A stretch of DNA of 64,000 bases from Candidatus Zixiibacteriota bacterium (GTDB lineage Bacteria; Zixibacteria; MSB-5A5; GN15; FEB-12), in NCBI GenBank assembly GCA_040756055.1, contig JBFLZR010000001.1:375849-439848 (forward strand), in the 5' to 3' direction. Shown one piece after another: positions 1-64,000 of the stretch. The first letter of the stretch is position 1, and each line of letters opens with the position of its first letter. Position numbers and translations under genes: made by a program. The notes beneath the pieces are model-generated. The model was given only the letters and a program-made list of their open reading frames with translations, was not told the origin of the DNA and made no database searches.

Positions 1-2
1 GT

Positions 3-68
3 TATGAGCATAGCTCTGATTATGTTCAGCAAGAGCAGGTCGAAACTACTGCCCGTCAGTCCAAGTAG
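3..68 (+). CDS. 3' end of an unidentified protein
   Basis: The third frame is open from the window edge to a TAG at 66-68 and gives a polar, Gln/Ser/Glu-rich tail ending in VETTARQSK. This resembles a genuine C-terminus more than intergenic sequence, but only 21 residues are visible, so no family can be named. A palindromic repeat module starts directly at the stop codon, a common position for REP-type elements. Confidence 0.35.
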   Translation, partial: YEHSSDYVQQEQVETTARQSK

Positions 69-1364
69 GTCGGCGTTCCGCCGGGCACGCCGCGAGTAAC
101 GCGAGCGGACGTGAACCAAGCAACCCGACATCTTAAACAATCCGATATTAGGTGTCGGGTTTCTCACAATTGTAGTTTTTATGGAATCCCGCGAAACGCA
201 GGACAGGTCGGAACCCGACCTGCTTTGATTTAGGTAACAGGCTCGTGACAGGGAGAGGCTGAAACCAGCGCAAAGAACAATTTCCCAACAAAATCGCAGC
301 AAATCCCCCTACTGGATTCTTTAGTAGAAATGATGGACGGGTGGCAGGCTCAAACTTGCTTTGGCCCGGACACACACTTCGTAGGGGTTCAAAATTTTGA
401 ACCCCTACGGGATAATTAACGATTGACGATCAAAAAACAACGAAACGAAGCCAACTCTGGATACCCGGTGAATCTGAAGATTCACCGGGCACAATGGATG
501 ATAGCGGATTGCGCGGAAAAATACGGATACACCATCATGGCAGAATCCTTGTCGGTTCTTGCTCTCTGGATTCCGTTTTTCAACGGAATGACCGCGTCCG
601 GGTGGCAGGGTCAAACTTGCTTTGGCCCTGACATCAAAAAATACACCTGGCGCATCCGTAGGCGTTTGATTCATCAAACGCGACATCACGCCTCTCTCCC
701 CCTCGCCCTTCGGGAGAGGGTCGGGGTGAGGGGTTACAGCAAAAATAATGAAACGAAGCCAAATGGGCGAAACGATATGGCTGATAAGAAAATACAGGGG
801 ACAATAAAAGGCAGAAAAGCGCCTTTTGATCGGATTCACGCGACCCGAGCTGTCGCGTGTGACTGGACCCCTGCTTTCGCAGGGGTGACTCGAATGAGGC
901 GTTCAAAGCAAAAAATGACGAAACGAAGCCAAATGGACGAAACGATATGGCTGGCAAGAAAATACAAGGAACAATCAAAGACTGGAACACGCCTTTTGGT
1001 CGGATTCACGCGACCCGATCTGTCGCGTGTGACTGGACCCCTGCTTTCGCAGGCGTGACTCGATTGAGGCGTTCAGAGCAAGAATTAGCGAAACGAAGCC
1101 AAATGTCGGTACCAGAAAGATGTCAAAACCTTCATCTGACGATGAACCCTGTCGGGCAGGGGATTTTGACCTACAAAAGAAGCGGCGTGAATGGTAGGGG
1201 TTTGATTTATTAAATGCACCCATGCGCGTCAAAAACACAAAAATAACGAAACGAAGCCAATTCTCTGTAACTGAAAAAACAACAACCGACTACAAGGATT
1301 TTTCGAGCCGATTTTCAGCGGAAATCTTGATTCCGCTAAACCCGTTCACTAACTTAAATAACGT
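64..1364. repeat. Intergenic repeat field with REP-like palindromes
   Basis: About 1.3 kb holds no credible gene. Visible palindromes are AGGTCGG-AAC-CCGACCT at 205-221, a perfect 14+14 bp inverted repeat at 381-408, and an 11-bp stem with a TGAA loop at 464-489. Composite modules recur elsewhere in the window: the string AACGAAACGAAGCCAA near 440, 749, 919, 1089 and 1247, the motif GGGTGGCAGG..CAAACTTGC at 339-362 and 599-625, and TAGGCGTTTGATTCATCAAA at 659-678. The long open frames here run through repeats and change frame between copies, so they are not annotated as genes. Confidence 0.85.
751..1100. repeat. 170-bp tandem duplication within the repeat field
   Basis: The 10-mer AAACGAAGCC occurs at 751, 921 and 1091, an exact 170-bp period. 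The two full units are collinear along their length and share GGATTCACGCGACCCGA, CTGTCGCGTGTGACTGGACC and the stem CCCCTGC-TTTC-GCAGGGG, with about a dozen or more scattered differences. The third copy is only a stub. It looks like a recent tandem copy of one composite intergenic element. Confidence 0.85.
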
Positions 1365-1907
1365 ATGCCCATCAAAATCGTCATAACCGGCGCGCCGGCA
1401 TCAGGAAAATCAAAATTCATCGAGCGCCTCAAAATCGACCCCCGTTTCGCGGACTTCGTCTTCCTGAAAGAGCTGGCCCGGCAACTTCTACAGGAAGACC
1501 CCACCTACCGTCAACGATGGAGCGAGTTCCACCGCGAAATCTACCGTCGCCAGGTGGCGCGCGAAGACCAGTTGGCCGGCAATTCGTTCATCACCGACCG
1601 GGGCACCGCCGATGCCTTCGCCTTCCACCCGGAAACCGACGCCGACATGGGCACGACAATCGAAAATGAATACAATCGCTACAACGGGGTAATACAACTC
1701 GAAAGCACCGCATCGCTGGGTGAGCCGTACTTTCAGCACGACGATATCAGAAACGAATCAATCGAGGATGTCCTGTTCATTGAAAAGGCAACCACAAATG
1801 TCTGGAATAGGCATCCAAATTATCACCTGATAAGGGCCGATATCGACATGGAAATGAAGTATCGAATTTTCGTCCAAACATTGGTTGACCTGATTCGTCG
1901 GCTATAA
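1365..1907 (+). CDS. AAA/P-loop ATPase, NadR-like kinase fold
   Basis: A 180-residue protein that starts with a strand followed by a Walker A loop, GAPASGKS (residues 9-16). A DRG motif at about residues 79-81 (TDRGTADAFAF) resembles the AAA_28 group of small ATPases and nucleoside-kinase-like proteins. The rest is a compact alpha/beta domain without a signal peptide, so it should act in the cytoplasm on a nucleotide or small phosphorylated substrate that cannot be named. It lies alone between the repeat field and a secreted protein that has its own promoter. No strong Shine-Dalgarno precedes the ATG. Confidence 0.7.
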   Translation: MPIKIVITGAPASGKSKFIERLKIDPRFADFVFLKELARQLLQEDPTYRQRWSEFHREIYRRQVAREDQLAGNSFITDRGTADAFAFHPETDADMGTTIENEYNRYNGVIQLESTASLGEPYFQHDDIRNESIEDVLFIEKATTNVWNRHPNYHLIRADIDMEMKYRIFVQTLVDLIRRL

Positions 1908-1911
1908 ATAA

Positions 1912-1942
1912 TTGACAAATATAGCGACTATCCGTCTATAAG
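1912..1942 (+). promoter_or_regulatory. Sigma-70-type promoter for the M1-like gene
   Basis: TTGACA (1912-1917) is followed by TCTATA (1935-1940, 17-nt spacer) or TATAAG (1937-1942, 19-nt spacer). The start codon lies about 30 nt downstream, after GGAGG at 1957-1961. Confidence 0.5.
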
Positions 1943-1972
1943 ACATAAAACTACATGGAGGCATGCGTGAGA

Positions 1973-4180
1973 ATGTTCAAATTCGTGCTAACACTGTTAA
2001 TCTGTCTGGCGCTCGCCGGCGTGTGCGGTGCGTCGGAGTTTTTCGACAAATTCAAATCCGATTACGCTACGTTGGATCTCGAACTTCTCAACAATCTTGG
2101 GGAGAGGGCCGAGGTCACCAATTTTGTCTATCAAAAAGACATCGCGACCTTCACCTTCAAAGAAGGCTTTATCCACTTGCTTCGTTATGTCGACGGTCGC
2201 CCGACCACGGCGGTCTTTGTCGGCAAAGGAAACGCGCATATCGAGATTCCCTCGCATCTGGAACGACAGTCGCTGCTGAGCGTAAGCAAAGACAGCGTGG
2301 TTGACCGGGATTTCGAGGTCTGTCTGATTCGGATGGCCGATGATTTCGACCTCAAGCTCAAGGAGCAGTTCCCGGTCGAGCAAAAAGAGCTCAAGTGGAA
2401 AGACTACACCGCGATGATGCAGGAGCAGGGCGAAATGTATTTCAAGCCGCTTTTGGGACATCAGTACGACAACTATTTTCAACTGCTGAGGTCTATATAT
2501 GAGCGGGCGGCCGATGGCTATTTCTGGATCGATTTCGGGCGCTATAATTTCTGGTTCGACCCGAACGCGCCGGAAGAAGTTACGGTCTCCTACGTTTTTG
2601 AGCCATCGGACCAGATGACCACCGACGCGGTCTGCCTGCAGAGAAAAGAAGAAGCCAGGTACGATGATTTCGTGCTGTCAAACATCGGTTTCCCCACAAC
2701 CACGATAAGCAAGAAGGCCGAGATTGAGATGGGCGGCATGGATGGCCGCAAGATCGAAAACGCCCGGGCTGATATCAAACTCGTGATAAACGAAGATAGC
2801 GCCCGGTTTGTCTCCACCTTCCTGCACTACAACCTCTATGAGGATTCCATCCATTACAACGGCCGGTCGGTCGACTATTACCGCCGCAAGGATTTCAACT
2901 TCACCGGCATCATCCTGCCCGAATACGTATACAGGGGAGACACGGTCACGCTTACCTACTGGTATCGCGGCAAGGACTACAGCGTCTTTCTCCCCTGGGT
3001 GGAAGACCCGACACCATCGATGCACTCCCTCACGTTCACCATCCCGAAAGGTTTCAACTATCTCATGCCGGGGCAGGGGGAAACCACGCGCAATAACGGC
3101 AAAGAGACATTCACCGCCGAGCCTCAGGTTCCCTTTGATAAATTCTTCATTCAGGGGTATGCCTCCGGATTCGACACCACCACCGCTCTGTCCGATAACG
3201 GCATAACCCTGAATTTCCTGAAAGCCAAACATATCACCAAGCAGTTCAGCTGCTACGTAAACGACGCTCTTTACGAAGGCACGATTCTCGATGCTTTCAA
3301 TTTCATGTCGTCCAAAATGGGCAATCCGCCGAACACTTTCGAAGTGTACATATACCCCGAGAATTATTACAGCATGCCGGGGATGGTCGAAGTACCGCAG
3401 GTAGTGTGTTACAGCGAGGGCGGATTGGAGTTTCTGGGAGGGTTCAACATATTCGCCGGTTATTCCGTTTCCAAACAATGGTTCGGTTTCGGTTTAAGGC
3501 CGGTGTCGGATCGCGAGACCTGGGTACGCGACGCTGCCTCGGAGTACCTGTCGCTGCTGTTCATACAGAACAGCCTGAAAGGCAGCACTTACTACACCAA
3601 TCTCTTAAATCGCCGGGACACTTTGCTCACTTACAGCGGTTTGAATCGCGATCGCCCGATGGCGACCGGCAGTCGCTGCCCGTCGGCAATCCGCTGCAAC
3701 AGGGGAACCTGGCTGTTTCATATGTTGCGCTCGGTGATGTATGACCTCGGGACAAGAAGCGAAGAGCGGTTCTTCAAGTTCTTCTTTGAGCTCTGTCTGA
3801 CAGGCAACATGGGGCCGTTTTCCAACCACGATGTCGTCAAACTGGCCGAGAAGCACTACGGACAGCCGCTCGACTGGTTCTTCGATTACTGGCTCTGTGA
3901 TTTCGGTTATCCGGAATTCGAAGTTGAGTACAAGACAGAGCAAAGAGACGATGGGTACTTCATCACGGCCAATGTCTGGACCAAAAACGTGGGCGAGAGT
4001 TTCCGCATGCCGGTCATGATAAGAGTGGTCGACAAAAGCGGTCAATCGACCTTTTCCAGAAAAGACATCACCGGCACGACCTGTACTTTCGAGCTGGGAC
4101 CATTCGACTCCGAACCGGATGAGTTTGTGTTCAACGAGCTTTACTCGGTCCTTTCGAAAGACAAAGTCAAAAAGCTCTAG
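1973..4180 (+). CDS. Secreted M1-peptidase-like protein without the zinc site
   Basis: About 735 residues. A signal peptide (MFKFVLTLLICLALAGVCGA) follows the ATG at 1973; a GTG at 1967 is better spaced from GGAGG and would add only two residues. The N-terminal half is beta-rich. The C-terminal half has the layout of M1 aminopeptidases (thermolysin-like domain, helices, terminal beta domain). At the catalytic position, where the family has HExxHQWWG, this protein reads YSVSKQWFG (residues 497-505). Eighteen residues after the Lys, where the third zinc ligand Glu is expected, it has Asp520 (WVRDAASEY). All three zinc ligands and the catalytic Glu are therefore substituted while QWFG and the spacing survive. 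I infer a periplasmic or outer-surface binding or scaffold protein of the M1 fold and not an active peptidase. The substrate is unknown. Confidence 0.7.
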   Translation: MFKFVLTLLICLALAGVCGASEFFDKFKSDYATLDLELLNNLGERAEVTNFVYQKDIATFTFKEGFIHLLRYVDGRPTTAVFVGKGNAHIEIPSHLERQSLLSVSKDSVVDRDFEVCLIRMADDFDLKLKEQFPVEQKELKWKDYTAMMQEQGEMYFKPLLGHQYDNYFQLLRSIYERAADGYFWIDFGRYNFWFDPNAPEEVTVSYVFEPSDQMTTDAVCLQRKEEARYDDFVLSNIGFPTTTISKKAEIEMGGMDGRKIENARADIKLVINEDSARFVSTFLHYNLYEDSIHYNGRSVDYYRRKDFNFTGIILPEYVYRGDTVTLTYWYRGKDYSVFLPWVEDPTPSMHSLTFTIPKGFNYLMPGQGETTRNNGKETFTAEPQVPFDKFFIQGYASGFDTTTALSDNGITLNFLKAKHITKQFSCYVNDALYEGTILDAFNFMSSKMGNPPNTFEVYIYPENYYSMPGMVEVPQVVCYSEGGLEFLGGFNIFAGYSVSKQWFGFGLRPVSDRETWVRDAASEYLSLLFIQNSLKGSTYYTNLLNRRDTLLTYSGLNRDRPMATGSRCPSAIRCNRGTWLFHMLRSVMYDLGTRSEERFFKFFFELCLTGNMGPFSNHDVVKLAEKHYGQPLDWFFDYWLCDFGYPEFEVEYKTEQRDDGYFITANVWTKNVGESFRMPVMIRVVDKSGQSTFSRKDITGTTCTFELGPFDSEPDEFVFNELYSVLSKDKVKKL

Positions 4181-4224
4181 TGCTTTCCCTGTGGGGTTTG
4201 TTGACTAACCCCTGAATCTCACTG

Positions 4225-4268
4225 GCGGCAGGTTCTGTCCCCGCGCGAATAGGGACACGACCTGCCGC
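4225..4268. repeat. REP-like long hairpin
   Basis: GCGGCAGGT and ACCTGCCGC enclose an inner TGTCCC/GGGACA pair, giving one stem of 9+6 bp with a two-base mismatch. It lies 45 bp past the stop of the M1-like gene. There is no T-tract, so it fits the palindromic repeats of this genome better than a terminator. Confidence 0.6.
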
Positions 4269-4320
4269 TCGTGCGTTAGGTGCACAGCCACCTGCGACAA
4301 GCTCGATGCATTAATGCCGG

Positions 4321-4350
4321 AAGGATGGCGACAAAGCAGTCACCATCCTT
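4321..4350 (-). terminator. Hairpin downstream of the receiver-domain gene
   Basis: A 12-bp stem, AAGGATGGCGAC / GTCACCATCCTT with one G-T pair, encloses a 6-nt loop. It lies about 60 bp past the stop of the minus-strand response regulator. No T-run follows on the minus strand, so it may act as an mRNA 3' end or simply be another palindromic repeat. Confidence 0.4.
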
Positions 4351-4412
4351 CGTGCAAGAGTTGGAGAGAGATAAATATATCAGATAAAAATATGAAGGAA
4401 AGAATGTTTAGG

Positions 4413-4769
4413 CTAAAGCAGTGAGTTCAGAAGCTGCTCGATATCCGACATCATGAACGGCTTGGCCAAGAAACCATCCGGTTTGATTTTATCATCGGAT
4501 ACTTCGCTGCTGTCAACCGAATAACCCGAAATGAGCACGACCGGGAGTTTGGGGTATTTTTGTTTGACTTTCTCGATCAGTTCCAGTCCGGTCATGTTCG
4601 GCATACGCATGTCGGTGATAACCATAGAGAAGCTTTTTTTGTCGAGTTCCTCCAGCGCTTCATTGCCATCGGAAGCCCGCACCGACTCATAATCGAAAAC
4701 TTCGAGCATCTCCGACAGCAGAGTCGACATATTGGGGTTATCATCAACTATAAGAATAGCTTTTGCCAT
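4413..4769 (-). CDS. Single-domain response regulator (CheY-like receiver)
   Basis: 118 residues, one receiver domain and no output domain. The acidic pair D9-D10, the phospho-acceptor D53 (VITDMRMP), S81 at the Thr/Ser switch position and K103 in the LAKPF motif are all present, so it should be phosphorylatable. No histidine kinase or chemotaxis gene is visible nearby, so the partner kinase must be encoded elsewhere. Possible roles are phosphorelay intermediate or motility/biofilm output through protein contact. Confidence 0.9.
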   Translation of the reverse strand: MAKAILIVDDNPNMSTLLSEMLEVFDYESVRASDGNEALEELDKKSFSMVITDMRMPNMTGLELIEKVKQKYPKLPVVLISGYSVDSSEVSDDKIKPDGFLAKPFMMSDIEQLLNSLL

Positions 4770-4813
4770 AGTTGTTACCTTTGAAATATTTATCGGCAGA
4801 AAAGGCTGAAATT

Positions 4814-5929
4814 TTACGAAAAAACGCTGCGCTTCTTGATGAACTGGGCCGAGTTGGCCAGAATTTCGGCCTGAATGGCGGCTATTCCCAGGTGCTCACG
4901 GGCGGAAATCATGAAGGCTTTGTGATGGTTTTCGGGCCGTGCCACGAAATCGCCGGCGACATCTATCTTATTGTATATCAACAGATATGGTATATTGTCG
5001 GCCCCTATCTCGGCCAAAACCTGGCGGGTGTGCTCGATTCTCTGCTCGAAATTCGCCTCGGAGCAGTCGACTACCAGAAGCAGCAGATCGGCCAGGCTGA
5101 CTTCCTCAAGAGTCGACTTGAACGATTCTACCAGTTCATGGGGGAGTTTTTTGATAAACCCGACCGTATCAGAAAACACTACATGGCAGGGATATCCCGA
5201 CGACATCACGCGGGTGGTGGAATCCAGGGTGGTAAAAAGCATATCCTCGGTACGGACATCGGCTTTGGTCAGCAGGTTAAACAGGGTTGATTTCCCGGCG
5301 TTGGTGTATCCCACCAGGGCAACCTTGAAAAGGTCCTGTCGTCTCTTGCGTTGGGTGGAACGCTGACGGTCGAGCTTTTGAAGTCGCTGCTTAAGATGGG
5401 CAATCTTCGTTCGCACCTGCCGGCGGTCGATTTCAAGCTGGGTCTCCCCCGGCCCCTTGGCCCCGATTCCGCCGTATTGACGCGAGAAGTGGACCCAGGC
5501 GCCGGTCAGGCGGGGAAGCGTGTACTCGAGTTGAGCGAGTTCCACCTGAAGACGAGCGGCCGCGGTGCGGGCGCGCGTGGCGAAAATATCAAGTATCAGA
5601 ATTGGACGGTCAATTACCTTGCACTCGAGCTCGGTTTCAAGATTGCGTTGTTGGGCAGGGCTGAGAGTATCATCGAATATGACGCAATTGCCGCCGGCCT
5701 CGGCGAGCTGCTGCTTGAGTTCTCGCACGAAACCGCTGCCGACATATAAGGCCGGGTCGGGATGAGGCTTGGTCTGAATCCGGCGGCCAATCACAATGGC
5801 GTTGGCTGAGAAAGTCAACTGCGCCAGTTCATCGAGAGAATCCTCGACTGCCGAACGCCCAAGTGAAGTGCGGGCCAAACCAATAAGAATCGCTTTTTCG
5901 ACTTCGGTTTTACCGTATTCAATTGCCAT
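4814..5929 (-). CDS. hflX: GTPase HflX, ribosome-splitting factor
   Basis: 371 residues, close to the family length. The N-terminal HflX domain carries GPGETQLEIDRR after a coiled region. The G domain has Walker A GYTNAGKST, G3 DTVGF and G4 NKID. HflX binds the 50S subunit, splits stalled or stressed ribosomes and is membrane-independent. The gene lies 44 bp upstream of the receiver gene on the same strand, so they may be cotranscribed. It diverges from the iscU-like gene across a 124-bp spacer. Confidence 0.95.
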   Translation of the reverse strand: MAIEYGKTEVEKAILIGLARTSLGRSAVEDSLDELAQLTFSANAIVIGRRIQTKPHPDPALYVGSGFVRELKQQLAEAGGNCVIFDDTLSPAQQRNLETELECKVIDRPILILDIFATRARTAAARLQVELAQLEYTLPRLTGAWVHFSRQYGGIGAKGPGETQLEIDRRQVRTKIAHLKQRLQKLDRQRSTQRKRRQDLFKVALVGYTNAGKSTLFNLLTKADVRTEDMLFTTLDSTTRVMSSGYPCHVVFSDTVGFIKKLPHELVESFKSTLEEVSLADLLLLVVDCSEANFEQRIEHTRQVLAEIGADNIPYLLIYNKIDVAGDFVARPENHHKAFMISAREHLGIAAIQAEILANSAQFIKKRSVFS

Positions 5930-6053
5930 GTCTATAATATACGCTTGCAGCGTATATTTTCAAGTCGGTAACGGTGCGATAGTTTAATAGTTCTTAACTG
6001 CCGGTTGACCAAAAATTGATTGCCAACGCAGGCATTTTTATTACCTTACGGCC

Positions 6054-6428
6054 ATGTACAACGATACGGTAATGGATCATTTTCAGAACCCGCGCAACAC
6101 CGGTGAAATTCCCGACGCGGACGGCGTGGGTAAGGTGGGTAGCGCCGAGTGCGGCGATATCATGATTATGTATATCAAGGTGAAGGACAACCGTTTGACG
6201 GACGTGAAGTACAAAACGTTCGGATGTGCCGCCGCTATTGCCACCGGCTCGATTGCCTCCGAGATGCTCATGGGGAGAACTCTCGAAGATGCGGAAAAGC
6301 TCACCAGCGAGGAAATCGCCAAAGCTCTCTTTGGCCTTCCTGAGAAGAAAATGCATTGTTCGCTTCTGGCCCCGGATGCCGTCAAGGCGGCTATCGCCGA
6401 CTACCGGTCAAAGAACAAGACCCGGTAG
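6054..6428 (+). CDS. Iron-sulfur cluster scaffold, IscU/NifU N-terminal type
   Basis: 124 residues, one IscU domain without the NifU C-terminal thioredoxin-like part. The three cluster-ligand cysteines and the conserved Asp are present: C33 and D35 in AECGD, C58 in FGCAAA, C102 after H101 in KKMHC. It should assemble [2Fe-2S] or [4Fe-4S] clusters on the scaffold and pass them to apoproteins. No cysteine desulfurase lies next to it, which is unusual for isc or suf operons. Confidence 0.92.
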   Translation: MYNDTVMDHFQNPRNTGEIPDADGVGKVGSAECGDIMIMYIKVKDNRLTDVKYKTFGCAAAIATGSIASEMLMGRTLEDAEKLTSEEIAKALFGLPEKKMHCSLLAPDAVKAAIADYRSKNKTR

Positions 6429-6536
6429 CTGCGGCGGACAGCGATTGCCTTTCCAGTTTCTCATCGATTTGAATATTCACAGCTCACAGCGGTAATTTGT
6501 GCATAACTATGGCTGTATTTTATTGGAGGTTTATGT

Positions 6537-6746
6537 ATGATGCAGTTGAATTATAGATGTCCCAAATGTTCAAACACCGGCTACGAAACCGGTGAGATCC
6601 GGGCGGCGGGAGGTTTCTGGAGTAAGATTTTCGATGTTCAGGGGTCGAAATTCAGCCGGGTTACCTGCTCAAGATGCCGGTACACGGAATTCTACATGGC
6701 CGATACCAGCATGCTGGGCAACATATTCGACTTCTTCACGAATTAG
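6537..6746 (+). CDS. Small zinc-ribbon protein (DUF2082-like)
   Basis: 69 residues with two CxxC knuckles, CPKC and CSRC, about 37 residues apart, and a C-terminal aromatic tail ending IFDFFTN. A GGAGG-type Shine-Dalgarno precedes the start. It matches the pattern of a small family annotated as zinc-ribbon nucleic-acid-binding proteins, for which no function is established. It lies 108 bp after the scaffold gene on the same strand and its stop is 13 bp from the convergent barrel gene. Confidence 0.8.
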   Translation: MMQLNYRCPKCSNTGYETGEIRAAGGFWSKIFDVQGSKFSRVTCSRCRYTEFYMADTSMLGNIFDFFTN

Positions 6747-6759
6747 GAGATTGCCCTTA

Positions 6760-7401
6760 TTACGGCGTGATATAAATGACAAAGCTCATAACGCTGTTGA
6801 GTACGCTTTCGCCGATAGAGCGGTCGATAGGCTTTTTGATGCCCCGGCTGTAGCGAATCTCCAACCCTGCTTCTCTGCCTTTGACAGTGAAATCCAAAGC
6901 CGCGCCGACAATAAGACCAAAATCACTCGTGGCAACATCGATCTCCTCGAGCGGATCGGAGAAATCACTGTCATATGAAATTTCTTTGTCCAGGTTCCAG
7001 GCGAGATATAGTCCGGCGAGCACCGATGGGTTAAACGATGATGTCAGGTTGGGCCCCGCCTTGAGCATCAACGGGATTTCGAGATAGTCCAGTTTCAGCG
7101 AGCCTTCAGCCGAGGCCACTTCGGTTTTGTTGACTATGGTGTAGATATCTGTCTCGGCGCCTTTTCTGACAAAGTTCAGTTCGAACTGATAGTCAACGAA
7201 CCTCGATATTTCGCGGTTGGCGCGCAGCCCGAAACACAGGGCGGAGAGATTATCGTATCTCAACTGCCCACTTTCCAGGGTAGCTATCGAGCCGCCGATG
7301 TGAAAGCCGGGCTTGAACGAATTGGCGGCGGCCGATGAAGCTACAGTGAAGACAATCAGCGCCGCGATACAGGCAGTCAGCCTTTTAACGGTCCGCGGCA
7401 T
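6760..7401 (-). CDS. Outer-membrane beta-barrel, PorT-like (paralogue 2)
   Basis: 213 residues with a signal peptide cut after ASSAAA. The sequence alternates hydrophobic and polar residues in short Gly-bounded strands (GFHIGGS, YQFELNFVRKGAE, LDYLEIPLMLKAG, GLIVGAALDF, LEIRYSRGIKKP), which is the pattern of 8-stranded PorT/OMP_b-brl_2 barrels. It is a paralogue of the gene just upstream (YLEIPLMLK against YLEFPLLAK). The order places it last in a minus-strand envelope cluster. The ATG follows GGGAGAG at good spacing. Confidence 0.82.
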   Translation of the reverse strand: MPRTVKRLTACIAALIVFTVASSAAANSFKPGFHIGGSIATLESGQLRYDNLSALCFGLRANREISRFVDYQFELNFVRKGAETDIYTIVNKTEVASAEGSLKLDYLEIPLMLKAGPNLTSSFNPSVLAGLYLAWNLDKEISYDSDFSDPLEEIDVATSDFGLIVGAALDFTVKGREAGLEIRYSRGIKKPIDRSIGESVLNSVMSFVIYITP

Positions 7402-7430
7402 TGTATTTCTCTCCCTTTGCGATTCGGTTG

Positions 7431-8096
7431 TCAGAAGACATAACCCACCATGATTGTCACGCCCCTATTCAGAATATCCGGGTCCGCGTCGGAATCGAGA
7501 TCGAGTATCTTACGCAAGCCGAAGGTGTACCTCAGATCAAACAGCATTTTGCCTTTGGGTAGCGCCGAATCGAAACCCCCTCCTATAGCCAGCCCGTAGT
7601 CAAGGTTCTTAACCCCAGATATGTCTTCGGTCAATTGGAATTCTGAGTAGGTACGTGTGGCGCTGAGGTTGAAGCCGATGACCGGGCCGGCATAAAAGCC
7701 GGGCGTGAATCCCTCGTTGCCGACCGAACGATAGCTGGGTGTTTCCGGCTTGTCCTTTGAGGGCGGGAAGACGACTTTGGCCAGCAGCGGGAATTCCAGA
7801 TATGTCAGGGTGTATTTCTCTTTATAGGAGCCTTCAATGATTCTCTTTTCGCCACCCTTCATGACGTACTGTGCTTCAGCCTGCAGGGTAAAGGTCCTGC
7901 TAATTTTGCGCGCGACGAGCCCCCCTGCGCAGAAACCGGCTTTGTAATCTGTGAGTCCGGCGCTTTCCCCGCCCATGGAGAAGTAGCTCACGCCGACCTT
8001 TAGGCCGAATTCCCATGCTTCACCGGCACGGGCAGAAGGCACCATCAGCGCGCCTGCCAGAAAAAACACGGACAGAATAACTGCTTTGCGTATCAC
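7431..8096 (-). CDS. Outer-membrane beta-barrel, PorT-like (paralogue 1)
   Basis: 221 residues, GTG start after GGAGG with 7-nt spacing, and a signal peptide ending SARAG. It has the same barrel grammar as its downstream neighbour, including LQAEAQYVMKGGEK, YLEFPLLAKV and FDLRYTFGLRKI. The two genes are 29 bp apart and arose by tandem duplication. Barrels of this type in FCB bacteria often have no known ligand. Transport, adhesion and structural roles are all possible. Confidence 0.82.
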   Translation of the reverse strand: MIRKAVILSVFFLAGALMVPSARAGEAWEFGLKVGVSYFSMGGESAGLTDYKAGFCAGGLVARKISRTFTLQAEAQYVMKGGEKRIIEGSYKEKYTLTYLEFPLLAKVVFPPSKDKPETPSYRSVGNEGFTPGFYAGPVIGFNLSATRTYSEFQLTEDISGVKNLDYGLAIGGGFDSALPKGKMLFDLRYTFGLRKILDLDSDADPDILNRGVTIMVGYVF

Positions 8097-8133
8097 AAGA
8101 TTCCCTCCAATTGAAGTTGCTGGCTGTCTTTAG

Positions 8134-8628
8134 TTATCGCTTATAGCCGATTCGGCGCAAAAATTCCCGGCGTTCTTCTTTGTCTTCATCGGTTTCAATG
8201 CCGAGGGGCGGTTCTCCATCGACCACACCCATCACGCCTCTTCCCATTCTGGTCTCAATTACTATAACTTCAAGGGGGTTGGCGGTTGAGCAGAAGATAT
8301 GGCACACCTCGTCGACCCCTTTTACCCGTCCGAGCACGTTAATCGGGTAACCGTCTCTCAGATACACGAAAAAGCAGTGACCGCAGCCGACATCGAAAGC
8401 CGCCGCGGTGGCGAGCTTTGTCAGCTCAGCGTCGTTGCCATCCGTGCGTATCAGCCGTTTCTGCGAGGCTTCGCAAAAGGCTATGCCGAACTTGAGCGAC
8501 GGTGAGGCGGTTATAAGAGCTTCATAGAGGTCTTCGACTGTTTTGATGAAGTGCGACTGGCCGAAGATCACGTTGCAGTCTGATGGGATATTGACTTTAA
8601 CGATTTTAGTTCTGAAGGTCGGATCCAT
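8134..8628 (-). CDS. Adenosine-specific kinase family protein (DUF355)
   Basis: 164 residues matching the small adenosine-specific kinase family along its length: VIFGQSHFIKTVEDLYEAL near the N-terminus, KFGIAFCEAS, a GCGH motif, YPINVL, and the C-terminal VIVIETRMGRGVMGVVDGEP. The family is known mainly from archaea and thermophiles. GAGG is 6 nt before the ATG at 8628, so I prefer it to the ATG at 8631. The start lies inside the end of the upstream LolA-like gene (23-bp overlap), which implies translational coupling to an envelope operon. That is odd company for a cytoplasmic nucleoside enzyme. Confidence 0.88.
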   Translation of the reverse strand: MDPTFRTKIVKVNIPSDCNVIFGQSHFIKTVEDLYEALITASPSLKFGIAFCEASQKRLIRTDGNDAELTKLATAAAFDVGCGHCFFVYLRDGYPINVLGRVKGVDEVCHIFCSTANPLEVIVIETRMGRGVMGVVDGEPPLGIETDEDKEERREFLRRIGYKR

Positions 8629-9436
8629 CATTCACCTCGAATATTTCATCATCGATTTCAGTATTGATCACCGGATTGCGATAGTACTCCGATCCGGCGA
8701 ATTTAACTCCTATAAAGAACATCGCTTTGCCTTTACCTGCAATGTCAAATTGTCTGGCCAGCCAGTAACCATCGTCCGTCGGACCGTATACAATCGACAT
8801 CGACATTTCATTCAGTTTGAACATGGCTTTCTTTACCAACTTTGCCGGTGAAAAATCGACTCTCACCAGATGGAAAGACTCGACATCGAAAAAGTAGTCG
8901 CCATTGATCAGCGAGTCCGCATCCTCTTTGGCTGTTACTTCGAAGTGGTGGGCGACGTATCCCTCGACCGGGTCGGGGCTGACGCCAAGATATTCGATGT
9001 CATAGAGGTCTCTATAGTCGGGTCTGAACGGCTGAAGCATCGAGAAAGAAATGTCTTTCACCTTGCGTTTGGCCTTCTTTTCTTTGCGGTCGCGGGCTTC
9101 CTTATCGAGGTCTTTCTGTGACTGCAGTTTACCGTCTTTGTAGTATTCCACATAGTCTTCGTGATAGAGGGCGGTATCGGCCAGATACTTTATATAAATC
9201 TTCTTGATGAAACGAACCTTTTCGAAAAACTCGCCGTCTTTTTCCTCACCCTCCACATATTCCGCGTCGACAATCACCGTAGAGATTTGCTGTCGCTGTT
9301 GATCTTCGACAGCCAGAATTCTCTCGATGAGAGCATCCGGATCGATACCGTCGTCAACCTGCGCGCGAACGCGAGGCATCAGACCACAGCAGATTACCGC
9401 CAGCGCGGTCCATAGAAAAAGATTGTGCTTTTTCAT
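8606..9436 (-). CDS. Secreted LolA-like outer-membrane lipoprotein-sorting fold
   Basis: 276 residues with a signal peptide (LFLWTALAVICCGLMPRVRA). The mature part begins with a helix rich in Glu/Gln (IERILAVEDQQRQQ). Antiparallel beta segments with phrases typical of LolA/LolB-like and DUF4292-type proteins follow (DYFFDVESFHLVRVDF, GYWLARQFDIAGKG). A lysine- and glutamate-rich charged stretch lies at about residues 105-130. Its ATG overlaps the TGA of the upstream HEAT-cyclophilin gene as ATGA, so the two are translationally coupled. A periplasmic role in carrying or placing a hydrophobic ligand is inferred from the fold only. Confidence 0.7.
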   Translation of the reverse strand: MKKHNLFLWTALAVICCGLMPRVRAQVDDGIDPDALIERILAVEDQQRQQISTVIVDAEYVEGEEKDGEFFEKVRFIKKIYIKYLADTALYHEDYVEYYKDGKLQSQKDLDKEARDRKEKKAKRKVKDISFSMLQPFRPDYRDLYDIEYLGVSPDPVEGYVAHHFEVTAKEDADSLINGDYFFDVESFHLVRVDFSPAKLVKKAMFKLNEMSMSIVYGPTDDGYWLARQFDIAGKGKAMFFIGVKFAGSEYYRNPVINTEIDDEIFEVNDGSDLQN

Positions 9437-11430
9437 TGTAATTTGCCTTCATAAATCAAGACGTTCTTGATCGTATCCCCCTTGATGATTTGATCGACTA
9501 CGTCCATTCCGGAGAGGACCTGCCCCATGACGGTGTAGCGTCCATCGAGGTGCGGCAGAGGTGTGTGGGTTATGAAAAATTGCGATCCGCCCGTATCCTT
9601 GCCGCTGGTAGCCATACCCATGGTGCCTCGCTTAAAAGGTTCACTGGAGTACTCACAACGGATGACATAACCCGGACCGCCCCACCCGGTTGCTTCGGGG
9701 TCACCGGCCTGCGCGACGAAATTGGGAATTACCCGGTGGAATACGATACCATCGTAGTAATCCTGCTTGGCGAGGTCGATGAAATTGATGACCGAGAGGG
9801 GGGCAATATCGAAATAGAGTTCGAGGTCGAATTCGCCGCGATTGGTGACGACGGTAGCATACGGATTGGCCAGATACTTTTCGATAGCGCCGGTAATTTT
9901 GCGTTTGCTCAGCCGGGTGTTGGCCGGTGGTACCTGATCGTAGCGATCTTCGTTCAGTTTGTCTTTATAAATATCAGCCGCTGTACGTCGAACGATTTGA
10001 TCGGTGTCGAGGATGCCGGCGATCAGTATCTGCCGCGCCAGGCTGTCGGTGACGGCGACGGTGTCGCCGATGAATGCTTCGCTGCAGTCAACTATAGCGC
10101 CGCGAATATCCTTGTGGGTCTGCGGACCGGCCTCGACGAGACTTTTGAGTTTCGGCAGGTAAGACGCAAGTTTCCGGTTTTTGATTTCGTCGATAGCCAC
10201 TATCGCCATCACGTAGGCGGAGTCCTCGAGCGCTTTTCCAATGTAGAAGGTCACGTTATTGGAGTCGATCGCAACCAGGCCATAGAACGCGCTCATGCGC
10301 ACGAGCGGGCTGTTGTCATTGAAGAGAACCGCGAGGCGCGGGATTATATTCTTCGTACCGATAGTCGCGTAGGCATCGGCACAGGCCGCCCGTATCTCAG
10401 TGTCTTCGAGCGTTTGCAGTGAATCAATCAGCATTATCGCGCGCTCTTTCTGGATTGCCGCCAGATAACCCAGGGCGGCAACCGTGATATTCACAGGCGA
10501 CCCGTCTGAAAGGACGGCATTGACCGCATCCAAGGCCTCGGCGTTTTGCTGACGAGCGAGGGCGTTGATGGTCGCCACTTTCAGTTTCTCATCACGCACC
10601 GTACCGAGTTTTTTCGCCAGCCTCGACATGGCTTCGGGCGTTTTCTTGCCCGCCAGATCGGTTATCGCCTGAGCGACAACCCGTGGATCGCTGTCGTTGA
10701 GGGCAATGGTCAGATAGCGAACGGCGTCGGCGTTATCTGATAGTCCGAAGCCGCGGACGGCAAGGCTTCTCACGTAGGGATCGGCATCAGCAACGAATTT
10801 CTCATATACCGCGAAAGCGTCGGGCACTCCCAGCCGGGCGAGCGCATATAGCGTGGCCACCTGTACCTGTTCATCCGGTTCAGACAGCGCGAACTCTATC
10901 AGGCGGGGCGCTTTTGATTTGGCGCCGGCGCGAAAGAGCGCCATACAGGCGGCTTCCCGCACCTCCGGACTCGGATGAGAAAGAAAATCGGCTATAGCAT
11001 CGATTTCCGCCTTCATGCTCGTGTCGGTGAGCCTCCCGGCTGCTTCGACGAGACGGACGGTAACTTTGGACGGAAGATCGAGAGCGAGATCAAGCAGATC
11101 CGCGGTGTATTTCTTTTCGCCGGTGAGGCCGATGGCGAAGGCAGCCTGTGCGGCAACATCCATGCTGCTGTCGGAAGTCATAACCTCGTAAAGCAGCTTT
11201 CCGCTTCCGGGGGCGCCGATGCGTCCGACGGCCAGGGCGGCTCGGGCCCGAAGGTCAGGGTCATCATTTTCGAGATACTTGGTCAACTCCGGCGAAAGAA
11301 CGCGTTGATCTTCGAAATAGATTATCTCGCCAACCTTTTCAGGGTAAGTCCTTTCCCTGAAAGTATCATAGATGTAATAGGCCGCTGCTGCGAGCAGCAG
11401 GACGGCTATCAAAATGAGCAGATTTTTCAT
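9433..11430 (-). CDS. Membrane-anchored HEAT-repeat protein with C-terminal cyclophilin
   Basis: 665 residues from the ATG at 11430, which has GAGG 6 nt upstream; the longer frame adds an unlikely 17-residue extension. Residues 1-21 form an uncleaved anchor (MKNLLILIAVLLLAAAAYYI). About 40-470 is a solenoid of HEAT/PBS-type repeats (DPDLRARAALAVGRIG, SPEVREAACMALFRAG, DPYVRSLAVRGFGLS). The last 150 residues are a cyclophilin PPIase with FHRVIPNF, QAGD, GSQFFIT and LDGRYTVMG, so the Arg, Phe and Gln of the active site are present. His and Tyr replace the Trp121 and His126 of human cyclophilin A, as in many bacterial members. It is likely a periplasm-facing folding factor with a protein-binding solenoid. 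Confidence 0.88.
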   Translation of the reverse strand: MKNLLILIAVLLLAAAAYYIYDTFRERTYPEKVGEIIYFEDQRVLSPELTKYLENDDPDLRARAALAVGRIGAPGSGKLLYEVMTSDSSMDVAAQAAFAIGLTGEKKYTADLLDLALDLPSKVTVRLVEAAGRLTDTSMKAEIDAIADFLSHPSPEVREAACMALFRAGAKSKAPRLIEFALSEPDEQVQVATLYALARLGVPDAFAVYEKFVADADPYVRSLAVRGFGLSDNADAVRYLTIALNDSDPRVVAQAITDLAGKKTPEAMSRLAKKLGTVRDEKLKVATINALARQQNAEALDAVNAVLSDGSPVNITVAALGYLAAIQKERAIMLIDSLQTLEDTEIRAACADAYATIGTKNIIPRLAVLFNDNSPLVRMSAFYGLVAIDSNNVTFYIGKALEDSAYVMAIVAIDEIKNRKLASYLPKLKSLVEAGPQTHKDIRGAIVDCSEAFIGDTVAVTDSLARQILIAGILDTDQIVRRTAADIYKDKLNEDRYDQVPPANTRLSKRKITGAIEKYLANPYATVVTNRGEFDLELYFDIAPLSVINFIDLAKQDYYDGIVFHRVIPNFVAQAGDPEATGWGGPGYVIRCEYSSEPFKRGTMGMATSGKDTGGSQFFITHTPLPHLDGRYTVMGQVLSGMDVVDQIIKGDTIKNVLIYEGKLQ

Positions 11431-11521
11431 AAAATTCCTCATGTTGCTCTGAAATTTATGCTCGCGCGGGAAGGCCGTCAACGTTAAAACTGGCAGGTTG
11501 ATATCATTGGCTTAAGCTGAA

Positions 11522-11552
11522 GAGCCCTCTGAGAACAGGTCTCAGAGGGCTC
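11522..11552 (-). terminator. Strong hairpin between HmuY-like and HEAT-cyclophilin genes
   Basis: A 13-bp perfect stem, GAGCCCTCTGAGA / TCTCAGAGGGCTC, encloses a 5-nt loop. It starts about 30 bp past the stop of the HmuY-like gene. The minus-strand tail (TTCAGCTT) is only weakly T-rich. It probably separates the heme/iron operon from the envelope operon. Confidence 0.65.
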
Positions 11553-11580
11553 CCGGTGAGAAAGTAATGACTATTCTTTC

Positions 11581-12642
11581 TTACAGTTCGTTCCAAATAA
11601 AGGTGTAGTGAGCGCTGACCGGGACGCCGCCGATTTCCTCGTAGTAGCTTTCGATCCGCAGCTTGTACACCACTTGACCTGTCTTTATCAGGTACACGTG
11701 CGATTTGGAGGTTAGCTGATGGGTCTGCCCATTGTAATCATACCAGTCAGTCAAGGCTGAACCGGGTATATCGGGAAACAGCGGAGCGCCGGTAGGCTGT
11801 TCTATGAAGGCATCGATATCGGTCGGGTCGTCGAGCTCGCTCCAGGCGAGAAAGGCGGCACATTCGCCGGTACCGTTGGGGCCGCTGTTTTGCATGATAT
11901 TATAGGAGTTGAAAGCAATATCCCAATCGTCGGAATCGGATGGATCCGACGGGTCAACCGACCCGCCAGTGCTGAAATCAAAGTAGCCGGTGCCGGAGTT
12001 CACCTCAATCGAGGCCTCCACGCATGGCCCGGGAAGTCTTCTGACGCTGACCGTATCCTGATAGTAGTATTTCAGGTACACCGTGCCCATGTTCGGCGGC
12101 ATGCCGGCCCCGACCATCGAGTCGATTTGAAACTTCACGTAATGTTCACCCGAGGCATCGAGCATGGAGTAAACGAACTGGTTGGCGGTCAACTGATGCG
12201 TGGTCGGGTTATAGGTATAAAAAGAATCGATGAAGTAATCGATAAAATCCGTGACCCATTCCGCGCCGGTCGTGTCATCAATCGTCACGGCATCAAAGTC
12301 GACCAGTCCGAGGTCAGCTCCTTCGACATCGCCGTCATTGACAGTCGAGGTCCCGCCGTTGAGTTTGATAACCTCGCGCCGGAAGGCTATATCCCACGAA
12401 TCAGCGAGGGGTTTGGACACCGCGCTCGTCACTGTGTCGAGAGTGGTGAACGAGAAATGCATGTAGCTGTCGTAGTCAGACGCGTCAACAGTGCTGCTCC
12501 AGTAGCCACCGGTTTGATTCCAGGTTGTAGTGGCCGTTCCGGTCGGAGTGGTTGGCGTAACGGGGTTGTCATCATCGTCACTGCAACCGACCGCTCCGAA
12601 CACGAGAGCCAGCAGAGAGAGTGAAATTAACAGGTGTTTCAT
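11581..12642 (-). CDS. Lipoprotein with two tandem HmuY-like domains
   Basis: 353 residues. The lipobox is FGAVGC, cysteine at position 20, followed by an acidic and Thr/Pro linker. Two successive modules each show the HmuY order: a beta strand, then the WDIAF motif (SWDIAFRRE near residue 85 and DWDIAFNSY near residue 240), a THQL phrase (TTHQLTANQFVYSML and QTHQLTSKSHVYLIK), then a strand ending in a Tyr-rich segment. HmuY proteins are surface hemophore-like lipoproteins that hand heme or a related ligand to a TonB receptor. The receptor gene lies 17 bp upstream on the same strand. Usual HmuY proteins have one domain, so this one is doubled. Confidence 0.82.
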   Translation of the reverse strand: MKHLLISLSLLALVFGAVGCSDDDDNPVTPTTPTGTATTTWNQTGGYWSSTVDASDYDSYMHFSFTTLDTVTSAVSKPLADSWDIAFRREVIKLNGGTSTVNDGDVEGADLGLVDFDAVTIDDTTGAEWVTDFIDYFIDSFYTYNPTTHQLTANQFVYSMLDASGEHYVKFQIDSMVGAGMPPNMGTVYLKYYYQDTVSVRRLPGPCVEASIEVNSGTGYFDFSTGGSVDPSDPSDSDDWDIAFNSYNIMQNSGPNGTGECAAFLAWSELDDPTDIDAFIEQPTGAPLFPDIPGSALTDWYDYNGQTHQLTSKSHVYLIKTGQVVYKLRIESYYEEIGGVPVSAHYTFIWNEL

Positions 12643-12659
12643 TAAAGACTCCTTAGATG

Positions 12660-14891
12660 TTAGTTATCAGAAAGATTGAATTTTATCCCGGCAAAGACCT
12701 CGAATCCCGGCCAGTAACCGTAGTCGATGTTGGTTTCATCGAGGAGGTTCTGGAAAGTCAGGAAGGTTTCGAGTCCGTTGTCGAATCTCTTGAACAGATT
12801 AAGATTCAGTCTGGTGCGATGCGGCGCGTACTCGGCATCACCTTCGTTGCCGCCGGTGTTCGACCGCGGCACCCAGAGCTTGCGTGACTGATAGTCACCC
12901 CAGAAACTGGCGCCGGCATTCCATCGATCGATCATACCCGTGAAATAGAACTTGAAGGTATGGTCGGGGCGGTTGATAAGTTTCTCGTGGGTTTCCAGGT
13001 TGCGCGTATAGAGATAATTGTAGGAGAAAGACAGATCGAACGATTTGGAGAGGCGTATGCGCGATTCCCATTCAATTCCCTGGGTTATGGCCGTTTCGAT
13101 ATTCTGGTACACATAAACACCGCGCCAGTAAGGATCGGGGAAGCCTATCAGGGTAAAGTCAATCAGGTCCTCCAGGTGGTTGTAAAAGTAGGTGATGCGG
13201 TGCAGACCAATCGTCCCGTAGGAAAATTCCGCGGAGATTGAACTGTTGATTGAATTTTCCTGCGTCAGAGGCTCAACCTCCAGTCCGCCGAGGTCCAGAT
13301 CGGTAGAGGTAACGGCAGAACCACCGTAAACGATATAGCCGGCCGCCGTGTGGTCAAAGACGAAATACTGCTGTTTGATAGATGGCGCTCTGAAGCCGCG
13401 ACCGACAAACCCGCGGAACTTTACCTGCTGACCGGGTTTGAACATGACGTTCAGCGACGGGTTCACATGTCCGCCGAATGAGCTGTGGTTTTCGTAGCGG
13501 ACGCCCGAAACGATGTTCCACGCCGAATGCGGTGAGTACTCATACTGCAGGTAGCCAGCCGCGGACTGGTCCGCCTCGGAACCATCGACCAACTCGTCGG
13601 ACTTGAGGTCCTGGTAGTTGTATTCTAGACCATAGGTGGCAACGTGGTCCTGGCCTATGGCGTAGTTGGCATTGTAGGATGCTTCCAGGAAAAGGTCCTC
13701 GGTTTTGGAGGTATCAATCCAGTACTCGTCGCTGTATTTGTTCCAATCGTGATCGTAGTAGGTGCCGAACAGGCGAAAGTTCATCGAATACTTGTCACCG
13801 GAGAGATAACCGAGAGTCGTTGAAGCCTCGTAACGCTTGTTTATCTCTTCATCATCGTAGGTGAAAGTGATGGAATCGAACTGGTTGATCGGAATGACTT
13901 CCGATTCGACCCAGTCGCGTTTCTCGTGCATGAAGCGAGTCGAGCCGGTGAGATCCCATTTGTCGGAGAGTTTGTGACGAAGCTTACCGGACAGATTCCA
14001 GCGGTCAATTTTCTCCTGCCCGTTGGTGTGCGGCGTGCTGGGGTCCAGGTCGAAACCATCGGTCGAGAACAGCTTGCCGCCGAGAGTAAGGCCGGTTCGC
14101 TCGTTGCCGTACTCCAGATCAACCGCCGGATTGAAACTGGCGTGGGTACCATAATCAAAGTAGGCGTTGGCGCTGCGAATGTTTGTGGATGGTTTCTTGG
14201 TGATGATATTGATCACGCCGCCCATGGCGTCGGAACCGTAGAGAGTGGAGCCGGTTCCTTTGACGATTTCGATCTTCTCGACATTGTTGAGCGAATATTG
14301 ACTCAGATCTATCGAACCGCGTACGCGTCCCACCGCCCGCTCGCCATCAACGAGAATCAGCACCCGGTCACCCTCGATCCCGCGGATGGTGGCGCCCTGG
14401 CCGGACAGATCTTCATTGATGGTAATGCCGATAGAGGATGTCAGAGCTTCATCGACCGTCGTGGCGCCGGTGCGCTCGAAATCGCGTTTGGTGACCACTT
14501 CGGTCTGGACGGGTACATCTTTGAGAAGGTGCGGCGAGCGCGTGCCGGTTATGACCACGTCGTTGAGCACCCACGGGGACGGTTTCATTCTGATATCAAT
14601 GCTGCTCTTGCCGGAGACATTGACCAGAATGGTGTCACTCATGTCATAGGAGATATGGGTGGCGACCAGATGATACCAGCCATCCGGCAGCTTGTCGAAT
14701 TTGAACGTGCCGCGCTTGTCGCTTTCGACGACTCGTCCGGATTCGACGATACGAATGTTTACGCCCCTTATAAAGTTCTTCGTTTCCGCATCCATTGTAC
14801 GTCCGGATAGCTCTCCCGCCGCCACCGGGGCGTATGACGCGATCAGGGCAGCTATCAGGCAGACCTTAGAGAGAAGGGAAGCACTTTTCAT
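12660..14891 (-). CDS. TonB-dependent receptor paired with the HmuY lipoprotein
   Basis: 743 residues: signal peptide, a carboxypeptidase-regulatory-like domain at about 28-110 (LSGRTMDAETKNFIRGVNIR), a plug domain at about 125-235 (TVDEALTSSIGITI, GATIRGIEGDRVLILVDGE, LYGSDAMGGVINIITKKP), then a 22-strand barrel ending in a C-terminal strand. Pairing with HmuY suggests uptake of heme or an iron chelate, as in the HmuYR systems of Bacteroidetes. TonB and ExbBD are not in the window. It is the first gene of the pair, with a GGTGAG ribosome site. Confidence 0.88.
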   Translation of the reverse strand: MKSASLLSKVCLIAALIASYAPVAAGELSGRTMDAETKNFIRGVNIRIVESGRVVESDKRGTFKFDKLPDGWYHLVATHISYDMSDTILVNVSGKSSIDIRMKPSPWVLNDVVITGTRSPHLLKDVPVQTEVVTKRDFERTGATTVDEALTSSIGITINEDLSGQGATIRGIEGDRVLILVDGERAVGRVRGSIDLSQYSLNNVEKIEIVKGTGSTLYGSDAMGGVINIITKKPSTNIRSANAYFDYGTHASFNPAVDLEYGNERTGLTLGGKLFSTDGFDLDPSTPHTNGQEKIDRWNLSGKLRHKLSDKWDLTGSTRFMHEKRDWVESEVIPINQFDSITFTYDDEEINKRYEASTTLGYLSGDKYSMNFRLFGTYYDHDWNKYSDEYWIDTSKTEDLFLEASYNANYAIGQDHVATYGLEYNYQDLKSDELVDGSEADQSAAGYLQYEYSPHSAWNIVSGVRYENHSSFGGHVNPSLNVMFKPGQQVKFRGFVGRGFRAPSIKQQYFVFDHTAAGYIVYGGSAVTSTDLDLGGLEVEPLTQENSINSSISAEFSYGTIGLHRITYFYNHLEDLIDFTLIGFPDPYWRGVYVYQNIETAITQGIEWESRIRLSKSFDLSFSYNYLYTRNLETHEKLINRPDHTFKFYFTGMIDRWNAGASFWGDYQSRKLWVPRSNTGGNEGDAEYAPHRTRLNLNLFKRFDNGLETFLTFQNLLDETNIDYGYWPGFEVFAGIKFNLSDN

Positions 14892-14949
14892 TTTTCTTAT
14901 CTCACCTTTTGTTAAATCAGGCAGAATTTAACCAAAGGGGGATAACGAT

Positions 14950-14967
14950 TTGTCATGAGATTGTCAT
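14950..14967. promoter_or_regulatory. Pho-box-like direct repeat upstream of the TonB receptor
   Basis: TTGTCAT-GAGA-TTGTCAT is a 7-4-7 direct repeat with an 11-bp period, one mismatch per half from the PhoB half-site CTGTCAT. It lies 59 bp upstream of the receptor start but reads in the direction opposite to the gene. I therefore call it only a candidate response-regulator site. Confidence 0.3.
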
Positions 14968-15068
14968 AAACAAAACAGTATTTGTGCTTTTTTTCACAAA
15001 GAACTTGGGCGGTAATTGCGGAAGAATACCGGGGGAGTCTGGCAACAATTTAAGTGGTTGGTAAAAAG

Positions 15069-16040
15069 CTACTTAGCGTGTTTGAGGGCGGCTTTTTCAA
15101 ATGATGGTGCCACGCGGGATTTGATCTGTTTTCGAAGCCGGGAGATATCTTTTTGGCTCAGGCCGTTTAAGCACCGGGCGAATTTTCCGGACGCAATTTC
15201 CTCGTAGAGTTTCTCCATGTTCTTCTTAACCCCTTTATCCACAATGCGTTTGCCAGACATGACGGAACCGTAGCGGGCAGTTACCGAGATTCGATCATAC
15301 ATGCCTTCGATTCCGTAGGTTTTAATCAGATGGATTATGAGGTCAAGTTGGTAGGCTACTTCGAGATACGCGTTTTCGGGAGGAATTCCCTTTTTTACGA
15401 GCAAGTCGAAACCGCTGAGAACAAGTTCTGTAAGTCCGCCACAGAGGATGGCCTGCTCCCCAAACAGATCGCCGACTGTTTCGTGCTCAAAAGTGGTTTT
15501 CACAAGTCCATTTCCAGCTATGCCAATCGCTTGCGCCAGAGTCCGGGCTTTTTTCAACGCCATCCCGGAATAGTCTTGATGGGCAGCATAGAATGCGGAC
15601 AAACTCCGGTCGGACAGGTATTTTTGGCGGACGCTGAGGCCGGGCCCGTGAGGGGCAACCATGATTATATCGCAATTCTCCGGTGGAGAGATGAAGCCAA
15701 AATGGATGGAAAAGCCGTGCAGAAATACAAGGGTGGCTCCGTCTTTGAGGTTCTTGCGAATTTCTTTGTCGAAGATTCTTCCGTGAAGGTGATCGGGAAG
15801 GGCAAAAACGATAATTGAGGCCGAACGGATGGCCTGCCCGATTGTTGCGATATTGCTAAGTCCATCGTGGGCGGCCAATTTTCTCGTAGCCGAGCGGCTT
15901 TTGAGACCGATGATGACCGGATAGCCGGAGTCGCGCAGGTTGAGCGCGATTGCTCGACCCTGGGAACCATACCCAAGAACGGCAACTGTTTCATTTTTTG
16001 ATTTTGTTCGCGGCACAAATGGAATATAATAGCGTTGCAA
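15069..16040 (-). CDS. Ketol-acid reductoisomerase homologue lacking catalytic residues
   Basis: 323 residues, class I KARI length and layout: Rossmann motif GYGSQG (23-28), then the all-helical domain with DLFGEQAILCGG. Compared with IlvC, D191, E195, E227 and S252 are kept. The catalytic Lys of APKGPG is His131 (APHGPG), the second Glu of the helix-8 metal site is Gln231 (YLEVAYQLDL), and SDTAEYG reads SVTARYG. The start is a TTG at 16040 or a GTG at 16016, neither with a clear ribosome site. No other isoleucine/valine gene is nearby. It may be a redox enzyme with a new substrate or a non-catalytic paralogue. It is unlikely to be the housekeeping IlvC. Confidence 0.8.
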   Translation of the reverse strand: MQRYYIPFVPRTKSKNETVAVLGYGSQGRAIALNLRDSGYPVIIGLKSRSATRKLAAHDGLSNIATIGQAIRSASIIVFALPDHLHGRIFDKEIRKNLKDGATLVFLHGFSIHFGFISPPENCDIIMVAPHGPGLSVRQKYLSDRSLSAFYAAHQDYSGMALKKARTLAQAIGIAGNGLVKTTFEHETVGDLFGEQAILCGGLTELVLSGFDLLVKKGIPPENAYLEVAYQLDLIIHLIKTYGIEGMYDRISVTARYGSVMSGKRIVDKGVKKNMEKLYEEIASGKFARCLNGLSQKDISRLRKQIKSRVAPSFEKAALKHAK

Positions 16041-16074
16041 GTCGTTGCCAACAGGAACATTTTTAGGTGGATTG

Positions 16075-16959
16075 ATGGATAAAGAGCATTATGGCGCCGT
16101 TTGCCGCCTGGTGAAAGCGGCTCTCGATGAAGATGTTGGCAGGGGGGACCTCACCTCGCTGGCCTGCCTGGAGCCCGGGCCAATCAAAGCCAAAATAACG
16201 GCCAAGTCGGACGGCATTCTCTCAGGGATTGAACCGGCCCTGATAGCGTTCGATATAGTTGACTCCGCCAACGTGATCCGTCCTTTAAAAAAAGACGCCG
16301 AGCACTTCTCGAGGGGTGATATCGTGATGGAGATTGACGGTTTCAATCAGACGGTGTTGACCGCCGAGCGCACGGCGCTGAATTTCATGGCGCATCTCAG
16401 CGGCATAGCTTCGTTCACCAATCAATTCGTGGAGAAGATCAAAGGGTCATCTTGCCGCATTCTCGATACCCGTAAAACCACGCCGGGCTGGCGTTATCTG
16501 GAGAAGATGGCGGTCGTTCACGGGGGTGGATGTAACCATCGGTTCGGCCTTTACGACATGGTGCTGATCAAGGACAATCATATTTCATCGGCCGGTTCGA
16601 TAAAAAGCGCTGTCGAGAAAACCATGGGATATCTTGACACTCCGGAATTCCGACTGCAGTTCGAGATGAAGGCTGAGGAAGTTGGTATTGAGGTAGAGGT
16701 TACCAACGAAAGCCAGGTCGAAGAGGCTATCAGCGCGGGAGTGACGCGGCTGCTTTTGGACAACCAGACACCGCAGACACTGGCAGTGCTCGTAAAATTG
16801 GCCCGGAGTCTCAATCCGAAGGTGGAACTGGAAGCTTCGGGTAATGTCAATCTCGATACCGTGGCGGATATGGCGGCTTCGGGTGTGGACTTCATATCGG
16901 TAGGTTCGATCACCCATTCGGCCCGGGCGAGCGACTTTTCGATGACAGTCATCGATTGA
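16075..16959 (+). CDS. nadC: Nicotinate-nucleotide pyrophosphorylase (carboxylating)
   Basis: 294 residues. This type II phosphoribosyltransferase makes nicotinate mononucleotide from quinolinate and PRPP in de novo NAD synthesis. The family motifs are EDVGRGDLTS, TAERTALNFMAHLSGIA, RILDTRKTTPGWR, the cluster HGGGCNHRFGLYDMVLIKDNH, EVEVTNESQ, and the C-terminal GVDFISVGSITHSA. I chose the ATG at 16075, which has AGGTGG upstream; the longer frame from a TTG adds ten unlikely residues. The birA gene starts 6 bp after its stop, so the two are cotranscribed. Confidence 0.95.
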   Translation: MDKEHYGAVCRLVKAALDEDVGRGDLTSLACLEPGPIKAKITAKSDGILSGIEPALIAFDIVDSANVIRPLKKDAEHFSRGDIVMEIDGFNQTVLTAERTALNFMAHLSGIASFTNQFVEKIKGSSCRILDTRKTTPGWRYLEKMAVVHGGGCNHRFGLYDMVLIKDNHISSAGSIKSAVEKTMGYLDTPEFRLQFEMKAEEVGIEVEVTNESQVEEAISAGVTRLLLDNQTPQTLAVLVKLARSLNPKVELEASGNVNLDTVADMAASGVDFISVGSITHSARASDFSMTVID

Positions 16960-16965
16960 TACCCC

Positions 16966-17961
16966 ATGACAAACAAAGATCTGGAAAAATTATCAGAAGA
17001 CCTTCTTCTTCGCATCCGCCGCCGTCCGGGGCGGCCGGTGGCAACAGCATCGTTGCAGAAGGCCTTTGGAGCCGGCGCGGACGATGTCGTGGCGGCGCTC
17101 GGCAAACTCAAAAGGCTGGGATACAAAATTCGCAAGAAGACAGGGGGGCAGATCGCTTTTGTGGCGGCGGCAGATTCACTTACGGTAACCGAGATCGGCT
17201 ATGGGCTGTCTTCGAAGGTAATCGGCAAGAAAATTCATGCTTACCACTCGGTGAAATCAACCAACGACATCGCCACCCAACTCGCACAAAGCGGGACTCC
17301 TGAAGGCACCATAGTTACCGCGGAGACTCAAACCAAGGGAAGGGGCCGGCTGGGAAGGTCGTGGTATTCACCTCCCAAAACGGGGATATACGTTTCAATT
17401 ATACTTAAGCCGAAATTCCGACCCGAGGCCGCACCCGGATTGGCCGTGATGACCTCGCTGGCTCTGGCCGAAGCGGTTGAGAAGCATACTTCCGGTGAGG
17501 TCAAGATTAAATGGCCCAACGACATTCATGTGAACGGCAAGAAAGTGGCCGGGATTTTGACCGAGCTGTCAGCCGAGAGAAACAGGGTTGACTATGTTGT
17601 GGTGGGCGTAGGCATAAATGTGAATCAGAAACCTGATGACTTTCCGCAGGAGTTGAAGTCTATCGCCACTTCGCTTCGGGCGGTCAATCGAAGGAAGGTT
17701 CCCCGCCTTGATTTACTCAGGCTGTTTCTTTCCAATTTCGAAAAGGAGTACCTCGGATATCAGAAGGGGCAGTTGGGTCGTTCAAGAAAGAGGATCCGCA
17801 AGTACTCTTCGCTCATAGGCCAGCAAGTGAGATTGAGTTTTGGTAATCGTATAGTTGAAGGCAAGGCTATCGACATAGACGCCACGGGAGCGCTGATTAT
17901 AGAGATGGACGGGCAGCGTCGCGCGGTGACCAGCGGCGAGGTCACGGTAGTGAAAGATTAG
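16966..17961 (+). CDS. birA: Biotin-protein ligase / biotin repressor BirA
   Basis: 331 residues. An N-terminal winged-helix domain (about 1-65) precedes the ligase core with GRGRLGRSWYSPPKTG (biotinyl-AMP loop), KWPNDIHVNGKKVAGIL and GVGINVN, followed by the C-terminal SH3-like domain. It biotinylates the carboxyltransferase carrier and, having the DNA-binding domain, probably also represses biotin genes. No biotin-synthesis gene is visible here. It is convergent with, and one base from, the ECF S-component gene. Confidence 0.94.
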   Translation: MTNKDLEKLSEDLLLRIRRRPGRPVATASLQKAFGAGADDVVAALGKLKRLGYKIRKKTGGQIAFVAAADSLTVTEIGYGLSSKVIGKKIHAYHSVKSTNDIATQLAQSGTPEGTIVTAETQTKGRGRLGRSWYSPPKTGIYVSIILKPKFRPEAAPGLAVMTSLALAEAVEKHTSGEVKIKWPNDIHVNGKKVAGILTELSAERNRVDYVVVGVGINVNQKPDDFPQELKSIATSLRAVNRRKVPRLDLLRLFLSNFEKEYLGYQKGQLGRSRKRIRKYSSLIGQQVRLSFGNRIVEGKAIDIDATGALIIEMDGQRRAVTSGEVTVVKD

Positions 17962-17962
17962 G

Positions 17963-18490
17963 TCAGGCGTTTGTGCGGTATCTTTTCAGGGCGGCTACGA
18001 CAATCGGAATAATGACAATCTGAACCGCAATACCGGGCAATCCGGCCACCACGGCCCCGGTGGATGAGAAGAACACCGCGACGGTGTAAGGTAATTCCAT
18101 AAATCTTCCGAGCACAATGAGTCCAAGGGCAAACACGAGTCTTCCCAAAATCAACGCAGCCAATAGTGCTACGTAGATATTCAGTTTGAGTCTCTGATAG
18201 GCAATACCGGCGATGAGGCCGTAGACAGCCAGTTCCAGGGTCATAAGCGGCACGGCGTATGTCGGGGGCATGCCGGTGAGAAGAAACGAAGCCGCCGGCC
18301 CGAGCAGACCCACAATGAGCCCGCACCAGGGACCGGTGAGAAACCCGGCCAGCAAAACCGGAATATGCATTGGCAGAAAGACTCTCCCCCCGACGCCGAA
18401 GGCGTGGAAACCAAGCGGAAGCAGCACCGCCAGAGCCAGATAGAGCGCTACGTGTGTTATAAATTTGATTCTGGGCCGAAAACCGTTCAC
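17963..18490 (-). CDS. ECF transporter S component (substrate-binding membrane protein)
   Basis: 175 residues, almost entirely hydrophobic, with about five or six membrane spans. The segment VFLPMHIPVLLAGFLTGPWCG followed by GLLGPAASFLLTGMPPTYAVP is typical of ECF S components. These bind a vitamin or metal-related ligand and need the shared EcfT and EcfA units, which are not in the window. The substrate cannot be read from the sequence. Closeness to birA would allow biotin, but the genes are on opposite strands and BioY-specific features were not recognised. It follows the methyltransferase gene by 10 bp. Confidence 0.75.
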   Translation of the reverse strand: MNGFRPRIKFITHVALYLALAVLLPLGFHAFGVGGRVFLPMHIPVLLAGFLTGPWCGLIVGLLGPAASFLLTGMPPTYAVPLMTLELAVYGLIAGIAYQRLKLNIYVALLAALILGRLVFALGLIVLGRFMELPYTVAVFFSSTGAVVAGLPGIAVQIVIIPIVVAALKRYRTNA

Positions 18491-18500
18491 ATCGATGAAT

Positions 18501-19103
18501 CTACTTGGAATTCACGGCGATGGCAAGATAAAGGCCGGGGTGATCTTCGATGCTTATATTACTAAACTTGCTGGTGTTGAGCATGTCCCGCAGCCGTTTT
18601 TCGGTAGGGATCTCATCATTTTTAACGACACCGCCGATGCGATGGTGTACTTCGGAGAGTTCCCTGGAAGAGATCAAGTGTATGATATAGAACTTCGCTC
18701 CGCTTTTGAGAACCCGGTGGGTTTCGTCGATGGCTTTCTGCTGGTCGGAGAAGTGCGGAAAGGCCGAGAAAGCCACCGCCATATCGAAGGTCGAGTCGGC
18801 GAAGGGCAAGCTAATAGCATCGGCATCGACGACATTGACGTTGGAGAAGGGGAAGTTCCGGTGGGCTTTCTGGGCCATTTCATAGGAGAAATCGACACCG
18901 GTCACGGATCCCTGGTCGCTTACTTTTCGGCGCAGTATGTCGAAGAGAATGCCGGTTCCGCAGCCGAGGTCGAGCACCTGCATTCCTTTGTTAACCCCTA
19001 AAAGATCAACGATATGGGTGAGACGCTCAAGATCTTCGGCGGTGAACATCAAATCCCATTCGGCGGCCAGCGAGTCGAAGAATTCCTGGTGTTTGTCGTG
19101 CAT
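18501..19103 (-). CDS. Class I SAM-dependent methyltransferase
   Basis: 200 residues. Motif I is VLDLGCGTGIL (about 44-54), followed by GVDFSYEMAQKA, then DADAISLPFADSTFDMAVAF and the post-motif HRVLKSGAKFYI. It belongs to the Methyltransf_11 (UbiE/COQ5-like) group. The substrate is unknown. It forms a two-gene unit with the ECF S component, so the methylated product or substrate may be related to the transported vitamin. Confidence 0.85.
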   Translation of the reverse strand: MHDKHQEFFDSLAAEWDLMFTAEDLERLTHIVDLLGVNKGMQVLDLGCGTGILFDILRRKVSDQGSVTGVDFSYEMAQKAHRNFPFSNVNVVDADAISLPFADSTFDMAVAFSAFPHFSDQQKAIDETHRVLKSGAKFYIIHLISSRELSEVHHRIGGVVKNDEIPTEKRLRDMLNTSKFSNISIEDHPGLYLAIAVNSK

Positions 19104-19284
19104 AGGACTGTTAAATTAGGGCCACGTTGGGCATTGTCAAGCATTTTCGGCTACCGGTGAAACTGTTGAAGGTTGATCGGCGTTAAGGCGGATTAACAGA
19201 GAAAGTGACAGGGAAACTCGGTTTTCCGCTTTCGCCGTCTTGCGGATATAGTATATTTACAGACTGGACTTTTTTGGAACCAAA

Positions 19285-22152
19285 ATGGCAAATAACAACG
19301 GAAAATATCAGAAGAATCAGGATTTCCTTCATATCAAGGGAGCCCGGGAACACAATCTCAAGAACATCGACGTAAAAATCCCGCGGAATACTCTCACGGT
19401 GATCACGGGTCTATCCGGCTCCGGCAAGAGTTCGCTGGCGTTCGACACCATCTATGCGGAAGGACAGCGCCGTTACGTAGAGTCGCTTTCAGCGTATGCG
19501 CGTCAGTTTCTGGGGCTGATGGAGAAGCCCGATGTTGATTTTATTGAGGGTCTCTCCCCGGCCATTTCGATAGAGCAGCGCGGGACGCCGAAAAATCCCC
19601 GCTCGACCGTGGGGACAGTGACCGAGATTTATGATTATCTCCGGCTTCTGTTCGCCCGGATTGGTGTGCCGCATTGTGTTAAGTGCGGACAGCCGATAAC
19701 CCAGCAGACCGCCGAACAGATCGTTGATTCCGTTTTGACGTTTGAAGAGGGCACGCGCCTGATGGTTCTCGCCCCGCTGGTAAGCGGCAAGAAGGGGGAA
19801 CACAAAGAATACATTGAGGAAGCTCAGCGCGAAGGTTTCGTGCGTCTTCGGGTGGATGGCGAGGTAATCGAAACCGACAGCGACATCTCGCTGGACAAAA
19901 AGAAGAAGCACTCTATCGAAGCGGTGGTGGATCGCTTGATAGTGAAGAGCAATTCGAGAAGGCGATTGGCGGATTCGGTTGAGACGGCGCTCAAGGTGGG
20001 AAAGGGGACCGTGCTGATCAATATCAAGGGCAAGGATCTTCTTTTCTCCGAGCAGTCCGCCTGTCTCAACTGCCACATAAGCTACGAAGAGCCGACGCCG
20101 CGGATGTTCTCGTTCAACTCGCCGTTTGGGGCCTGCCAGATATGCGATGGTCTCGGTCAACGGATGGAGATCGATCCGGACCTGGTGATTCCCGACAAGT
20201 CCCTGTCTCTGACGGATGGAGCGATACGTCCGTGGGGGGGCGCCGATATGTCCAACTGGTATCGTTATATGCTCAAAGGGGTGGCGAAGCATTACAATTT
20301 CAAATTCTCGACGCCGTTTGAGAAGCTTCCGGCCAATGTTCAGAAGGTTGTTCTGTACGGTTCCGGTAAGGACGAGATAGAGTTCGAATACGAGCACAAT
20401 TCCGGCCGGGGGCGCGGCGCGGGGGTGTATGAGGCGGCCTTCGAGGGGGTCATTCCGCATCTGGAAAGGCGCTATAAACAGACTGAATCGAGCGGTGTAC
20501 GTCAGTGGATTGAAAATTACATGTCGATCACGGATTGTCCGGGGTGCAAGGGAACGCGGCTGCGCCCCGAGGCGCTGGCGGTGATTATCGACCGCGAGAC
20601 GATTGACAGCCTAACGAACATGTCGATCAAGCAGGGTTTGAAGTTTTTCAACGAAATACGTCTGTCCAGACGGCAGCAGACAATCGCCCGGCAGATACTC
20701 AAGGAAGTAAAGGAACGTCTGGGGTTTTTGTGCGATGTTGGTCTGGACTATTTGACTCTCGCAAGGGCTGCATCGACCCTGTCGGGAGGTGAGGCGCAAC
20801 GTATTCGACTGGCCACCCAGATAGGGTCTCGTCTGGTGGGAGTGCTGTATATTCTCGACGAGCCATCGATAGGGCTCCATCAGCGAGACAACAAGAAGCT
20901 GCTGAGCACGCTGGAGGAGCTTCGTGATATCGGCAACACCGTGCTTGTCGTTGAACACGATCGCGAGACAATAGAGAGCGCCGATTATGTCATTGACCTG
21001 GGACCCGGCGCCGGCGTACACGGCGGGCAGGTAGTCGCGGAAGGCAAACCGGAAGATATCAGCAAGGCCAAGGGTTCTATCACGGGTCAGTATTTGAGCG
21101 GTAAAAAGAAGATCGAAACGCCAAGAGAGCGCCGCCAATCAAACGGTTCATCGATCAAATTGTCCGGCGCGACCGGCAACAATCTGAAGAAGGTCGAAGT
21201 GGATATTCCCCTTGGTTGCCTGGTCGTGGTCACCGGTGTTTCCGGTTCGGGGAAATCGACTCTTATCAATGAGACGCTTTATCGGGTGTTGGCGCGTAAA
21301 TTCTACAATAGCAGGACCGCGCCGCTCCCCTTCGAGAAGATTGAGGGCCTCGAGAATATCGACAAGGTGATTGATATCGATCAATCCCCGATCGGCCGCA
21401 CCCCCAGATCGAACCCGGCTACTTACACCGGGGTGTTCACGCACATACGTGATCTGTTTGCCGGTCTTCCGGAGGCGAAGGCGCGGGGATATCTGCCGGG
21501 GCGGTTCTCGTTCAATGTGAAAGGCGGGCGCTGCGAATCGTGTGAGGGGGACGGTATTATTAAGATCGAAATGCACTTTCTGCCCGATGTATACGTGCCG
21601 TGCGAGGTGTGTAAAGGCAAGCGGTACAACCGCGAGACGCTTGAGGTTACCTTCAAGGGCAGGAATATCGCCGACGTTCTCGATATGACTGTCGACGAGG
21701 CGCTGGCGTTCTTCGAAAACATCCCCCGGATCAAAAATAAACTGCTCACTCTCTACAGTGTCGGCCTGGGATATATCCACCTCGGGCAGCAGGCTACCAC
21801 GCTGTCGGGCGGTGAGGCTCAACGCGTGAAGCTGGCCACGGAGCTGTCGAAGGTGGCAACCGGAAGGACCCTGTACATTCTCGATGAGCCCACCACCGGA
21901 CTCCATTTCGAAGATATAAGAATGCTTCTCAAGGTGCTCAACGAACTCGTTGACCGCGGTAACACGGTTTTGGTGATCGAGCATAATCTGGATGTTATCA
22001 AAACCGCCGACTGGATAATCGATATCGGTCCCGAGGGAGGGGATGACGGCGGGAGAATTATCGCCACGGGCGTGCCTGAAGACGTGGCCGAGGAGCGGTC
22101 ATCTTACACCGGGCAGTTTTTAAAAGACGTTTTAAACGGAAAACCGCTGTAA
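19285..22152 (+). CDS. uvrA: Excinuclease ABC subunit A
   Basis: 955 residues, full length. Two ABC modules: Walker [10 protein letters not shown] with zinc modules CVKCGQ and CLNC/CQIC, then signature [17 protein letters not shown]. The second half has Walker [10 protein letters not shown], the zinc finger [18 protein letters not shown] and [16 protein letters not shown]. UvrA dimers scan DNA for bulky lesions and load UvrB. The mutM gene follows after 5 bp, so two DNA-repair genes share a transcript. Confidence 0.98.
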
Positions 22153-22157
22153 TCAGC

Positions 22158-23009
22158 ATGCCGGAACTTCCTGAAGTTGAAACAGTCGTGAGGGGGCTTC
22201 GCGATACGGTGCTTGGGCGCACGATATCGCGAGTACGCGTGTCGGCACCGCCAAGTTCCATTGTCGTGGGAAAATCACTGAAATCGCGCTCTTTCGCGCG
22301 CCTGATGACGGGTAGGCGGATCGAGTCGGTTGAACGACGCGGCAAAAATATCTTAATGGCGCTTTCGGGGGATCTCACTCTCTGGGTACATCTAAAGATG
22401 ACCGGCCACTTCTATTTCTATGAGAATCCAGTACCGTATGACAAGCACGATCTCGTTACGTTTTACCTCGAACCGCTTCAGACTGAAAAGCGTCCTCCAT
22501 CGCTCAGGTTCAACGACTACCGTCGTTTCGGCAGGCTTCGCCTCTTCTCGAACGAGGAGTTGTGGCAGCAGGACGGCCTGAAGGAGCTTGGCCCGGAGCC
22601 GCTTGAGCTGGACGCAGCCTCGTTCGTAACCATGTGCCGGACACGCTCAAGGATGATGAAGCCGGCGCTATTGGATCAGTCTTTTATAGCGGGGCTGGGG
22701 AATATCTATGCTGACGAGGCCTTGCACGCATCAAGGATTCATCCGAAGAGACTGACCTCTTCGTTAACGAAGAGGAAACTCGAGGAACTTCACGCGCACA
22801 TCCAGAGGCTCCTGAGGATGGCCATCAGCAAGATGGGAACATCGGTAGATACTTACGCCGGTGTTGATGGCCAGCCGGGGAGTTTTCAGAAATATCTCAG
22901 GGCTTATGGCAGAGAGGGTGAAGCCTGCGCGTTCTGCGGCCGGAAAATAGTGAGGGAAAAGATTGGTTCCCGCTCGGCCCATTATTGCCCGCGATGTCAG
23001 CGTCTTTAG
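22158..23009 (+). CDS. mutM: Formamidopyrimidine-DNA glycosylase
   Basis: 283 residues. After removal of Met, the catalytic N-terminal Pro and Glu are present (MPELPEVETV). The H2TH region has QSFIAGLGNIYADEALH, and the C-terminal zinc finger reads CAFCGRKI...YCPRCQR. It excises 8-oxoguanine and other oxidised purines and nicks the backbone. It starts 5 bp after uvrA and is convergent with the ABC ATPase gene. Confidence 0.97.
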   Translation: MPELPEVETVVRGLRDTVLGRTISRVRVSAPPSSIVVGKSLKSRSFARLMTGRRIESVERRGKNILMALSGDLTLWVHLKMTGHFYFYENPVPYDKHDLVTFYLEPLQTEKRPPSLRFNDYRRFGRLRLFSNEELWQQDGLKELGPEPLELDAASFVTMCRTRSRMMKPALLDQSFIAGLGNIYADEALHASRIHPKRLTSSLTKRKLEELHAHIQRLLRMAISKMGTSVDTYAGVDGQPGSFQKYLRAYGREGEACAFCGRKIVREKIGSRSAHYCPRCQRL

Positions 23010-23028
23010 TTGTAAAGTAGAGGATCGT

Positions 23029-24072
23029 TCAGATTCGTTGACCGGTATCGGCGCTGAAGAACAGCAGTTCTTGGGGGTCGAAGCTGAACTGCACTATTTC
23101 GCCGGGGTCGTAGGCTTTTTTTGCCGAGGATAGAACCAGGTCTTGCCCGCCGAAATGGAATTTAACAACATAGCTGTCGCCAAAATACTCGCACGATAAA
23201 ACCCTGCCTTCGTATTGTCCTCCCGGCCTTATTTCAATAGCCTCCGGTCTCAGCCCGATAGTCATACGGGGTTTATCGCCGGTCAGATAGTAACTCGATA
23301 CCGGCAGGCCGAAGGGCACCAGCATTTCCTGCTCGATTCTTCCGGCGATCATGTTCATCGCGGGGCTGCCGATAAAGCGCGCCACGAACACGGAATTGGG
23401 GTTTCTGTAGAGTTCTTCGGGCGTGCCCACCTGCAGCAGCTTTCCCTCGTGGAGCAGAGCGATGCGGTCGGCCATAGTCAGCGCTTCAGCCTGGTCGTGG
23501 GTTACGTGTATGGCGGTGGTTTTGATTTCTTTTTGCAGCTTTACAATCTCAAGGCGCATGCGGGCGCGCAGGTCGGCATCGAGATTTGACAACGGTTCAT
23601 CGAGAAGGAAGATTGACGGTTTGCGAATGATAGCGCGTCCCAGCGCGACTCTCTGGCGCTGGCCTCCGGAGAGTTGTCCTGGTTTGTCCCCGAGCTTTTC
23701 GCCCAGCCCCAGCATGGCGGCGACTTTCTCGACCCTCTCTGATATTTCTTCTCTGCTGACGCCTGAGACTTTCAAGGGAAAGGCCAGATTTTTGAAGACG
23801 GTCATGTGCGGGTAGAGGGCGTAGTTTTGAAAGACCATAGCCACTTCGCGCTTTTTCGGCAGGAGGTGGTCGATGCGTTTGTCGTTTAAATATATCTCGC
23901 CTTCATCGGAGCTTTCCAGTCCGGCGATCAGGCGCAGAAGGGTGGACTTGCCGCAGCCGGACGGCCCCAGCAGAACCAGCAGTTCTCCATCGGCAAGCTC
24001 GAGAGAAATATCATCGAGCACCTTGAGGGCGCCGAACGATTTGGAGATATTTTTCAGGGTCAGGCCTGCCAT
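23029..24072 (-). CDS. ABC transporter ATPase, MalK/UgpC type
   Basis: 347 residues: Walker A GPSGCGKST, Q-loop MVFQNYALYPHM, signature LSGGQRQRVALGRAI, Walker B FLLDEPLSNLD, switch His in HVTHDQAEALTMADRI, and a C-terminal TOBE-type regulatory domain (GLRPEAIEIRPGGQ). This architecture energises uptake of sugars or glycerol phosphate with MalFG-type permeases, none of which are in the window. The gene starts 3 bp after recF in the dnaA-dnaN-recF direction, so it probably serves several permeases in trans. Confidence 0.93.
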   Translation of the reverse strand: MAGLTLKNISKSFGALKVLDDISLELADGELLVLLGPSGCGKSTLLRLIAGLESSDEGEIYLNDKRIDHLLPKKREVAMVFQNYALYPHMTVFKNLAFPLKVSGVSREEISERVEKVAAMLGLGEKLGDKPGQLSGGQRQRVALGRAIIRKPSIFLLDEPLSNLDADLRARMRLEIVKLQKEIKTTAIHVTHDQAEALTMADRIALLHEGKLLQVGTPEELYRNPNSVFVARFIGSPAMNMIAGRIEQEMLVPFGLPVSSYYLTGDKPRMTIGLRPEAIEIRPGGQYEGRVLSCEYFGDSYVVKFHFGGQDLVLSSAKKAYDPGEIVQFSFDPQELLFFSADTGQRI

Positions 24073-24075
24073 AAC

Positions 24076-25161
24076 TTACACCTCGATTATTTTCCCCCCG
24101 GCCACCCGGTAGCCGCAGCTGTTCTGCCTGAGAAAACCCGGAGGTTCGACAGCCGTCGTCAAAAACAATTGCCGGAAATCCTCAAATGCCGCCACGAGGA
24201 GTTCCGCCCGTTTGTGATCCAACTCCGCGAATATTTCATCCAGAAGCAATACGGGGTGAAACCCGCGTTTCTCTTTAATAAGATGGTAAACGGCGAGCTT
24301 GAGCGCAATAGCCGCGGTGCGCCATTCTCCCTGGGAACCGTGAGAGCGGGCAGGGAGATCGTTAATATCAAAGATGATGTCGTCACGATGCGGCCCCACC
24401 ATGGCGGTCTCTATTATTCGCTCCCTTTCGGCGGCCTTCTGGAGTGCGGCCGCAAACGCTTTCTTGATGTCGTCTTTTGACTCCGTTGGTTGAGGAAGAG
24501 ATACCGACGGCTGGTAACCGACGCGCAGCATACCGCCATCGGAAATATGACCGTAGTATTGCGCCGCTGATTCGGCAACTTTAGCGAGAAAGTCTATTCG
24601 GTCTCTCATAATCGAAGCACCTGACTCGACAAGCAGTTCGTTGAAAGCAAAAGGGTCCATGTGCCTTTTCAGGGCGGCGTTTTTTTGGGCTATCACTTTC
24701 TGGTAGGCAGCCAGGGAGCTGAGATATTTCTGTGAGAATTGTGACAGGTAGATATCCAGGAAGCGACGCCGCACCGATGGTGAGCCGGCAAGTATTTCGC
24801 TGTCTTCCGGTCCAACCGCCACGGCAGAGAAATTGTCGTATAGCTCACTCAGCCGCACGGCTACTTTGTCTATACTTACTCTTTTGCGTCCCCCACGCTC
24901 GTATGCCACCGCAAGTTCATAATTTTTATCGAATTGGTTGGCTGTTCCCTCAAGGCGATAAAACTCACATCCCTCGCGTACCATAACCGATTCCGAAGCG
25001 GCGCGGTGTGATCGACCAAGATACAGGACGAATATAGCCTCCAGGAGGTTTGTCTTGCCCGAACCGTTGTCACCGTAAAAGATGTTAACACCGGGCGAGA
25101 GATTAATTTCCAGGGTAGCGATATTGCGGAAGTCTGTAATTTTAAGCGTCTCAAGTACCAT
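24076..25161 (-). CDS. recF: DNA replication and repair protein RecF
   Basis: 361 residues. Walker A is GDNGSGKTN, the signature-like segment is HGSQGEWRTAAIALKL, and the Walker B region reads PVLLLDEIFAELD. RecF is an SMC-like ATPase that directs RecOR to gapped DNA. The gene follows dnaN with a 66-bp gap in the canonical dnaA-dnaN-recF order. Confidence 0.95.
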   Translation of the reverse strand: MVLETLKITDFRNIATLEINLSPGVNIFYGDNGSGKTNLLEAIFVLYLGRSHRAASESVMVREGCEFYRLEGTANQFDKNYELAVAYERGGRKRVSIDKVAVRLSELYDNFSAVAVGPEDSEILAGSPSVRRRFLDIYLSQFSQKYLSSLAAYQKVIAQKNAALKRHMDPFAFNELLVESGASIMRDRIDFLAKVAESAAQYYGHISDGGMLRVGYQPSVSLPQPTESKDDIKKAFAAALQKAAERERIIETAMVGPHRDDIIFDINDLPARSHGSQGEWRTAAIALKLAVYHLIKEKRGFHPVLLLDEIFAELDHKRAELLVAAFEDFRQLFLTTAVEPPGFLRQNSCGYRVAGGKIIEV

Positions 25162-25227
25162 GTTCGTGAATAAAAAAATGGCAGATACACTCTGTAATCT
25201 GCCATTCGGTATAGTCTATAAAAACCT

Positions 25228-26340
25228 CTAGTCAGCCAGACGAAGTGGCATAACCAGGCAGAGGAAGTTATCTTTTGCCTTATCCGGACTGTATATAACC
25301 CCCGCTGCAACAGAGGTTGAGAGTTCAAACACCGCCTCCTCGCTATCGAGCTTTCCGAGGATATCGTTTATGTAGTTGGCATTGTAGCCGATCTCGATCT
25401 CATCCCCGTTGTAGTCACAGTCGAGTTCTTCTTTACCTTCGCCGCCGACGTCGGCGTTAGTCGTTGAAAGTGTCAGTGAGTTTGGTTTGAGAGCAAACTT
25501 CACTTGATGTGTTAAAGCATTAGAGAGGATTGACACACGCCGTACGGCCCGAGCGAGGTCTTCTTTTGAGACAATAAGTTTCTTGTCGTTATTCTGCGGG
25601 ATGACCTGTTCAAAGTTCGGATAGGGACCTTCAATGAGACGAGAAGTTAGAATAATATCATTTAGATTGAAGATAATATTATTCTCACCGAAGATTATGC
25701 CGATTTCTTTTTCCTCTTCCGATACAAACTTTGGAATGAGATTGAGGACTTTAGGTGGAATGATAACATCATCGTACAGCCCTTTTAGCTTCTTATTCTC
25801 CACCGCCATCTTGGCGAGACGGTGACCATCGGTGGCTACCATCTGCATTTGCTCACCTTTTGTCTGCCAGAGCACTCCGTTTAAAGCGGGCCGCGTCTCA
25901 TCATCGGAACACGCAAAGGTCGTTTTGCGAACCATACTAATCAGGTCCTCAGCAGCGATCTTAATTTCCCGTTTCGTATTTACAGCAGGGAGTTTTGGGA
26001 ATTCATCGGATGGAACGGAGGCAATCTTGTAATTACCGTTCGGTATCTTGATTTCCACTCGCTGTCCGGTAGCTTCAAAGACAATTTCCGATTCGGGAAG
26101 TTCCTTAATAATATCAAATAGAATGCGGGCTGGTAGTGACGCCGAACCTTTTTTCGTAACCTTACAATCAATCGACACCGCAATGGAGATGTCAAGGTCT
26201 GTTGCGGAAATCTTTATTTTGTTTTCCAGAGCTTCGATCAGAACATTCGTCAAAATTGGAAGTGTCGATTTGGTTGGAACAACCTGAAGAATATACTGCA
26301 GGTAGTGTGCCAGTTTTGATTTCGGTAAGGAAAACTTCAT
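25228..26340 (-). CDS. dnaN: DNA polymerase III beta sliding clamp
   Basis: 370 residues, the normal length for the three-domain clamp. It has the N-terminal start MKFSLPKSKLAHYLQYI, the ATDLDISI segment, VATDGHRLAKM, and the C-terminal FLCLVMPLRLAD, the usual MP(M/L)R ending that closes the protein-binding pocket. It lies 285 bp downstream of dnaA. Confidence 0.97.
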   Translation of the reverse strand: MKFSLPKSKLAHYLQYILQVVPTKSTLPILTNVLIEALENKIKISATDLDISIAVSIDCKVTKKGSASLPARILFDIIKELPESEIVFEATGQRVEIKIPNGNYKIASVPSDEFPKLPAVNTKREIKIAAEDLISMVRKTTFACSDDETRPALNGVLWQTKGEQMQMVATDGHRLAKMAVENKKLKGLYDDVIIPPKVLNLIPKFVSEEEKEIGIIFGENNIIFNLNDIILTSRLIEGPYPNFEQVIPQNNDKKLIVSKEDLARAVRRVSILSNALTHQVKFALKPNSLTLSTTNADVGGEGKEELDCDYNGDEIEIGYNANYINDILGKLDSEEAVFELSTSVAAGVIYSPDKAKDNFLCLVMPLRLAD

Positions 26341-26625
26341 CTATTCAATCTCCTGAAAATTAATCTCCACATTCATTTCTTATTAATCTCTTCTTATATA
26401 TCTAATTAGAGATTATAATAAGTGTGTTGATATGTTGATAATCCAATTTTCTCTTCTATATTTTAACTTCCCTATCCCCTGAGAATCAATAAGTTAAGGG
26501 GTTGGAGAAATAAACAACCACAACAATTCTTTGTCTACTATCTATTAACATTACAATACTGTTTTCCACTGGTAAAGTCAAAGGTATTGTATTTATAACT
26601 TATCCACATAGTAACCCACAGTATA
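26341..26625. other. AT-rich dnaA-dnaN spacer with a DnaA box
   Basis: The 285-bp spacer contains no gene. It is strongly AT-rich and carries one perfect TTATCCACA at 26600-26608, just past the dnaA stop. It could be part of a bipartite origin or a DnaA-dependent control region for dnaN. Confidence 0.6.
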
Positions 26626-27993
26626 TCAATAAAGTAAGTCAGCTGAAATTTTGTCGATTTTCTGCCTCAAAGTCAGATCCAGCGACATCTTTTTAGAGAT
26701 CAAATCACAGGCATGGATCACAGTAGAGTGATCGCGGCCACCGAAAGCCTCTCCGATTGTTTTCAGGGAGTTGTCCGTAAGTGACCTGGAAAGATACATT
26801 GCTACCTGGCGAGCAAGAGCGATGCGGGCCGTTTTTTTCTTGGCGCACATCATGTGTGGGTCTATACCAAAACATTCGGAACTCTTGCGCTGGATAGCGT
26901 CAATAGTTACTTCCTTTTTACGACTTGAGAAGGCATCAGAGAGCACTTTCTCGGCCAGCGGAAGATCTACAGGTTCATTTTTCAAGGATGCATATGCGAG
27001 CAGACGTATCAGGGCGCCCTCGAGTTCACGGATATTGGTCGATACCCGGTCGGCAATAAAACGCACCACATTATCAGGAACACTGATACCTTCCGACTCA
27101 AGCTTTTTGTACAGAATGGCGGTACGATTTTCCAGGTCCGGGGCCTGGAGGTCGGTGACCAAGCCCCACGAGAAGCGCGACAGGAGCCTTTCTTCGAGCC
27201 CTTTAATCTCCTTTGGAGAGCGGTCGGAGGTGAGGACTATCTGCTTGCCGAGATGGTAGAGGGTGTTAAATGTGTGAAAGAACTGTTCCTGTGTGGACTC
27301 CTTTCCCGTAAAAAACTGGATATCGTCGATGACGAGTACATCTACATCGCGATAGACGCGCGTAAAATTAGCCACCGAACTGTTCGAGATGGAGGCGATG
27401 AAGTCGGATGTGAATTTCTCCGAGGTCGCATACATCACTCTCTTGTTCGGGAAAAGCTCCAGTATACGGTGCCCGATAGCCTGGACAATGTGTGTTTTCC
27501 CCAAACCTGTTCCGCCATAGATGTAGAGCGGGTTGTATTTGGTCATACCGGGTGCTTCGGAAACCGCCGTTGCGGCCGCGCAGGCAAACTGATTAAAGTC
27601 GCCTACGACAAGCGAATCAAAGTTGTATTTTCCATTGAGGTTGTGTTGGTGATTTGCAGGAGAAATCCGGACGGCATCACTTGACACTTTCTGGAGAGAG
27701 TCAAGATTGAGTGCAGTCTGCGGTTCTTCTTCAGCCGGCTTGTTAATGACGTACGCCACGGTGTACCTGCGGCCGGAGACTTCATTAAGAGCTTCTTCAA
27801 TCAGTTCGTTGAAGTGGGCTTTGATCCAGTCAGCGACGAACTGATTGGGGACGGCAACCTTGAAATCTCCATTTGAACCCGGCTCCCCTTTGGTAGGCTT
27901 GAGCCAGGTCTTGAACGATTGCTCTTTCACGCGATGCGAAAGGTAGTTGAGGCAATCATCCCACTGGTTTGAATTAGTTACTCTTTCGTACAA
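26626..27993 (-). CDS. dnaA: Chromosomal replication initiator DnaA
   Basis: 455 residues. Domain I is short and basic-aromatic. The AAA+ domain III has NPLYIYGGTGLGKTH and DVLVIDDIQF. Domain IV ends with the helix-turn-helix signature GGRDHSTVIHA (box recognition). It melts the origin and loads DnaB. Clusters of 9-mers on its upstream side suggest autoregulation and a nearby oriC. Confidence 0.98.
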   Translation of the reverse strand: MYERVTNSNQWDDCLNYLSHRVKEQSFKTWLKPTKGEPGSNGDFKVAVPNQFVADWIKAHFNELIEEALNEVSGRRYTVAYVINKPAEEEPQTALNLDSLQKVSSDAVRISPANHQHNLNGKYNFDSLVVGDFNQFACAAATAVSEAPGMTKYNPLYIYGGTGLGKTHIVQAIGHRILELFPNKRVMYATSEKFTSDFIASISNSSVANFTRVYRDVDVLVIDDIQFFTGKESTQEQFFHTFNTLYHLGKQIVLTSDRSPKEIKGLEERLLSRFSWGLVTDLQAPDLENRTAILYKKLESEGISVPDNVVRFIADRVSTNIRELEGALIRLLAYASLKNEPVDLPLAEKVLSDAFSSRKKEVTIDAIQRKSSECFGIDPHMMCAKKKTARIALARQVAMYLSRSLTDNSLKTIGEAFGGRDHSTVIHACDLISKKMSLDLTLRQKIDKISADLLY

Positions 27994-28009
27994 GGCAGTT
28001 TTCCCCCTC

Positions 28010-28430
28010 GTGGTTGTCCACAGAGCCGTTGAAAGTTTTTCTTTTCAGCTTTAGTGAGTTATAGCGGTACGGGTCACGCCCGTTAAAAATTATCAACATC
28101 TTTATCAACAATTTACTGTTTATTAGGTAATTGAAAGGTGAAGCCGGGTAAGGAGTTTTAGCTTGCCATCTATACTTACCCACAATTTATCAACAATTCG
28201 GGGCCTGTCTAATTTCATGCTAATTAATAGAGCAACGGGGGGATGTCGTCAAGCGCAGTCACAAACATTAATTCACATTTTTTTAAAGCGCTTGCTTGAT
28301 ACGGTCTTATAGAGGGGAAAAAATATGCCCGGTTCGGTCTCATGCTCGTCGAGTGTAGTGTTTAATTTTCTACGGACAAAAAGTTTGTTATTAACATATA
28401 GTTATCCAGCTAACACCGCGCTAACATGCA
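28010..28430. other. Probable oriC: DnaA-box cluster upstream of dnaA
   Basis: AT-rich sequence just upstream of dnaA contains TTATCAACA at 28090-28098, 28102-28110 and 28187-28195 and TTACCCACA at 28176-28184, all in one orientation. A further TTATCC-containing site lies near 28400. The first two boxes are 12 bp apart. I could not compute GC skew, so the origin call rests on box clustering and gene context. Confidence 0.6.
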
Positions 28431-28713
28431 TGATGTTTGTCGAGAGTGCATCCCGGCGCAAAAACAATTTTGCTCTGTGATAGTGAGTCGAGAGGAGAGT
28501 TCTTTTTCCCACGAGGGCGAGTTGGTGCGGGACATGCCGGCCGGCGCACGGTTGTGATCGGCTTGCGCATCACAACCAAAGATGTAATCTTTAATGTATT
28601 TGTTACTACCTCGCAGCATACTTTCGTCAGGCTCAATGAGTTTGGTTTGAGTGAAGCGATGTGCTCGTTGGAGGCGCCGTGCCATCGCGCGATGCAGCAG
28701 ATAAGATCGTGGG
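28431..28713. other. Gene-free stretch right of the presumed origin
   Basis: This stretch, with the preceding 400 bp, gives a 720-bp gap between dnaA and lspA. It holds one 9-bp inverted repeat (GGTTGTGAT / ATCACAACC at 28550-28577) without a T-tract. Short open frames on both strands have no recognisable domain or ribosome site. I see no RNA gene that I could defend. Confidence 0.5.
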
Positions 28714-29244
28714 CTATAGAGAGGGAAAAGAGTGATTTTTGGGAGTGTCGGCGGGGTGCGGCTGTGGGTGGGTGAAAAAGAATATTTTGATAAGCAGGTA
28801 TACGATTGAGCAGCTTATGACTGCATCGGCAATATTAAAAGTCCACCAACGCTCGAGGTTATAGCCGAACAGATTTATATCGAAGAAATCGAAATCCAGA
28901 AAGTCGACAACCCTTCCGAAGCGTATCCGATCGATGATATTTCCAATCGCGCCACCGGCGATAAGTCCCAGAGCGGTGGTAATATAATATTTTTCGCGAT
29001 GTGAGTATATATAGTATAGCAAGAAGATGAGAATCAGGATGGATGAAAGGAGGTAATAGGTGGGGGATCCGAAGTTGGTTCCCATAGCGCCGCCCTCATT
29101 GTATACCAGGGTAAGTTGGAAAAAATCGCCAAGGACTTTGACCGGTGGACGATCCGCGAGATAAGCGAGAGCCATCATTTTGGTGAACTGGTCGACGATG
29201 GCGGCGACGACGATGGCGACGGCGGGTAAAAGTAACTTTCTCAA
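28714..29244 (-). CDS. lspA: Lipoprotein signal peptidase (signal peptidase II)
   Basis: 176 residues and four membrane spans. The family blocks are VDQFTK, YNEGGAMG, GAIGNIIDRIRFGRVVDFLDF (first catalytic Asp) and FNIADAVIS (second catalytic Asp). It cleaves prolipoproteins before the lipidated cysteine, which fits the many lipoproteins in this window. The C-terminus carries a proline-rich tail (THPQPHPADTPKN) beyond the usual end. The gene is last in ileS-dksA-lspA, 4 bp after its neighbour. Confidence 0.95.
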   Translation of the reverse strand: MRKLLLPAVAIVVAAIVDQFTKMMALAYLADRPPVKVLGDFFQLTLVYNEGGAMGTNFGSPTYYLLSSILILIFLLYYIYSHREKYYITTALGLIAGGAIGNIIDRIRFGRVVDFLDFDFFDINLFGYNLERWWTFNIADAVISCSIVYLLIKIFFFTHPQPHPADTPKNHSFPSL

Positions 29245-29248
29245 TTTA

Positions 29249-29632
29249 CTATTTTCTCGAGGGGCCTTTTTCTTCTTCAGCTGATTTGCACTCGATACAC
29301 AGGCGGGCGTGGGGTACGGCCTTCAAACGATCGAACCCTATTGGTCGGCCGCAGGCGACACATGTGCCATAGTCTCCGCGATCAATACGTCTGATAGCCT
29401 CCTCGATATGATACAGAAACCGTCCCGATTTGGAACTGAGCATGAATGCCATTTCGCGCTCCATAGCGTCTGTTCCTTGGTCAGCCATATGATAAGAGTA
29501 GGCTGAGAGATCACCGGTCGAATCTTTGATGGTCTGAGCGAGTTTGGCGTTCATCGAGGAGAGTTCCTCGTAAAGAGCATCTCTTTTTTCGACCAGAATT
29601 TTTCTTAATTTTTCTAACTCGGTTTTTCTCAT
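29249..29632 (-). CDS. DksA/TraR C4 zinc-finger protein
   Basis: 127 residues: an N-terminal coiled coil (about 1-80) and a C4 zinc finger, CVACGRPI...CIEC. Proteins of this family enter the secondary channel of RNA polymerase or have related roles. The conserved coiled-coil tip motif of true DksA was not clearly seen. It is sandwiched by 3-4 bp between ileS and lspA, an arrangement seen in several phyla. Confidence 0.9.
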   Translation of the reverse strand: MRKTELEKLRKILVEKRDALYEELSSMNAKLAQTIKDSTGDLSAYSYHMADQGTDAMEREMAFMLSSKSGRFLYHIEEAIRRIDRGDYGTCVACGRPIGFDRLKAVPHARLCIECKSAEEEKGPSRK

Positions 29633-29635
29633 TTA

Positions 29636-32600
29636 TTACCCCTCAGCAGGCTTTTTTCTTATTGTGGCTATAGCGGCCTTAACGCCATTTATGTTCCATT
29701 CGGTACTACCGTCGAATGCCTTCTCCGAAATAAACGAGATGCGGTCCGCAAGAGTTTCGCGCTTGATGAAATCTTCGTATTTTCTGACTGCATCGGCCAG
29801 TTGATCGTTGGAGTTTATCTTTATATCAATCCGGTCGGTGACCTCATAGCCGGAAGTTTTGCGCATGTTCTGGACTTTGTTGACGATTTCGCGCGCGAAA
29901 CCCTCGTCGATGAGTTCATCGGTCATATGAATATCAAGCGCGACAGTCAGCTGACCCTCGCTTTCAACGGCGTAGCCTTCATTTTCGGTCTTTATGACCT
30001 CAACTTCTTCGTCGGACAGTACAATTTTCTCCGGGTCGGCCTGGAAAGTCAAGGTTTTTGTCTCGGCGAACTGTTTGACCTGGTCGGATTCGAGGCCCGA
30101 GACGAAGGCCGCGGCCTGTTTGGCGTGGGGGCCGAGTTTGGGGCCGGCCGTCTTGAAATTGAGCTTGGCGGAGTAAGTCACCAGCTTATCGAGGTTATCC
30201 GCCATGAAGACCTGTTTGATGTTGAGCTCGGACTTAATAATATCGACAAACTCCTGAAGCCGTTGCGACGGCACCCACTTGGGTGGGTTTATCATCAGTT
30301 GCGCCAGGGGTTGTCTGACTTTAAGGTTTTTGCGGGAACGGGCCGCGCGTCCGAGCGAAACAATCTTCTCGACGATATCCATCGTTTGTTCCAGTTCGGT
30401 GTCAATGAGGGACTCGTCGGCTACGGGGTAATCGTCCATGTGGACTGAAAGGGGTATGCCGAATTTCTCGCGCGAAGCTCCCATGAGTTCTTTCCAGATG
30501 ATCTCCGCCATAAACGGCGCTACCGGGGCGCTGAGCCTGCATACGCCGACGAGGACCCGGTAGAGGGTGAGGTAAGCGCGCATCTTTGACGGGTCGTCCT
30601 CTTCGGCCCAGAATCTACGGCGACTGTTGCGGACGTACCAGTTCGAAAGTTCTTCGATTACGAAATGCTGAATGGCTCGAACCGGACGGGTGATCTCGTA
30701 GCTGTCGAACGATTCCGTGACTTCTTTCACCAGCGAGTTGTATTTGGAGATAATCCACCTGTCGAACCTCTCCGGCTCGCCCGCTTTCTCTTCCAGGAAG
30801 GCGTCTATGGTCATACCGTCGGCATCGGCGCGCTCGACAATTCTGTCGATGTTGGCGTAGATGGCGAAAAAGGAGTAGGTGTTGCGGAAGGTATCGAAAT
30901 ACTTGCGTACCACCTCGCCCAGTCCTTCCAATCCGAATTTCGTCGGAAGCCATGGATTGGAGGTGGAGACAAGATACCAGCGGACCGGGTCGGCGCCGTA
31001 GTTGTCGACGGTGACGAACGGATCTATGACGTTACCTTTGTGCTTGGACATCTTTTTGCCCTCGATGTCGAGAATGAATTCAAGCACGACGACGTTTTTG
31101 AACGGTGCCTTGTCGAAAAGCAGGGTGGAGATGGCCAGCAGCGAGTAGAACCACCCGCGAGTCTGGTCAACAGCTTCGGATATGAAATCGGCCGGGTATT
31201 TCTTTTCGAATTCTTCTTTATTCTCAAAGGGGTAGTGCCACTGGGCATACGGCATCGCGCCCGAGTCAAACCATACATCGACGACTTCCGGGATGCGGTT
31301 CATTTTGCCGCCGCACTCGCAGGTCAGCCTGACCTCATCCATCATCGGTTTATGAAGGTCAATTTCGTCGGGAAGACTGACCGCTTCCTTGCGGAGCTGT
31401 TCGATGGAGCCGACAGCTCTCTGTTTGCCGCATTTTGGATCTTCGCAGATCCAGATCGGGATGGGCGTTCCCCAGAATCTCTCTCTTGAGAGCGACCAGT
31501 CGACATTGTTTTCGAGCCAGTTGAGCATACGCCCGGTGCGGATATCATCGGGATGCCAGTTGATATCATTGTTGTTCTTAATGAGCTGATCTTTGAACCG
31601 GGTTGTTTTTAGATACCACGACGGCTGGGCGATGTAGATAAGGGGTGAATCACAGCGCCAGCAGAAGGGGTAGTTGTGCTCGTAGAGTTCTTTCTTGAAC
31701 AGTCTTCCGGCTGTTTTCAAATCTTTGATTATAATCGGATCCGCGTCTTTGATGAACATTCCGTTGTAGGGTTTCGCGAAATCCTTGAACATGCCGTTGG
31801 CATGAATTGCCTGGAAAACCGGCAGGCCGTGTTGTTTGCCGACTTCGTAGTCATCGGCGCCGAATCCCGGAGCTATGTGGACGATACCGGTACCATCTTC
31901 GAGAGTCACAAAGTCGCCGGTGATGACATAGAACGCCTTGTCGGCGTCTTCTTTGAAGGTATCGAAGAGCGGGATGTATTTGCGTTTGAAGAAATCCTTG
32001 CCTTTGAATCTGTTCATCACTGTGACTTCAGCGTCGCCGCCGAACGTGTGATAGACAAGAGCTTCGGCCAGAACGAGTTTTTCCCCTTGGAATTCGACCA
32101 TAACATAGTCGGCATCAGCTTTCATGCACAGGGCGGCGTTTGATGGGAGCGTCCACGGGGTGGTGGTCCATACCAAATAAGAGAAGTCACCATCGGCCGC
32201 TTTCACTTTTACGTAGAGCGATGGGTCCTTGACCAGTTCATACCCCTGAGCTACCTCGTGTGATGAAAGTCCGGTGCCGCAACGCGGGCAATAGGGAAGA
32301 GTCTTGTAGCCTTTGTAAATGAGGTCGCGATCGAAGAAGTTCTTGAGTATCCACCAGACGGTTTCGATGTATTGGTTTTTCAGAGTGACGTAGGCGTCGT
32401 CCAAGTCGAGCCAGTAGCCGATGCGCCGGGTTATCAGGTTCCACTCATCGAGATACTTGAAAACCGATTCGCGGCATTTCTGGTTGAATTCTTTAATGCC
32501 ATATTCGACCACCTGGGCTTTGCTGGTCAGTTTGAGCTGTTTTTCGACCTCGATTTCGACCGGCAGCCCGTGGGTATCCCACCCTGCTTTGCGGTCCACC

Positions 32601-32836
32601 CGGAAGCCTTTCATGGCTTTGTAGCGGCAGATTAAGTCTTTGACAGTACGCGAGATAACGTGATGAATGCCGGGCCGGCCGTTCGCCGTTGGAGGGCCTT
32701 CGTAGAATACAAAATGCGGCCGGTCTTTGGCCATTTCATTAGCCCTGTGGAAGACGTTGTTGTCGTCCCAGAATTTCAGAACTTGCTCTTCGGCCTTTGG
32801 CAGCGAGAAATTATCTTTAAGTGGGTCGAATTTCAT
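29636..32836 (-). CDS. ileS: Isoleucyl-tRNA synthetase, KMSKH type
   Basis: 1066 residues from the ATG at 32836, which has GAGGAAAG five bases upstream; an upstream start would add nine residues. It is a class I synthetase with GIHHV at the HIGH position (about residues 61-65), a CP1 editing domain, a Cys-rich zinc motif (CEDPKCGKQ and CECGGKM) and KMSKHKGNVIDP. KMSKH with the HHV signature marks the IleRS2-like (eukaryote-type) clade, whose members are often tolerant of mupirocin. That property is inferred from the clade and was not seen directly. Confidence 0.95.
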   Translation of the reverse strand: MKFDPLKDNFSLPKAEEQVLKFWDDNNVFHRANEMAKDRPHFVFYEGPPTANGRPGIHHVISRTVKDLICRYKAMKGFRVDRKAGWDTHGLPVEIEVEKQLKLTSKAQVVEYGIKEFNQKCRESVFKYLDEWNLITRRIGYWLDLDDAYVTLKNQYIETVWWILKNFFDRDLIYKGYKTLPYCPRCGTGLSSHEVAQGYELVKDPSLYVKVKAADGDFSYLVWTTTPWTLPSNAALCMKADADYVMVEFQGEKLVLAEALVYHTFGGDAEVTVMNRFKGKDFFKRKYIPLFDTFKEDADKAFYVITGDFVTLEDGTGIVHIAPGFGADDYEVGKQHGLPVFQAIHANGMFKDFAKPYNGMFIKDADPIIIKDLKTAGRLFKKELYEHNYPFCWRCDSPLIYIAQPSWYLKTTRFKDQLIKNNNDINWHPDDIRTGRMLNWLENNVDWSLSRERFWGTPIPIWICEDPKCGKQRAVGSIEQLRKEAVSLPDEIDLHKPMMDEVRLTCECGGKMNRIPEVVDVWFDSGAMPYAQWHYPFENKEEFEKKYPADFISEAVDQTRGWFYSLLAISTLLFDKAPFKNVVVLEFILDIEGKKMSKHKGNVIDPFVTVDNYGADPVRWYLVSTSNPWLPTKFGLEGLGEVVRKYFDTFRNTYSFFAIYANIDRIVERADADGMTIDAFLEEKAGEPERFDRWIISKYNSLVKEVTESFDSYEITRPVRAIQHFVIEELSNWYVRNSRRRFWAEEDDPSKMRAYLTLYRVLVGVCRLSAPVAPFMAEIIWKELMGASREKFGIPLSVHMDDYPVADESLIDTELEQTMDIVEKIVSLGRAARSRKNLKVRQPLAQLMINPPKWVPSQRLQEFVDIIKSELNIKQVFMADNLDKLVTYSAKLNFKTAGPKLGPHAKQAAAFVSGLESDQVKQFAETKTLTFQADPEKIVLSDEEVEVIKTENEGYAVESEGQLTVALDIHMTDELIDEGFAREIVNKVQNMRKTSGYEVTDRIDIKINSNDQLADAVRKYEDFIKRETLADRISFISEKAFDGSTEWNINGVKAAIATIRKKPAEG

Positions 32837-32922
32837 AGGTACTTTCCTCAAATAACCCATCAATTTAGGCCGTTGACCGGTTTTTGTAAAGGGATTTGTG
32901 GTTGGAGGCTCTTCCGGACAGC

Positions 32923-34740
32923 CTACCCGGTCAGTTTCTCTACCTCATCGACCTGCTCGGCAAACAGCTTGAGTGTTGCCTCGAAAGGAGCCGGGGTGGT
33001 CATATCGACCCCGCAGGCTTTCAACAGCTCGATAGGATAGTCCTTACCGCCGGATTTCAGCAGTTCCAGGTAGCGATCCATGATGCCCGGTTCACCTCTG
33101 ACTATCATATCCATTATCGCCTGCGAGGCGGCGTAGGAGGTGGCATATTGATAGACATAGAAAGTCAGGTAAAAGTGCGGGATGCGGGCCCATTTGTAGG
33201 TGGAGTACTCGTCGAGGGTGAGGGCGGGACCGTAGTAGCCCTTGGTGAGGTCGGCCCAGAGTTCGGTGAGTGATTCTGGTGAGAGAGCCTGGCCGCTCTC
33301 GACGTGCTCGTGAATCGCCAGTTCGAAACGGGCGTACATGACCTGGTGGAAGTATGTCCCCATGGTATTGTCGATATGCCGGTTGAGCAGGTAGAGCTTT
33401 TCCTTCTTAGTCTCGGCTCTGCTGAGCAAGTATTGGAGCAGGAAGTTCTCGTTGAGGGTGGAAGCTACCTCGGCAACGAAGATTGAATACTGAGCTTTCG
33501 GATATGGTTGGGTTGAATTGGACAGGTAGCTGTGCATGGCGTGGCCCATTTCATGGGCCAGCGTGAACACATTATCGACAGTGTTGTTGTAGTTCATCAG
33601 CACGAACGGATGCACCGCGTGACTCCCCCAGCTATAGGCGCCGCTGGCTTTGCCCTGCGTCTCAAACACATCGACCCATCGCGAAGTGAACGCTTCCTGA
33701 AGCTTCTGGTGATATTTGTCACCGAGCGGCTTTAGGGCTTCAAGAGTCTGGCTTACGGCCTGATCGTAAGGGATATCGTAATCTTTCTCGGCAAAGAGCG
33801 GGCAGAGCATATCATAGGGAGCGATTTCATCGAGCTTCATTATCTTTTTGCGAAGGGCTGTCCATTTGTGAAGTCCTTCGAGATTGCTTTCGGTGGTGTC
33901 GAGCAGCGATGTGTAGACCGAAGTCGGGATGTTGTTCGAGTCAAGGGCGCTCTCCAGGCTGCTTTTGTATTTACGGGCGCGGGCGTAGAAGATGTTCTTG
34001 TTCACTTCGGTGGAAAGGGTCGCTCCGATGGTGTTGAGGTGGTCCTTATAAGCGGAGTGGAAAGCATCGCTGGCGTCGCGGCGCACTCTCGGATCGGATG
34101 ATTCCATGAATTTGGCGAAGCGCTGTTTGGTGAGTTCGATCTCGTCTCCCTTGTCATCTTTGATCGGGGGGTACTTGATGTCGGCATCGTCGAGAAGGGA
34201 AAAGATATTATCCGGCCCCTTGGCGACCGTGGCGGCCAGAGACAAGAGCTCCTCGACTTCTTCGGAGCGGATATGGGCGCGTGATCGGACCAGCTCTTTA
34301 ATATAGAAATCGTAGATATCGGTCTTTTCGAATTGGTCAGCCATCCGGTAGAGTTGTTCGTCGGTGAGCTTAAGCAGTTCCGGTTCCACGAATGAAAAGG
34401 CAGCGTTGGCTTCGGCGGCGAACATGGCCGCTTTTTCGACCATAGCCTGGTATTTCGAAACGCGGCTGTCGATATCTCGATTGAGCTGGGCGTATTGATA
34501 CAACCTCGAGATCATCTTGGATAGCTCGGTACGGAGTTCGAGACACGCGAAGACTATGGCCGGGTCGGTGCTGAGTTGACCGGCGAACTCTTTGGCCTTT
34601 TCTGCTGTCTGCTGGGCTTTTTTGAAATGTTGCTGCCAGATGTCATCGGATTCGTAGATGTCAGCCAGGCGCCAGGTGTATTTTTCTTCGATGTCGGTGC
34701 GCTGCGGAATGTCTTTGGGGCCGCTTTTGGGTGCGGTCAT
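32923..34740 (-). CDS. pepF: Oligoendopeptidase F (M3 family)
   Basis: 605 residues, normal for the family. The zinc motif HEMGHAMHSYLS (HExxH) is intact, followed by FVAEVASTLNE with the third ligand Glu. There is no signal peptide. It degrades short peptides in the cytoplasm. AAGGGA precedes the start. The gene lies alone between ileS and the acetyltransferase, with a hairpin on its upstream side. Confidence 0.95.
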   Translation of the reverse strand: MTAPKSGPKDIPQRTDIEEKYTWRLADIYESDDIWQQHFKKAQQTAEKAKEFAGQLSTDPAIVFACLELRTELSKMISRLYQYAQLNRDIDSRVSKYQAMVEKAAMFAAEANAAFSFVEPELLKLTDEQLYRMADQFEKTDIYDFYIKELVRSRAHIRSEEVEELLSLAATVAKGPDNIFSLLDDADIKYPPIKDDKGDEIELTKQRFAKFMESSDPRVRRDASDAFHSAYKDHLNTIGATLSTEVNKNIFYARARKYKSSLESALDSNNIPTSVYTSLLDTTESNLEGLHKWTALRKKIMKLDEIAPYDMLCPLFAEKDYDIPYDQAVSQTLEALKPLGDKYHQKLQEAFTSRWVDVFETQGKASGAYSWGSHAVHPFVLMNYNNTVDNVFTLAHEMGHAMHSYLSNSTQPYPKAQYSIFVAEVASTLNENFLLQYLLSRAETKKEKLYLLNRHIDNTMGTYFHQVMYARFELAIHEHVESGQALSPESLTELWADLTKGYYGPALTLDEYSTYKWARIPHFYLTFYVYQYATSYAASQAIMDMIVRGEPGIMDRYLELLKSGGKDYPIELLKACGVDMTTPAPFEATLKLFAEQVDEVEKLTG

Positions 34741-34809
34741 ATTTCTGTCCCTTTCGGTGTAAGCTCGACGATTGCCTTGAATAAACGAAAAACGGTTAAC
34801 AAATGCAAC

Positions 34810-34837
34810 AGCGGTTGAACCCGAAGGTTCAACCGCT
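34810..34837 (-). terminator. Perfect 12-bp hairpin after the acetyltransferase gene
   Basis: AGCGGTTGAACC and GGTTCAACCGCT pair perfectly around a CGAA loop. It lies about 30 bp past the minus-strand stop. A short weakly T-rich tail follows (GCATTTGTTAA on the minus strand). It is a probable terminator, though it could also be a palindromic repeat. Confidence 0.6.
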
Positions 34838-34867
34838 GGTAACTTTAGAGTCCAACGACCGTGTTTC

Positions 34868-36124
34868 CTAAAATGACGTCAGGCAGACCGGTTTCTGCTC
34901 GGTGGCAAACAGTTTGTGAAGCAGGTCGATATATTCGGGCCCCGAAACCTCGGCCATACCATATTTGACCAGCGATTTCAAGCCCACCGCGCCCATGAGC
35001 AGTGACGAGAAGTCCGAAATGTCCAGCTTCAGCTCGACATCGTGTGGCGACTTTTTCGTTTTGATCTCCGGTTTGCCGTCAGAGAAATATATCACCAGGC
35101 TGCCATCGTTTTCTTTGAGAAATGAATCCGTAGCCGTGAGTTTGAGCCGGACGGTCTGGCCGCCGAAGTCGTGGTCGCCCAGAATCTCAAAAACCTGCCG
35201 GGTGTTGAGGACTCTGAACATGATACCCACGCCGGAGATGTGACTCTCGTGATATACCGGCTGCATGAGATTACCGCTATCGTTGCGCGGATCTTTCAGC
35301 AGGTAATGGAAGTCATCATCGTTGGTGTGGAAGATGATTCGGTTGATCTGGTCGGCCTGGGTGCGCAGGAAGGTCATGAGTTCGAGCAGCGCCTCGGGGT
35401 GTTCGTAGATGAGTTCGTGAACAACGATGTAGTTGTCTACGAAGTTGGTTGCTTTGCCGCGCTCGAAACTGAACAGGATATAGCCCTCGATACGACCGTT
35501 GTTTTCATAGCCGACATATTTAACGGTTTTGGCGAGTTCGTAGCGTATTTTACGATGAACCAGGGTTTCTTCTATCATGCCGGTCACCCGGTCGACCTGG
35601 CGGTTGTAACAGTCGTTGAGAGCTTTCATGTCGCTTTTGCCGAGTATCCGGATATGTTTTTTGCTGCCACCGGTGGGAAGGTCTGGCGGCTTGACTTTGT
35701 ACACGTGGCCTTTGGGGCCGAGACCGCAGCCCATAGCTTTATAGAAGTCCGGTCTGAAGGGCCAGAGGACCGCAAACGGTGCGTTTTGCCTGCGATAGTG
35801 ACGGAAGTAGAAACGCATTATGTCGCGGGCCACGTGTTCTTTCTTGTGAATAAGACCTACCGCCAGCGATCCGCCGCCCCCGGCGAGGACTTTGTGGCCG
35901 AACAGGTTCATGGTGTAGTCATAGAGCGCCAGCGCGCCCAGCATCTCTTTGCCTTCGTACATCGCCCAGTACGATATACGCTTGTCCTTGCTTCGCAAGG
36001 CGAGTCTTTCGCGGATGCGCCTTTTGTCTTCTTCGGTGGACATGGGCAGGCCGGGGTAGGCATCGGCCATGATATCGATGAATTTTCCGATATCTCTCGG
36101 TGGAATTTTTTTGATTTCGTTCAT
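34868..36124 (-). CDS. Eis-like GNAT acetyltransferase with SCP2-like C-terminus
   Basis: 418 residues with the three-part Eis layout: an N-terminal GNAT domain (SLAVGLIHKKEHVARDIMRFYFRHYRRQ holds the acetyl-CoA pyrophosphate loop), a second GNAT-like domain, and a C-terminal sterol-carrier-like domain (VRLKLTATDSFLKENDGSLVIYF). Eis proteins acetylate amines, including aminoglycosides and lysines. The physiological substrate here is unknown. The C-terminus ends in Phe, close to the C-terminal carboxylate used for catalysis in Eis. Confidence 0.82.
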   Translation of the reverse strand: MNEIKKIPPRDIGKFIDIMADAYPGLPMSTEEDKRRIRERLALRSKDKRISYWAMYEGKEMLGALALYDYTMNLFGHKVLAGGGGSLAVGLIHKKEHVARDIMRFYFRHYRRQNAPFAVLWPFRPDFYKAMGCGLGPKGHVYKVKPPDLPTGGSKKHIRILGKSDMKALNDCYNRQVDRVTGMIEETLVHRKIRYELAKTVKYVGYENNGRIEGYILFSFERGKATNFVDNYIVVHELIYEHPEALLELMTFLRTQADQINRIIFHTNDDDFHYLLKDPRNDSGNLMQPVYHESHISGVGIMFRVLNTRQVFEILGDHDFGGQTVRLKLTATDSFLKENDGSLVIYFSDGKPEIKTKKSPHDVELKLDISDFSSLLMGAVGLKSLVKYGMAEVSGPEYIDLLHKLFATEQKPVCLTSF

Positions 36125-36343
36125 ATTCTGAATTAAGCGACCCCAATTTTAAAAATCAATGTTTCGTTTTATTGGGGCTTATACGGGAAAAAGCGCCGAA
36201 AGTTGTCCCAAGGGGTAACCTGCCTCAAGGCGCCGGCGCACGATTGCTTGACAAAAGCCGGGGAGAAAGGTTATTTTTGAGTTGTATAAACATTTGCAGC
36301 GCTCCAACGAGACATCACTAAATCTAAATACAAGGGAGGATTG
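36125..36343. other. Divergent intergenic region with weak promoter match
   Basis: TTGACA at 36248-36253 is followed after 17 nt by TTATTT, a weak sigma-70 pair pointing to the lipoprotein gene. No other element is evident. Confidence 0.3.
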
Positions 36344-37492
36344 ATGATTAAGCGTTTTATGTCGCTCGCGAGCGGACTGCTTTCGCTGATAGCCGTTGCG
36401 GTCTGCCTGACATCCTGTGATAGCGGTGTGGACCCGAGCGGGGATATCGCGTCAATCGTAGACATGCCCAACAATGCCGTGCCGGCCGATTTTTCCACAG
36501 GGCATCCGAACACTATTAAGCTGTACTGGTCGGACTGTTCGCGTGCGGAAGGTTCGGTGACCTATGCTCTCTATTTTGGAAACCATGAGACGCCGGGTAT
36601 AATTGCAGGCCAACTGACAGACACGTTCTATGTGATATCCGGGCTGGAGGACAACACGACCTATTACTGGCGGGTTGAAGCGTGCGGTGAGGAAGTTTGC
36701 GTGAAATCCCCCCTGTGGCAGTTCACTACCGGCGATGTCTGGATGTATCCATTAAGGCTGGGGCAGACCTGGCATTACCGGCACGAGCTCAGGTATTCGA
36801 ATTTAGAATTGGACGACGACGGTTACTTCATTCGAATAACAACATACGTTGATACAATTCATGTGGCGGTGATCGATGACGACATAGTACTCGATGGTTA
36901 CCCCGGATTTGTTGTCTATTCAAGTGTCTCAGGGGCGGAGGCCTTTAGCTACTCCTACCTTCAGAACCGCGACGACGGGTTGTATTACTACGGCGGTGAG
37001 GGGACTTTGGTCTTCGCTGTTCCCTGGAAAGCATCGACGAGCGCCGGGCTCGGCCCCGGAGGAATCGGTGTGTCGATTTTTGAGGAAGTAATCGGCAGTA
37101 TCTCCGGTGAGGACGACGCGCAGGATATTATGTCAAAGCCATATCTGAGTCTGGTGTATCCACTGAATGAGGGCACGGAGTGGATTGTAACCAGACCGGA
37201 AGATAATGACGCCGGGTGGAGAATTGGCAAAGAGGTGTTAGCCCAAGGACACGCCATCGTTTATGCCGGAACGTTTGATTGCTTTTTGATTAGACGTTAT
37301 TATGACAGGGATGGTGATGGCAAATGGGACGATGATATCCTGTTTTACGATTATATCGGCGAGCAGGGACTGCTCAAGAGAACAGTCACCTATTATGGCA
37401 TAAGCCTTGTTGAGGGCTTTGAGGTAATCGGGACAGCCGATATCACCGAAGAGCTTTCCCTGATCAGTTATTATCGAGCGCTGCCGGATTAG
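36344..37492 (+). CDS. Lipoprotein with fibronectin-III-like domain
   Basis: 382 residues, lipobox CLTSC, ATG at 36344 after GGAGG. Residues about 45-130 read as a fibronectin type III-like domain (IKLYWSDCSRAEGSVTYALYFG, LEDNTTYYWRVEACGEE, WQFTTGDVW). The C-terminal part contains an aspartate-rich loop, DRDGDGKWDDD, like a calcium-binding dockerin/EF-type loop. It is probably an extracytoplasmic surface protein with adhesive or ligand-binding function, but no enzyme motif is visible. Confidence 0.7.
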   Translation: MIKRFMSLASGLLSLIAVAVCLTSCDSGVDPSGDIASIVDMPNNAVPADFSTGHPNTIKLYWSDCSRAEGSVTYALYFGNHETPGIIAGQLTDTFYVISGLEDNTTYYWRVEACGEEVCVKSPLWQFTTGDVWMYPLRLGQTWHYRHELRYSNLELDDDGYFIRITTYVDTIHVAVIDDDIVLDGYPGFVVYSSVSGAEAFSYSYLQNRDDGLYYYGGEGTLVFAVPWKASTSAGLGPGGIGVSIFEEVIGSISGEDDAQDIMSKPYLSLVYPLNEGTEWIVTRPEDNDAGWRIGKEVLAQGHAIVYAGTFDCFLIRRYYDRDGDGKWDDDILFYDYIGEQGLLKRTVTYYGISLVEGFEVIGTADITEELSLISYYRALPD

Positions 37493-37513
37493 AGTCTGGC
37501 AGCTCGCACACGT

Positions 37514-38344
37514 TTACATCTTTTCGACGCATCCGGCGATGAGGGCGCGGAGTTTTGGCTCGGTTCTCGAGGCGGCTCCGATCACGTCATCGAGCGAACA
37601 GGGGTGCATGTTATCGGCCAGGCCCATGTCGGTGATAATCGAAAACGCAAGAATTTTGATTTTCTGATGATGGGCGGCGATTACTTCGGGGACGGTCGAC
37701 ATACCGACAGCATCGGCCCCGAACCCGCGAAACATGCGGTATTCGGCGGCGGTTTCGAGGCACGGACCTGTTAATCCCACATAGACACCTACCTGCAGTG
37801 GCAGGCCCTGTGACAGGGCAACATCCTTGGCCAGCTGCTGGTAGCCGCAGTAGTACAGGTCATACATATCCGGGAAGCGATCGCCCATTTTGTCGTCGTT
37901 GGGGCCGATCAGGGGATTGCCGGGGAAGAAATTGATGTGGTCTTTGATGAGCATGATGTCGCCCGGCTTGAAATTCGGGTTCATGCCGCCGGCGGCATTG
38001 GACACGATCAGCGACTCGATGCCGAGTTTTTTCATAACTCGTATCGGAAAAGCAATCTGTTGGAAGGAGTAACCTTCGTAATAGTGGAAACGTCCCTGCA
38101 TGCACACCACCGGTTTGCCTTTGAGGTTTCCGAATAGGAGTCTTCCGGCGTGCGATTCTACGGTGGAGACGGGAAAGTGGGGAATTTTGTCGTATTCGAC
38201 GGTATCGATCATATCGATGCCATCGACCAGTGATCCCAGTCCGGTGCCGAGGATGATTCCGATTTTTGGCCGGAAGTTTGTTTTGTTTTTTATGTAATCA
38301 ACGGCTTCGTTCAGTTGCCGGTGCAGCTCTACTATCGATTGCAT
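37514..38344 (-). CDS. Purine-nucleoside phosphorylase, trimeric type
   Basis: 276 residues with the class I (trimeric) PNP motifs: the phosphate loop ILGTGLGSL, ESHAGRL, GRFHYYEGYS (H87), SNAAGGMNPNFKPGDI, GPCLETAAEYR (E197, the purine-binding Glu) and GADAVGMSTVPEVIAAHH. The residue equivalent to human Asn243, which reads the 6-oxo group, is Asp239 (SIITDMG). Cleavage of nucleosides to base plus ribose-1-phosphate is secure. Base preference may be broader than guanosine/inosine. Confidence 0.92.
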   Translation of the reverse strand: MQSIVELHRQLNEAVDYIKNKTNFRPKIGIILGTGLGSLVDGIDMIDTVEYDKIPHFPVSTVESHAGRLLFGNLKGKPVVCMQGRFHYYEGYSFQQIAFPIRVMKKLGIESLIVSNAAGGMNPNFKPGDIMLIKDHINFFPGNPLIGPNDDKMGDRFPDMYDLYYCGYQQLAKDVALSQGLPLQVGVYVGLTGPCLETAAEYRMFRGFGADAVGMSTVPEVIAAHHQKIKILAFSIITDMGLADNMHPCSLDDVIGAASRTEPKLRALIAGCVEKM

Positions 38345-38481
38345 TCTGATACTCCTTGTGCGATTGTGTTTTCTCGATTATCGATGAATATAGCAAATCC
38401 ACAAGGCATGCGAAAGTGATTACATAACGGCGCGGTTCGGGAGTTTTAAGGGATGGTTATAAGTTACGCCTGGGTATAAAA

Positions 38482-38518
38482 AAGACCGGCTCTGTAGGGA
38501 GTAGAGGGCCGGTCTTTG
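38482..38518 (-). terminator. Rho-independent terminator of the DivIVA-domain gene
   Basis: AAAGACCGGC and GCCGGTCTTT form the stem, with a 16-18-nt loop. On the minus strand the stem runs into a T-run (TCTTTTTTAT). It lies 22 bp past the stop codon. Confidence 0.85.
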
Positions 38519-38539
38519 TAGTGTCTGGTGGGAAAATTC

Positions 38540-39688
38540 TCAGCGCTTCTCGGCCTTTTCCATTTCCTCTTCGAACTTGCTCACGACACTGTCGAGGGCC
38601 TGGGCCAGTTCATCGGGGGAGACATCTTTTTTGGCCACATCATCCGACGTGGGCTTATCCATGTCGATGGCATTGTGTTCGGTCGGGCGATCCTGAGCAT
38701 CGGGCGCCAAATCGGAACTACTATCTTCATCATCGAGCTTGCCGGTGTCGTCCATTGCTTCCCGGATGGATTTGGCCTTGATCTTCGCTGCCTTGATCTC
38801 GGCCTCGGAGACCTTGGCGATAAATCCGGGAGGAATATCTTCGGCTGTTCTGCTGGTTTCGATTATCGCTCCCTGAGGGGGGACAGGGCCGAAAGACTTC
38901 TCGACATCTTCGTCGGAGTGATACTTTTTCAGGGCAGCGGCCAGTTCCGGGTCCACCGCCGGTTCAGCCTTGGCATGGTCCGGTTCCGCTTTAGCTTCGT
39001 CGAACGCTTCCGGCTCATCGCAGGGGATTACATTGTCGGCCGCATTGGCTTCTTCGGTAGTTATAGCTTCTTCGCCCGGTTTGCTGGCGAGGGTCTCGAG
39101 ATTTTGCCGGGTAACATCGGTTGACTCTTCTACCTCGATGCCGTTCTCCTGATGTTCATCGACTGCTTCCTGCTCGGCCTCAACATACTTGTTTTCGGCG
39201 CGTGAAGAACCAGCCTCGCCGTGGATGTCTCTCTTGACATCGGCGGTGGCGATTTCATCGACCATGTCCATGTGAGAGTTTATCAGGTTGCGCAGCTGGG
39301 CGATGTAGGATTTTTTGGTTTGTTCGAGATTACCGAGTTGTTTTCTGAGGTCTTCGAGTTTGTGGTCCTGGGCCACTATCAATTCAGCGGCTTCTTTTTT
39401 CGCCTTGGCCAGAATTTCTGCAGCTTCTTTCTTGGCGTGGGCGACGGTCGAGTCAGCGTTGCGCCGGGCATCAATAGCCGCGTTCTTAATTGTGTCTTCA
39501 AATTCCTTCAGTCCGGCCAGCTGAGTCTTCAGCGAATCCACTTCCATGGACAGCTTGAGGTTCTGCTGTCTCGCTTCTTCCAGTGCCTGAGCCACCTGCT
39601 CGAGGAGATTGTCAACTTCCTCTTTGTCGTAGCCACGCATCTGGTTGGGGAATTCGTAATTGCGAATGTCATTCGGTGACAAATCCAT
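38540..39688 (-). CDS. DivIVA-domain coiled-coil protein
   Basis: 382 residues. The N-terminus MDLSPNDIRNYEFPNQMRGYDKEEVDNLL is the DivIVA membrane-binding domain. A long coiled coil follows to about residue 140. Then come an acidic, low-complexity linker rich in Glu/Ala and a short conserved-looking C-terminal helix. DivIVA proteins mark negatively curved membrane at poles and septa. The upstream neighbour is yggS, which accompanies divIVA in Firmicutes and Actinobacteria. Such a long acidic tail is unusual for DivIVA. Confidence 0.85.
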   Translation of the reverse strand: MDLSPNDIRNYEFPNQMRGYDKEEVDNLLEQVAQALEEARQQNLKLSMEVDSLKTQLAGLKEFEDTIKNAAIDARRNADSTVAHAKKEAAEILAKAKKEAAELIVAQDHKLEDLRKQLGNLEQTKKSYIAQLRNLINSHMDMVDEIATADVKRDIHGEAGSSRAENKYVEAEQEAVDEHQENGIEVEESTDVTRQNLETLASKPGEEAITTEEANAADNVIPCDEPEAFDEAKAEPDHAKAEPAVDPELAAALKKYHSDEDVEKSFGPVPPQGAIIETSRTAEDIPPGFIAKVSEAEIKAAKIKAKSIREAMDDTGKLDDEDSSSDLAPDAQDRPTEHNAIDMDKPTSDDVAKKDVSPDELAQALDSVVSKFEEEMEKAEKR

Positions 39689-39897
39689 AAGCTACTCGCC
39701 TATCTTTAAGGTTTTATTCTTTTCTTTTTCGGACTATTGTCAGCTCAGGAAAATGACTGTTCGAAAAACGAACAATGAAGCCGGCAATAGCTTCTATTTT
39801 ATTATCGTAATTTTGGGAAAAATATTAAGGCGAAGCCGTATTTTTTGTTTTCAGGCAGTGAAAACAGGGGGCGCCTGCTTGAAAAAAATGGTTGGGG

Positions 39898-40593
39898 TCA
39901 GTCGGAATAGTCCCGTTGTCCGAACAGGGCTGTTCCGATTCGGATCATGGTGGCGCCCTCGGCGATGGCGAGCGGGAAGTCGTAAGTCATGCCCATCGAG
40001 AGGGTATCGAAATCATCGCCGACAATATCCTGTGCCTGCTTGAACAAGTTGTGGCACAGGCGGAAAGAGTCCCTGACCGGTTCGTCATCATCGACATTCG
40101 GCCCCACTGTCATCAGTCCCGTCAGGTTGATGTTTTCCATGCGGTGGACCTCGCTTATCAGGTCGAGGCATTCATCGGGTTCAACGCCGAATTTTTGGCT
40201 TTCGCCCGAGGTATTGACTTCGATATAGCATTCGATGGTGCGTTGGATTTCGCCGGCCCGGCGGTTGATTTCATCCGCCAGCCTATGTGAGTCGACCGAC
40301 TGGATGACATCGAAAAGCTCGACCGCTCTTTTCACTTTGTTGGTTTGAAGATGACCGACGAGGTGGAACCTGGCGATCTGACCGACCTCGAGTATTTTCG
40401 GCTCAGCTTCCTGTATCTTGCTTTCGCCGATATTGTGTATGCCGGCGGCGACAGCCGTTTTGATGATAGCGGCGGGGTGGGTCTTGGTTACGGCGACGAT
40501 GGTGATGTCGTCGGCGTCGCGGTCATACTTCTCGCACGCTTCGGCGATGCGGCCGTGAAGTTCGATCAGATTTCGTGATATGGAGTTTTTCAC
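39898..40593 (-). CDS. PLP homeostasis protein YggS/PROSC family
   Basis: 231 residues from the GTG at 40593 (VKNSISRNL); upstream in-frame sequence is implausible. The family PLP-binding Lys is K37 in VAVTKTHP. Further motifs are GESKIQEAEPK, HLVGHLQTNKV, VNTSGESQKFG and LSMGMTYDFPLAIAEGATMIRIG. It binds PLP without enzymatic turnover and buffers PLP and amino/keto-acid pools. It lies 209 bp upstream of the DivIVA-domain gene. Confidence 0.93.
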   Translation of the reverse strand: MKNSISRNLIELHGRIAEACEKYDRDADDITIVAVTKTHPAAIIKTAVAAGIHNIGESKIQEAEPKILEVGQIARFHLVGHLQTNKVKRAVELFDVIQSVDSHRLADEINRRAGEIQRTIECYIEVNTSGESQKFGVEPDECLDLISEVHRMENINLTGLMTVGPNVDDDEPVRDSFRLCHNLFKQAQDIVGDDFDTLSMGMTYDFPLAIAEGATMIRIGTALFGQRDYSD

Positions 40594-40696
40594 TTTCGCT
40601 TGAAATAAAGGCAGAAGCGGCGGATTTTCGCAAGGAAAATATTGGATGGTCGAAGCCGCTCGACACTCCACGGCTTCGACGGTTCAGTAGGCTTTC

Positions 40697-41869
40697 TTAT
40701 GCTGTCGCCAGTTGTGGCGGATTCTCATCCACAATCGAGTCCAGCAATTCGAGCTCCTGCGCGGGGCCAACTTCTATTTTCGTGACCGGCTCAGCTGCAC
40801 TCGTGGGGACGAATTTCGATTTAATTGCGCCGACAGCTTCATCGACGCGTGAAAAGAAGGACGCGATGCTTCCTGTCAAATGTTCTCTGGCCAGATCGAC
40901 CAGTTCGCCCGACAGTTCCAGTTCGCTGACGGCGAAATCGAAAAACTCGTTGGCTTTTGCCAGCAGTTGCTCTTCGGCCTGATTGAGATAAGCATCGACA
41001 GCATCGAAGAACGTCGCCATCATTTCAGGCGTGCCTTTCTCGGCGACATTGCCGGCCGAGGTGACATAGGGATCGAGATTCTGCGGATCGGTCTCGGCCA
41101 TTTTGCTTGTCTGGACGTTGAACTTGTTGAGGAAGGCAAAGCTGAATTGGGTGTCCATCCGGTAGCGGAGCGAGAATTTCTTGACGGTGTTGCTGAAATT
41201 CCTGCTGCTGTTTGAGTTCATGGAATGCTTGATTTTCGATGCTTCATCGGAGAACGTATCCAGTTCGAAATTGCGGCTCTGGGCGGCGAAGCTCGCGGCG
41301 TTTTGCGCGCGGACGGAATTTTTGGCGCGAACCTGTTGACCATCGGTCAACTCTGACGGCTGGTCGGTCTGGGTGAGTTGATGACCCTTGAAATCCATCG
41401 CGGCTTTCAGGCCGAATCCGGCGGCGGCGAATTCCTCGAACGATTCGACGTTGCCATCGGAGATTTCCTGCGCGATTCGCGAGAAGGCGCTCAGTTGGAA
41501 CTCCAGTTGGACTTCATAGGCGAATTTGGTGAGCCGTCGATAGCGGTAGTTGGCGTCGGTGGCCTCAGCGTTGTCGTCTTCGGGTTCGACCGGCAGGGTT
41601 TCATCGGGAGTTTCTTCGGCCGGATCGTCAATCCGGGTCTGGGGTTCATCGGCGCTCGCGGTCAACTCCGGCTCCGGTTCGAGAGACGCGGCTTCGAGCG
41701 GAACATCGACCATCGGAGAGTAGGTATCGTCCGAAGCAGCGGTTTGTTCGGGTTGGGATTTTTCGCAGTTGTAGGAAGGCGTGTGATTTTTGGTGATGTT
41801 TTCGGTCAGGTTCTGGTAGCGGCTTATCAGATTTTGGGCTGCCGCGGCAAATAGTTCAGCAATCCCCAT
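40697..41869 (-). CDS. Unknown acidic protein, conserved family not recognised
   Basis: 390 residues without signal peptide or membrane segment. Residues 1-10 form a short amphipathic helix (MGIAELFAAAAQ), 35-110 are acidic low complexity (Glu/Pro/Asp), and 110-390 are predicted helical and soluble with repeated Phe-rich phrases (YEVQLEFQLSAFSRIAQE, FSLRYRMDTQFSFAFLNKFN). It resembles no family I can name. It lies 103 bp upstream of yggS on the same strand and may belong to the cell-division-like cluster. Confidence 0.65.
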   Translation of the reverse strand: MGIAELFAAAAQNLISRYQNLTENITKNHTPSYNCEKSQPEQTAASDDTYSPMVDVPLEAASLEPEPELTASADEPQTRIDDPAEETPDETLPVEPEDDNAEATDANYRYRRLTKFAYEVQLEFQLSAFSRIAQEISDGNVESFEEFAAAGFGLKAAMDFKGHQLTQTDQPSELTDGQQVRAKNSVRAQNAASFAAQSRNFELDTFSDEASKIKHSMNSNSSRNFSNTVKKFSLRYRMDTQFSFAFLNKFNVQTSKMAETDPQNLDPYVTSAGNVAEKGTPEMMATFFDAVDAYLNQAEEQLLAKANEFFDFAVSELELSGELVDLAREHLTGSIASFFSRVDEAVGAIKSKFVPTSAAEPVTKIEVGPAQELELLDSIVDENPPQLATA

Positions 41870-42055
41870 AGTATCGCCCCTGATGTTTAGAAGTTTTCTT
41901 ACCTTTAAGAGAGTATCGGCTCATTCGGTTATCTCTTCACCGGGGACAGGGCGGTCCATGATGGGGGCGGACCTGAGCAGGGCGGGTCCGTTTTCGAACC
42001 CGCCGTTGATTCAAGAAATTCCCCGCATTTTCTTTTCATTCATCCCGTTACCGCG

Positions 42056-42790
42056 ATTTGGGTTCGTTTCGTTATTTTTATGTTTTCGTGTGTCTTGATC
42101 TTTCGCTCATGGTAGTCCTTGTAGGTCGAAACCCCTGAGCACCATTCCCGCATCCGGCGGGAATGAGCGTGGTTTCGACATCTTTCTTATTCGCCAACTT
42201 CGTCAACCTTGAATAACGAACCCCAATCGCGACTGTAATATCCCCGCTCGAAATATTTGTGTATAGAACTCTGCGTCCAATCAAACGGATTTGTCGCCAA
42301 ACCGTGTTTAATCGGATTGTAGTGTATATAATCAATGTGACGATTCATGTCTGCTGTGTCTCTAATAACATGATCCCAATAACGGTTTTGCCAGACGCGC
42401 CCGCTGCCTGAACCAACACGTTTACGATAATAGCCCGAAAAGGACAATTTAAAGCGGCGGACCAGTAACGAGAGATCTTCCTTATCCGAGGATATCAGCA
42501 TGTGGATATGGTCGGGCAGTATGACCCACGCCGGCATCTCATATGATGACGTTTTGGAGGGTCTGTCGAATGCCAGCCACAAAAGATCAACGTGGTCCAG
42601 AAGAATCGGGGCACGTTTGTGCGTGACATGGGTCAGGAAATAGACATTGCCGTGATCGAAATATCGTCGAATGTTCGTCATTTCTTGTTCCCGGATGTCG
42701 AAACCTCTCCGCTACGCGGAGACTCTGACGAGCGGGGGTTTCGACCTACGAGATCCTCGTGTTGCTCGTGGCGACCCCGTCGGGACCCAG
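42056..42790. mobile_element. RAYT locus inside a composite intergenic repeat
   Basis: The left border is TTTGGGTTCGTTTCGTT from 42058, then TTGATCTTTCGCTCATGGTA, a module also present at 50331-50384 and 50820-50878. The transposase gene is flanked by REP arms: GTAGGTCGAAACCCC...GTGGTTTCGAC at about 42121-42180 on the left, and GTCGAAACC...GGGGTTTCGACCTAC at about 42698-42750 on the right. Inner palindromes include TTCCCGCATCCGGCGGGAA. Confidence 0.75.
42187..42681 (-). CDS. REP-associated tyrosine transposase (RAYT, HUH family)
   Basis: 164 residues, full length for a RAYT/Y1_Tnp protein. The HUH motif is H58-I-H60 (VILPDHIHMLI). The C-terminal family signature is VWQNRYWDHVIRDTADMNRH followed by IDYIHYNPIKHGLA. 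These relatives of IS200/IS605 TnpA are single-copy chromosomal genes that cut single-stranded REP hairpins and are thought to spread REP elements. All key residues seem intact. The neighbouring palindromes (GTCGAAACC family) are its likely substrates. TnpB is absent, as is normal for RAYTs. Confidence 0.92.
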   Translation of the reverse strand: MTNIRRYFDHGNVYFLTHVTHKRAPILLDHVDLLWLAFDRPSKTSSYEMPAWVILPDHIHMLISSDKEDLSLLVRRFKLSFSGYYRKRVGSGSGRVWQNRYWDHVIRDTADMNRHIDYIHYNPIKHGLATNPFDWTQSSIHKYFERGYYSRDWGSLFKVDEVGE

Positions 42791-42895
42791 CCTGCGAGGG
42801 AATTATGCAGCTGAATTGTGGAACTTGACAATGCGGCGTGGTTTTATAACTTTAGGACAATATTTAGGTTAACTTTCAAAGCAGAGGAATCATCC

Positions 42896-43378
42896 ATGAC
42901 CCCGGTTCATCCCGATACACTCGCGGCCCTTACAGCCGGTATTCAGTCCGAGGTGGCCAGCTATGTTTTTTACCTCGAGGCCGCCAAGAAAACCTTCGCC
43001 GCCGAACACAAAGATATTCTCGAAAAACTGGCCCTCGAAGAAAAGGACCATTTCCATATTCTGGAGCGGCAGTACGATTCATTGGTCCGTAGCGAAAAAT
43101 GGATCAGCACGGCGGACATTCTCAAACAGAAAGGGCTCCCGGAAATCACCGAGGAAATGAGCGAACAACATCGGGACTTGATCGATGAGGTCGCGAAAGC
43201 CAGGTCGCTGGAGAAGATTCTGGATATCGCCTACCGTCTGGAAGAAGAAGCTCACGATCTGTTCGCGTCGGCCATGAAGAAGGTCACCACCGAAGAAGGG
43301 CGCAAGATGTTTGGCCAGCTATCGAAGTTCGAAGAGGGGCACATGAGGATGATAGCCGATATGAAGGCGGCTCTTTAG
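42896..43378 (+). CDS. Ferritin-like diiron protein (rubrerythrin-type four-helix bundle)
   Basis: 160 residues from the ATG at 42896, with AGAGGA upstream; a longer frame adds an unlikely 26 residues. Helices carry the two Glu/His pairs of a diiron site: EVASYVFYLEAAK, LALEEKDHFHILER, RLEEEAHDLFASAM and FEEGHMRMI. There is no rubredoxin domain. A role in oxidative stress or iron handling is likely, as for other stand-alone rubrerythrin bundles. Confidence 0.88.
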   Translation: MTPVHPDTLAALTAGIQSEVASYVFYLEAAKKTFAAEHKDILEKLALEEKDHFHILERQYDSLVRSEKWISTADILKQKGLPEITEEMSEQHRDLIDEVAKARSLEKILDIAYRLEEEAHDLFASAMKKVTTEEGRKMFGQLSKFEEGHMRMIADMKAAL

Positions 43379-43404
43379 TGTAGCTCCAAGTTGAATGGAT
43401 TTTG

Positions 43405-43428
43405 AAAAAGCCCCGAACGGGGCTTTTT
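43405..43428. terminator. Bidirectional terminator between ferritin-like and exporter genes
   Basis: A perfect stem, AAAAAGCCCCG / CGGGGCTTTTT with a two-base AA loop, has A and T runs on both sides. It lies 26 bp past one stop codon and 5 bp before the other, so it serves both convergent genes. Confidence 0.93.
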
Positions 43429-43433
43429 AGTTT

Positions 43434-44897
43434 TCAGTCGTTGCGAAGAGCCTCGACCGGGTCGACCTTCGCGGCTCTTGAGGAGGGATAAAATCCAGCA
43501 ATCAGACTGACCACCAGTCCGAACAGGAAAGCGGTTCCGACCAGCCAGAGCGGCATGGCGAACAGTTCCACCGGGTCGATTCCCTGATCTCTCATGACGG
43601 CTTTGGCGATGCCTGACGCGATTCGGGTGATCAACCATCCGAAAGTGATACCAACCGAAGCGCCGATACCTCCAATCACGCCGGACTCGACCAGAAACAG
43701 CACCCTGATAGCGCCTTCATCGGCCCCCAGCGATTTGAGCACCCCGATTTCACGCGTGCGCTCGACAATAGACATGACCATAGTGTTGACAATACCGAGC
43801 GATGCGGTTACCAGGGCTATAAGGCCCACCAGTCCGAGGGCGAGGTCAAAATAGAAGAAGAATTTCTGGATCTGGTCGAATTGTTCGGCAAAGCAGAAGG
43901 CTCTGAAGCCGAGGGCTTCGACAGAGTCTTTGATGCCGGCGTAGGGGACAGAGGGATCGAGGTCCAGAGTCACACGTGGATAGGTTTTGCCGGTGCTGTC
44001 GGACGATGAGGCAAAGATGTTGCCGGTCTGAGCGGCCGTGAGGAGCTGCATCGGGTCGCCCGAGAGGCCGCCTTTATCGAACCGGACCGCCGTTGCTGTT
44101 GGGATGATTATCGGTTCGAATCTTACGTGATGGTCGCGGGTCTGTTTGAGGACGCCTGATATGATCAGGGTGTCGGAGATTGTTTCGCGGGCGTTCATGT
44201 AGCCATCGACAAAGACCATCATAGCATGGCTCATCTCATCGCGGGCGATACGTTGCCAGTATCGTTGTTCAGTCAGCGAATCGATATCGAATTCTCTTGC
44301 CCGGTCGCCGACTCTTTCGCCAACCGACTGAAGGACGCGGGTCAGGCCGCTGTCGATACTGGAGGCCTCGATTGAGACGATGAGTTGTTTTCCGATGACC
44401 GAGTCGGGCTGTTCGATTCCGATTAGCTCGAGGAATCTTTCGGAGACCATTGCCTGTTTGGTGCTGTCGCCGGTGAAGGCCTGTCCGGCGCGCAGTTGCG
44501 AAAAGATTTTGGTCTGGACAGCGGCCGATGGAAGCGCCTGAGCGTCGGTTGTGACCTGCGTGTCCGCGATACTGGCGGTGACGGAGAACGACGCCATCGG
44601 GTAGGCGAGGTTGACACCCGGTATCTTCGCCAGGGCCTGGACAGCTTTCTGGTCGAGGGGCGGCCGGGGAAGCGAATCGGTGTTGTTTTCCTCGGACCGC
44701 GGGTAGGCGTACATGGTGGAGAATAAACCGAGCTCATTGAACTGCTGTTCGACCAGTTGTTGATTGCCGGCGCCGAAAGAAACCATAGAGACGAAAGCGG
44801 CGATGGCTATGACCACTCCGGATATTGTCAGAAAGGCGCGGAGTTTCATGCGCCAGAGGTTGTGCACCGAGACGAGTATCAGATCGCGCAGGGTCAT
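43434..44897 (-). CDS. MacB/LolC-type ABC permease (FtsX domain)
   Basis: 487 residues. An N-terminal membrane segment (AFLTISGVVIAIAAFVSMVSFG) is followed by a large periplasmic MacB-PCD-like domain (about 50-350). Three C-terminal spans carry the FtsX motif (IVERTREIGVLKSLGADEGAIRVLFLVESGVIGG). It moves substrates (lipoproteins, peptides or drugs) from the inner-membrane outer leaflet or periplasm by mechanotransmission. It overlaps the ATPase gene as ATGA. No periplasmic adaptor gene (MacA-like) is in the window. Confidence 0.9.
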   Translation of the reverse strand: MTLRDLILVSVHNLWRMKLRAFLTISGVVIAIAAFVSMVSFGAGNQQLVEQQFNELGLFSTMYAYPRSEENNTDSLPRPPLDQKAVQALAKIPGVNLAYPMASFSVTASIADTQVTTDAQALPSAAVQTKIFSQLRAGQAFTGDSTKQAMVSERFLELIGIEQPDSVIGKQLIVSIEASSIDSGLTRVLQSVGERVGDRAREFDIDSLTEQRYWQRIARDEMSHAMMVFVDGYMNARETISDTLIISGVLKQTRDHHVRFEPIIIPTATAVRFDKGGLSGDPMQLLTAAQTGNIFASSSDSTGKTYPRVTLDLDPSVPYAGIKDSVEALGFRAFCFAEQFDQIQKFFFYFDLALGLVGLIALVTASLGIVNTMVMSIVERTREIGVLKSLGADEGAIRVLFLVESGVIGGIGASVGITFGWLITRIASGIAKAVMRDQGIDPVELFAMPLWLVGTAFLFGLVVSLIAGFYPSSRAAKVDPVEALRND

Positions 44898-45607
44898 TGT
44901 TTTTCGCCTCCATCGTTCGACAGTTCATCGGTTGGAGACATTTTGCCGTAGGTCATCCGGACGGTTCGGTGGACGACTTTTTGGGCCATGTCTATGTCGT
45001 GGGTGGCCATGACAATGGTAAGGCCCTGTTTGTTCAGGTCACTTATCAGGTTTGCTATCTGGCGGGTGTTTTCCAGGTCGAGATTGCCGGTGGGTTCATC
45101 GGCGAAGAGTATTTCCGGATTTTTGACCAGGGCGCGGGCGAGAGCCACTCGTTGTTGTTCGCCGCCGGAAAGGTCGGCAGGGCGGTGATCCAACCGGTCG
45201 CCCAGGCCGAGTTTTTCAAGGATCTCGGTGCTTCGAATGCGGCGTTCTTTGGCCGGCGTGTCGTTAAAATAAAGGGCCAGTTCGACATTGCGAAGGGCGG
45301 TGTGGTGGGCTATCAGGTTAAACGACTGAAATACCATGCCGACCCGGTGGGCGCGGTAGGCGGCAAGTTCACGTCGCGAAAGGGACTCCAGGGAAGTACC
45401 GTCGACTTCTACGCATCCGGAAGTAGGGGTGTCGAGGCCGGCCAGAAGGCTCAAAAGGGTAGATTTTCCTGAACCGGATGAACCTACCACGGCGACAAAC
45501 TCACCCTTTTTGACGTGGAAATTCACCCGATCGACCGCGCGCACTTCGTGGGTTCCGCGCCGGTAATACCGGCAAAGGTCTACTGTTTCGAGCCAGTTGT
45601 TTTGCAT
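44894..45607 (-). CDS. ABC transporter ATPase, MacB/LolD type
   Basis: 237 residues: Walker [11 protein letters not shown]-loop [22 protein letters not shown], signature [16 protein letters not shown], Walker [13 protein letters not shown] and switch His in VMATHDI. It pairs with the downstream FtsX-type permease by a 4-bp overlap. The C-terminus is short and acidic after the HTVRM segment. Confidence 0.93.
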
Positions 45608-45778
45608 AGTCTATTTACGAGAATTTTGGTTTAAAGATGTCAAATCGCTCGGAATAATTCTAAGTAGTCTGGTCGTTAAACACAAACGGTTTTGAGTGAC
45701 ATTTTTCGGTTTGGGCGGATTGTTTAAATCCGCAAATCTTCTTGTTGTTACCCGGCAAAATGCCGAGTATAAATACAT

Positions 45779-46948
45779 ATGATGACCACGAAGAATTTGC
45801 TCAACTGGGTTGAACTTTCCCAGACGGCGCTGACCAACAATATCAACGCCCTCAAGAGTCTGACCAACGGCAAGCTGATAGCGGTGTGCGTAAAGGCCAA
45901 TGCTTACGGTCATGGCCTGACCGAGATAGTGTCGATTCTCAAAGATAATAAAGTCGTTGATTATCTCACGGTTCATTCGCTGGAAGAGGCGGCGTTCTGC
46001 CGCGGCAGCGGCTGGCGGAAAAGTATCATGATGCTCGGTCCGGTGGCGCTGGCGGATGCCGAGGGCGTTATCGAATTCGATCTTGAGCCGGTGGTTTTCA
46101 ACAAGGAGTTTCTTGTCCGCCTGGGTAAACTGGGCAAGAAGCACAATCGCGAGATAAGAACGCATTTGAAGCTGGAGACCGGCACGCACCGTCAGGGCAT
46201 CATGGAAAAGGATCTGCCGGGCCTTGCGGAGGTATATCGCGCATATTCATCTCTGAAGCGTCCGTACGGGGCGAGTATGCATTTTGCCAATATCGAAGAT
46301 ACGACCAGTCATGACTATGCCGAGTTCCAACTCGACAATTATCGCAAGATGATCAAAAAGATGGAATCGTTGAAAATAAAGCCGGTTATCAGGCACACGG
46401 CATCATCGGCCGCCACGATTCTGTTTCGTAAGACGCATTATGAGATGGTGCGGCCGGGGATTTCGGTGTACGGGCACTGGCCTTCGAAAGAGACCTATCT
46501 GTCGTATCGGCTCAAGGGGGGGCAGAACGATTTGTTCAAGCCGGTGCTTTCGTGGAAGACGAGGATTACCCAAATAAAAAACTTGCCCGCCGATTCGTTT
46601 ATTGGATATGGTTGTACTTATCGCACGACTTCGCCGACGCGACTGGCGGTGATTCCGATCGGATATTTCGATGGTTACAGTCGGGCTTTGTCGAACCAGT
46701 CTTATGTTTTGATTAAGGGGAAGCGCGCGCCGGTGCGGGGACGCATCTGCATGAACCTGACCATGATCGATATTACCGACATCAAGGGTGTAAAACTGGA
46801 GGATGAAGTGACAATTATCGGCACCAGTGGCAAGGAGAGAATTTCCGCTGAACTTCTGGCGAGCTGGGGTAACAGCATCAACTATGAGATTCTGGCCAGA
46901 TTGTCGCCGACAATGCCCCGGATTATCGTATCGTTAGAAAAATCCTAA
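45779..46948 (+). CDS. alr: Alanine racemase
   Basis: 389 residues. The PLP lysine is K39 (VCVKANAYGHG), the barrel has RTHLKLETGTHRQGI, and the second catalytic residue is Tyr277 (GYGCTYRT, where most have SYG). The C-terminal beta domain ends RLSPTMPRIIV. It makes D-alanine for peptidoglycan. ATGATG at 45779 offers two starts. A 171-bp divergent region separates it from the MacB-like operon. Confidence 0.94.
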   Translation: MMTTKNLLNWVELSQTALTNNINALKSLTNGKLIAVCVKANAYGHGLTEIVSILKDNKVVDYLTVHSLEEAAFCRGSGWRKSIMMLGPVALADAEGVIEFDLEPVVFNKEFLVRLGKLGKKHNREIRTHLKLETGTHRQGIMEKDLPGLAEVYRAYSSLKRPYGASMHFANIEDTTSHDYAEFQLDNYRKMIKKMESLKIKPVIRHTASSAATILFRKTHYEMVRPGISVYGHWPSKETYLSYRLKGGQNDLFKPVLSWKTRITQIKNLPADSFIGYGCTYRTTSPTRLAVIPIGYFDGYSRALSNQSYVLIKGKRAPVRGRICMNLTMIDITDIKGVKLEDEVTIIGTSGKERISAELLASWGNSINYEILARLSPTMPRIIVSLEKS

Positions 46949-47048
46949 AATAAGGGACACCGCAGGTCAGGATTTCCCGCTCAAAGTGTAACCTGTTGTA
47001 GTATAGCGTAGTAATTAGGCATAAATTTTCAGCCGAAAGATATTTCTC

Positions 47049-47077
47049 TTGACAGTCTCTGGCAGGAAGGATATACT
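47049..47077 (+). promoter_or_regulatory. Sigma-70 promoter of rex
   Basis: A consensus TTGACA (47049-47054) is separated by exactly 17 nt from TATACT (47072-47077). It precedes rex and overlaps the region just upstream of the Rex operator. Confidence 0.88.
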
Positions 47078-47079
47078 TC

Positions 47080-47097
47080 TTGTGAAGCATTTCACAT
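47080..47097. promoter_or_regulatory. Rex operator (autoregulation)
   Basis: TTGTGAAGCATTTCACAT matches the Rex box TTGTGAA-N4-TTCACAA at 13 of the 14 defined positions. It begins 2 nt after the -10 hexamer, so bound Rex would block initiation. This predicts repression of rex when NADH is low. Confidence 0.88.
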
Positions 47098-47148
47098 GGG
47101 CCAGGATTTTCAGGGGAAGGCTTGAGCACTTAAGGAGCATTTGAGATC

Positions 47149-47811
47149 ATGACTCTTCTCACGAATACAAGAAAACGCATATCCGAGTCTACGATACACC
47201 GCTTGTCGCTCTATTATCGTACTCTCTCGCTTTTGGAAAAGGAAAATTACGAGACGGTTTCTTCCAAGGAATTGGCGAAGAGGGAGAAGCTGACGCCGGC
47301 TCAGGTGCGTAAGGATCTGTCTTTCTTCGGTTCGTTCGGGACGCGTGGTCTCGGCTACAATGTGAGCGAGCTCAAGCAGAAGATTGAGAATATTCTGGGT
47401 ATCAACCGTGACTGGAAGGTGGCGTTGATCGGGGTGGGGAATATAGGTTCGGCGCTGGTCAGCTACAAGGAGTTTGCCCGGCAGGGGTTCAATATCGTGA
47501 AGCTGTTCGATAACGATCAGCGCAAGATAGGTTCCAATCACAAGGGAATCATTGTTTCGGATATTGCCAATCTCGAGAAAGAGATCAAAGACGCTGATAT
47601 TTCGATGGTCATTTTGGCGGTGCCGGCGACAGTGGCGCAGTATATAGTCGATGAAGTTGTTAAGGCCGGTGTGACGGCGATTTTGAATTTTGCCCCGATA
47701 AATCTTCGGGTGCCCCCCGATGTTCACCTTCGCAACGAGAACATGTCGATGGAGCTTGAGTATCTTTCTTTCGCGATGGTGAACAATCACGCTCCCAGGA
47801 AAGTTAAATAG
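47149..47811 (+). CDS. rex: Redox-sensing transcriptional repressor Rex
   Basis: 220 residues. The N-terminal winged helix has SSKELAKREKLTPAQVRKDLSFFGSFG, and the Rossmann domain has LIGVGNIGSAL and NFAPINLRVPPDV. The C-terminal domain-swap helix is present. It senses the NADH/NAD+ ratio and represses fermentation and respiration genes. A consensus promoter and Rex box lie 52-100 bp upstream, supporting autoregulation. Confidence 0.97.
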   Translation: MTLLTNTRKRISESTIHRLSLYYRTLSLLEKENYETVSSKELAKREKLTPAQVRKDLSFFGSFGTRGLGYNVSELKQKIENILGINRDWKVALIGVGNIGSALVSYKEFARQGFNIVKLFDNDQRKIGSNHKGIIVSDIANLEKEIKDADISMVILAVPATVAQYIVDEVVKAGVTAILNFAPINLRVPPDVHLRNENMSMELEYLSFAMVNNHAPRKVK

Positions 47812-47812
47812 G

Positions 47813-47906
47813 GTAAGACAGTTCTTTCGCTGAGGCGAAGAACTGGCGCTTACCTCTCTTTTTAAGCGGGACGGTCCGTCTTTTTTAAGGCGGACCGTTT
47901 TTTTTC
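47813..47906 (+). terminator. Tandem terminators after rex
   Basis: The first hairpin pairs 47813-47830 with 47835-47852 with few mismatches (GTTCTTTCGC/GCGAAGAAC core) and is followed by CTCTCTTTTT. The second stem is ACGGTCCG (47871-47878) / CGGACCGT (47891-47898) with a T8 tail. Confidence 0.88.
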
Positions 47907-48070
47907 TGTTGCGGAAAAGTATGGGAGGGTCTCCCCACTTTGCCCCATTCGGTTCGGTTTTGAGGGCCTGTTTTGTCACAAGAGTATTACCCCGCAGTGA
48001 CTTACCTGCGGCACGAAATTTGAGGTGTATTTGTGCGAGGACTTATTTGGAACACGCGGAGGATTAGACT

Positions 48071-48619
48071 ATGAAGAGAATATTCGTGATTATACTGGCT
48101 ATTTCGCTTGTGACAGCGGGTATTTCATTGGCGGGCGACAGCAAGCAGGGTAACCAGGATAACAAAGAAATTCGTCAGGTCGCCAAAGAGCTTGAGCAGA
48201 CGAGGGCAAGCCTCGCAAAATTGAACAATCTGGTCGAACAGTGGCACCGAGCCTGTCTGGATACCGATGAGAAGAAAATACATCAGTACGAGCAAGCGAT
48301 TTACAACTTCATTATTTCAGATATCAATGCCTCGTTTAGAGCTGTGCAGAAAGCCGAGAATGAAGCCGGCGAGTCTCGCGATGACTGGCGATCCGGCGAG
48401 GAAACGAGGCGTGAGGCGACCGATGAATACCGTGATTTCGTCAAGCTGAGAAAGATTCTCTCGAGTAAAGAGGGCGTGCTGTTTCGTCTGAAGAACAGCG
48501 ATTCGTTTTCTCTGAAGTATCGTCTGTTGGCCGAGTATCGCGGGTTGATTCGCGAGGAGCTGGGCATGAGCCGCTGGGAACTGGCCGAGGATCTTCGGGA
48601 GCTCAAGAACGACAAATAA
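48071..48619 (+). CDS. Secreted helical coiled-coil protein of unknown function
   Basis: 182 residues with a signal peptide (IFVIILAISLVTAGISLAG). The mature part is nearly all charged and helical (IRQVAKELEQTRASLAKLNNLVEQW, SRDDWRSGEETRREATDEYRDFVKLRKIL). No lipobox, repeat motif or enzyme residue is visible. It stands alone between two terminators. It is likely a periplasmic helical protein. Confidence 0.7.
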   Translation: MKRIFVIILAISLVTAGISLAGDSKQGNQDNKEIRQVAKELEQTRASLAKLNNLVEQWHRACLDTDEKKIHQYEQAIYNFIISDINASFRAVQKAENEAGESRDDWRSGEETRREATDEYRDFVKLRKILSSKEGVLFRLKNSDSFSLKYRLLAEYRGLIREELGMSRWELAEDLRELKNDK

Positions 48620-48680
48620 TGTCGCGCATAGATTTCACTCCTTGTCCGGTTGAGTGAGGCAACCGGTATTTTAACAGCGA

Positions 48681-48717
48681 AGGGCCGTCGCATGGTAGTG
48701 ACGGCCCTTATTTTTTT
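48681..48717 (+). terminator. Rho-independent terminator after the secreted helical protein
   Basis: The 9-bp stem AGGGCCGTC / GACGGCCCT with a 10-nt loop is followed by TTATTTTTTT. It lies 61 bp past the stop. Confidence 0.9.
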
Positions 48718-48764
48718 GTGCGTCCGCGTCCAGCGCGGGGATATGCGCCAATTAATTCGGACCG

Positions 48765-49316
48765 TCAGTTCACATCGCCGACTTCGTCGGGCGACAGGAA
48801 CTGACGGAGCAGGGTATGGATGAGCCTGGATGTCGAAGCCTCCTTTGCAAGATGGAGGACCATTGCGGACCAGCCGTTGGGCGGATTGGGAAACAGGGGG
48901 TTTCGACCTGTCGGGTTTTGTCAGGTCCGAATCCAATTGCGTCGGGTCATGCGTTTGATAAATCAAACGCCTACGGATGCTCTCGAAGTGTTTTCCTTTG
49001 TCAGGCCCAAACGAGTTTGAGCCTGCCACCCGTCGGGACAAGCGCTGATAAAATCGAACCGTCAGTTCACATCGCCGACTTCGTCGGGCGACAGGAACTG
49101 ACGGAGCAGGGTATGGATGAGCCTGGATGTCGAAACCTCCTCCGCCGAGGGCGGAGACCCTTCCGGTCAGGAGATTTCGACCGATGGAGTTGTATCAGGT
49201 CCGAGATAAATCAAACGCCTACTATTCGGGGTCGGGTTGGTGTGGTGGCGGGTTCGAAGACGGACCCGCCCTACAGGAGACTGTACTCGAGGCGATGTCC
49301 GTTCCGATGTTGTCTG
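48765..49316. repeat. Repeat field with duplicated REP modules
   Basis: The hairpin CCGTCAGTT...AACTGACGG at 48772-48807 and the following sequence to TGTCGAA recur 287 bp later at 49059-49124 with almost no change. Each is followed by a GTCGAA-CCTCC element with a pairing TTTCGACC arm (48829-48912 and 49128-49181), the same family as the REP arms around the RAYT gene. TGATAAATCAAACGCCTAC occurs at about 48956-48974 and again at 49204-49220. No gene is credible here. Confidence 0.8.
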
Positions 49317-50162
49317 TCAGGGTTTGCGGGCGTAGAGTTTTATCGAGGCGACCCGGCCGTCGTACCTGGCGAAATCGGTAGAGTTGCTTTTGTGCTTTTT
49401 GTCCTCGCAGCTGCAGTCGTTGCCGCAGCCGCAGCTATCGGTAAGTCCACCGAGCGCCGAGGCGGTGTAGATCTGTTTACCCAGGACTTTGACATCGACA
49501 AATCCCGCTTTTTCGGCGAGAGTGATGTATTCATCTTCTTCGACCGCCCCGGCGATACAGCTCACCCAGGCGGCCATATCATCGCGGAGCTCTTCGGGCA
49601 AACCGATCGTGACCAGGTCGGACACCATCATCTGTCCGCCCGGTTTTAGGACGCGGAATGATTCGGCGAAAACTTTTTCTTTGTCGGGTGAGAGGTTGAT
49701 AACGCAGTTGGAGATAATCCAGTCGATTTCGTTGTCGTCGACCGGCATGTTCTCCATTTCACCCTGGCGAACCTCGGCATTGGTGATGCCGGCTTTTTTG
49801 AGATTGGCGCGGCAGGTTTCAATCATTTCGGGAGTCATGTCCAGGCCGATGGCTTTGCCGGTTGGACCTACTTTTTTAGCGGCCAAGATGAGATCGAGTC
49901 CGGCGCCGGAACCGAGGTCGAGGACAATGTCGCCCGGCTTCACTTTCATCAGGGCGACCGGGTTACCGCAGCCGAAAGAGACAATGTTGTCGGGCATGGC
50001 CGCGAGGTCATCGGGACTATAGCCGGAGGCCTTAGCCATCCAGTTATCCAGTTGGCTGTCGGCCTGATTGTTGCCTCCGCAGCAGCAGCCGGATTTGTGT
50101 GTGACTGCTCCGCCGTAGTGTTTTTTTACAGCCTGTTTTATTTCATGTTTGGATTTTGTCAT
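49317..50162 (-). CDS. arsM: Arsenite methyltransferase ArsM
   Basis: 281 residues from the ATG at 50162; an upstream in-frame ATG at 50192 would add ten residues. The SAM motif is VLDLGSGAGLDLILAA. The cysteines needed for arsenic binding are present: C26-C28 (SGCCCGG), C65 (FGCGNP), C153 (SNCVINL) and C202 (SCIAGA). A second Cys cluster near residues 253-262 (CGCGNDCSC) is common in bacterial ArsM. It methylates arsenite to volatile or less toxic species. No arsR or arsB is nearby. Confidence 0.92.
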   Translation of the reverse strand: MTKSKHEIKQAVKKHYGGAVTHKSGCCCGGNNQADSQLDNWMAKASGYSPDDLAAMPDNIVSFGCGNPVALMKVKPGDIVLDLGSGAGLDLILAAKKVGPTGKAIGLDMTPEMIETCRANLKKAGITNAEVRQGEMENMPVDDNEIDWIISNCVINLSPDKEKVFAESFRVLKPGGQMMVSDLVTIGLPEELRDDMAAWVSCIAGAVEEDEYITLAEKAGFVDVKVLGKQIYTASALGGLTDSCGCGNDCSCEDKKHKSNSTDFARYDGRVASIKLYARKP

Positions 50163-50215
50163 TTTCAGTATGCCTTTGCCATAGTTGACCATTATACCTA
50201 CTTAAGGTAGTCATA

Positions 50216-51075
50216 AAGACGGCGAAAATCCAGAAAAGTTTGGCTGTGATGACGGGGCAGTGGTATCAGTGGTTATGGCCGTTTGTTTTTTTCGGTATAT
50301 TTTCATGTTAGTGTTGTAGTTACGGTAATTTGGGTTCGTTTCGTTGTTTTCGTATTTCTCTCTGTTTTGATCTCTCGCTCATGGTTGGCTCACGCCGCGG
50401 CGTGAGCCTACCAATGCGGGATCCATTTGTGCATCGATGCGTTTGATAAATCAAACGCCTACGTATGCGCCAGGTGTATTTTTTGATGTCGGGCCCAAAC
50501 GAGTTTGAGCCTGCTACCCGGACGCGGTCATTCCGAGCGAAAGCCGGAATCCAGTAAGCAAGAACCGTCAAGGATTCTGCCGTAATGGTGTGTCCGTATT
50601 TTTCCGCGCAATCCTCTATCATTCATTTCATTATCCGTATTTGGGTTCGTTTCGTTCTTTTTGTGAAATGCCCTCACCCCGTCCCTCTCCCGGAGGGCGA
50701 GGGGGAAAGGGGCGTGAGGTCGCGTTTGATTAGATCGCCGTCAGGTGACATCCCCGAAACTTTCGGGGACAGCACCTGACGGAACAGGGGAATTCTCTAT
50801 CATCGATATTGTTAGCACGATTTGGGTTCGTTTCGTTGTTTTCGTATTTCTCTCTGTTTTGATCTCTTGCTCATGGTAGGCTCACGCCGCGGCGTGAGCC
50901 TACCAATGCGGGATCCATTTGTGCATCGATGCGTTTGATAAATGAAACGCCTACGGATGCGTCAGGTGTTTTTTTTATCAGGCCCAAACAAGTTTGAGCC
51001 TGCCACCCACCGTGTCGGAGTGACAGCAGGGTTGCGGGGTGGCAGGAGACTAAGAAGGCTCCTGCCCTACGTCAG
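50216..51075. repeat. Composite intergenic repeat field, two copies of a 190-bp element
   Basis: From 50331 to about 50525 and again from 50820 to about 51006 the same modules run in order: TTTGGGTTCGTTTCGTTGTT, GATCTC-T-CGCTCATGG, the perfect 22-bp palindrome at 50387-50408 and 50879-50900, GATCCATTTGTGCATCGATG, the GCGTTTGATAAAT region, and AGTTTGAGCCTGC. Between them, 50640-50800 carries CTCTCCCGGAGGGCGAGGGG and the hairpin CCGTCAGGT...ACCTGACGG (50731-50766). These modules also make up the 0.3-1.3 kb field, inverted. Confidence 0.88.
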
Positions 51076-51600
51076 CTAATTTCCTTCGGACTCGGTGGAC
51101 TGGGACTGTTCTTCGTAGTCGGTGGGGAGGGAGAAATGCTGCTGCACCAGAAGCCACTGACCATCGCGTTTCTCCAAAACCCCCGTCCATCGGGCATTGG
51201 TCCATCCAATTTTGCGGCCATCCCATTCGCCGTAGTCATCGAGAAGACACGAAAACCACGCCACGTTGCCATCGGGCGAAAGACTGACGCGCAATTCTTT
51301 TATCTCCGAACTGGTGGCTCTGAAGCGGGGGTCGAAGAAAATGCGCTCGGCGTAGGACCGGAATTCTTCGAAATTGTGAATGGTCGATTTGGAATCCGGC
51401 TGGAACATGAAAAAGCTCGAGTCTTTGGCGCAGTGCCGGTATAGTTTTTCGCGGTCTTTGTCGGGAAGGCACCATTTGATGCTGGTGTTGATGGCTTCGG
51501 TGATGGCGGCGATTTCCGCATCGCGATCGATTTTCGATGTCATGTTTGAACACCCCATAATTGCGGTTGTCAGGATTAGTGTCGCGACAATATACCTCAT
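51076..51600 (-). CDS. Lipoprotein with NTF2/SnoaL-like (DUF4440) domain
   Basis: 174 residues from the ATG at 51600, which has GGAGG upstream; the longer frame adds 23 unlikely residues. The lipobox is TAIMGC. The body has an NTF2-like layout: helix IAAITEAINTSIKWCLPDKDREKLYRH, then YAERIFFDPRFRATSSEI, then strands VAWFSCLLDDYGEWDG and WTGVLEKRDGQWLLVQQHFS, which is the SnoaL/DUF4440 C-terminal strand pattern. Small-molecule binding is possible but no catalytic residue can be assigned. Confidence 0.75.
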   Translation of the reverse strand: MRYIVATLILTTAIMGCSNMTSKIDRDAEIAAITEAINTSIKWCLPDKDREKLYRHCAKDSSFFMFQPDSKSTIHNFEEFRSYAERIFFDPRFRATSSEIKELRVSLSPDGNVAWFSCLLDDYGEWDGRKIGWTNARWTGVLEKRDGQWLLVQQHFSLPTDYEEQSQSTESEGN

Positions 51601-51851
51601 AATTTTTTCCTCCGGTAGCAGTCCGGGTCGGGTTTCTCGGTGGGTGTTTTTCACGATGCCAGAACACACCCGTCGGAACGCCGACCTACTTTGGACTTAC
51701 GTTAGTCGGTTAATGTTGTTTCCATCAATGACGCTCAGGGCGGGATTTTCGTTGAGGGGAGCAGGTAGACGTAACAATTTTGTTGCTACGCAAGCTGCGG
51801 CGAGTCTATATACCTAATATATCAGGGACTTATGAAAACGCAGGGGAATGC

Positions 51852-52802
51852 ATGAATATCTCGGTCAAGCAGATTCGAAGTTTTGCCGAGCCGGCGGGGG
51901 TTTTGGGCAAAATTGTCCAGTTCCCGCTGGTGCGGACGGTCATAGCGATTTTGTTCGTTGTAGTTCCGGTTCTTGTGCTCAAAGGTCTGATTGATCTTGT
52001 GTTGGACGCCATCGCCGAGCCGGCGGCTTCGTGGATTCGCGACATATTCGCAATCGTGCGAATAGCGGTGGCAATATATTTCTATGGTCTGTTTGTCAGG
52101 TTCGTTGAGAAGCGCAAAGCCGATGAGATGTCGCTGTCGGGAAGCCTGAGTGAGACCGGTTGGGGCATTGCACTGGGGGCGGCGCTGATGACGGTGATGG
52201 TGGGATTGTTCTGGGTGTTGTCGTATTACCGGGTCGAGAGTATTGGGCCCGTGTCGATAGTAATCCACGGCTTTTTCTTTTTCGCGTTTGCGGCTCTTAT
52301 GGAAGAGGTCGTGTTTCGGGTGATTCTTTTCAGGCATGTCGAGGAGTTGATTGGAAGCTGGGGAGCGATTGTGCTGACGGGGCTTCTTTTCGGCTTTGTT
52401 CATCAGGCCAACCCTAACGCGACCACGTGGACATCGACAGCTATTGCCCTGCAGAGTATCATAATAGCCGGGTGTTACGTTTTCACCCGCCGGGTGTGGC
52501 TGGTGTTTGGTCTTCATGCGGGATGGAATTATTTCCAGAGTTCGATTTATGGGGTTTCGGTGTCCGGGGCGGATGAATTCGACAGCCTGCTGGTGCCATC
52601 GATAAGCGGGCCGGCCTGGATAACGGGGGATAAGTTTGGAATTGAGGGTTCTTATGTTACCACGGTATTGTGTCTGATAATCGGCATTTTGCTCGTGATG
52701 AAAGCGTCGAGGATGGGTCAGCTTGTGGGGCCGCTGTGGGTGCGGAAGGTGAAGAGGGAGGCGGTGTTAGCGTCGAGTGTCGATAGCGGTACGACGGAGT
52801 GA
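51852..52802 (+). CDS. CPBP-family intramembrane protease (Abi/CAAX-like)
   Basis: 316 residues and about eight membrane spans. The CPBP core is EEVVFRVILFRHVEE (EExxxR) and FGFVHQAN (FxxxH), with a third His in LHAGWNYFQ. It is a glutamic-type intramembrane endopeptidase family, sometimes linked to bacteriocin immunity, cell-envelope traits or type II CAAX processing. The ATG at 51852 has AGGGGA upstream. The TPP riboswitch begins 65 bp after its stop. Confidence 0.87.
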   Translation: MNISVKQIRSFAEPAGVLGKIVQFPLVRTVIAILFVVVPVLVLKGLIDLVLDAIAEPAASWIRDIFAIVRIAVAIYFYGLFVRFVEKRKADEMSLSGSLSETGWGIALGAALMTVMVGLFWVLSYYRVESIGPVSIVIHGFFFFAFAALMEEVVFRVILFRHVEELIGSWGAIVLTGLLFGFVHQANPNATTWTSTAIALQSIIIAGCYVFTRRVWLVFGLHAGWNYFQSSIYGVSVSGADEFDSLLVPSISGPAWITGDKFGIEGSYVTTVLCLIIGILLVMKASRMGQLVGPLWVRKVKREAVLASSVDSGTTE

Positions 52803-52866
52803 AAGCCAGAAAATTCTTGCTCTTTGGGAGAGTTGATTCGTAGATTAAATGCGAAGATGAAATAGT

Positions 52867-52948
52867 TCCGTTGGGGGTGGCGTAAATTACCGCCTGAGAA
52901 CATACCCCCTCGACCTGATCCGGATAATACCGGCGTAGGGAAACGGAG
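52867..52948 (+). promoter_or_regulatory. TPP riboswitch (THI element)
   Basis: All core segments of the thi box are present in order: GGGGGTG near 52874, CTGAGA (52895-52900), ATACCC, the ACCTGAT segment (52914-52920), GGATAATACCGGCGTAGGGA (52923-52942), and a closing P1 stem TCCGT (52868-52872) / ACGGA (52944-52948). It binds thiamine pyrophosphate and controls the receptor that follows. The expression platform was not resolved; TTGCC/GGCAA at about 52968-52986 is a possible part. Confidence 0.96.
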
Positions 52949-53042
52949 ATGTAGTAAGCATCCCCATTGCCTAATTACCGGCAAACCTAACGAGTCGGGA
53001 CGGAATCTTGCTAAACAACAAGGTTTTATGCGAGGTAACGTC

Positions 53043-56009
53043 ATGAATGCGATTTATCACTGGTTAGTGGAGAGGACCGTCAGGTCACATTCTCGACTTT
53101 GTCGAGCGCAAGACCTGACGGAACGGGGAAGGGACCATGAGGGGCAGATGGGGACATCTGCCGCCCACGAGGAGACCGTCAGGTCACACCCTCGACTTCG
53201 TCGAGCGCAAGACCTGACGGAACGGGGAAAGGACGATGAGGGGCAGATGGGGACATCTGCCGCCCACGAGGAGACCGTCAGGTCACACCCTCGACTTCGT
53301 CGAGTGCAAGACCTGACGGAACGGGGAAGGGACGATGAGGGGCAGATGAAGACATCTGCCGCCCACGAGGAGACCGTCAGGTCACACCCTCGACTTCGTC
53401 GAGCGCAGGACCTGACGGAACAGGGAAGGGACCATGAGGGGCAGATGAGGACATCTGCCGCCCACGAGGAGACCGTCAGGTCACATTCTCGACTTTGTCG
53501 AGCGCAAGACCTGACGGAACGGAAGGGGTGTGTGTCATTTATGCTGGTGGCTGTTGCGGTCCTGCTGATGGCTGTGCCAGACGTGAGGGCGAAAGCGGTG
53601 AGTGGTCTGGTTGTCGATAGCGATGGCAAGCCTATCCCCGGCGTATCGGTGGTCACCGATGTGAGAGGCAGAGGGACAATCACAAATGATGACGGTGAAT
53701 ATGAGCTTACCGACGCGGAGCAGGTGACGCGCATTACTTTTTCTTCGGTGGGATATCAATCGGTTCAGTACAATATCGCCAGTCTGCCTGACACCGTAGC
53801 GCTCGAAGAGATGTATTACCGGGGGACGGATATTTTGGTGCGTTCGGACCGGGCGGAGCGGGGGATTACGCCGATAGCGTTTGAGGATTTTTCGAAAGAA
53901 GATATCAAGCGCGACTACACGGTGGGAGAATTTCCGCTGCTTTTGTCAACCACGCCGAATCTGTATTCGTATTCTGACGCGGGGTCATCGCTGGGGTACA
54001 GTTACACGAAGATTCGCGGGTTCGATGATAAACGGATCGTTACATATATCAACGGCGTGCCGCTCAACGATCCGGAGGACCAGGCGACCTATTTCGTGGA
54101 CCTTCCTGATTTCGCCGCCAACGTGTCTGATATTCAGGTTCAACGCGGGGTGGGCAATTCGCTGTATGGGGACGCGTCGTTCGGCGGTTCCATAAACATT
54201 GTCACCAACAGCTTCAGCCGGGAGCGCCAGACGACCATCACGGCGGGCTACGGCGAGTATATGTCGGACGGAGAGTCTGTCAGTGATGTTTACAAGCAGA
54301 GTATAGAATATGCGAGTGGTTTGATAGACGGCCGATGGTTGTTTTCGGGAAGATTCTCCAAACAGAAGACGGGCGGGTATCGCCATAACAGTTGGTACGA
54401 TGGCTGGGCGTATTATTTTTCGGTGTCCCGGCTGGATCCCCGAATGACGACAGAGATTCATGTTTACGGCGGGCCGATGCGGATGCATCTGGCGTACTAT
54501 GGAGTGTCGCGCGACGCGATAGCGCAGGATCGAAGGGTGAATCCGCTCACTTATGACAACGAGACGGATAATTTCAATCAACCGCACTATCAGCTTCACA
54601 ACACTTATCGTCTGACCGACAACGCCACTCTGTACAATACTCTGTACTATATCAGGGGGAAGGGTTACTACGAGCAGTATAAGGATGACCGGGATTATTG
54701 GGAGTACAATATTCCGACCGCTCTGACCAATATCGATCCCGACACCGGCGAGCCATATACGAGAGGGGATGTGGTGCGTCAGCAATGGGTCGAAAAGAAT
54801 CAGACGGGTTGGAACCCTCGATTGGATGTGACTCACAAGAAGGGGATGCACTCTGTCGGCGGGTCGTTTTACTATTTCGACTCGGATCATTGGGGTCAGG
54901 TGGTGTGGGCGCAGAACGTGAATGGCGCGCTGGATCCGCGGCATCGGTACTATCAGTACTACGGCAAGAAGTATGTTGCTTCGGTGTTCGCCGAGGAGTA
55001 TTACCGGTTGAGCGACAAACTCAGCGCTCAACTTACGGCTCAGTTGCGTTATCAGAAATATGATTTCGACCAGGACAGGATGGGGGCTTTTCAAGGGTTC
55101 GACTACAGCCTGGATTGGCTTTTCTTCTCGCCGCGAGCCGGCGTCACCTTTAGCCTTAACGAAAGACTGAGCCTGTTTGCAAATTTAGCGGTATCATCGC
55201 GCACGCCGACCGATGCCGATATTTACGACGCCAACGACCCGTATATTCTTCCATCGCTCGAAATAGAGTCAGTTCAGGTTGACGCGGGCGGTGATACGGT
55301 TTCATATGTGTTTGGCGATCCGACCTCGAAGAACGAACGGGTTTATAACTACGAGTTAGGAGGGCGGTATCAGGCGGACAGGTATGTTGTGGGTGTGAAT
55401 CTTTTCTGGATGGATTTTCGGGATGAGATTATTCCTTATGGAGGTATCAACGAGAATACCGGTCTTCCTGTCACCGTGAATGCCGATCGTTCGGTGCACG
55501 CGGGCGTGGAGCTGACAGCGACATATAAGCCGGTCGAGCAGTTTTCGCTGAGCGGCAATGGCGCCTACAATTATAATCGGATCAAGGATTACGTGACAGA
55601 GATCGATGGTTACAGAATCGATTTCAAGGACAAGACGATTCCGCTTTTCCCGGAGTACCTGGTTAATCTCATGGCCGACTATAATGACGATACCTGGCGG
55701 CTGACATATCATCTGAGACTGGTCGGCAGACAGTTCATGGAGCTGGCCAATATCGGGCAGTTATCGATTGCTCCCTATTCGGTGTCATCTCTGTCGGCCT
55801 CTTACCGTTTTGCCAATCTGGCCGGGATCGGTGATTTGACTCTACAGGCGCGAGTTGACAACCTGTTCGACAAAAAGTATGAATCGTCCGGCTATGGCGG
55901 CAATTACGCGTACGAGATTGACGATGAGGTGCTGGTTGATGGCTGGGCGGAGTATTTCGTGGCGGCGGAGCGTTCTTTTTATGGACAGGTTGTTCTGGAG
56001 ATGTTTTAG
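53043..56009 (+). CDS. TonB-dependent receptor under TPP control, split by a repeat array
   Basis: 988 residues if translation starts at ATG 53043 (GAGG upstream). Residues 1-11 (MNAIYHWLVER) look like the charged n-region of a signal peptide. The hydrophobic core (CVSFMLVAVAVLLMAVPDVRA) appears only after a 33-residue repeat block occupying about 12-160. After it come a CarboxypepD-reg-like domain (VSGLVVDSDGKPIPGVSVVTD), a plug (SYTKIRGFDDKRIVTYINGV, NSLYGDASFGGSINIVTNSF) and a barrel. A GTG at 53532 or ATG at 53541, with GGAAGGGG just upstream, would give a normal signal peptide. It probably imports thiamine or a precursor. Whether the full-length form is exported is doubtful. Confidence 0.85.
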   Translation: MNAIYHWLVERTVRSHSRLCRAQDLTERGRDHEGQMGTSAAHEETVRSHPRLRRAQDLTERGKDDEGQMGTSAAHEETVRSHPRLRRVQDLTERGRDDEGQMKTSAAHEETVRSHPRLRRAQDLTEQGRDHEGQMRTSAAHEETVRSHSRLCRAQDLTERKGCVSFMLVAVAVLLMAVPDVRAKAVSGLVVDSDGKPIPGVSVVTDVRGRGTITNDDGEYELTDAEQVTRITFSSVGYQSVQYNIASLPDTVALEEMYYRGTDILVRSDRAERGITPIAFEDFSKEDIKRDYTVGEFPLLLSTTPNLYSYSDAGSSLGYSYTKIRGFDDKRIVTYINGVPLNDPEDQATYFVDLPDFAANVSDIQVQRGVGNSLYGDASFGGSINIVTNSFSRERQTTITAGYGEYMSDGESVSDVYKQSIEYASGLIDGRWLFSGRFSKQKTGGYRHNSWYDGWAYYFSVSRLDPRMTTEIHVYGGPMRMHLAYYGVSRDAIAQDRRVNPLTYDNETDNFNQPHYQLHNTYRLTDNATLYNTLYYIRGKGYYEQYKDDRDYWEYNIPTALTNIDPDTGEPYTRGDVVRQQWVEKNQTGWNPRLDVTHKKGMHSVGGSFYYFDSDHWGQVVWAQNVNGALDPRHRYYQYYGKKYVASVFAEEYYRLSDKLSAQLTAQLRYQKYDFDQDRMGAFQGFDYSLDWLFFSPRAGVTFSLNERLSLFANLAVSSRTPTDADIYDANDPYILPSLEIESVQVDAGGDTVSYVFGDPTSKNERVYNYELGGRYQADRYVVGVNLFWMDFRDEIIPYGGINENTGLPVTVNADRSVHAGVELTATYKPVEQFSLSGNGAYNYNRIKDYVTEIDGYRIDFKDKTIPLFPEYLVNLMADYNDDTWRLTYHLRLVGRQFMELANIGQLSIAPYSVSSLSASYRFANLAGIGDLTLQARVDNLFDKKYESSGYGGNYAYEIDDEVLVDGWAEYFVAAERSFYGQVVLEMF
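53076..53520. repeat. 99-bp (33-codon) tandem array in the receptor start
   Basis: The string ACCGTCAGGTCACA recurs at 53076, 53175, 53274, 53373 and 53472, every 99 bp exactly, giving four full units and one partial. Each unit contains the palindrome CCGTCAGGTC...GACCTGACGG, enclosing CTCGAC-TT-GTCGAG, and then GGCAGATG...CATCTGCC. The palindrome family is that of the intergenic repeats at 48772, 49059 and 50731. Units have scattered substitutions but all stay open in the receptor frame. The first and fifth copies share the TTCTCGACTTTGTCGAG variant. Confidence 0.95.
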
Positions 56010-56015
56010 TCAAGC

Positions 56016-57407
56016 ATGCACCTTGTTGATTATCTGCTCATAGTCGTCTATCTGGCGGCGCTGTTGATACTGGGATTCACTCGCCGGCTGAGAGCTGACA
56101 GTTCGGCCAGTGATCTTATTGTCGGCGGCCGGGTTTTGACTCTGCCGGCGTTTGTGGCCAGCCTGGTGTCGACATGGTATGGGGGGATACTGGGCGTCGG
56201 CGAATACAGTTACCGGTTCGGGCTTTCCAACTGGCTGGTGTTCGGGTTGCCTTATTATGTGGCGGCGTTTTTGTTCGCCATGTTTCTCGCGCGGCGCGCC
56301 CGCCAGAGTAAACTTCTGACAATCCCCGATCGTCTGGCGCAGGCGTATGATAACAAGACGGCGGTGGCGGGGTCGATCATAATATATTTTATGACGGTCC
56401 CCGCGGCGTACATATTGATGATCGGCACGCTGTGTCAGTATCTGTTCGGGTGGCCGTTCTGGGTGGGGGTGCTGTGCGGAACGTCATTTTCTGTCGTCTA
56501 CGTATATTTCGGCGGGTTTAACTCGGTGGTGCGGACAGATCTTTTTCAGTTCGCGTTGATGTTTCTCGGATTCCTGTTGATGCTGGTGGTGCTCGCAAGC
56601 GAGTACGGAGGGATCGAATTTCTTCGCGCGAATGTACCGGCTGTTAATTTCACGTGGCACGGCGGCAATCCGGGGATGTATATCGCCATCTGGTATTTTA
56701 TTGCACTGGCAACCCTTATAGAGCCCACATTTTATCAGCGGTGCTATGCGGCCAAAAACATGAATGTCGCGCGTACGGGGATTCTGGTATCGATAGGCTG
56801 CTGGGCGTTTTTTGATTTTCTGACGACCTCTTGCGGGTTGTATGCCCGGGCAATTCTGCCCGACCTGGCCAGCCCGGTAGGCTCATATCCGGCTCTGGGG
56901 TTGAAGGTGCTTCCGGTGGGTCTGCTGGGGTTGTTTGCCCTGGCTCTGCTGGCTACGGTCATGTCGACAATCGATTCATATTCATTCGTAGCCGCTTCTA
57001 CTTTCAGCCGGGATATAGTAATGCGCCTGTTTCGGGTGAGAGAGAACAGGGTCACTTATTTCACGCGGTTGGGTCTGGTCGTAACGGTTGTCATAGCGGT
57101 GGTGATTGTTTTGTTTTTCCGGTCGGTGGTGGATATCTGGCATATTTTTGGTTCGGTTGGGACGCCGGCTCTGCTGGTGCCGGTGTTTTTCTCTTTTGTC
57201 GGCAAGCGACGGTTGCCCTCGCGATGGGCATTTGTATCGGTGGTATTTTCGGGGATGCTGTCGCTGGCGTGGTATCTCTCGCGGTACAGCGGGGCTGACG
57301 GCGTCTACTGGCTGGGGGTGGAACCTATTTTCCCGGGCCTTGTTGTGTCTGTTTTGATATTCGTGATGTTTGGCCGGCGGTCGGCGGACAAGGCGGTTGC
57401 AAAATAA
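56016..57407 (+). CDS. Sodium:solute symporter (SSS family), thiamine-linked
   Basis: 463 residues with 12-13 membrane spans and SSS signature-like blocks (SDLIVGGRVLTLPAFVASLVS, GEYSYRFGLSNW, DSYSFVAASTFSRDI). It starts 6 bp after the riboswitch-controlled receptor, so it shares that transcript. An SSS-type transporter under thi-box control was predicted earlier in other bacteria (named ThiV); this one fits that role by context. I infer uptake of thiamine or a pyrimidine/thiazole precursor across the inner membrane. The ligand is not proven by sequence. Confidence 0.85.
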   Translation: MHLVDYLLIVVYLAALLILGFTRRLRADSSASDLIVGGRVLTLPAFVASLVSTWYGGILGVGEYSYRFGLSNWLVFGLPYYVAAFLFAMFLARRARQSKLLTIPDRLAQAYDNKTAVAGSIIIYFMTVPAAYILMIGTLCQYLFGWPFWVGVLCGTSFSVVYVYFGGFNSVVRTDLFQFALMFLGFLLMLVVLASEYGGIEFLRANVPAVNFTWHGGNPGMYIAIWYFIALATLIEPTFYQRCYAAKNMNVARTGILVSIGCWAFFDFLTTSCGLYARAILPDLASPVGSYPALGLKVLPVGLLGLFALALLATVMSTIDSYSFVAASTFSRDIVMRLFRVRENRVTYFTRLGLVVTVVIAVVIVLFFRSVVDIWHIFGSVGTPALLVPVFFSFVGKRRLPSRWAFVSVVFSGMLSLAWYLSRYSGADGVYWLGVEPIFPGLVVSVLIFVMFGRRSADKAVAK

Positions 57408-57434
57408 CGGAAATTGGTTATATTAGAAATCTCT

Positions 57435-57911
57435 ATGAGTGATCCATTATACATGTCAAAGGAAGGTCGGCTGAAGCTGGAGGCGGAGCTCAAGCGGTTG
57501 AAGTTTGAGGAACGCCCGAAGATCGTGGCCGAGATCAAGCGAGCCCGGGAGTTGGGCGATATTTCCGAAAACGCCGAATACCATGCGGCCAAGGAGGCTC
57601 AGGGGCATCTTGAGAGGAAGATAGCCGAGGTTCAGGCCAAGCTGGCCCGTGTGCGCGCGGTGGACGCGGATCAGATTCCGACTGACAAGGTGTACCTGTT
57701 CGCCAAAGTTCTTGTTAAGGACCACAAGACGGGTGAGGAAATACTTTACACTATAGCTCCGCCCGAAGAGATAGATATTGATAACGACGTGATATCGGTA
57801 AAATCCCCGATTGGTGCGTCACTTCTGGGCAAAGAGGTCGGAGACGTAGTGGAAATAAAGGTTCCGGCCGGCGTACTCACTTACGAGATTCTTCAAATCT
57901 CACGAGATTAG
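57435..57911 (+). CDS. greA: Transcription elongation factor GreA
   Basis: 158 residues from ATG 57435; an upstream TTG would add seven residues. It has an N-terminal coiled coil with the acidic tip (ARELGDISENAEYHAAKEAQ) and the C-terminal FKBP-like domain (SPIGASLLGKEVGDVVEIKVPAG). It rescues backtracked RNA polymerase. It lies 27 bp after the symporter and may be partly cotranscribed. Confidence 0.96.
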   Translation: MSDPLYMSKEGRLKLEAELKRLKFEERPKIVAEIKRARELGDISENAEYHAAKEAQGHLERKIAEVQAKLARVRAVDADQIPTDKVYLFAKVLVKDHKTGEEILYTIAPPEEIDIDNDVISVKSPIGASLLGKEVGDVVEIKVPAGVLTYEILQISRD

Positions 57912-57943
57912 ATTTTGTTTGAGGCGATCGGCGCCGCTCGAAT

Positions 57944-58120
57944 TCACTCTTCGTAATCGCCGAAAAAGTCGTCAACAGATTCTTCTTCTTCGTAGTAGCC
58001 GTTGGCTTCTTCGGGGTCGATTCCCGCCGCGAGACTGGCGCATTCGTCGCTGCAGAAATTTTCCCCTCCCTGATTAACGGCTTTTCCACGAATCTTCTCA
58101 CCGCAGTTGGCGCAGAACAT
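57944..58120 (-). CDS. Small zinc-ribbon protein with acidic tail
   Basis: 58 residues, too short for usual gene calling. The sequence begins MFCANCGEKIRGKAV and has CxxC (C3, C6) and CxxxC (C23, C27 in FCSDEC), so four zinc ligands. The last 25 residues are strongly acidic (YYEEEESVDDFFGDYEE). GGAGG lies 7 nt before the ATG. A zinc ribbon with an acidic tail suggests contact with RNA polymerase, the ribosome or another basic surface. No family is assigned. Confidence 0.75.
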   Translation of the reverse strand: MFCANCGEKIRGKAVNQGGENFCSDECASLAAGIDPEEANGYYEEEESVDDFFGDYEE

Positions 58121-58432
58121 TTTCAGCCTCCAAGATTTATCAAAGAAGAGACAATTTTTTCGTCATTTTTGCTTAACAAAAATATGCTCTGTAATTATCG
58201 AACCGGGCGGCAAATATCTTAATTTCCGTTGTCATTTATGTCAAGTACTTTTGCGGGCCCTCCCAACGTAGAATTGTCCTGTTGCCGCAAAAGGCTTGCG
58301 GCTCCCGTGAAGTCCCCTCAAAACCGGAGGCGACATGGCAGGGGGCGGCCGGCCTGATTTTCAAGGAGTCAATTCGGAGCGAAATACCGTCAGATTGATT
58401 TATGTGGATCGGCAGAACAGCGGGGCGTCGGG
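58121..58432. other. Intergenic stretch without a supported gene
   Basis: About 310 bp between the zinc-ribbon gene and bshB1. Short frames exist, but they have no ribosome site and run into the neighbouring gene in another frame. I see no clear hairpin. Confidence 0.5.
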
Positions 58433-59149
58433 TTAATCCTGGCCGAGGGTCATTATATCTTTGATCATAATGGGTTCGACGGCATAGAAGCCCTGACCGT
58501 ATTTGCATCGGGCCTGCATGCCGAACGAACGAGCCATCAGGGTAAGGCTTTCGATATAATCGCGGGATTTCTCGGGGTTGAGAAATTGCGAGCGGTGAGC
58601 GGAAAGGGCCTTTATCCACTGGTCGAAGTGAGGTGTTATATCGACAACGAAATTGGGGGTAACTTGCGGGGGCAGGAAGTAATGGAAAATTCTGTTGACG
58701 AGATGTGGTTCGCCGGGGATATCGATTTTTTTCAGTGACGCCAGGTGGGAGGCGTTGATGGCGATGACTCCAGCCGCGACATGGTCAGGATGGGACTGGC
58801 GGCGTCCGTGACCAACGTGTGGGTAAGGGGCGAGAAGGATTCTGGGTCGGCAGTCTCGGATGATTTTGGCCAGCTCCATCCTCTTGTCGTAGCTGTCTTC
58901 GAGACGGGTATCGCCCCAGTCAAAGGTTTTGATGATGTCGACGCCGAGTATCCTGGCGGCATCGGTGACCTCGCTGGCGCGAATTTCGGCGTTACCGCCG
59001 GTGCCCATTTCTCCCTGGGTCAGAATTACAATGCCGCAGCGATAGCCTCGTTTGGCCAGATCGATGAGTACACCGCCGGTGCCAACTTCGACATCATCCG
59101 GATGAGCGCCGATTGACAGCAGATCATATGTGGGCAGCGTTTTGTTCAT
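58433..59149 (-). CDS. bshB1: Bacillithiol-type deacetylase BshB1 (LmbE/PIG-L family)
   Basis: 238 residues. Zinc/catalytic motif AHPDDVEVGTGG (12-26 region), TQGEMGTGGNAEIRASE, then SHPDH with the third ligand, and the C-terminal KYGQGFYAVEP of the BshB1 branch. It removes the acetyl group of GlcNAc-malate in bacillithiol synthesis; other bsh genes are not in the window. The start codon lies only a few bases after the upstream terminator, with no visible Shine-Dalgarno, which is odd. Confidence 0.88.
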   Translation of the reverse strand: MNKTLPTYDLLSIGAHPDDVEVGTGGVLIDLAKRGYRCGIVILTQGEMGTGGNAEIRASEVTDAARILGVDIIKTFDWGDTRLEDSYDKRMELAKIIRDCRPRILLAPYPHVGHGRRQSHPDHVAAGVIAINASHLASLKKIDIPGEPHLVNRIFHYFLPPQVTPNFVVDITPHFDQWIKALSAHRSQFLNPEKSRDYIESLTLMARSFGMQARCKYGQGFYAVEPIMIKDIMTLGQD

Positions 59150-59151
59150 AG

Positions 59152-59191
59152 AGCAAAAAAAACCCGGTGGATGGTATCATATCCACCGGGT
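59152..59191 (-). terminator. Terminator of the esterase-like lipoprotein
   Basis: A perfect 11-bp stem, ACCCGGTGGAT (59162-59172) / ATCCACCGGGT (59181-59191), is followed on the minus strand by eight T. It lies 23 bp past the stop and ends just before the bshB1 start codon. Confidence 0.92.
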
Positions 59192-59213
59192 CAGAGCTTG
59201 TCAAGCCATACTA

Positions 59214-60482
59214 TTAGTAATCATTTCCGAAGCATTCGGAGTGGAATATCAGCATATCCCTGAGCAGGTCGTAAACGTACTGGTCGGACGTGGCCGGAAG
59301 TCCGTCGTATCCGGTATATGACATGGTGGTTACCGGGTACCCCTGTTGCTGCAGGGTGGAGATCCAGGATGCAGTCTGGCCGTGATAGCCGTAGCGAGTC
59401 TCGGGCGTGGTGGCGACCCACATGTTGACGCCCTCGAGCGTGGAGCCGGCAAGCAAGTTCTCGAGATTGTTCTCCAGCCACAGATCCCAAACGGGTTGAT
59501 ACGGGAGACCATCCGAGGTGAACGGCATATGGAAATCGAAGTTTTCGTCACCACCGACCACCGAAGAAACCAGGGTAGTTGAATCGGCCACTACGTAGCG
59601 CTGATTGATGGTGATCGAGACGCCGTCGTAGGCATCCGGCACCTGATCGCCGTCGAGATCGACTGCGCGATAGGTGAGATCGTAATCGAGGGCGGTATCG
59701 TGAGGCGAGAAGGCCAGGGCCCCGCCGATAAACAGTTGGGCGAGCGAATATGTCGAACTGCTGTCGAAATCATTCAAATTCCCATTGAGGATTCCCTGTT
59801 CTGTCAGAGCATCGTCGAACAGCGAGATGAACCCGCCGTTGCCGTCGGAACCGTCAAAATCGAGGGGACCATCGACCGCCGAGACAGAGCAGAAGGTGCC
59901 GGGGTTTTTCAGGGCTGCGCGGAAAGCGCCGTAGGCGCCCATGCCAACTCCACCGATACCGCGTTTGGCGGGTGAATTTATGGTATACGGAGCGAGGGCC
60001 GCATGAATGTATTCGACGAGTGTTCCACCGACAAGGGTGTCATAGTTACCGGCGGCCGGGTATTTGCTGCCGTAGAAATATCCGCCGAAGACGGCGTCGT
60101 TTGAAATACAGACGATTTCCATGGGCTGGATGACGCCGGTCGAGATAAGTTCATCGGCCAGGGATTCGAGTCCGTGGTTGAAGTAGAAGAACTGATCGCC
60201 TCCCTGCGGGGGGAGAAGGATCAAAGTCGGAACCGGTTTCAGTTCGCCTCCACTGATGGGCGGATAGGAAACCTTGGGAGTGTACGAAGCTATCTCGAGA
60301 ATCTGATACTCGTTTCTTATCTGGAAGAGGAGCTCGTGGAAGAAGATGTGGCGATGAGGCTTCACGCCGCCTTCGACCAGAGCTACATCGTCACCCACGT
60401 TGGTGCCTCTATCGGAACATCCAGCGACAAAGACGAGCGTGAGCATCAGGGCCAGCACTATAGTATAAAGATGTATTTTCAT
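59214..60482 (-). CDS. Esterase-D-like lipoprotein with Gly at the nucleophile site
   Basis: 422 residues. The lipobox is VFVAGC (cysteine at 22). The alpha/beta-hydrolase of the esterase D group is recognisable (PVPTLILLPPQGGDQFF, IEYIHA-like helix, GIGGVGMGAYGAFRAALKNP). The nucleophile elbow is normally GxSMGG; here it reads GVGMGA, so Gly180 replaces Ser. I therefore doubt esterase activity unless another residue acts. It may be a binding or structural surface protein. It is cotranscribed with, and 11 bp after, the FadL-like porin. Confidence 0.75.
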   Translation of the reverse strand: MKIHLYTIVLALMLTLVFVAGCSDRGTNVGDDVALVEGGVKPHRHIFFHELLFQIRNEYQILEIASYTPKVSYPPISGGELKPVPTLILLPPQGGDQFFYFNHGLESLADELISTGVIQPMEIVCISNDAVFGGYFYGSKYPAAGNYDTLVGGTLVEYIHAALAPYTINSPAKRGIGGVGMGAYGAFRAALKNPGTFCSVSAVDGPLDFDGSDGNGGFISLFDDALTEQGILNGNLNDFDSSSTYSLAQLFIGGALAFSPHDTALDYDLTYRAVDLDGDQVPDAYDGVSITINQRYVVADSTTLVSSVVGGDENFDFHMPFTSDGLPYQPVWDLWLENNLENLLAGSTLEGVNMWVATTPETRYGYHGQTASWISTLQQQGYPVTTMSYTGYDGLPATSDQYVYDLLRDMLIFHSECFGNDY

Positions 60483-60493
60483 TGTCGATCTCC

Positions 60494-61966
60494 TTAGAAC
60501 CGATAGTTGAAGGACAGGACGGTTTCATAGGTATTGGCTTTATACTGGCCTGCGAAGCTGTCAACGAGGCCGTCCTCGTTGGTGTCGACGAGTTCCGAGA
60601 CGGTAAGATCGGAGTAAGCCGTGTAAGCGCCGGAGATACCGAAATCCCATTGTCCGTGGTGGTAGATCGCGCCGCCGCTGATACCGGTTTTGTTGCCGGT
60701 GTCGAAGAACAGCGGTGTGAACTCGGCGGCATCCCTGGCTGGTGACTGATCGTATGACAAGCCGGCCATCAGGGTCAGGTAGTCGGCGAAGAGGTACCTG
60801 GCGCCGAACATAACCTTCGCAGCGTCTTTCCATTCAACCGGGTATGACAGGTCGGCCGTGAAGAACTCGTTGACAAATTCGCTGGAGTCGGCGGCGCCGG
60901 TCAGTCCGGTGTGGTTGGTGAAGGTGAAGTCGAAACCCTCGAAGGTCGACCAGAGGGTGTACTCAGCATCGATCGCCAGGAGGAGCTTTTCGTTAACATC
61001 GTAAGCCAGTCCGGCGCCGAGAGTAACCGGCAGTTTGAGAGTGGTTTCGAAATCGGCCAGGTCGTTTATTTCACTTCCGGCGACGAACAGGTATTCCGGG
61101 GTTCCTTCGGCGATATCGGAGCTGCCCGGGAAAAGCAGGCTGTTAATTTTGGGCATATAGTAGTTGAGGCTGGCGTCACCCTTGACGGTAATTTCGAAGG
61201 GGATGTTGGCGGTCAAGCCGAGTCTGGTCTTTTCGTTGAGATTTACCAACAGGCCGCCGTTAATGCCGAAGCCCCAGCCGTTGCCATCGTTCTGGTTGTA
61301 TTCGGTGATTTTGTCCCAGGGGCGCACGGCGAGCTCGGTGCCTTCGTAAGGGTTATCGCGGAAGACTAGGCTCGAGAATTTCAGGTCGGCCCTGAGCATC
61401 TGCAGACCCAAACCGAAACTGGCTTTTTCGGCGACAAGTTCGCGGGCGAAGGTCAGCTGGAAAGCGACGACATCGAGGTTGTTCGAATACTGGTCGCTCG
61501 GGAGGCTGAGGGTGTCGTTGTACGCCAGCGGCATCTCATAGAGTGTCCAGGTGATGTTGTTATCGAAGGGCTGGTATGCGGACAAACCTATGACGGATTC
61601 CCCGAAGACAGGGATTCTGGCTACGAAGCCGCCGGAGGGGTTTGAATATATCTGGTGTTTGTTGTAATTGACCTGGTCGTTTAGTATACCGATCTCGTAG
61701 GTGTCGCCCAATCTGTAATCGGGGATGAGTTCGTTGCGCAGGTGAATCAGGCTGGTATTTGCGCCCAGCTGGTTGTCGTTGATGTAGGCATAGCCGGCCG
61801 GATTGTAATAAGCCGCTGTCCAGTCATCAGCTACCGCGCGGAAGGCGCCTCCCATGGACCTGGCCTGGATGCCGAAACCGAAGGTCTGAAAACCGCCGGC
61901 GGCCAGGGCTGGAGATAGGAGAGCAATAATTACCAGAACTGTAGCAGTGAATCTAACCAAGGACAT
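60494..61966 (-). CDS. FadL/OmpP1-like outer-membrane channel
   Basis: 490 residues from the ATG at 61966, with GGAG 6 nt upstream; the ATG at 61978 would overlap the GGAG itself. The signal peptide ends at LSPALAAG. The mature start GGFQTFGFGIQARSMGGAFRAVADDWTAAYYNPAG is the FadL N-terminal hatch motif (NPAG), and a 14-strand barrel follows, ending in VLSFNYRF. It moves hydrophobic molecules into the cell envelope. The lipoprotein downstream may handle the same substrate. Confidence 0.88.
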   Translation of the reverse strand: MSLVRFTATVLVIIALLSPALAAGGFQTFGFGIQARSMGGAFRAVADDWTAAYYNPAGYAYINDNQLGANTSLIHLRNELIPDYRLGDTYEIGILNDQVNYNKHQIYSNPSGGFVARIPVFGESVIGLSAYQPFDNNITWTLYEMPLAYNDTLSLPSDQYSNNLDVVAFQLTFARELVAEKASFGLGLQMLRADLKFSSLVFRDNPYEGTELAVRPWDKITEYNQNDGNGWGFGINGGLLVNLNEKTRLGLTANIPFEITVKGDASLNYYMPKINSLLFPGSSDIAEGTPEYLFVAGSEINDLADFETTLKLPVTLGAGLAYDVNEKLLLAIDAEYTLWSTFEGFDFTFTNHTGLTGAADSSEFVNEFFTADLSYPVEWKDAAKVMFGARYLFADYLTLMAGLSYDQSPARDAAEFTPLFFDTGNKTGISGGAIYHHGQWDFGISGAYTAYSDLTVSELVDTNEDGLVDSFAGQYKANTYETVLSFNYRF

Positions 61967-61978
61967 TCTTGTCTCCAT

Positions 61979-62612
61979 GTATTTATGCTATGAAATGTTT
62001 ATCTTGCTATGTTACTGTGTTGTCAGTAGACCATCCTCAATTGCTGCACATACCAATTTCGCCTTTTAACAAACATCAGGTGTGCAGACTACCCACAATG
62101 CTGCACTAACGGCGAAATCTCCCTCAAAATAAGCTGTCAAGTTACTACACCTGAGGTGCATTGTCAAGTCATTAGGTGCCTTTTTTTGGCGCGGAGATTC
62201 TTTTAACTTTTTGGCAGTGTTAGCCTTACTCATAACTATTAATGGACGTTTGACGGGTCAATTCGTTGAGAGCAAGGGTAGGGGTGGGGTTAAAAAAATA
62301 TAAGAAAAGTAAAATTGATTGGCAGATTTGAGTTTATAGCTCCGCCATGATAATTTCGCCCCCGCCAGGCCCATCCAAAAAGACAAGTATCGGTTCGCAC
62401 TTGACGGAAAATAATTCCTTTCGTGGCGGAATGAGTTTCTTTTTTGACGTTGTCTGAGGTGTTGTCGCGCGCCTCATTTGCCGCCTTATCCTGTTGTTAA
62501 TCAAGAGCCTTAGAATGAGAGTCGCTGTTTGGCATTGTCGTTGCAATTGCCGGGTGTGATGTCTCAGGAGAGAGACTGACAGGTAAGTCTTTACCATAGG
62601 AAGGTAGAAACG
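61979..62612. other. Divergent 634-bp regulatory stretch
   Basis: Between the porin and the exporter no gene is supported. Features seen: the palindrome CACCT-G-AGGTG at 62148-62158, a second AGGTG site near 62088, and the sigma-54 match at 62529-62545. Confidence 0.6.
62529..62545 (+). promoter_or_regulatory. Sigma-54 promoter match upstream of the exporter
   Basis: TTGGCATTGTCGTTGCA carries the -24 GG and -12 GC at the required 10-nt spacing and matches the TGGCAC-N5-TTGCA consensus except at one C to T. Transcription would start about 56 nt before the ATG at 62613. Confidence 0.65.
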
Positions 62613-64000
62613 ATGAAAAGGCTTTTATTTTTTATCACACTGGTGATTGTTTTGATATCCCTGAACTGGTTCAATGAGCTGGTCGCGCAGGATATTGAAA
62701 ATCTCACCCCCCAGCAGAAGGAAGCGTTGCTAAAACGCTATGGTTCTCAGGTGCGTGCGAACGGTGACACGCCTCAGTACTATGAGACGCCTTCTATCTA
62801 CGAAGCGCACGAATCCGGACAGAACGCAGATGCTGTTATCGATTCCGGAGTGGACCGTTCAAGTGTCCTGGCTGGCGGGGTCGGGGGCGAAAGGTCGGGG
62901 GAGCTTCCGGAATTTGAAGATCTGGTACCATTTGGAATGGAGTTATTCGAAGGGGGCGGCGAGAACGGGGTACCAATCGATGTTCCGTCGGCGTCCGATT
63001 ATATTATCGGTCCCGGCGACAATCTGATCATTTATCTGTGGGGAAGGGTTGAGAAGGAATACAATCTAACGCTTGACCGTGAAGGCAAACTCTTCATTCC
63101 GCAGGTTGGTGAGCTGATCGGGTGGGGGCTGACTCTGGAGCAGTTTACCGAAAGAGCCAGGAAACAATTTTCGAGAGTATATTCCGATTTTGATTTGACG
63201 GTGTCACTTGGCAAGATTCGTTCGATCAGGGTGTTCGTGGCCGGCGAGGTGAAAAGGCCGGGCGCTTATACGGTGTCGTCGCTGACTTCGCTCTTCAACG
63301 CCTTGTATCTGGCCGACGGTCCCAACGCGAGGGGCAGTATGCGGCAGATTCGTTTGATGCGGGACGGCAAGCCGGTGGCCGAGGTGGATCTTTATGCCCT
63401 GTTGCTTCGCGGGGACAATTCCGGCGATGTCAGACTTCAGACAGGTGATGTTATCTTCGTGCCGGTGGCGGGGCCACGGGTAGCTGTCCGCGGTCAGGTG
63501 AAACGTTCGGCGACCTATGAGCTCAAGGGTCAGGAACGTGCCGCGGATCTTCTGGAGCTCGCCGGAGGCGCTACGGCCGAGGCGCATCTCGAGAGGGTGA
63601 TGCTCGAACGAATATCCGATGATGATCAGTGGGAAGTGGTTGACATAAATCTCAAGTCGGACGCGGAGCAACCGCAGGAGAACATCTTGCTGGTGGACGG
63701 TGATCGGATGACGGTATATTCGATTTTCGAGGCCAAGAAAAATATCGTGGCGGTGTACGGACAGGTGAAGCATACCGGTTATTATGAGCGTACCGACTCG
63801 ACCTGTGTTTCTGATTTGATAGAGCGGGCGCAGTTGAGGCCCTATGACGTTTATTTAGATCGGGCCGATCTTTTCAGGCGTTATCCGGATCGTCGCATGG
63901 AAGTTATTCCTGTCGATCTCGGCGGCATTATCGCCGGCGACGGTGCATCGGACATGCTGCTTCGTGATCGCGATTCGCTTTATGTGTATTCGATCGACGA
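62613..64000 (+). CDS. Wza-like polysaccharide export protein with SLBB repeats (partial)
   Basis: The reading frame is open from ATG 62613 (AGGAAGG upstream) to the window end, about 462 residues with no stop. The signal segment is LLFFITLVIVLISLNWF. The polysaccharide export domain follows (SDYIIGPGDNLIIYLWGRV, LTLDREGKLFIPQVGELIG). SLBB domains come next (VAGEVKRPGAYTVSSLTSL, VRGQVKRSATYELKGQERAA, VYGQVKHTGYYERTDS). Such proteins form the outer-membrane channel for capsule or exopolysaccharide. It probably opens a locus that continues to the right. Confidence 0.92.
   Translation, partial: MKRLLFFITLVIVLISLNWFNELVAQDIENLTPQQKEALLKRYGSQVRANGDTPQYYETPSIYEAHESGQNADAVIDSGVDRSSVLAGGVGGERSGELPEFEDLVPFGMELFEGGGENGVPIDVPSASDYIIGPGDNLIIYLWGRVEKEYNLTLDREGKLFIPQVGELIGWGLTLEQFTERARKQFSRVYSDFDLTVSLGKIRSIRVFVAGEVKRPGAYTVSSLTSLFNALYLADGPNARGSMRQIRLMRDGKPVAEVDLYALLLRGDNSGDVRLQTGDVIFVPVAGPRVAVRGQVKRSATYELKGQERAADLLELAGGATAEAHLERVMLERISDDDQWEVVDINLKSDAEQPQENILLVDGDRMTVYSIFEAKKNIVAVYGQVKHTGYYERTDSTCVSDLIERAQLRPYDVYLDRADLFRRYPDRRMEVIPVDLGGIIAGDGASDMLLRDRDSLYVYSID

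Follow-up and report, generated by a model that had tools for sequence, protein, structure and literature searches.

In-frame palindromic repeats within the probable signal-peptide n-region of a TonB-dependent receptor gene of Zixibacteria

Introduction

How can the gene of an exported receptor carry a tandem array of stable palindromes between its start and the hydrophobic core of the signal peptide? This question is raised by a TonB-dependent receptor gene (53043-56009, plus strand) located in the window, i.e., the whole stretch of 64,000 nucleotides of a Zixibacteria genome that was analyzed here.

The presence of in-frame palindromes in Rickettsia, and of REPs inside genes that include error-prone polymerase genes, was already known. 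The Rickettsia palindromic elements (RPE; Ogata 2000, 2002) are described in PMC10969869 and PMC2229807 as in-frame palindromes of protein genes. A survey of intragenic REPs of the GTAG/CGTC super-families included error-prone polymerase genes and N-termini, found that the larger intragenic clusters encode 43-82 residues, and considered most of the N-terminal cases to be probably misannotated starts (PMC3733652). We have not found the phenomenon described here in the open-licence papers on Zixibacteria repeats or on tandem repeats within a signal peptide. What sets this case apart is its place in a signal-peptide n-region, its recurrence there, its size and the evidence on the start site.

Results

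Structure of the array

The array extends from 53075 to 53522 on the plus strand, with the sequence MNAIYHWLVER on one side and the hydrophobic signal-peptide core of the receptor on the other. TRF assigned to it a period of 99, with 4.5 copies, 94% matches and zero indels, and a repeat finder also gave a spacing of exactly 99 bp. The array is formed by five 45-nt palindromes A and four 20-nt palindromes B in the order A-B-A-B-A-B-A-B-A, i.e., A(BA)x4. The A copies were located at 53077-53121 (copy 1), 53176-53220 (copy 2), 53275-53319 (copy 3), 53374-53418 (copy 4) and 53473-53517 (copy 5). The B copies, which are REP-type hairpins, are placed at 53143-53162 (with an in-frame ATG at 53148 within the stem), 53242-53261, 53341-53360 and 53440-53459, all of them on the plus strand. 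A previous sequence-only reading had described five open palindromes at this exact spacing and in this location, and TRF, the repeat finder and a frame check bear this out; its proposal of one palindrome per unit holds for A and overlooked B, which is also part of each repeat. It had likewise noticed that the first and last copies are alike, and indeed A copies 1 and 5 are T-T-T variants with three substitutions in common (53090, 53091, 53100 and equivalents).

Two of the six frames are open across the array, namely the receptor frame on the plus strand and one frame on the minus strand. A 225-aa minus-strand ORF that crosses the array was rejected as a gene, since it mirrors the open frame of the palindromes. 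Folding gave -26 kcal/mol for each palindrome A (z about -6 relative to shuffled sequences) and -16.4 kcal/mol for palindrome B (z -4.5). The array and the stability of its hairpins are far above chance expectation.

The units differ from each other at ten positions. Eight of these differences alter the encoded residue, and none of the ten touches the 48 bases that form the stems of a unit (p 0.0008), indicating that the hairpins are conserved and the peptide sequence is not. Selection on the array peptide was rejected, given that only two of the ten differences are synonymous. The conservation of the stems may come either from recent amplification, from palindrome-templated repair or from selection on structure. 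The last of these would fit a recruited array, in which the hairpins or the length of the n-region tune the amount or the export of the receptor and the number of units gives graded cell-to-cell variation, an explanation compatible with translation through the array. The very stable fold (z -6.8), the sparing of the stems and the recurrence of expansions at one site of one gene speak for it; however, the other two processes can also explain the stems, most orthologues manage without the array, and a unit of 33 codons excludes a frame-based on/off control. Recruitment is rather improbable. On/off phase variation by whole units, as proposed earlier, cannot act through the frame by the same arithmetic: 99 bp correspond to 33 codons inside the ORF, and thus, the gain or loss of whole units keeps the frame.

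The species that contains the array is represented by a single assembly, and hence the number of copies may reflect a compromise of the assembly. Tandem repeats are difficult to assemble, but it is highly improbable that the array itself is an assembly artefact or a misjoined repeat, because its units are not identical, it is bordered, as expected, by the riboswitch and the receptor, arranged as in the orthologues, and comparable inserts with other sequence exist in two other genomes (G016 and G017).

The start site

The receptor gene, whose limits were set by its ORF, its Pfam domains (TonB_dep_Rec_b-barrel, Plug and CarbopepD_reg_2) and a start motif conserved in 47 orthologues that points to ATG 53043 as the ancestral start, adjoins a sodium:solute symporter gene (56016-57407, plus strand; Pfam SSF 1.4e-31) that is likely part of the same operon. 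A TPP riboswitch aptamer controlling the receptor (RF00059; 52863-52958, plus strand) was detected upstream by cmscan with 74.4 bits against a gathering threshold of 54.3, and a TPP riboswitch also precedes the receptor in 19 of the 20 orthologous loci searched. It is followed by an expression-platform hairpin (52999-53042, plus strand; MFE fold of -16.4 kcal/mol) that is predicted to sequester the Shine-Dalgarno (SD) sequence GAGG (53032-53035). Since this SD-pairing hairpin abuts ATG 53043, this codon is likely the riboswitch-controlled translation start. Most of the motif-bearing orthologues are predicted to form this hairpin too. Within the 60 nt that precede the start, the SD was fully paired in 30 of 47, versus 25% of the shuffled controls.

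One of the dispersed palindromes of G017 has a copy (L021:141-166) in the apical loop of the SD-sequestering hairpin, suggesting that this loop is another site able to take up an insert with little damage. The SD-hairpin loops of G050 (L126) and G016 are long as well.

Sequence and orthologue comparison placed the hydrophobic core of the signal peptide, together with its c-region, at 53541-53591 (plus strand; MLVAVAVLLMAVPDVRA), and cleavage is likely to occur before KA. The full-length reading puts ...LTERKGCVSF, with its R and K, just ahead of the core, whereas a start at GTG 53532 or ATG 53541 leaves only MSF or M before it, with zero positive charge.

The array could alternatively be a structured 5' leader, with the functional start at ATG 53445, GTG 53532 or ATG 53541 and an incidental open frame upstream. 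As a counterpoint to translation from ATG 53043, there are several in-frame ATG/GTG codons with SD-like sequences inside the array and at GTG 53532: every B copy carries an SD-like GAGG 5 nt ahead of an in-frame ATG, and GGAAGGGG is found upstream of GTG 53532. In addition, N-terminal REPs of other species were mostly judged non-coding (PMC3733652). Nevertheless, the SD sequestered by the riboswitch is that of ATG 53043, the ATGs of the B copies are buried in a stable stem, and the starts at 53532 and 53541 yield an uncharged n-region. The conserved, riboswitch-sequestered SD and the lack of charge in the short forms thus disfavour the restart at GTG 53532 or ATG 53541 that had been suggested from the sequence.

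Orthologues and recurrent expansions

We have surveyed 80 genomes of the order, 71 of which contain the receptor, and the comparison of starts was limited to the 47 orthologues that keep a recognisable SD-ATG motif. In all 47, the eight expanded ones included, the conserved start is in frame and open. In 39 of them, 18-28 codons separate the start from the mature domain; in the other eight, the distance is 39, 48, 51, 61, 77, 105, 137 and 182 codons, the last being the receptor of the window. Most orthologues have no array, in accordance with the earlier proposal that the gene start was invaded.

The extensions of G016 (137 codons) and G017 (105 codons) are both in frame and are mostly built from palindromes dispersed in the respective genome, with inserts that match 32 and 54 other places, respectively (33 and 55 including themselves). 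In G016, the stretch from the ancestral ATG up to the hydrophobic core is free of further ATG, GTG and TTG codons. This case, together with the frame conservation in 47 of 47 orthologues, argues against the leader explanation, which we regard as unlikely. It also argues against the earlier expectation that 150 additional residues should block Sec export, because these intact orthologues span 105 and 137 codons up to the mature domain and one of them offers no alternative start codon.

The 77-codon case of G006 was different: a repeat origin of its extension was sought in its own genome and the sole match was the extension itself. The idea that every long n-region is a REP insertion was rejected on this basis. 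Long in-frame n-regions of the same receptor are found in L025, L131 and L139 (G006, G066 and G064), all from one genus.

The inserts made of repeats belong to three genera (the window, G016 and G017) and differ in sequence, and for this reason, they are read as independent events, while one older insertion common to the three genera retains a small residual probability. The presence of different hairpins at the same spot in other genera of the family suggests that the signal peptide tolerates insertions. In all three genes, the first hairpin starts about 24-32 nt past the ATG, i.e., beyond the initiating ribosome. The open frames of the three inserts are 2/6, 3/6 and 2/6, and the chance that three unconstrained inserts were all in frame and stop-free is about 0.002, a rough value obtained from the open frames with a factor of 1/3 each for length. 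Inserts located upstream of the true start would have no constraint on frame, and thus, the in-frame inserts favour translation through them.

Dispersed origin of the palindromes

Both A and B are dispersed in the genome of the window and are mostly intergenic, which agrees with the earlier proposal that an intergenic palindrome invaded the gene start and was amplified in tandem. There are 39 copies of B, searched as GGCAGATGNNNNCATCTGCC allowing one mismatch, and none of the reversed control pattern. B copies flank on either side a REP-associated tyrosine transposase gene (C1:373234-373842; L096:3435-4043), identified by NF047646 with 98.4 bits against a cut-off of 80, and a second Y1 transposase gene (C5:153793-154101; L197). 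All 23 B copies that were read carry a one-sided tail beside the stem, usually GCNCAC and occasionally GGNCAC, in place of the unpaired GTAG tag; apart from this tag, B fits a REP-type element. No transposase partner was found for A. Its CGTC is within a 10-bp outer stem, with an inner stem of 6 bp, instead of the unpaired CGTC, stem of 8-9 bp and loop of 4-5 of the CGTC-tagged REPs. Consequently, the term 'REP-derived' used in the sequence-only reading is appropriate for B, with its 39 copies, its one-sided tail and its position beside REP-associated tyrosine transposase genes.

Further A palindromes are located upstream of the receptor (48760-48820, 49058-49117 and 50738-50792), at least two of them intergenic. 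The window also contains a match to a Y1 transposase (42322-42630, minus strand), with no full A or B copy adjoining it, and an unrelated tandem repeat of 170 bp at 727-1105 (2.2 copies, 87% matches).

Palindromes inside other genes

In the genome of the window, a DNA polymerase Y-family gene (L111:437-2098; G000:C6, minus strand) contains about five tandem B copies in its linker, in frame and read as QMGTSAGHK and variants. The orthologue of G002 (L200) has B-like copies in frame, and that of G003 is devoid of them. In G016, a palindrome (L190:842-927) adds about 29 residues, in frame, to a loop of a Crp/Fnr-type regulator, and it is missing in the seven relatives aligned. In-frame insertion is thus found in the receptor (three genera), the pol Y linker (G000, G002) and the Crp/Fnr loop (G016), a behaviour like that of the Rickettsia palindromic elements. 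The in-frame copies in these other genes speak for translation through the array. To judge from their intact ORFs, these unrelated genes are presumably functional.

An ArsF-family gene (L098:568-1239; G000:C1, minus strand) has a B copy just upstream of its start, with an open frame across B. It was rejected as a second signal-peptide case, given that its SD and ATG are downstream of B. Most of the other in-frame palindrome overlaps were not counted because they are close to possibly misannotated starts.

Discussion

From the array, the dispersed origin of its palindromes, the conserved start with its hairpin, the conservation of the frame and the recurrence across genera, all of them read in the DNA, we infer the actual use of the start, the export, the cleavage and the neutrality of the extension. 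Translation would probably proceed from ATG 53043 through the array, with signal peptidase removing the extension and leaving the mature receptor unchanged. REP-type mobile hairpins may have landed in the few codons that separate the start region from the hydrophobic core, and the A-B unit of 99 bp would then have been amplified in tandem. Since each unit provides 33 open codons, the ribosome would read across the array, which would represent a lengthening of roughly 150 residues of the signal-peptide n-region. Export would be driven by the hydrophobic core, which is itself unchanged and closely preceded by R and K, and signal peptidase would cut off the whole extension, so that the mature receptor would not be affected. 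The n-region would, in this way, tolerate mobile hairpins that land in it in frame. As a counterpoint to this explanation, its length of about 160 residues greatly exceeds that of the long bacterial signal sequences that have been reviewed (examples of 42-56 residues; PMC2805444).

The elements found here resemble the RPE, which are likewise short palindromes, dispersed over the genome and located in frame in unrelated protein genes without disrupting them. They differ in the phylum, in the tandem 99-bp A-B units, in the length of about 150 residues, in the location in a signal peptide and in the link of B to a transposase gene. The resemblance is one of behaviour, which is what was compared: they work like RPE, which does not make them RPE. 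The intragenic REPs (PMC3733652) also share with our case the presence of hairpins in ORFs, error-prone polymerase genes and N-termini among them, and the RAYT-flanked copies. Unlike GTAG REPs, B has a fixed tail, mostly GCNCAC (GTGNGC on the opposite strand), and unlike the published N-terminal REPs, the start-site evidence favours here a coding role for about 150 residues.

The extended signal peptides of autotransporters, with an extension of about 25 residues, also present a long n-region before an ordinary core that is removed on export, as we propose here, but the extension of the receptor is non-conserved, encoded by repeats and about 150 residues long (PMC2805444). The OMthi of Bacteroides, an outer-membrane thiamine transporter controlled by a TPP riboswitch, is likewise a TonB-dependent receptor downstream of such a riboswitch, although our receptor, with a putative role in thiamine, belongs to a different phylum and has an SSF symporter as neighbour (PMC5613172).

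In the REP literature, N-terminal REPs are mostly taken for misannotated starts. The riboswitch-controlled start, the conservation of the frame in 47 orthologues and the case of G016 without alternative starts constitute independent evidence for translation. The locus is also a natural test of the maximum length of the n-region of a Sec signal peptide. More tentatively, and with less than even confidence, n-regions might generally offer a safe harbour in this phylum to mobile palindromes inserted in frame, translated and then discarded, where only the frame is under selection and where repeated, independent invasion and amplification would leave the mature protein unchanged. The array would also reveal a hiding place of selfish hairpins within a gene.
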